Part shown: one piece after another, positions 1-23,835 of the stretch
How positions within the stretch are numbered: the first letter of the stretch is position 1
Layout of the letters: each line of letters begins with the position of its first letter
Assembly (NCBI GenBank): GCA_900128395.1
Contig: LT649479.1
Coordinates: forward strand, 1 to 23,835
Length of the DNA stretch: 23,835 nucleotides
Source: Stramenopiles sp. TOSAG23-2
Taxonomy: Eukaryota > Sar
Direction: 5' to 3'
Notes under the pieces: generated by a model
Database searches by the model: none
Seen by the model: only the letters and a program-made list of their open reading frames with translations
Told to the model about the DNA's origin: nothing
Program-made: the position numbers and the translations under genes

Positions 1-57
1 TTAATTTACTCATGATAATTCCTACTCTCCAGAAAGAATACAATAACTGAGACAAAT

Positions 58-899
58 CTATCTCACTAAACTGAAAGATGGACAATGAATCGTAACATTG
101 CGATAGAGTTCATTGAAATCCACAGAGTGTGCCAATATTTTTAAGATACAAAAATATTGGTGGAGGTAAATAGATGCAATTAACGCATTATATGCATCAA
201 TTGAAAACTGTGTATTGGTCAAAGGTGTGTGATACATCGTACCGTGGTAGAGTATATCATGATCCTTCTTGCATATACACTTTAAAGTGCAATGAATATG
301 ACTCGCATCAGAGTCAGTAATCGGCACAAGGTTGTGTAAAGATATTTGATACTTTTTTATATATATAATTTATGGCTTTTTGCCACAACCGTGCACTTCA
401 AGATCTTTATCCGGATACATAAAAAGCCACATATACACACACATATACCATACACAAACATATATATATATATACAATCACATACTTCTAATACGATAAA
501 TCGTGAATCTTCACCCGATGGACAACTTTTACATGCTGTTTGATTGTGATCATTTGAGTCTTGATATTTTCCTGACGGGCACGATTGACACGATTGTGCA
601 CATACGCATTGTACATCACTGTCACATTCCTTCGATGACGAGCCTGTGTTATACATGGTATAAGTATGTGATTTCATATAAAAGCAACCCGACGGCTGAC
701 TGGGAGTATCCATACTTGATTTAAAATCTTGTAATCCTTTGCATTCTGTCTCACTGGCGGATTTGATGCATGTAGTATCAGAATAAAACGCAGGTTTTTC
801 ATATTCTCCAACTCCACAAGCATACAAAGCATCAAATCTTATAAGCGCTAGCAATATGACGAGGATCAACATGGTGTGTTCTAGGAGACTATTGAACAA
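58..899 (-). CDS. Secreted cysteine-rich protein, probably two exons (899-486 and 351-58)
   Basis: The first exon starts at 899 with a hydrophobic leader (core LILVILLALI); cleavage is plausible after ALYA, just before Cys-Gly. A second Met at codon 10 would give the same signal peptide. The mature part is Cys-rich and contains CQSCPSGKYQ followed by CKSCPSG, the spacing of the GCC2/GCC3 or TNFR-like Cys repeats common in protist surface proteins. Unspliced, the frame runs into a TA-repeat-encoded Ile/Tyr tail that looks non-coding. A GTATGT donor at 485-480 and an AG at 353-352 are in phase. Joining them gives about 235 residues, whose second exon again has a Cys cluster (CTLKCIC) resembling CDSDVQCVC in exon 1. 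The AG is the first one after the last in-frame stop (372-370). Function is unknown; an extracellular or surface location is inferred. Splicing is inferred from sequence only. Confidence 0.55.
352..485 (-). other. Probable 134-nt spliceosomal intron
   Basis: On the minus strand it begins GTATGTG and ends AAAAAAG, contains TA and TG dinucleotide runs, and has stops in the downstream exon's frame. It separates two Cys-rich open segments in compatible phase (phase 0). It is the only clear intron I could place in the window. Confidence 0.5.
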
Positions 900-1550
900 G
901 AACGATGAATATTAAATGTAACTTTGGCTATAGGTTGGTCTTGTATCATATGTATGTGCTTGTATATACATATATATTTATGTGTGTGTTTTTGTTATAA
1001 TATATCATATATAAAACTGCCGCCATATATAAATAAATGTATAAATGTGATGAGCCGGAGGTGCGGAGGACATATTTATTATTTTTAGGATTTTTAAGGA
1101 TATTAAGGATAATCACTGGTATAAAGACACTACATATCGAACGTATCGATTTAAAATTAGATTGTGCTATTTTGAAATTATATTGATTGCATTGCTCTCT
1201 GTTTTTAGCCTGCCCAGCCTGCTATTATTTGAGGATTACCAGATTACCTGGATTAATACAGCTCTACCGTACCTTTATTAGAGCTACTGGCATACCATGG
1301 CATACCATGGCATACCACCATTATTATTACGACAACAGTGTTTTTTTTTTATATTATTATAGGCACATAGCACTATATATAATACCAAGTAAATATTTAT
1401 ATTATATTTACTGTATTTTACAATAGAGCATATCATCATACCAAGACACAAACATAACCAAATCGTTAGGTATCGCCCGTAAAGAAGCAGCTTCACTGCA
1501 ACCGTATTATTAGGAAGATTCAGTAACGAAAAATCCTTACAATAGAAAGT
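900..1550. other. Intergenic region between divergent genes
   Basis: This 651-bp AT-rich stretch contains (TA)n and (TG)n tracts near 960-1015, a small tandem repeat at 1289-1317 and a short T-run near 1329. Open frames here are short, dominated by simple sequence and lack recognisable motifs. It probably holds the promoters of the Cys-rich gene (-) and the membrane-protein gene (+). I see no tRNA-like cloverleaf. Confidence 0.6.
1289..1317 (+). repeat. 10-bp tandem repeat GGCATACCAT, about 2.9 copies
   Basis: Three successive copies of GGCATACC, separated by AT, are visible. Each junction contains the palindrome CCATGG. No coding context. Confidence 0.85.
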
Positions 1551-2420
1551 ATGCCCCAAAATAGAAGCATTGATAAGGATGGTACAGTCGAAGAGATTAA
1601 TAATACGGAGGATGAGACAAAAAAATTGAAACGACGTGTTAAAAATGCACAAAAAGTTTGTGCAGGAGCAGGAGTCGTGGGCATTGTCTTTTATATTCTT
1701 TCAGATTATTATGTTATCATGAACTGGGGTGTTATTGCTTGCATCATAATATATATGGGTGGCTTCTATAATATTTACCACAATAACATTTCATTAGTGG
1801 TGCTGAAAAGAGTATTTCGTGAAGTAAACGTCCTAGTCATCTTGGGCTTAACTCTTTGTAATGTTGTAGTTGATGGAATGCAACCAGAAAATCCATTTTC
1901 ATCAGTTATGGGCTGCGGATATGTAATTTGCGCATTAAGTATATTCACTGCGGATGCAATTGAAATCAAAAGTCGTACTATGATTTTAACATTAGGATCC
2001 ATGTTTTCAATTTTGACATTATATAACTTATTAAGTTATGTCTTCATGTCTACTGCACTTGGAGTTGAACTTTATAATTTTGGAGGTGGGCATGTATTTT
2101 ACAAACGGAGTGTAAAACGGTCTATATATTTTAATATTTGCACTTCGTCGTTTAAAGGGGTAAAAAACGCTTTTAAAGACAAAGATATGAATTTACTTAT
2201 GTTTGTTACTGATCCTGTATATCGTGATACTGGTGATACTGATAATGGCTCTAGACGAGAGTTTCGCCGCGGTTTAACTGATTATAGATCGAAGAGACAA
2301 ATTGAATTAATAACCAAGCAAAAAAAACAACCAGTAGTTTCATTAGAAATAATTGATGAAGGACCACCAAAGCAGGCAAATAAGGTGGATGGGAAAACTA
2401 AAAAAACATCTACTGTTTGA
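1551..2420 (+). CDS. Five-pass membrane protein of unknown function
   Basis: A 289-residue protein with a charged, Glu/Lys-rich N-terminus (residues 1-32) is followed by hydrophobic segments at roughly 35-54, 57-75, 92-110, 116-136 and 142-168. A hydrophilic, basic C-terminal tail of about 120 residues runs from YNFGGGHVFYKRSVKRS to the end. The tail has short conserved-looking pieces (FKGVKNAFKDKD, LMFVTDPVYRDTGDT) and a Lys/Pro-rich end. There is no signal peptide and no catalytic motif that I recognise. The start at 1551 is the first ATG of a frame that stays open throughout, in the context AAAGTATGCC. The gene is single-exon as read. A role as an integral membrane protein is secure; anything more specific would be guesswork. 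Confidence 0.75.
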   Translation: MPQNRSIDKDGTVEEINNTEDETKKLKRRVKNAQKVCAGAGVVGIVFYILSDYYVIMNWGVIACIIIYMGGFYNIYHNNISLVVLKRVFREVNVLVILGLTLCNVVVDGMQPENPFSSVMGCGYVICALSIFTADAIEIKSRTMILTLGSMFSILTLYNLLSYVFMSTALGVELYNFGGGHVFYKRSVKRSIYFNICTSSFKGVKNAFKDKDMNLLMFVTDPVYRDTGDTDNGSRREFRRGLTDYRSKRQIELITKQKKQPVVSLEIIDEGPPKQANKVDGKTKKTSTV

Positions 2421-2795
2421 GAGAAGGAGACAATTCAGCATGTACCGGTAATATCCTTAATGTATTGAATTATTAATTAAGGTTTTGTAATTAATTATAT
2501 TTTCGGCCTTTGCACCTTTTTTTTGGCTTTGTGTTTGTAAGACAGTTGGAGTGTTTTGGATTGCTTTGCTGGCAAAGATTTCATTATGGGTGTTGGGGCA
2601 TTATCTTATCTGGAAAGGACAGAAGGATGTTGCGGCGAAGAACAAGAAAAGATATTCACGTGTGGAAATGGAAAATGTTGGAGGAGTCTAAATTTTACCA
2701 CATCATTTTTTTTTATTAATATTTTAAATTATGATATCATATGTATTTTTAAAAAATATATTTACCTGTAAAAAAAAAATATATTTTTTTTATAA
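2421..2795. other. Gene-poor spacer with a small Cys-containing open segment
   Basis: This stretch follows the membrane-protein stop. A plus-strand frame at 2556-2771 encodes a short Cys-rich piece (EGCCGEEQEKIFTCGNGKCW) before running into AT-rich sequence. It could be an isolated exon or chance, and I cannot connect it to a neighbour. The right end is a poly-A/T-rich block adjoining the inverted-repeat element. Confidence 0.35.
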
Positions 2796-2848
2796 CTCAT
2801 AGTGGGGATAGTATTTTTAGCAGGCAATAGGCTTAGTAGTGTCAAGTA
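2796..2848 (+). repeat. Left terminal inverted repeat
   Basis: Pairs with 3662-3715 in inverted orientation. The outer 27 bp are identical, followed by one mismatch, 9 further matches and then a slightly diverged inner part. Confidence 0.9.
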
Positions 2849-2939
2849 CACGACATATTGGAAAAAGAGTCTTGGTAACAGTTTAAAAGTAACATCGAAA
2901 AAATTTTTATAGTAGTTAGTTTTATGTTTTATGCTGATT

Positions 2940-2960
2940 TTGACAAACTAAGTTTGTCAA
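2940..2960. repeat. Perfect palindrome, copy 1 (centre A)
   Basis: The core TGACAAACT-A-AGTTTGTCA has 9-bp arms around one unpaired base, plus a further T/A pair each side (21 bp). The same motif recurs at 3148-3168 and 3607-3627 with different central bases. It could be a dimeric-protein binding site or a hairpin. Confidence 0.9.
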
Positions 2961-3062
2961 TCCAAAAAAAAAAATGGACCAAAAAAAAAATGGTTCACAA
3001 AACATTTTGTTTTTAATTTTTTTTGGCTGGGATTTTCGCTCGAGTTTGCTTAAGTCGATTCT

Positions 3063-3086
3063 ATTAACAAAGTGGGGTTTGTTAAT
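3063..3086. repeat. Hairpin with 9-bp stem and GTGGGG loop
   Basis: ATTAACAAA and TTTGTTAAT are exact reverse complements flanking a 6-nt GTGGGG loop. The AACAAA/TTTGTT arms resemble the half-site of the three larger palindromes in the same element. Confidence 0.75.
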
Positions 3087-3147
3087 ATCATTTTGTGTAT
3101 CAAATGTCCGATTCGAGTGGAGTATGTGAGTGTATTTTTTTCGGAAG

Positions 3148-3168
3148 TTGACAAACTGAGTTTGTCAA
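3148..3168. repeat. Perfect palindrome, copy 2 (centre G)
   Basis: Same arms as copy 1 with G at the centre. All 20 arm positions are conserved. Confidence 0.9.
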
Positions 3169-3330
3169 AGAGAAAATGTGCCATCCATTAAAAATAAAAG
3201 GGATTACTATAGGAAATTTTGTAGCAATCTTGACGAAAACAATCGTTAGAAAAAATAAATAAAAACTAATAAATTTAATAATTCCACAATAATTTTATTA
3301 TGTGTTCTTTGGTGCTTCATACGAAATCGG

Positions 3331-3392
3331 TAGGCGTGTTTCATCGTATACTAATTTTTATTGTGATATTTATACTTAAGTATCCGATGTCA
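3331..3392 (+). repeat. Internal 62-bp direct repeat, copy A
   Basis: Runs from TAGGCGTGTTTC to TATCCGATGTCA. It aligns without large gaps to 3461-3522 and shares the block GTATACTAATTTTTA. The two copies start 130 bp apart. Confidence 0.75.
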
Positions 3393-3460
3393 TAAAATAT
3401 TATATTTTATTTTTAACTATTTATTATTTGAAAAATTAGGGTGCAATAATCGCCAATTAG

Positions 3461-3522
3461 TAGGTGTATTTTTTAGTATACTAATTTTTAACTGTGTTGT
3501 TTGTACTTGGGTATCCGTCTCA
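3461..3522 (+). repeat. Internal 62-bp direct repeat, copy B
   Basis: Diverged partner of 3331-3392. It runs from TAGGTGTATTTT to TATCCGTCTCA. Confidence 0.75.
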
Positions 3523-3605
3523 GAAATTTTTTTGATGTTTTATTGATAAAGTACACGAAAAATTCAATTATAAATAGTAATAGTGTTATTTAATTGACAA
3601 AATTA

Positions 3606-3628
3606 TTTGACAAACTCAGTTTGTCAAA
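3606..3628. repeat. Perfect palindrome, copy 3 (centre C)
   Basis: Same arms as copies 1 and 2 with C at the centre, here extended by one more pair to 23 bp. It lies about 35 bp inside the right terminal inverted repeat. Confidence 0.9.
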
Positions 3629-3661
3629 AAAAAATTATTTTTTACCAGCCTATATATTTTA

Positions 3662-3715
3662 TACTTAACACTACCAAGGCCTATTGCATGCTAAAAATAC
3701 TATCCCCACTATGAG
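3662..3715 (-). repeat. Right terminal inverted repeat
   Basis: Inverted partner of 2796-2848. It ends ...CCCCACTATGAG, the complement of the left terminus. Confidence 0.9.
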
Positions 3716-3941
3716 ATAAAATATTTAAACATGTCCTATAAAAAAATTTACGACGTATTTCGTACTTTTTTTGCGTTCTTTTTACCTATGTAGTATTAAC
3801 AACTATATGTTGACGTCTATACAAATACATGCACGCATATTTTTTTCGTAAAACCAGATCAAATATATTATATTATTTGATATATATATAATAAGAGAGA
3901 ATTTTTTATATATATATTTCGCGTATTAAAAAATACATATA

Positions 3942-4949
3942 TTAATATCGACGCCTGTGTCCGGTATACCCGGGCATACTTGTTTTATTATAATTGTCTA
4001 AATAAGTAATTTTCCTATCGTATGCCTCCGTCGTTGCAAGTGGTTTAGGATTTGGTATTGCACCTTGATTGATTAATTTTGATGCAATTGATGCACCTAA
4101 GCCTTTCAATAAATTATGTCCATTTTTCAATCCTTTTCCACCTGCATATGCTAAATTACATTCTTGTTTTTCCGGTACATTAAAATTTACATGTTTTGAA
4201 TTATTTTGACTATTACTCATATCTTCCATTGGACCAAAGTCAAATTGTACCCCAGGCCTTCTTCCTTTAATGTTACGTTCATATGCTGGTTTCACAAAAC
4301 GAACGCTTTTGTTTCTTTTCCTACCATATCCAATCTTATCCCCATCGGCTTGTGCTTCATAATTTGTTTTCCAATGGGATGTGTCATGCCCATGAATACC
4401 AGGCGCTTGTTGATAGGTTGCCGTGTGCAACGGCATTCCTTTGACTTCAGATTCTAAACCAGCAAAATTAATATCACCTTCAAAACGTTTCTTACGATTT
4501 GCTTTGCGCTCCATTTCAGCACGTTCGCTTGGCATCATCCATCCATTTTCCGCTGATACACCTTGCTGTTGAGATTTATGGTTGGAATATTGTTTTCTTG
4601 AATTTGCCGGTATAATACTACCACCCCAATCAAACTTTGCATTTGGATGTATTTGAGGTTGTTCTCGTTGTCGTTTTAACTCTGCTAATTGTTGTATTTG
4701 CTCTGCTGATAATTGTGGTTGCTTTGCTCTTTGCTGCTCTTCATATGCTTGTCTTAACCTTGAATATTCCTCTTGAACTTGTTTTTCATACGTCGCTGCT
4801 GCATCAAAACGTGATAGGGTTGCAGCCTTTTGATGCTCCGGTTGTGAACGTCTTTGATTTTTATTATTATTATTATGTCTTCTATATTGTACATTTTGTT
4901 GTTGTTGTTGTCGTTGTTGTAAATCTCTTTCACCAAAATTTGCAAACAT
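3942..4949 (-). CDS. Gln/Asn-rich protein with ciliary-type PGYTGH C-terminus
   Basis: The 335-residue protein starts MFANFGERDLQQ. The N-terminus is low-complexity Gln/Asn/Arg (about 10-45), followed by a Gln/Glu/Lys-rich probable helix (about 50-100), then a mostly polar, basic region with FDWGG, NFAGLES and VQFDFGP patches. The tail is MPGYTGHRRRY, with PGYTGH at 326-331. Short (M)PGYTGH/F motifs are familiar from small microtubule-associated ciliary proteins (the FAM166/SPMIP-type tails). That family link is inference from one motif, but it fits a flagellated cell. There is no enzyme domain and no membrane segment. The gene is transcribed divergently from the nephrocystin-1-like gene, another cilium-related candidate, with a 698-bp shared upstream region. 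Confidence 0.7.
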   Translation of the reverse strand: MFANFGERDLQQRQQQQQNVQYRRHNNNNKNQRRSQPEHQKAATLSRFDAAATYEKQVQEEYSRLRQAYEEQQRAKQPQLSAEQIQQLAELKRQREQPQIHPNAKFDWGGSIIPANSRKQYSNHKSQQQGVSAENGWMMPSERAEMERKANRKKRFEGDINFAGLESEVKGMPLHTATYQQAPGIHGHDTSHWKTNYEAQADGDKIGYGRKRNKSVRFVKPAYERNIKGRRPGVQFDFGPMEDMSNSQNNSKHVNFNVPEKQECNLAYAGGKGLKNGHNLLKGLGASIASKLINQGAIPNPKPLATTEAYDRKITYLDNYNKTSMPGYTGHRRRY

Positions 4950-5647
4950 AATTAGATTTAATTTGTTTTTTTTTTAACTAAATGAATGCTAATAAATACT
5001 AAAACACAGAGTGTGAGTGTGTGTGTGAGAGAGAGACAGATGGTTATGCAAAATAAATCTGTTCCTTTATACTTTGTCGTGTGTTAGGATATGTATTTTG
5101 TCGTTACACATACACACACACACACACACACACCTCTCTTTTGGTATTAATTTTTACATACTGTATAAAACAATCAATGTCCAGTGATTGATTATTGAAA
5201 AAAATAATGGTGAAAAAAAAAAAATAATAACGGCAGCTAATGAGAATACCTTAAAACACAATATATATTAGCTACTCCATAGCATTAAAATTTGAAAAAA
5301 TGTTTTAATTTTTCCCACAGCTGAATAGAAAAGCAAATATATTTGATGATCCGTCTCATTTATTTGGCAGTTAAAATATTCAGTATACGTTGTAAGTACA
5401 AATTGATAGGGTAACTCATATTACATTTTAACATCATCAGGTTATAATTTTATTTTTTATTCTACTACCCACTTATATAGTGATATATGATAATAAAAGT
5501 AGTGTTTTGAATTGATCAACAATCATATTGTAACATAAATATGTACAGAGTTATATATATAGTTATTTATCTACATATACAACAACTACGACGACGATTA
5601 ACGTAATAGATATATATATATATATATAAAAGAGAAATATAGCAAAG
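4950..5647. promoter_or_regulatory. Shared upstream region of two divergent cilium-related genes
   Basis: This 698-bp AT-rich spacer contains a (TG)n/(GA)n run at about 5010-5040, a (CA)n microsatellite at 5106-5133, A-runs near 5213 and a (TA)n tract at about 5609-5628 just before the start codon at 5648. No conserved transcription-factor site could be recognised. Promoter function is inferred only from position. Confidence 0.4.
5106..5133 (+). repeat. (CA)n microsatellite
   Basis: About 12 CA units, with one CAT interruption at the left edge. Confidence 0.95.
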
Positions 5648-8600
5648 ATGGGAAAGAAAGGAAAAAAGACGAAGAAAAAAACAAAGAAAGAAGAAGATTC
5701 AGACTTTTCAGAAGATGATGATATGGAAGAGGAAGAACTAGAAGAGGAAGTAACAACAAAGAAAAAGAAAACAACAAAATCATCGTCAAGTAAAAAGAAG
5801 AAAGGGAAGAAGAAGAAAACAAATACATCTGACGAAGAGGATGATGAAAGTTTAGAAGAAAAAAGTGATGACGAGTCTGAAGCTGAAAGTAAAGAAGATT
5901 CTGATGAAGAAGAGGAAGACAAAAAAGAAAATTTATATGCTCGTAAACTTAAGAAACAAACCAAAGGTATTGCGAAAATGATCTGGGAACAAGTACAAAA
6001 TAACAAGAAAATAACATCATTGTATCAATGTTATAAAGATAAATTTACTGTCAAACCAAAACTAGTCTTAAAAAAGTTTAAGGCAAAACTTGAAAAACTC
6101 ATCGGTAAAAATAAGTCTGAATATAAAGAGATTGAAGGCGTATTCAAAGACTTTGCTTTCGGTGGAGAAGATATTACATTCAATTCATTTTTTATTACTA
6201 TGTACCAATATCTATATAAGGAAGCTGGTTCGGATCTTAACATGGGTGATATAGAATTGAAAGTGTTAAAAGAAAAGTATATTGGAACGGACATTCCGGC
6301 AGATCAAACAATTCAAGATAGAATTAGCAAAGAGAAAATCAGGAAAGCTTTTTTAAATGGTAAAGTTTTGGATAAAAAATCTTTTACGAAGGAAATTATT
6401 AAGAAAGTATTACCGACACTTGGTGATAAAAAAGCGAAGAAAGATCTTGAAGTTATCTTTAATGTATTTTCATGTCTTTGTAAAAATGACGATGAAATTG
6501 CTATGGATGACTTTTTAAATTTTATCGGGGATTTTAAATCAACTGGTGGAGATGATGACGAGGATGATGAGGATGAGGATGAAAGCGAAGAAGATGAGGA
6601 GGAAGAAGATGAGGAGGAAGAAGATTCGAAAAAAAGTAAAAAGAAAAAAAGTAAAAAGAAATCAGTTGCAAAATTTACATTGGTTTCAAAAGAATTGAAA
6701 AAGTTATTTGAAGCTTACATGGAAAAGACTAAACGTCCTATTGAAACCATGCGTAAAGAGTTTCAAAAAATTGATAAGAAAGGTGGCAATGGTACTGTAA
6801 CTTTTAAAGAATTTGAAAAGATCATTAAGAAGAAAATGAAGAAAGCAAAGAGTGACGATATAACTGTTGTAATGGATTGTTTTGATCTTGAGCAAAAACA
6901 ACTGGTTGCATATGAAGATTTCATTGTCTACCTTGAATCATTAGGCGAAAGTGCCGAAGTCAAAGAGTTAAAGCTTAAACTACGTTCAGAAATCACTAGC
7001 AGTTTGAATGAAGCTCCTGATGATGATGATGCATTGACGTATAAAAAAAGACGTGAATTATTGCAAGAAACGTTTGCACTCGTCGACAAGAACGACCAAG
7101 GTTTTATTAAAAAGAAAGCTTTTGAGTCCAGTTTGAAAAAGCTGATTGATATTAATAAAAAAGAGCTAAAATTATTATCATCGGCGTTGGATGAAGATGG
7201 TAATGGGAAAATAACATATGCTGAATTTGTTGCGTTTGTATTCCCAGATCGTGAACTTGATGAAACAATTAAATTAATGCGTGCTTCTTTAAAAGCAGGT
7301 GTAAAGAATTTTGGTGGTGAAAATGCCGTTAAATCCTTGTTTGATAACATTGATACGGATCAAAATGGGAAACTCTCAGTTGATGAAATTGTCGCGGAAT
7401 TTATAATGTGCGAATTTCCAATTGATAGTTCGGTTGCATATCAAATTATGATGCGATATGATAAAGATGGGGATGGGACAATCAATCCAAAGGAATTTTT
7501 TGAAATTTTAGATGAAGTGGAGAATGATGAAGATGACGAAGAGAAGGAGGAGGAAGATGAAAATTTAGACGATTCTAATGATAGCGCGGCCAATACGGGG
7601 GCATTGTTAACAAAAGGTATGAAGAGAATCTTATGGCAAGGGGGTATATCGCTAGCTTTGAAACAAAAAACCAGTGCCAAAAATGCTGTCTTGAAGGGAT
7701 TTAAGAAAAAAGAAGCCGAAGGCGAAACTGTAACGATTAAAAAACCAGTTTTTTTAAAAGATTTAAAAACTATGAAAGCCTTCAAATTGAAATCTCATCA
7801 TTATGAAAAAATTGCAGATACGTTTAGTCATGATGCATCCCGCGAAAATGTTGATATTTCAGAATTTGCAGCATTTGTTTCCACCCCTGCTCATGATTTT
7901 GGTCGAGATGGTAAGGAAATCAAAAAAATTGCTGAGAAATTGCATGCTGGCATCGATAAAGAATTTGAGAAGAGAAAATCGAAGTACAAGACTACATATG
8001 TGATGATGAAAGAAATATTTGCTGCACAAGGTGGTGATAAGAAAAAAGGCACCATACCAGAGAACAAATTAGAAAGTGTCTTAAAAAAGATTTCTCCAAG
8101 CGTAAAATTGAAAAACGATGAAATTGATGCTTTGAAAAGACGGTTTGTGATTAAAGGCACCATACACTACAACGATTTCATTTATTTCATCGATCCGCAA
8201 CCTGATATTGAAAAATTAATTAAAAAATTGCGCGTTAAAATAAAAATTATGAACAGGCATGGCAATGATATCGAAACAATATTTGAAGAAGCTGATGCGG
8301 ATAAAAGTGGTGCTTTGGCGTATGGTGAATTTGCTACGCTTTTGAAAACCACGTGCGGGTTGCCAATAACAGATGCGCAATGCCATGCTTTAATTAAACG
8401 TTTAGATGTAGACAATGATGAAGAAGTTGATATGGATGAATTTCTAGATTTAGTAATAGAAGACGATGAGGAGGAGGAGGAGGAGGAAGAAAAAGATGCA
8501 AAAGACAAGAAAAAAGGCAATACCGACGCAAAAAATAAAAAAGATGCAAAAAAAACAGCAGAAATTAAACCAGAAGATTGGGAAAAAGTCAAGAAAATAT

Positions 8601-9403
8601 TAGTTGTATGGGTAAATGATGACGAAGAAAATATAGACACGTTTGAAGAGGAAGCTGAAAATGTTGCTGGTGAAAAGAAGACAGCCATTGAAGATGAAGA
8701 ATTCGTAGATTGTCTTCTTACAGCTGGTTGTGATAAATTATCAAAAGCTCAGCAAGCTTTAGTGTGTAATAAATTCAGAACGAAAGGTAAAGATAGTATG
8801 GTTGATTTCGTTGCATTTCTCGATTATTGCGAGGAGGTTGCGAACTTGGTTGCGGACGAAGACGATAAAAAAAAGAAAGAGGTGGTGAAATCTAAGTCAG
8901 CTACTGATAAAGACAAGAAAAAAGATGAAGCTACTACAAAGTCGACTAGTAAGAAACCTGAGAAGAAGAAAGATGATGATAAAAAGAAGGTAAAAGAAAC
9001 CAGTGGAACTAAAATTTTGAAACATTCAAAAGATCAAAAATTTATGATTGGGGATATGGTATGGGTAAGTTTTGAGGACGATGATTATGAACAAGTTAAA
9101 ATTACATCATACGATAGCAAGAAAAAGCAATATGAAGGTGAATTTCAAGATGGTAGTGGAGATAAAGATACATTTGATGAAGCTGAACTTTCAGCGGAAA
9201 ATCCAAAAGAGAAAAAGAAGGCAGGTAAAGATGTAACGGCGAAGAAAAAAGATGATAAGAAATCTGCAAAAGGAAAGGACAAGAAAGATGATAAAAAGAA
9301 AAAGAAAGTAACTATTAAAGAGGAACAAGATGATGAGTCATCATCAGAGGAAGAAGAAGATATGATGATGATGATGACGATGAGGAAAATTTATTGCCGG
9401 TAG
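5648..9403 (+). CDS. Multi-EF-hand protein with Tudor/SH3-like module; N-terminal part of a nephrocystin-1-like gene
   Basis: A 1,251-codon frame starts ATGGGAAAG and opens with a Lys/Glu/Asp/Ser low-complexity region (1-100). Canonical EF-hand loops lie at residues 515-526 (DEDGNGKITYAE), 569-580 (DTDQNGKLSVDE), 605-616 (DKDGDGTINPKE), 883-894 (DADKSGALAYGE) and 920-931 (DVDNDEEVDMDE). Degenerate loops lie at about 376-388 (one residue too long) and 480-491. Acidic and Lys-rich linkers separate the pairs. Residues about 1131-1182 (FMIGDMVWVSFEDDDYEQVKI...) look like a Tudor or SH3-like barrel. The last 12 or so codons read GAT repeats out of frame (MMMMMTM) and stop at 9401, whereas the next frame continues an acidic run into more EF-hands. 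I infer that this is the 5' part of one gene ending at 11586, probably a Ca2+-binding protein of the cilium or cytoskeleton. Function is inferred. Confidence 0.8.
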   Translation: MGKKGKKTKKKTKKEEDSDFSEDDDMEEEELEEEVTTKKKKTTKSSSSKKKKGKKKKTNTSDEEDDESLEEKSDDESEAESKEDSDEEEEDKKENLYARKLKKQTKGIAKMIWEQVQNNKKITSLYQCYKDKFTVKPKLVLKKFKAKLEKLIGKNKSEYKEIEGVFKDFAFGGEDITFNSFFITMYQYLYKEAGSDLNMGDIELKVLKEKYIGTDIPADQTIQDRISKEKIRKAFLNGKVLDKKSFTKEIIKKVLPTLGDKKAKKDLEVIFNVFSCLCKNDDEIAMDDFLNFIGDFKSTGGDDDEDDEDEDESEEDEEEEDEEEEDSKKSKKKKSKKKSVAKFTLVSKELKKLFEAYMEKTKRPIETMRKEFQKIDKKGGNGTVTFKEFEKIIKKKMKKAKSDDITVVMDCFDLEQKQLVAYEDFIVYLESLGESAEVKELKLKLRSEITSSLNEAPDDDDALTYKKRRELLQETFALVDKNDQGFIKKKAFESSLKKLIDINKKELKLLSSALDEDGNGKITYAEFVAFVFPDRELDETIKLMRASLKAGVKNFGGENAVKSLFDNIDTDQNGKLSVDEIVAEFIMCEFPIDSSVAYQIMMRYDKDGDGTINPKEFFEILDEVENDEDDEEKEEEDENLDDSNDSAANTGALLTKGMKRILWQGGISLALKQKTSAKNAVLKGFKKKEAEGETVTIKKPVFLKDLKTMKAFKLKSHHYEKIADTFSHDASRENVDISEFAAFVSTPAHDFGRDGKEIKKIAEKLHAGIDKEFEKRKSKYKTTYVMMKEIFAAQGGDKKKGTIPENKLESVLKKISPSVKLKNDEIDALKRRFVIKGTIHYNDFIYFIDPQPDIEKLIKKLRVKIKIMNRHGNDIETIFEEADADKSGALAYGEFATLLKTTCGLPITDAQCHALIKRLDVDNDEEVDMDEFLDLVIEDDEEEEEEEEKDAKDKKKGNTDAKNKKDAKKTAEIKPEDWEKVKKILVVWVNDDEENIDTFEEEAENVAGEKKTAIEDEEFVDCLLTAGCDKLSKAQQALVCNKFRTKGKDSMVDFVAFLDYCEEVANLVADEDDKKKKEVVKSKSATDKDKKKDEATTKSTSKKPEKKKDDDKKKVKETSGTKILKHSKDQKFMIGDMVWVSFEDDDYEQVKITSYDSKKKQYEGEFQDGSGDKDTFDEAELSAENPKEKKKAGKDVTAKKKDDKKSAKGKDKKDDKKKKKVTIKEEQDDESSSEEEEDMMMMMTMRKIYCR
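9337..9400 (+). other. Frame-change window in a GAT microsatellite
   Basis: The upstream frame stops at 9401-9403; the downstream frame has its last stop at 9334-9336. The change must lie between these points. GATATGATGATG at 9359-9370 looks like a GAT run missing one G (or with an extra AT). Restoring the repeat frame would turn the Met run into a continuous Glu/Asp tract. The downstream frame has no ATG before its first EF-hand (first one at 9517), so it is not a separate gene with its own start. Confidence 0.75.
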
Positions 9404-11586
9404 ATGAATGGTACAAAAAAATACAAGAAAAAGCATTTGACCAAGCATTTAAAGAAATTGATACGGATGGAAGTGGTGCAATTGATGCAAGTGAATTAGG
9501 TAGTGCATTAAGAGCAATGGGGCAATCTCCTACCGATGAGGAAGTTCAAAGTTTATTGAGTGAATTTGACCATAGCAATACTGGTCAAATCGATAAAAAT
9601 GGTTTCCGCAAGTTAATGAAACGTCGCTTAGGTCATAAACGCCGTAAAGAGCAACATGCGAAGTCGAAAGCAACTTTAGACCAAGTGCAGGTGTTGTTTG
9701 AAGAAATAGATGTCGATAACTCCGGTTCATTAGATAGTAAAGAGTTTGAAATATTAGTTAAAAAGCGCATGCGGATACAATTAACAGCAAAAGAATTCGC
9801 ATCATTATTTGAAGCTATCGATTTAGATAATAGTGGTACGGTTGAATTTGATGAATTTAGTAAATTGTGGGAAGCTGTTGAAGAACATCAAAGTGGTTCT
9901 CGTAGTAAACGTCGTGTTATGAGTGCATTGGCGGAGAGAGCTGTGCAAAAAATTGCGAAGGGCCCTATTGAAGATCCAAGAAAATATTTGCGTGCATATG
10001 CTGGCATGCCTTCTAACTTCCGTCCATCTGTGCTATCTAAATTAGATAACGATCCGTTGCATTCCATAGGGCATATGTTGAGTGGTGCAGCAGATGAATT
10101 GATGTCGCATCAAGTATTGAAGGCGCATCATAATGGCAAACGAATTAAGTTTGAAGAATTACGCGAACTAGATGATTTATCTTCAATTAAAGCATATGTG
10201 AAGTTAAACGATGCGACTGGTGTACCAATTCCAGATGAAGAAAATCGAAAACATATTGAAAATCGTTGGATACGAGTTTGCCTGATGCGTGGGAATCCAA
10301 ATGAAGATCAAGAGTCTAGTACCTCTCGACGTAAATTTGTTGGCAACCAACATATTGCATTGGCAAATTTAAAAGAGGAAGATGTATGGGATTTCACTAA
10401 AAAAGGAACTGGGCTTTCGAACAAGCGCATGGTGATTAAATCAAATGCAAGTGACGCTAAAGATTTATATTTGATCTTTGAATTGACATGTACTGTTCGT
10501 AAAAACGGCAATTCAGGTGCAAAATCAACATTTGAAATGGGTGTAGCGTGGGGAGCCATTAAATTAGAGGATGCTAATGTGCATAGTAAGAAAACCTTTA
10601 GATTGACTATGAAAGGTGGTACGATTGATGAAGACACTGAAATCAAACCAGATGAAATTTTACAAAATCGCACGTTTGTTAAAGGTTTATTTCATCGAAA
10701 GAAAACTGCGTGCCAATTAGAATTAGTTTTCCAACCAATTTCATCTAGTAGTAAAGGCATTTCTGTTCAAGACATACGTAGTATTAGATTATTGCCTCCG
10801 ACAATCATATGTTCCTTGGAATGCGTGAAACTATTACACATGTATCGGTACATTATGAGCCATGGATATAGTAATGCATTAAGTACAAATAGTGGCGGTA
10901 GGAAGAAAAAGAAGAAAGGGAAAAAAGGACGTAGAGATTATGATAGCGATGAGGATAGTGATGATGATAGTGATGATGACGATCGTAGGCGCAGACGTGG
11001 TGGCAGTTCAGATTTTCGCAAAGATGCGTCAACTCCAAATTTTGGTATACACTTGCCAGAATTAAAAATCTTTCCACAAATTTTAAAAGAACCAACGCTT
11101 CTTCTTCAATTATTAAATTTTCCAGAAATCAAAGTTATGCAAAAAACCATGCAAAAAGATCCACTAAAAGCTTGTAAAGATTTTCGTAAATGCATTTTGC
11201 AATTATGGCCTCAAGTAACCGTACACGGTGCATCATATTCGCATGAGCATGGTGGTCTTGAAAATGCAGAAAGACGCCGATTACGTCCAACGAAAACGGC
11301 GAAAAACATGTTAGGAAATGTTCAAAGGGCGAATTTAGATATGCCATTCATGTCAAATTTAGAAAATGACGGTGGTGCTGGTTGGAATAAACCATTCCAT
11401 ATTAATGAAGTAACAATGCAAGCACCGGATACTGCATGTGCTTTCAGTGCATTGGAAAATATGATCCTTGCATCTGTTACTGGGAAAGCAAAGAAAGCAC
11501 GGAAAGTTAAACGTGGTGGTGATTCACCAGATCGTAGAAAGAAAAAAAAGAAAAATAGATGGGACGATGATGATGATGATTTTTAA
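9364..11586 (+). CDS. EF-hand quartet plus nephrocystin-1-like C-terminal half (3' part of the gene starting at 5648)
   Basis: The frame has four canonical EF-hand loops beginning at nt 9460 (DTDGSGAIDASE), 9568 (DHSNTGQIDKNG), 9709 (DVDNSGSLDSKE) and 9820 (DLDNSGTVEFDE), a calmodulin/centrin-like quartet. From about 9950 the protein resembles the C-terminal half of nephrocystin-1 (NPHP1), a ciliary transition-zone protein. From memory, the human protein has the ordered counterparts of FEMGVAWGAIKLED, a Gly-Gly-Thr turn before an acidic DPS-type stretch, LLPPTIICSLECVKLL, the LPELKIFPQILKEP segment and the final DFRKCILQLWP helix. A Lys/Arg/Asp-rich insert (about 10890-11030) interrupts the domain. 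The C-terminus is Lys-rich then poly-Asp. The animal SH3 domain is absent. The frame lacks its own ATG, so it needs the upstream segment. The assignment rests on remembered similarity, not an alignment. Confidence 0.75.
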   Translation, partial: DDDDDDEENLLPVDEWYKKIQEKAFDQAFKEIDTDGSGAIDASELGSALRAMGQSPTDEEVQSLLSEFDHSNTGQIDKNGFRKLMKRRLGHKRRKEQHAKSKATLDQVQVLFEEIDVDNSGSLDSKEFEILVKKRMRIQLTAKEFASLFEAIDLDNSGTVEFDEFSKLWEAVEEHQSGSRSKRRVMSALAERAVQKIAKGPIEDPRKYLRAYAGMPSNFRPSVLSKLDNDPLHSIGHMLSGAADELMSHQVLKAHHNGKRIKFEELRELDDLSSIKAYVKLNDATGVPIPDEENRKHIENRWIRVCLMRGNPNEDQESSTSRRKFVGNQHIALANLKEEDVWDFTKKGTGLSNKRMVIKSNASDAKDLYLIFELTCTVRKNGNSGAKSTFEMGVAWGAIKLEDANVHSKKTFRLTMKGGTIDEDTEIKPDEILQNRTFVKGLFHRKKTACQLELVFQPISSSSKGISVQDIRSIRLLPPTIICSLECVKLLHMYRYIMSHGYSNALSTNSGGRKKKKKGKKGRRDYDSDEDSDDDSDDDDRRRRRGGSSDFRKDASTPNFGIHLPELKIFPQILKEPTLLLQLLNFPEIKVMQKTMQKDPLKACKDFRKCILQLWPQVTVHGASYSHEHGGLENAERRRLRPTKTAKNMLGNVQRANLDMPFMSNLENDGGAGWNKPFHINEVTMQAPDTACAFSALENMILASVTGKAKKARKVKRGGDSPDRRKKKKKNRWDDDDDDF

Positions 11587-11770
11587 AAAAAAAAAGAGAG
11601 AGAATATAAACTTTATATATATATATACAAGTACTTGTAATATTAATATAATAAAATTAAATGACACACAACATATCACTTCAAAATATATAATATATCT
11701 TGAGATACTTTTTATACATTCTTGCATAATTTTCCTAAAAAAAAATAAAAACTGATTTACACCACTCATA
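11587..11770. other. Convergent 3' intergenic region
   Basis: This is 184 bp between two tail-to-tail genes. It has a GA/TA microsatellite just after the stop and an AATAAA at about 11743, usable as a plus-strand polyadenylation signal. Confidence 0.45.
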
Positions 11771-12535
11771 TCATAGCTTTTGTTTCTTTTTTACCCTCTT
11801 CTTCCTGTTCTTTCTATTCTTTCTCTTTTTTTTTCCAGGTCCATCAGATATTGGCACTGTGTTTATTTCCTGTACAAATCTTTGTAATAACAAATATTTC
11901 AGCAATACATGTTGTTGAAAATCAATCCTAGAAATATTATGTTTCAAGTAAATGTGCTGAAGTAATGATTTAATATGTTCAAACGGTAAACACTCATTAC
12001 AATAATTGCATTTATACTTTCGTTCTGGTTTTATTCCATTACAAATTTTTTCATGCATATTCCTTTTACATTTTGCAGGGAATAATTCACCACATTCACC
12101 TTTCCTGCATACATAAAATTTGCAAGCAGGATCCTCAATTCCATGAACTTTTTTTTTATGAAATAGCATGTTTGCTTCTGGCACATCCATACGGTAATTG
12201 TTTCTAAATATTTTCGTACAATTACTACATTTTACTGTATATTTATATTTTTCTTCTTCTTGTTTTTCAATTATTTTATGTACATTCTTTTTATGCGTGA
12301 TTAAGTCACACTTGGAAAGAAATACACGATTAGTACACAATTCCTCATTACATAGATGATATGTGATACTATTGTCTATAATACCATGTTGTTTTCTTTT
12401 ATGAACATGCATCAGATATTCCACTGTTTTCTTACCCTGATGATGTTTTACAACATTGCACCCTGTTTGATCACACATGAGACTATATCCATTCTCAGGG
12501 CGTTCCCCCCTGCCTTTATTAATATATCTTGGCAT
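11771..12535 (-). CDS. C2H2-type zinc-finger protein with five fingers and a basic tail
   Basis: From the ATG at 12535 (MPRYINKG) the protein has 254 residues. An ATG 17 codons upstream exists, but its extension is encoded by a TA-repeat leader (IYIYLYI), so I prefer 12535. Five Cys/His clusters are visible: C21/C26 with H43/45/50; C62/C67 with H81/H86; C103/C106 with H126/H131; C143/C148 with H161/C165; C176/C179 with H194/H199. Several have CX4C or long inter-pair spacing, unlike the strict Krueppel type. The C-terminus ends in a strongly basic KKKRKNRKNRKKRVKKKQKL tail, a likely nuclear or nucleolar signal. It is a DNA- or RNA-binding candidate in the nucleus; the target is unknown. It is convergent with the nephrocystin-1-like gene and divergent from VWA8. 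Confidence 0.75.
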   Translation of the reverse strand: MPRYINKGRGERPENGYSLMCDQTGCNVVKHHQGKKTVEYLMHVHKRKQHGIIDNSITYHLCNEELCTNRVFLSKCDLITHKKNVHKIIEKQEEEKYKYTVKCSNCTKIFRNNYRMDVPEANMLFHKKKVHGIEDPACKFYVCRKGECGELFPAKCKRNMHEKICNGIKPERKYKCNYCNECLPFEHIKSLLQHIYLKHNISRIDFQQHVLLKYLLLQRFVQEINTVPISDGPGKKKRKNRKNRKKRVKKKQKL

Positions 12536-13313
12536 TTTACTAATATATAGATATATATAAATATTATAAGATATGATATTCAACAATACAAAAGGATAGA
12601 AGGCAACAGAAGATAATATATCACATTACAATTGTTTTTATTTCTTTAGTATATGATTTACTTTTACTCTCTCCACTATATTAATAATATAATTGTTTTT
12701 AGTTCTTTTTTTTTATTTAATAAAAAAATGATGTGCAAAAAAATTAATTTGTTGTTCCTTTATTATTTTTTTATACCAGGTATATAGAGCTGGAGAGCTA
12801 GATCTATTATATTAATACCTGTACTGTATACCAGAGCTATTATTAATACTGTACAGGGAATGAGTAATGAGCCAGGATAACATTGACATAGCATTACTAT
12901 AATATATTATATTAATCCATGTGGAATACGAGTAGACGACTATTGACACTATGGGAGGCGTACTGTCTGTAGACTTTTCATTAATAGACGACAACTATCA
13001 ACAACTTATATTTTTTTTTCGTTTTGTGATTTTCTGTCCAATGCACCACCATGTGCCAATGCAATTTTTTTAAATGAATTAGAATGGCATAAACGGCTAC
13101 TAATAATTTTATTTACATTAATAATACATCGGTATGCATATATTTATACCAATATTTGATTAGTACATGTAAATATATACATACATCATATATATATATC
13201 TTCTTTCTTAATAAAGTTTTTGAATTTGTGTTTCTTTTTTGTCCAAATATATATATATATATATACATATAGTAGATAACAATATTTTTTTCGTCTTCTA
13301 AAATATTATCATC
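12536..13313. promoter_or_regulatory. Divergent upstream region of zinc-finger gene and VWA8
   Basis: This 778-bp AT-rich stretch has (TA)n tracts next to both start codons (about 12540-12570 and 13247-13270). The middle (about 12770-12990) is less AT-biased and contains the palindrome TATACC-A-GGTATA near 12772-12784 and imperfect repeats of CTATTA..TTAATAC..CTGTAC. No coding frame or tRNA fold was convincing. Promoter activity is inferred from position. Confidence 0.4.
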
Positions 13314-16300
13314 ATGGAGGAACAAAACGGGGGAAATGCTATTACGGAAGAGGGAAAGCAGCAACAGAAAGAAAAAGCAATTAAACGTCGATTAAAGCAT
13401 CTATATGCTTCTACAACGTCAGGAATAACAAACACGGCGCCGGAATTGATACCTACTGGTTATGATCAAGATTGTTCATTATTACGTACGTCATGGGCTT
13501 ATGACCATATACGTTGGATGGTACAGAAAGATGCATTAGGCCAAGACATGTTTTTAATAGGTACCCATAGTCCATTACGACGTTGGTTAGCATTTCGTTT
13601 TTGTGAAGTTACAAATAGAGAATGTGAATTTGTAGCTTTGACCTCTGATACAAGTGAAGCAGATCTGAAGGCTAGAAGAGAGTTAAGGCATAAGTCGGAC
13701 AGTGCAAATTCAACCATCTCAGTTGTATGGTTTGATCAAGCAGTTGTACGTGCAGCTACGCTGGGCCGTGTTTTAATATTGGAAGGTTTAGAAAAAGCTG
13801 AAAGAAATGTCTTGCCGGTATTAAATAATTTATTGGAAAATAGGGAAATGCAATTGGAAGATGGGCGATTTTTAGTCGCGCCAAAACGTTATGATGAGCT
13901 GATTAATAAACAAGGTAGAACCGGTTTGGAAGATTTAGCATTGGTGCGCGTACATGAAAAATTTCGCGTCATAGCTGTTGGAGTGCCAAGTCCACCATTT
14001 CCAGGTAACCCATTGGATCCACCTTTACGTTCGCGTTTTCAAGCACGTCATATCGAACGTTGTCCAACGGAAGAATTGTTATTATCGTTGCGAACTCGTT
14101 ATGCACCAACCGTTCCGCGCAATACGGTTGAGCGATTGTTAGCAACATATGAGGCGGTATGGGCACTTGGTGATTCACAAGCAGATACAGCTGGCGTTGA
14201 GGCAAAGGCATTGGCGTTTAGTTCATTATGCTATCCATGTGAACAATCAATTATTTCGGCATCTAATTTATTGGAAAATTTACCTGGTTTACAAGTTGCC
14301 GATGTATTAGAGCGTATATTTCCAGCGATGCCAGAATCTGGCTTATTGCAAGGGGAAGCAGCTGTATTAGTTGGACAAGTGTTAGCAACGTTGCGAAATA
14401 CGAATCGTAGAATTGAAACATCCTATGAATTAGTCAATATTGAAAAAGGTGGTAAGGATGTGAATATTGTTGGTCCAAATACTCATACATTTCATTTTTT
14501 AAATCATGATGATGGCAAAAGAAATTCTGTAACTGCAAATGTTGGACATTTTTCTCCTAAAGTTCCTGGGAATATATTGCAAGCACCCATTATTAACCTT
14601 GTTACACGCATGGTACAATCTACTATATGTGGAAACGACGTTTGTTTAATTGGTGGAAGAGGGGAAGGAAAGACGTTCGTTTCGAAGGAGTTTGCAAGTT
14701 GCTTAGGATATGTGCAAGTTGAAACATTATTTTTGTTTGAAGATATGACTGCTAGGGATTTGTTACAGCGAAGAAGTACAAATAGCCGTGGTGAAAGTAT
14801 TTGGGAACCGACACCGTTATCGACTGCGATGGAATTTGGCCGTTTGTGTATATTAGACGGTTTGCACCGTTTACCTGCAGGTACAATAGCTGCATTAGTT
14901 CGTTTAATTCAAGATCGTGAAGTTTCCTTGTACGATGGTACACGATTTATTTCTACACGCAGATGGGAGTATTTAAAAAGCATCTCATCTGAGGAGGAAT
15001 TACTGAAACGTAAAGTTAGGCCAGTACATCCATCGTTCCGTATATTGGGTTTAGCAGCGCCACCAGAAGCACGTGGCAGGCGATGGTTAAGTAATGAAGT
15101 TATGCAACTATTTCATTATTTTGTGTTGCCGTTGGAACAAAATATGTATTCAATTGTAAAAAATACGGTGCCAAAATGCCCAGATCTAGTTGTTACCAAA
15201 TTAGTTGATATTCGACGACGATTGATGGAAGCTGCATTGGATCCTGGATCACCACTATGGGTGGACACCGGTGATTACACTGGAAGTTCCACAATGGACG
15301 ATAACATGCAAGATGTAGATGATGCAGAAATTGCGAATGAGGAGGATGAAGTAGCAGCTAAAATGGCTGCGGTATCATCTCAAGCTGTTACGCTATCGAT
15401 GCGACAAATAATTCGTGCAGCAAGACGCGCTGCGACAGCAAATTTTGAAGAATCGACGGAAGATGAGCGTGCGGAAGATATCGGAAATAGTTTAGAAGCT
15501 GCATTAATGACTGAATTTATGCCACGTGCAGAACGTGCATCTGTTCGAGAAATTTTACGTTCTGTTGGTTTAGGTGGTGGTTCTAGAAAACTAAGGATTG
15601 CTGCTGCAGGATCGATGGAAATCGTAGAAGCGGATTTCGACGCTGCTGATCCAAAAATTATTATTGGTGATGTGACATGCCCCGTGTACTCACCAAAAGA
15701 GCCTGCATTGGTGCCAGATACTCTATTCTTTGCTATTCCGCAACAAAAATTAGTTTTGAGGGATATGCTTCGTGATTTAATTGCAATGGAGCATATTTTA
15801 TTAATGGGAAACCAAGGGGTTGGAAAAAATAAAATGGCAGATAAGTTGTTGATGTTATTACAGCGAGAACGGGAGTATATCCAGTTACATCGTGATACTA
15901 CTGTAGGGTCATTAACTTTAGCACCTAGTTTGCGTGAAGGTATTGTTGTTTTTGATGATTCGCCATTGGTGAAGGCGATGATTAACGGTCGCATTTTACT
16001 TATTGATGAATTCGATAAAGCGCCAACTGAAGTTGTCGTAGTATTGAAAGCGTTGCTTGAAGATGGTGAAATCTTGCTAGCAGACGGCAGGCGTTTCGTT
16101 CGTTCCAATTCTAAAATGCTTGGCACAGGTGATAACATCAAACCGATTGCTGATGGATTTAAAGTTATTGCATTGGCTAATCGACCTGGATTTCCATTTT
16201 TAGGTAATGATTTTTTCCGTGAGATGGGTGATTGTTTTGCTTGCCATGCCGTGCAAAATCCAGATCAACAATCTGAAATTGTGTTATTGCAATCATATGC

Positions 16301-19300
16301 ACCTGAAGTGCCAGAGGCCTTGTTAAGGATGTTGACAAGTGCATTTCGTGAATTGCGGGAATCAGTTGATGCAGGTAAATTAATTTATCCATATTCCACG
16401 CGTGAATTAACAAATGTAGTACGGCATTTAGCAAAATACCCTGGCGATACAATTACCACCGTACTTGAAAATGTATTTGCATTTGATGTATATGATCCAC
16501 AATTACGTGAAGTTTTATTCGGTATATTTCAACGCCATGGGATACCATTAGGGCAAGCAGATGGCTCGATGAATACATCCAGTCAAGGTGTAAGTGGTGT
16601 TGCTGTTCCAACTCCGTTGCCTTTGCCAAGTGAATATGGAAGTTTAATTCGACAACCAAATGCGAAGGAAAGTGTAGTAACCTTTGATTGCTCCACGCAT
16701 AAAGGTAAAATGATTAAAACGATGAAATACCGCGATATATCCCCTGAAGAAGCTGAGGATTCTGGTGGAGTGCCAAAAGACATGCTTGATGGTGAAGCTG
16801 GAGCTGAGTGGACGAAGCTTTCATTGACTTCTGCTAGATCCGAGCGTTTTTGTGAAGAAGATCAGTGGTGGAGAATCGGTATGATAACACGTGAAGGTGT
16901 TATGATCAAAGGTGTCGACCCTTTGCAAGGATCTTGGATGGGAGAGTTATTGGCCATGGAAAGTTGTGAAAATACTTTGTGTGTGTTAACATCTAGAATG
17001 GAAATGCATGTGCATGATATGGAACAAGAGCTTGTTAGGGAATTGCCATTGATGTTGTCAAGGGTTATGGATGAACGTTCCGTATATGCAAAAGGTCGTT
17101 ATATGATACCAATCGATACGCTTGGTTGCCTGGTTTTATTTGATCAACGAATGGGTTCATTACTCAAGGTATTTCCAAAAAGTGGTGTTGTGGAATCGTA
17201 TCAATGTCCACCTCCTGGCGTTGATCTTAACAGCTGGGAACCTGGTCAAATGAAGCAAACATTAATGGCTGGAGGTATTGGTGAAATGGCTGTCTTGCAT
17301 GATGTAGATGGCACCTCCGTTATCATATTTAATGCATCGACACTTAAAATAACACGTTTAAGAGTAAATTTGCCAAAAGGTTTTGTAATTCACAACATTC
17401 GTATTTTAGGATCGAGTAATATGCTTTTATATTGCCATAGTAGCGAACACGGTGTATCCACTTATTATGAATTGAATATTGCAAATTTATCCTCCCCTAT
17501 AATAACATCCGTCGATGTTGTTGTCCACGGAGATGATAAGTCGGTTGATTTTTTTGCTTCGCCGTTATCAATAGCTCAATTTCCCGTTCCTGCTATACCG
17601 GAAGATAATGGTGGTCCAACTGTTCATATTTCATCAGCGACATCAACATATGCAACTTATGGTCTTGGCATTGAAATCACGGAGAAGAAGAAATCGAAAA
17701 TTATGGGTTATACCCGTTCAATGGATCATCGACATGCTGTTGCAGATTTAGTGGGAGATGAAATCAACGATGATAATACTGGTGGTGTACAAGAAGAGGA
17801 ATTGTACAATGGTGCCAATGGTTTACGTAAAAAGGTTCAAGTTCAAAAGAAAGAAGCCAAGAGTCGAGTCCTTTCATGTATACATAACGCGTCAAGATCG
17901 AAAATATCTGTTATTTCAATCATCTCCAATAATCATCTAGCAGTTGATCATGATGCTGTGCTGATTGAATTAGTAGATATGGGCTCAGGTCAATTGCGTC
18001 AAATTGCAGCAACAAAATTTCCTGGTTTAGGATTGGATGGTATCGATAGGGAAGGACAAGGTACTGGTGGCAGTTTAGCTGGTCGTGGTTTAAAAGTTAC
18101 TGTAAACAATCCAAGACCCCCAGCGAAGGAATTGGGTATGGCATCTGCCGTTGCTTGTTGCGAAACTAGTGATGGTCGCTTAGCATTGTTATTCAGTGAT
18201 GCGCATGTTCGTTTATTGGAAGTTCGTCAAGATAAATTAGCTGTACAAGAAGCTTTATTTACTACGTTAACAGGTGATGGTGGTGCATTTGGTGACGATG
18301 ATGGAATGCGAGGTGCCGGTATGGATGATATTGATGATTTCGATGATGATTTCGATGACGATTATTCAGATGATGAAGATTGGGACGAAGATGAAGAGTG
18401 GGATGAAGATGAAGATTGGGACGAAGATGAAGATGGTGGTGGTAATGAAAGAGGTGGTAATCGCAGAGGCGGCCGTAAAGGTGGAAGGCAACGAGGCCGT
18501 GGAAAAGGTAATGGTCGTGGAAAGGGGCGTGGGGGTAAAGGCAAAGGTCGTGGTGGAAAAGGTAAAGGAAAAGGTGAGGGAAAAAGACGTGGAGAAAATA
18601 GACGAAGACAATTAACGAAAGAAGCGAGAGAAGGTGCTGCTGATGTTTTAAGAGCAGCTCGAAAGCTAGCTAGCGAGGCAAGCGACAATCAAAGGTTAGA
18701 ATTAAATATGGATCAAGTGGATGAAGGTAAATATGATGAATTGTATGCTACTGTAGAAAACGAAGTAAATCAACTTCGAGTTGTTTTACAGTCGGTTGAA
18801 GCAAAGGAAAAAGAACGTACATGGCTACGCGGGAAGACAACTGGAGAATTGGATGATTCTAGATTGGTTGACCTTGCTATTGGGGAAAAAAATGTGTATA
18901 AACGTCGTGGACAAAGAGAAGAATCGCGCTTGACTCAACGTTTACCAAAACGCATGTCGTTTGTTGTGGATGTTAGTGGTTCCATGGCCTATTTCAACGG
19001 CGATCAACGTTTAGATCGTCTATGCGCCACCGTAGTCATGCTTATGGAAGCATTGGCCGGTCTTGAACATAAATATCAGTACGAAGTGATTGGACATAGT
19101 GGTGAAACATTTGAGTTACCATTAGTAAATTTTGGGCGACCACCAACAAATCGAGGGGAACGATTAGCAGTTGTGCAAACTATGGTAGAGCATGCTGCTA
19201 GTTGTCGCAGTGGGGATAATACATTGGCAGCAGGCGCAAGAGCAGTAAAACATGTGCGTTCTGAGGAAGCTGATGATTTTTTCGTTTTTTTAATCTCCGA

Positions 19301-19520
19301 TGCGAATTTAGATGGTTATGGTGTAAGCCCTGAAGTTTTAGCACAAGCATTGACGAATGATCCACAAGTTAATGCATATGCAGTATTTATCGCCGAGCCG
19401 CGTGTTGCAGCGGAAATGCAAGTGCGCATGCCTTCTGGGCGTGCACATGTTGTATTGGAAAACGAAGGGATGCCATTATTGTTTAAAGACATTTTTACAA
19501 GAGCAATGTTGAATAGTTGA
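13314..19520 (+). CDS. VWA8: VWA8: three-AAA+ ATPase with C-terminal von Willebrand factor A domain
   Basis: A 2,068-residue intronless frame; an in-frame TAA just upstream fixes the start. The first module has the near-invariant VWA8 block around residues 150-190 (RVLILEGLEKAERNVLPV, then NNLLENREMQLEDGRF), but its Walker A is degenerate (GTHSPLRRW). The second AAA+ has Walker A GGRGEGKT (447-454) and a Walker-B-like LCILDGL. The third has GNQGVGKN (832-839) and Walker B LLIDEFDK (895-902). The central part is beta-rich. Residues about 1670-1705 are an Asp/Glu/Trp run and about 1710-1760 a Gly/Arg/Lys-rich run. The C-terminal VWA has an intact MIDAS DVSGS (1886-1890) and a later SDANLDG. Animal VWA8 is mitochondrial and related to dynein/midasin-type ATPases. 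Here the N-terminus (MEEQNGGNAITEEGK) is acidic and does not look like a presequence. Length is slightly above the roughly 1,900 residues of the human protein. Confidence 0.95.
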   Translation: MEEQNGGNAITEEGKQQQKEKAIKRRLKHLYASTTSGITNTAPELIPTGYDQDCSLLRTSWAYDHIRWMVQKDALGQDMFLIGTHSPLRRWLAFRFCEVTNRECEFVALTSDTSEADLKARRELRHKSDSANSTISVVWFDQAVVRAATLGRVLILEGLEKAERNVLPVLNNLLENREMQLEDGRFLVAPKRYDELINKQGRTGLEDLALVRVHEKFRVIAVGVPSPPFPGNPLDPPLRSRFQARHIERCPTEELLLSLRTRYAPTVPRNTVERLLATYEAVWALGDSQADTAGVEAKALAFSSLCYPCEQSIISASNLLENLPGLQVADVLERIFPAMPESGLLQGEAAVLVGQVLATLRNTNRRIETSYELVNIEKGGKDVNIVGPNTHTFHFLNHDDGKRNSVTANVGHFSPKVPGNILQAPIINLVTRMVQSTICGNDVCLIGGRGEGKTFVSKEFASCLGYVQVETLFLFEDMTARDLLQRRSTNSRGESIWEPTPLSTAMEFGRLCILDGLHRLPAGTIAALVRLIQDREVSLYDGTRFISTRRWEYLKSISSEEELLKRKVRPVHPSFRILGLAAPPEARGRRWLSNEVMQLFHYFVLPLEQNMYSIVKNTVPKCPDLVVTKLVDIRRRLMEAALDPGSPLWVDTGDYTGSSTMDDNMQDVDDAEIANEEDEVAAKMAAVSSQAVTLSMRQIIRAARRAATANFEESTEDERAEDIGNSLEAALMTEFMPRAERASVREILRSVGLGGGSRKLRIAAAGSMEIVEADFDAADPKIIIGDVTCPVYSPKEPALVPDTLFFAIPQQKLVLRDMLRDLIAMEHILLMGNQGVGKNKMADKLLMLLQREREYIQLHRDTTVGSLTLAPSLREGIVVFDDSPLVKAMINGRILLIDEFDKAPTEVVVVLKALLEDGEILLADGRRFVRSNSKMLGTGDNIKPIADGFKVIALANRPGFPFLGNDFFREMGDCFACHAVQNPDQQSEIVLLQSYAPEVPEALLRMLTSAFRELRESVDAGKLIYPYSTRELTNVVRHLAKYPGDTITTVLENVFAFDVYDPQLREVLFGIFQRHGIPLGQADGSMNTSSQGVSGVAVPTPLPLPSEYGSLIRQPNAKESVVTFDCSTHKGKMIKTMKYRDISPEEAEDSGGVPKDMLDGEAGAEWTKLSLTSARSERFCEEDQWWRIGMITREGVMIKGVDPLQGSWMGELLAMESCENTLCVLTSRMEMHVHDMEQELVRELPLMLSRVMDERSVYAKGRYMIPIDTLGCLVLFDQRMGSLLKVFPKSGVVESYQCPPPGVDLNSWEPGQMKQTLMAGGIGEMAVLHDVDGTSVIIFNASTLKITRLRVNLPKGFVIHNIRILGSSNMLLYCHSSEHGVSTYYELNIANLSSPIITSVDVVVHGDDKSVDFFASPLSIAQFPVPAIPEDNGGPTVHISSATSTYATYGLGIEITEKKKSKIMGYTRSMDHRHAVADLVGDEINDDNTGGVQEEELYNGANGLRKKVQVQKKEAKSRVLSCIHNASRSKISVISIISNNHLAVDHDAVLIELVDMGSGQLRQIAATKFPGLGLDGIDREGQGTGGSLAGRGLKVTVNNPRPPAKELGMASAVACCETSDGRLALLFSDAHVRLLEVRQDKLAVQEALFTTLTGDGGAFGDDDGMRGAGMDDIDDFDDDFDDDYSDDEDWDEDEEWDEDEDWDEDEDGGGNERGGNRRGGRKGGRQRGRGKGNGRGKGRGGKGKGRGGKGKGKGEGKRRGENRRRQLTKEAREGAADVLRAARKLASEASDNQRLELNMDQVDEGKYDELYATVENEVNQLRVVLQSVEAKEKERTWLRGKTTGELDDSRLVDLAIGEKNVYKRRGQREESRLTQRLPKRMSFVVDVSGSMAYFNGDQRLDRLCATVVMLMEALAGLEHKYQYEVIGHSGETFELPLVNFGRPPTNRGERLAVVQTMVEHAASCRSGDNTLAAGARAVKHVRSEEADDFFVFLISDANLDGYGVSPEVLAQALTNDPQVNAYAVFIAEPRVAAEMQVRMPSGRAHVVLENEGMPLLFKDIFTRAMLNS
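18325..18600 (+). repeat. Acidic then Gly/Arg/Lys-rich low-complexity insert within VWA8
   Basis: GATGAAGATTGGGAC-type repeats encode DEDWDEDE units, followed by GGT/CGT/AAA-rich repeats encoding RGRGKG/GGKGKG units. The two oppositely charged tracts adjoin each other between the beta-rich region and the VWA domain. Confidence 0.85.
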
Positions 19521-19534
19521 GAGTTTTTTTTCTT
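19521..19534. other. 14-bp gap between convergent stop codons
   Basis: VWA8 (+) stops at 19520 and the Mad3-like gene (-) stops at 19535. Their 3' UTRs and polyadenylation signals must overlap or lie inside the opposing coding region. Confidence 0.85.
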
Positions 19535-22500
19535 TTATATACCTTGTAAAGTAAATTTTTGATTTTTGATTTCTACATCCGTAACACAACTCAAGAACTC
19601 AAGTTTTTCCTGGTTTTTCATATTATTATTTTCATCATCGACATTATTGTTTGTATTAGTCTCAAGATTTCCAAATTCATCAATCAAACCAAATTCTTCT
19701 TCCTCTTCCTCGTAGACTTCGTCCTCACCATGGTTATCTTCAAATATTTCAAAGTCATATTTTGGATCAGATAAATCTCGTGTTATTGGAGGTGCGACAG
19801 CAAACGTATTTTCATTAGTCGCAACTTCGCCTGGACCCAATCCAACAACATCCAATACATCAGTAACTGCATTATCGGAGCCTACACTTTCTTGTGTAAT
19901 TTGTAGTGGACTTCTAGCACGAGCTGTAACTCTTCTGACAGAAGGAATGTCAACACTTTGTTGTGCATTTTCGTTTTCTGCATTTTCATTGTCAAATTCG
20001 TCCTCTTCATCTTCCTCTTCTTCTACCACTTCAAGAGCTAGCTCTTCCAATACCATATCTTCGCTTTGTAATTGAGCTAATGTACGAGCTCGACGGCCGC
20101 GGCTGGATAATCCACGTGGTGGAGTTTCATTTTCTTGGTTTTCTCTATAAACTTCGACTTCAGTTTCATTTTGATGAACGATAGCAGAGGAATTTTCATC
20201 GTAAATTTGAAAAGCATTGCTATCGTTAACAACATTTTCAGGCTGTACTTGTTGTTCTTGTGCAGCAGATAAAAGATCGGAATTTTCATCGTAAATTTGA
20301 AAAGCATTGCTATCGTTAACAACGTTTTCAGGTTGTACTTGTTGCTCTTGTGCAGCAGATAAAAGATCAACAGTAGCCATACTTGCATTTTTATTAGTAT
20401 TAACATTATTCTCATCGTTTTGGTTCGTGTCTTCAAAAATGGAAAATTGGAATGCACCTTGTGCCGTTTCATTTTTATCGTCGGATGCGGCGTTTACATT
20501 TTCCTTCAATAATTGAGTTGTATCTTTCTCATTGTCATTGGTATTATTATTAGTTGTAGTAGTAGTATTAGTAGTATTATTATTATTATTGCTGTTGTTG
20601 TTTACTAATTCCCTTGTTTCATCTTGAAATATTTCAAAATTAAAAGTATCAGCAGTTTTATTATTTTTTTTTACTGGGGTATTTTCATCCAGCAATTGCT
20701 GAGTATTGTTATCGTCAGCATTATTATTATCAATATCTTCATCATTATCTTGGCGGTCGCTAAGATCAATGTATTCCTTCAGTACTCCTTGTGGGCTGCA
20801 AAATAAATCTCCAAGATCTTGCATTGCAGCTTTCATATTAAGTGTCATGTCATCTCTTGTCATAGTGCCTGGGGAATCATGTTCATCGCCAAACGTATCA
20901 TCATCATCATCAGTTCCATCAGCAGCAATTTTAAAATTATTATTGATCGTTTTTGTATCACTTAATAAACTTTTTCCTTCTATAAATCGTATAGAGGCCA
21001 TTGCAGTTGAAGTTTCCACCCGATTATTAATTGGGCTATTATCATTATCATCAAAAAGTCCCCCGACATCATCTAACGCTTCTTTCATATTAATGGTCAT
21101 GTTATCATGATCATCTTCTTTGTTCGTGTCAAATGCGACGGAGTCATTTGTTTCACCGCCACCAGTGAAAAATAATCTGCGTGTAGCTGTTTTTGGAGAT
21201 GGTTTTCTATTGACATTCTCACTTGGTTTTACCACAGATTGAAATATGGAATTATCATTTCTTGCATCATCAACTGAATCGTTAGCAAAACTATTAAAAT
21301 TTAAAACTTTACGTGTGGTTGTATCTTTTTTCATGGAAGTATTTACTATAGATTTCTCGTCTGCTTTTTTGCCACCAGTAGAAAAAAATAATTGTTTAGT
21401 AGTAGTGCTAGTTTTTGTTGTTGAATTTTCATCAAACTTTAGTATTTTTCTAGCAGTTGATTTTTTTATTGCATGTTGTTGGTGTTGATAATTGTCTACA
21501 ACATCAATTGTTTCCGCTTCCATTTTCTTCTCGCTTGACCAAATTCCACTAGAAACGTTGTTATTATTGTTGTTGTTGTTGTTGTTGTTTGATGCATTAT
21601 CGCCATATAATTCTTGTAAATTTGGTGTAATTGTACAAAGTGTTGCGCGTCTTCCATTATTTCTCGTGCCAAGTGGTTTTCGTCTCATTTCTGTTACAAT
21701 ATCATCGGCACTAGTTTGTAGAGTAGCTAATGCTTTTTTACGTTCTTCTTTTGCTGCTGCTGCTGCTGCTGCTGCTTTCTCTTCAGCTTGCTGTTTACGA
21801 AGTAAATCTTTTTGTTTTTTCTTTGCCAACCACTTCATTCCACGCTGTTCCTCAAAACACATTTCATTAGTATTAATATCCTTTAACAATTTTTCATTAA
21901 ATCCATACGTCACATTGCTATTGGAGGATTTTTTCCGGCGTAACTTGCTTTTTTTAAGTTTTCCCTTCTTCTCGCTTTTACTTTCCTTCTTATCTTTTTT
22001 TCTATTTTTGCTAGATTTTTTCGTACTTTTTTTCTTTACATTACCACTTTTCTTACTGTTAAATTTTTTCTCTGGCATTGGATCTGATACTAAACGTGTT
22101 TCAACATTTGGCATTTCCGCATTTACATTTCCTTCATAATTTTTGAAAGGATTTGCTTTTAAATCAAGCACTTCTTGCTCCTCTTTGCTACGTGTAGCAG
22201 ATCCTTCAATACGCCGCCTTAATGATATTTTTTTAGCAGATGGTTGTACATTTTGATCATCAAAATTTTGATTTACCAACGGTTTTCCATCTTTATTTTC
22301 AACATCATTCATTTCATCAAACTCTTCATCAACACAAATTGCAAACGCATTTTGCTTTGCCGCTGGTATTCGTGGTGCATGATTTCTACTACCTCTACGT
22401 CTGGTAGATTCATCATATAAACCACCTTCATTCCAAGCAGAAACTGTTTTCACATTTTCTTTTTTTCGCTGATCAACCGTTCCAAATTCATCCCAAGGAA

Positions 22501-23467
22501 CAGATGCGCTTTCCTTTAATAGATCATCCCCTCCATCAACCATGTTATTGTTACTATTGCTATTTATAGCATCTTCTGCCCTGAAACCTTCTTCAACAAA
22601 AATTTGAAAATTACCTAATGTCGATACTTGAGAATTATCAGTAAATGCTTGTTGCTGATTATTATGATGTCCACCAAGGCCACCACCAGTTTTTGGCCCC
22701 GTTCTCCTTCCAGTATTTTCATCGATTTGACCACCCGTACCTTGCCTCCTACTACTTCCTGCAGAAGCTTGATTTAACATCGAAAACGCTTCACGGCCAT
22801 CATTATTCCCATTCCTCTCTGTAACATCACGCCCCATGTCCTCATCAGCTTGTTTCAACCAATGCCTAGACATTCTACGTTTAAATTGGGTATGCCTAGT
22901 TTCCAACACATTTTCAGGCTTGGCACCAAGTGCCAGACCACGACAATATATTTTATCCGCCAATGGATAACGTTTCTTTTCCTCCTCAACTAATGCCCAT
23001 GCGATGTAAAAGAAACTCCGTTCCTCTCCTATTTTATTTGCATACAAAAAGCGAAATACTTCGCTAGCATCATCAAGCTCATCTGCATATTTTAACCATA
23101 CTGTTAAATATTTAATATTATTTCTGTATTGTTCATTTTTAAAAAATGCTCTTGTACATCTTTCATATAAAGGCATAGCCACCGCTGAAGATGTTGGAAA
23201 CTCTGTTTCTGCCCACTTAATATACTTTAACCAAGGTTTAATTGGATTATCACCTTCATATGCTACTATAGCATTTTCAAAAGCTTCCCGTTGCATATTT
23301 TGCTTTTCCTTCAATGCTGTAACATGGCTAGAATTTTCAGATAATGCATTTAACTTCTTTACATTACGTCCTTTTGCTCTAGGTTTGAAATTTTCCTTTG
23401 TTTTCTCCCAGCCAAATTCATCAACATCATTTTGATTCGTATTTGTTTCTGACACTATTGTCGCCAT
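19535..23467 (-). CDS. MAD3: Mad3/BubR1-type spindle checkpoint protein with expanded KEN and ABBA motifs, no kinase domain
   Basis: This is a 1,310-residue protein. KEN1 is at 24-26 (EKTKENFKPR), followed by the Mad3/Bub1 TPR-like homology domain (about 55-205; PWLKYIKW, YLTVWLKYAD, FFYIAWA). Next is the classical ABBA-KEN2-ABBA cassette: FQIFVEE (287-293), KEN (336-338), FAICVDE (375-381). A basic region (about 460-515) precedes a GLEBS-like Bub3-binding segment, EMCFEEQRGMKWL (about 534-546). Four [KR]xLxF motifs follow (about 668-768), then two copies of an MT[IL]NMK-A-D-G-LF motif (about 785-890). A second ABBA-KEN-ABBA (944-949, 988-990, 1008-1013) is followed by ABBA motifs at 1056, 1086 and 1239. 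Poly-Asn, poly-Ala and acidic tracts are frequent. There is no kinase domain. In the family, KEN and ABBA motifs inhibit APC/C-Cdc20 as part of the mitotic checkpoint complex. The extra motifs are read directly; their activity is inferred. Confidence 0.93.
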   Translation of the reverse strand: MATIVSETNTNQNDVDEFGWEKTKENFKPRAKGRNVKKLNALSENSSHVTALKEKQNMQREAFENAIVAYEGDNPIKPWLKYIKWAETEFPTSSAVAMPLYERCTRAFFKNEQYRNNIKYLTVWLKYADELDDASEVFRFLYANKIGEERSFFYIAWALVEEEKKRYPLADKIYCRGLALGAKPENVLETRHTQFKRRMSRHWLKQADEDMGRDVTERNGNNDGREAFSMLNQASAGSSRRQGTGGQIDENTGRRTGPKTGGGLGGHHNNQQQAFTDNSQVSTLGNFQIFVEEGFRAEDAINSNSNNNMVDGGDDLLKESASVPWDEFGTVDQRKKENVKTVSAWNEGGLYDESTRRRGSRNHAPRIPAAKQNAFAICVDEEFDEMNDVENKDGKPLVNQNFDDQNVQPSAKKISLRRRIEGSATRSKEEQEVLDLKANPFKNYEGNVNAEMPNVETRLVSDPMPEKKFNSKKSGNVKKKSTKKSSKNRKKDKKESKSEKKGKLKKSKLRRKKSSNSNVTYGFNEKLLKDINTNEMCFEEQRGMKWLAKKKQKDLLRKQQAEEKAAAAAAAAKEERKKALATLQTSADDIVTEMRRKPLGTRNNGRRATLCTITPNLQELYGDNASNNNNNNNNNNNVSSGIWSSEKKMEAETIDVVDNYQHQQHAIKKSTARKILKFDENSTTKTSTTTKQLFFSTGGKKADEKSIVNTSMKKDTTTRKVLNFNSFANDSVDDARNDNSIFQSVVKPSENVNRKPSPKTATRRLFFTGGGETNDSVAFDTNKEDDHDNMTINMKEALDDVGGLFDDNDNSPINNRVETSTAMASIRFIEGKSLLSDTKTINNNFKIAADGTDDDDDTFGDEHDSPGTMTRDDMTLNMKAAMQDLGDLFCSPQGVLKEYIDLSDRQDNDEDIDNNNADDNNTQQLLDENTPVKKNNKTADTFNFEIFQDETRELVNNNSNNNNNTTNTTTTTNNNTNDNEKDTTQLLKENVNAASDDKNETAQGAFQFSIFEDTNQNDENNVNTNKNASMATVDLLSAAQEQQVQPENVVNDSNAFQIYDENSDLLSAAQEQQVQPENVVNDSNAFQIYDENSSAIVHQNETEVEVYRENQENETPPRGLSSRGRRARTLAQLQSEDMVLEELALEVVEEEEDEEDEFDNENAENENAQQSVDIPSVRRVTARARSPLQITQESVGSDNAVTDVLDVVGLGPGEVATNENTFAVAPPITRDLSDPKYDFEIFEDNHGEDEVYEEEEEEFGLIDEFGNLETNTNNNVDDENNNMKNQEKLEFLSCVTDVEIKNQKFTLQGI
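20189..20368 (-). repeat. 90-bp in-frame tandem duplication (two units) in the Mad3-like gene
   Basis: Units 20189-20278 and 20279-20368 differ at three bases. Each encodes the same 30 residues, starting DLLSAAQEQQVQ and ending AFQIYDENS. All three differences are at third codon positions and synonymous (AAT/AAC, CAG/CAA, GAA/GAG). Each unit carries one ABBA-like FQIYDE. Confidence 0.95.
22681..22735 (-). repeat. 55-bp inverted repeat, copy inside the Mad3-like gene
   Basis: The reverse complement of this segment is identical over all 55 bases to 23781-23835. It encodes part of the region GGQIDENTGRRTGPKTGG. Identity stops at the next base (G in the gene copy, C at the terminal copy). Confidence 0.97.
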
Positions 23468-23780
23468 GACTATTATTTATAATTTTATTTTATTTTTTTT
23501 GGTTGTAATGTGCGTATATAATATATATATACATATATATGCTCCTACGTTTGTTTGTGTTCTATCCTTTAATCTTGATTTGGTTCTTGGAGATTTTAAA
23601 TATACTTTTATATTTTAAAAAAAGATAAAGTAATAATAAATCTACAACGTTTTTTTTTGCTGTTGTTGTTTTTTCATATTCACATCAATGGTGATGCAAT
23701 GCTATTAATAATGCTGGACTGCCTTGCTGGCTTGCTGGGCTTGCCTGGAATTGCTGTTGTGTAGTGTTATATTTTTAAGC
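23468..23780. promoter_or_regulatory. Upstream region of the Mad3-like gene
   Basis: This AT-rich stretch has a (TA)n tract at about 23516-23540 some 50 bp before the start codon, T-runs, and a CTTGCTGG/CTTGCCTGG-rich patch at about 23720-23752. No coding frame was recognised. A promoter role is inferred from position. Confidence 0.4.
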
Positions 23781-23835
23781 GGTGGTCAAATCGATGAAAA
23801 TACTGGAAGGAGAACGGGGCCAAAAACTGGTGGTG
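23781..23835 (+). repeat. 55-bp inverted repeat, copy at the window end
   Basis: Exact inverted copy of 22681-22735, so the window's last 55 bases read as a sense fragment of the Mad3-like gene on the plus strand. The length and terminal position suggest a k-mer overlap at a contig end. Confidence 0.97.

Follow-up and report, generated by a model that had tools for sequence, protein, structure and literature searches.

To our knowledge, how the ciliary gate senses Ca2+ is an open question. According to the excerpted text of PMC7093003, Ca2+ near the base of the Chlamydomonas flagellum triggers shedding, and RPGRIP1L of Paramecium carries C-terminal EF-hands; the same protein deprived of its EF-hands was located like the full-length form and rescued deciliation. 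NPHP1 is entered as '-' for Paramecium in a table among the same excerpts (PMC7093003, 2020), and in the excerpted text of PMC4092220 (2014) it is restricted to opisthokonts.

The window considered here, a stretch of 23,835 nucleotides, contains on its + strand an uninterrupted frame, ORF2 (9337..11586; 749 codons including the stop), that joins a calmodulin-like EF-hand quartet to a stretch sharing homology with the C-terminal half of nephrocystin-1 (NPHP1), which in animals belongs to the gate at the ciliary base. An EF-hand NPHP1 is not described among the listed open-licence matches, as far as their excerpts extend, which agrees with the original remark that no such architecture was known from the literature; a close parallel, RPGRIP1L of Paramecium with its EF-hands, is already in print (excerpts of PMC7093003). 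A gate scaffold bearing EF-hands in the same chain would link Ca2+ directly to the gate. A host outside the opisthokonts would, in addition, make NPHP1 older than that group, contrary to the distribution given in 2014 (excerpts of PMC4092220).

Relationship of ORF2 to NPHP1

Residues 218–507 of ORF2 (9988..10857, + strand) are collinear with residues 321–589 of human NPHP1, for which the database record P0001 (nephrocystin 1, Homo sapiens) served as reference; BLASTP gave 53.5 bits and a pairwise E of 1e-11, with 71 of 308 columns identical. The local score of ORF2 against human NPHP1 was 109, a value reached by none of 1000 shuffles (mean 33.0, s.d. 4.7, best 55), and the runner-up among 242 open frames of at least 100 aa from the window and the loci examined scored 46. 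Profile-profile comparison with NPHP1, which had been suggested at the outset, returned a match (E 5.1e-6, probability 86%). A control comparison of the homology region with human residues 1–300 gave a score of 51, which 4 of 1000 shuffles attained, and some background similarity therefore exists. Judged by these comparisons, the homology region and human NPHP1 are related, and a link first proposed from similarity has survived BLASTP, shuffling and profile-profile tests against the human record. The proposed fusion of EF-hands and NPHP1-like region is likewise borne out, both parts lying inside the one 749-codon frame.

The C-terminal homology is weak in its last third. The three peptides originally quoted in its support all occur in the ORF2 frame, the third of them (LPELKIFPQ) being weak as evidence for NPHP1: the stretch from GIHLPELKIF scored 38 against human residues 586–733, which was reached by 31 of 1000 shuffles for a 170-residue piece and by 10 of 1000 for a 60-residue piece. 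A Lys/Asp/Arg-rich low-complexity insert (approximately 10900..11010, + strand, with a tandem repeat at 10932–10979) precedes the C-terminal segment (11014..11565, + strand), whose link to the end of NPHP1 is weak. This segment is identical at 139 of 184 residues to P0007, a 267-aa ENA fragment whose record states no origin, and the identity, suggestive of constraint, was counted for the best explanation. Pfam scans at E up to 1 detected no SH3 family in ORF1 (the frame upstream) or ORF2, and since no SH3 domain is matched ahead of the homology region, the gene is filed as NPHP1-like and not as a regular NPHP1.

Several searches missed the relationship. A search of the whole genome with human NPHP1 failed to retrieve the ORF2 gene; nine matches (E up to 10) were obtained among 12 candidates, all within human residues 3–256, the coiled-coil/SH3 half. 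When the window region was compared with human NPHP1, neither tblastn with genome-size statistics nor phmmer with default filters gave a match. Protein searches with ORF2 residues 190–749 (none at E up to 0.001 among the 7995 scored candidates that shared most words) and 196–500 (none at E up to 10 among 2293) covered candidates of about 412–1311 aa, a range in which a relative of ~2,000 residues is invisible, and we accordingly make no claim that the database lacks one. A profile search with the window region aligned with human NPHP1 returned seven proteins, six primate NPHP1 sequences and P0007. The human sequence in that alignment comprised 732 letters, against 733 in the record; the primate matches verify these letters and, because the query contained them, are no evidence of homology, and the return of only primate NPHP1 marks the NPHP1 profile as narrow. 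Scans of viral contigs and prokaryote genome contigs produced pattern matches and no relative.

EF-hands and a candidate calcium-sensing scaffold

The quartet of ORF2 spans 9436..9873 (+ strand), with loops at 9460–9495, 9568–9603, 9709–9744 and 9820–9855, and Pfam EF-hand_7 matches the frame in two stretches (E 2e-28). A loop-pattern scan found canonical loops, with all six scored positions kept, beginning at residues 42, 125 and 162. The second loop, DHSNTGQIDKNG (residues 78–89), has G at position 12, so that of the four canonical EF-hands originally described the quartet itself stands, as three canonical loops and one imperfect one. ORF1 matches EF-hand_7 in seven stretches (E 1.6e-27), and both frames thus contain the paired helix-loop-helix units with canonical loops that define the calmodulin-like EF-hand group. 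By loop pattern over the six scored positions, ORF1 has canonical loops DEDGNGKITYAE (7190..7225; residue 516), DTDQNGKLSVDE (7352..7387; residue 570) and DADKSGALAYGE (8294..8329; residue 884) and the near-canonical DVDNDEEVDMDE (8405..8440; residue 921), which keeps five of six. Its best Pfam EF-hand_1 stretch (7442..7510; residues 600–622) holds a further canonical loop, DKDGDGTINPKE, missed by the pattern scan because of its proline. All lie on the + strand; these about five good loops, together with degenerate ones, accord with the at least five upstream loops claimed earlier.

Beyond EF-hand families, the Pfam scan of ORF1 gave only a weak Tudor match, to LBR_tudor at 9035..9157 on the + strand (E 0.052; 13.7 bits, where the cut-off is 22), and the sole PDB match to this region at E up to 10 was a KDM4C chain (E 0.41); the Tudor/SH3-like small barrel predicted there is possible, but falls short of significance. 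Acidic low-complexity stretches at ORF1 residue 20 and ORF2 residue 13 fitted a loose EF pattern and were discounted, and NCBIfam matches of both frames were set aside as EF-hand similarity below cut-offs, the best being the XopAW family over the EF-hand part (75.6 bits against 120).

We favor, with moderate confidence, the reading that the product of this locus is a divergent NPHP1-like scaffold of the transition zone that binds Ca2+ itself and acts on the gate in cis. The quartet precedes the homology region, and a longer N-terminal EF-hand array probably lies ahead of the quartet. We infer a transition-zone function for the NPHP1-like protein: the homology region would dock it in the ciliary transition zone via partners of the NPHP module, Ca2+ binding by the EF-hands would alter its shape or its partner binding, and Ca2+ entering the cilium or basal region would act on the gate in cis and not only via a separate calmodulin. 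This arrangement suggests that the gate may sense calcium directly in this lineage.

The same genome provides a ciliary setting, with matches to the RPGRIP1-type C2 domain (4.2e-33), the B9 domain (9.4e-38) and the CC2D2A N-terminal C2 domain (4.8e-15). The RPGRIP1-type C2 family (C2-C2_1) has no match in ORF1 or ORF2, such a protein being encoded elsewhere in the genome; Meckelin and IFT46 had no match in this genome or in the control genomes, a result that does not demonstrate their absence. The RPGRIP1L-like protein of this genome has at least 10 EF-hand-pair stretches, and a tentative and somewhat doubtful extension is that in one protist lineage NPHP1 and RPGRIP1L both bear EF-hand arrays, making the gate a distributed Ca2+ sensor. 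As to other content, no light-harvesting protein, eEF1A C-domain or DHFR was found in the genome by searches that match in 1, 9 and 9 of 14 control genomes, respectively. One frame of 327 aa encodes thymidylate synthase and, given that DHFR was not found, would fit the unfused state, but a foreign contig, an incomplete assembly or an intron could also account for this and no conclusion is drawn from it. PDB comparisons of this frame and of a calmodulin-like protein yielded no placement of the host.

The EF-hands might also be structural spacers or constitutively metal-bound rods, with an NPHP1-like region that works without them. The genome does place EF-hand arrays on many large proteins: at least 31 further genome matches to ORF2, with 60 of 97 candidates scored, all fall within its EF-hand portion, residues 1–208, with 16 located in frames of 1,135–4,321 aa; EF-hands also occur on RCC1-type and B-box-type proteins. 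The dispensability of the Paramecium RPGRIP1L EF-hands for deciliation (excerpts of PMC7093003) fits such a role and was counted against the Ca2+-switch reading. Spacers are nevertheless rather unlikely, given the retention of all six scored positions in three of the four quartet loops and the affinity of the quartet, among nine EF-hand proteins of the genome compared, for three small calmodulin/centrin-like ones, which gave the best scores.

Gene layout and fold of the homology region

ORF1 (5645..9400, + strand), 1252 aa from the ATG at 5645, consists of Lys/Asp/Glu-rich linkers with EF-hands and probably supplies the N-terminal portion of the protein that ORF2 continues. It ends at a stop at 9401–9403 in a frame different from that of ORF2, which is shut upstream by stops at 9331 and 9334. 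The earliest ATG of ORF2 is at 9517 (residue 61), past the first EF loop (residues 42–53), and for want of an ATG ahead of that loop the two frames probably constitute one protein of roughly 2,000 residues, in which they would be joined across a slip or an intron. The frame change would fall somewhere in about 9138–9403, and the passage annotated at 9308..9384 (+ strand) could be either a slip in a GAT run that starts at ~9359 or an intron, both being possible. Twelve frame-compatible GT-AG pairs of 20–200 nt occur between 9138 and 9403, among them 9308–9384 (77 nt), a number that deprives such pairs of value as evidence for an intron; no Rfam family was found in the window.

Two adjacent genes, one (ORF1) for a separate EF-hand protein and the other (ORF2) NPHP1-like and provided with an upstream exon of its own, would account for the closure of ORF1 in another frame and for the low-complexity sequence at the junction. 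Such a division is unlikely in view of the late first ATG of ORF2, the two stops that close its frame on the upstream side, and the single continuous acidic linker as which both frames read where they meet.

Structure prediction for the homology region yielded only models of very low confidence, with mean pLDDT values of 35.9 and 37.4. With such a model, Foldseek placed DOCK-family DHR-1 domains, which we take to be of C2 type, in four of the top five rows (E 1.7e-3 to 1.1e-2; TM-scores 0.23–0.41), with no match at E 0.001 or better, and a C2-like fold is only a lead. That the region is a C2-like domain with kin among many C2 proteins and no particular tie to NPHP1, as the DHR-1 matches could imply, is very improbable, because the NPHP1 alignment stays collinear for some 290 residues, among them segments beyond the predicted sheet (FRPS..LS towards the start and LLP.T.I...LL..YR towards the end), and the region has no match to any Pfam C2 family; the idea also overlaps the favored reading, since human NPHP1 may well share the same fold.

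Comparison with described scaffolds and calcium sensors

In human NPHP1, for whose C-terminal half the term 'nephrocystin homology domain' is in use, the homology region likewise lies toward the C-terminus; the coiled coil and SH3 domain of the human protein, known from solved chains 6o1q and 1s1n, respectively, appear to give way to EF-hands in the probable ORF1/ORF2 protein. Calmodulin and centrin likewise have four EF-hands in two pairs, and the quartet shares 37% identity, across 142 columns, with a calmodulin-like protein from this genome; unlike theirs, it sits inside a larger protein and its second loop lacks the acid at position 12. NPHP5/IQCB1 with calmodulin, reportedly described by Otto in 2005, ties calmodulin to the NPHP group, but there calmodulin is a separate protein, whereas in the ORF2 protein the EF-hands are present in cis. 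RPGRIP1L of Paramecium is a protist transition-zone scaffold with EF-hands, but it is a different scaffold, containing C2 domains and a coiled coil (excerpts of PMC7093003).

Domain architecture of ORF2

ORF2 (9337–11586, + strand) is an open frame of 749 codons that carries an EF-hand quartet at residues ~34–179 (Pfam EF-hand_7, E 2e-28). The original prediction of four canonical EF-hands holds for loops 1, 3, and 4, which conform at all six scored canonical positions, but not for loop 2 (residues 78–89), which has G at position 12. Behind the quartet, a Pfam scan of residues 192–749 yielded nothing significant, and no PDB sequence match was obtained at E up to 10.

The predicted relation of the rear part to nephrocystin-1 (NPHP1) was supported by comparison with the human protein (P0001, database record ‘nephrocystin 1 [Homo sapiens]’). 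BLASTP aligned ORF2 to human residues 321–589 at 53.5 bits, with an E of 1e-11 as a single comparison and identity in 71 of 308 columns. Local alignment of ORF2 residues 218–507 with human 301–733 scored 109, against a mean of 33.0 (s.d. 4.7) and a maximum of 55 in 1000 shuffles. When this homology region was compared with human 220–733 in two pieces, the top shuffle score was 57 (500 whole-sequence and 500 block-of-20 shuffles per piece). The runner-up to ORF2 scored 46 among 242 open frames of at least 100 aa, which were taken from the window and some further loci and represent a small fraction of the genome. A profile–profile comparison matched the window protein plus P0007 (a 267-aa ENA protein fragment) to six primate NPHP1 records at E 5.1e-6 and 86% probability, both profiles being nearly single-sequence. 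As a control, the EF part gave only background against the human C-terminal half, its score being equalled by 302 of 1000 shuffles. The homology region scored 51 against human 1–300, and this value was attained by 4 of 1000 shuffles, indicating slight background similarity. The link between the window and human NPHP1 was missed by tblastn at genome size and by phmmer at default settings; human NPHP1 as a whole-genome query did not return the ORF2 gene (12 candidates scored), and database protein searches with ORF2 alone found nothing. We judge the relation to be real, yet close to the detection edge of single-sequence tools.

From residue 570 onward, including the LPELKIFPQILKEP motif previously offered as NPHP1 evidence, similarity to human NPHP1 is marginal (scores reached by 31 and 10 of 1000 shuffles). 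Sequence identity with P0007 (139 of 184 residues) points to good conservation of this C-terminal part within its own lineage. The domain architecture of this divergent NPHP1-like protein is judged both genuine and unusual. NPHP1 is described as opisthokont-restricted in PMC4092220 (2014). An EF-hand NPHP1 is not described in the available portions of that paper, PMC7093003, PMC9271036, or PMC10454709, nor in the titles and abstract beginnings listed by searches of the open-licence literature, which is not proof of novelty. NPHP1 chains among the best 60 of 411 PDB matches were 6o1q (coiled coil) and 1s1n (SH3 domain).

Probable continuity with ORF1 and genomic setting

The upstream EF-hand-bearing frame, ORF1 (5645–9400, +), overlaps ORF2 at its end, in another frame. 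Because the first ATG in ORF2 (9517) lies past the first EF loop and its frame is closed upstream by stops at 9331 and 9334, ORF2 probably depends on upstream coding sequence. At their meeting point the two frames read as a single acidic linker and would be joined by an intron or by slippage within the GAT run, with 12 frame-compatible GT-AG pairs at the junction allowing no choice between these. The fusion of EF-hands to the NPHP1-like region is independent of this joining.

The assembly comprises 17.45 Mb in 793 contigs, of which the window is contig C246. The window is AT-rich (GC per kilobase 0.27–0.43) and, besides ORF2, contains uninterrupted frames of 1257, 2072, and 1313 aa. In a 2068-aa protein (13314–19517, +) that resembles VWA8-type AAA proteins, AAA_5 was matched in three stretches (2.1e-73), whereas VWA scored under its cut-off (0.0052). 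A 1310-aa protein with Asn-rich stretches and Mad3/BUB1 homology region 1 (1.6e-35; 19538–23467, −) is probably encoded by a spindle-checkpoint gene. A Cys/His-rich protein (11774–12535, −) resembles a C2H2 zinc finger only weakly, at 20.8 bits (cut-off 30) and E 0.0006. Elsewhere, a 327-aa thymidylate synthase frame (L032:1189–2172, −, contig G000:C692) has its first ~80 residues uncovered by matches to solved thymidylate synthases; a genome search found no DHFR.

Ciliary gate proteins and the possible role of the EF-hands

The genome encodes an RPGRIP1L-like protein (loci L011/L012, contig G000:C633; 3172-aa frame) with C2-C2_1 (1.6e-39), a second C2 (3.1e-8), at least ten EF-hand-pair stretches, and, as judged by eye, a probable N-terminal coiled coil. 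Together with a B9-domain protein, which we take to be B9D1-like, and a CC2D2A N-terminal C2, it indicates that MKS-type proteins of the gate (the ciliary transition zone) are present. Meckelin and IFT46 had no match in this genome, nor in control genomes by the same searches. EF-hand arrays also occur on other large proteins, e.g., with RCC1 repeats or B-boxes, which weakens the case for gate-specific EF-hands; at least 31 further genomic matches to ORF2 were found, 16 of the 31 in frames of 1,135–4,321 aa (60 of 97 candidates scored). In one 1506-aa protein (L013:889–5406, −), an RCC1-like domain (9.4e-50) occurs together with four EF-hands and a domain of the galactose-binding-like type (4.4e-7). 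The RPGRIP1 partner RPGR is likewise RCC1-type.

One frame joins Ca2+-binding-type EF-hand loops to NPHP1 homology. The NPHP1-like protein may dock in the transition zone, where Ca2+ could alter the docked protein. The wider meaning of this architecture hinges on the host’s position and the protein’s putative function. That the EF-hands act instead as a spacer is a serious rival, since Paramecium RPGRIP1L lacking its EF-hands restored deciliation and showed the same location as its full-length form (PMC7093003). That paper attributes EF-hands to Paramecium RPGRIP1L, a feature shared by the L011/L012 protein, and this parallel can be read either way.
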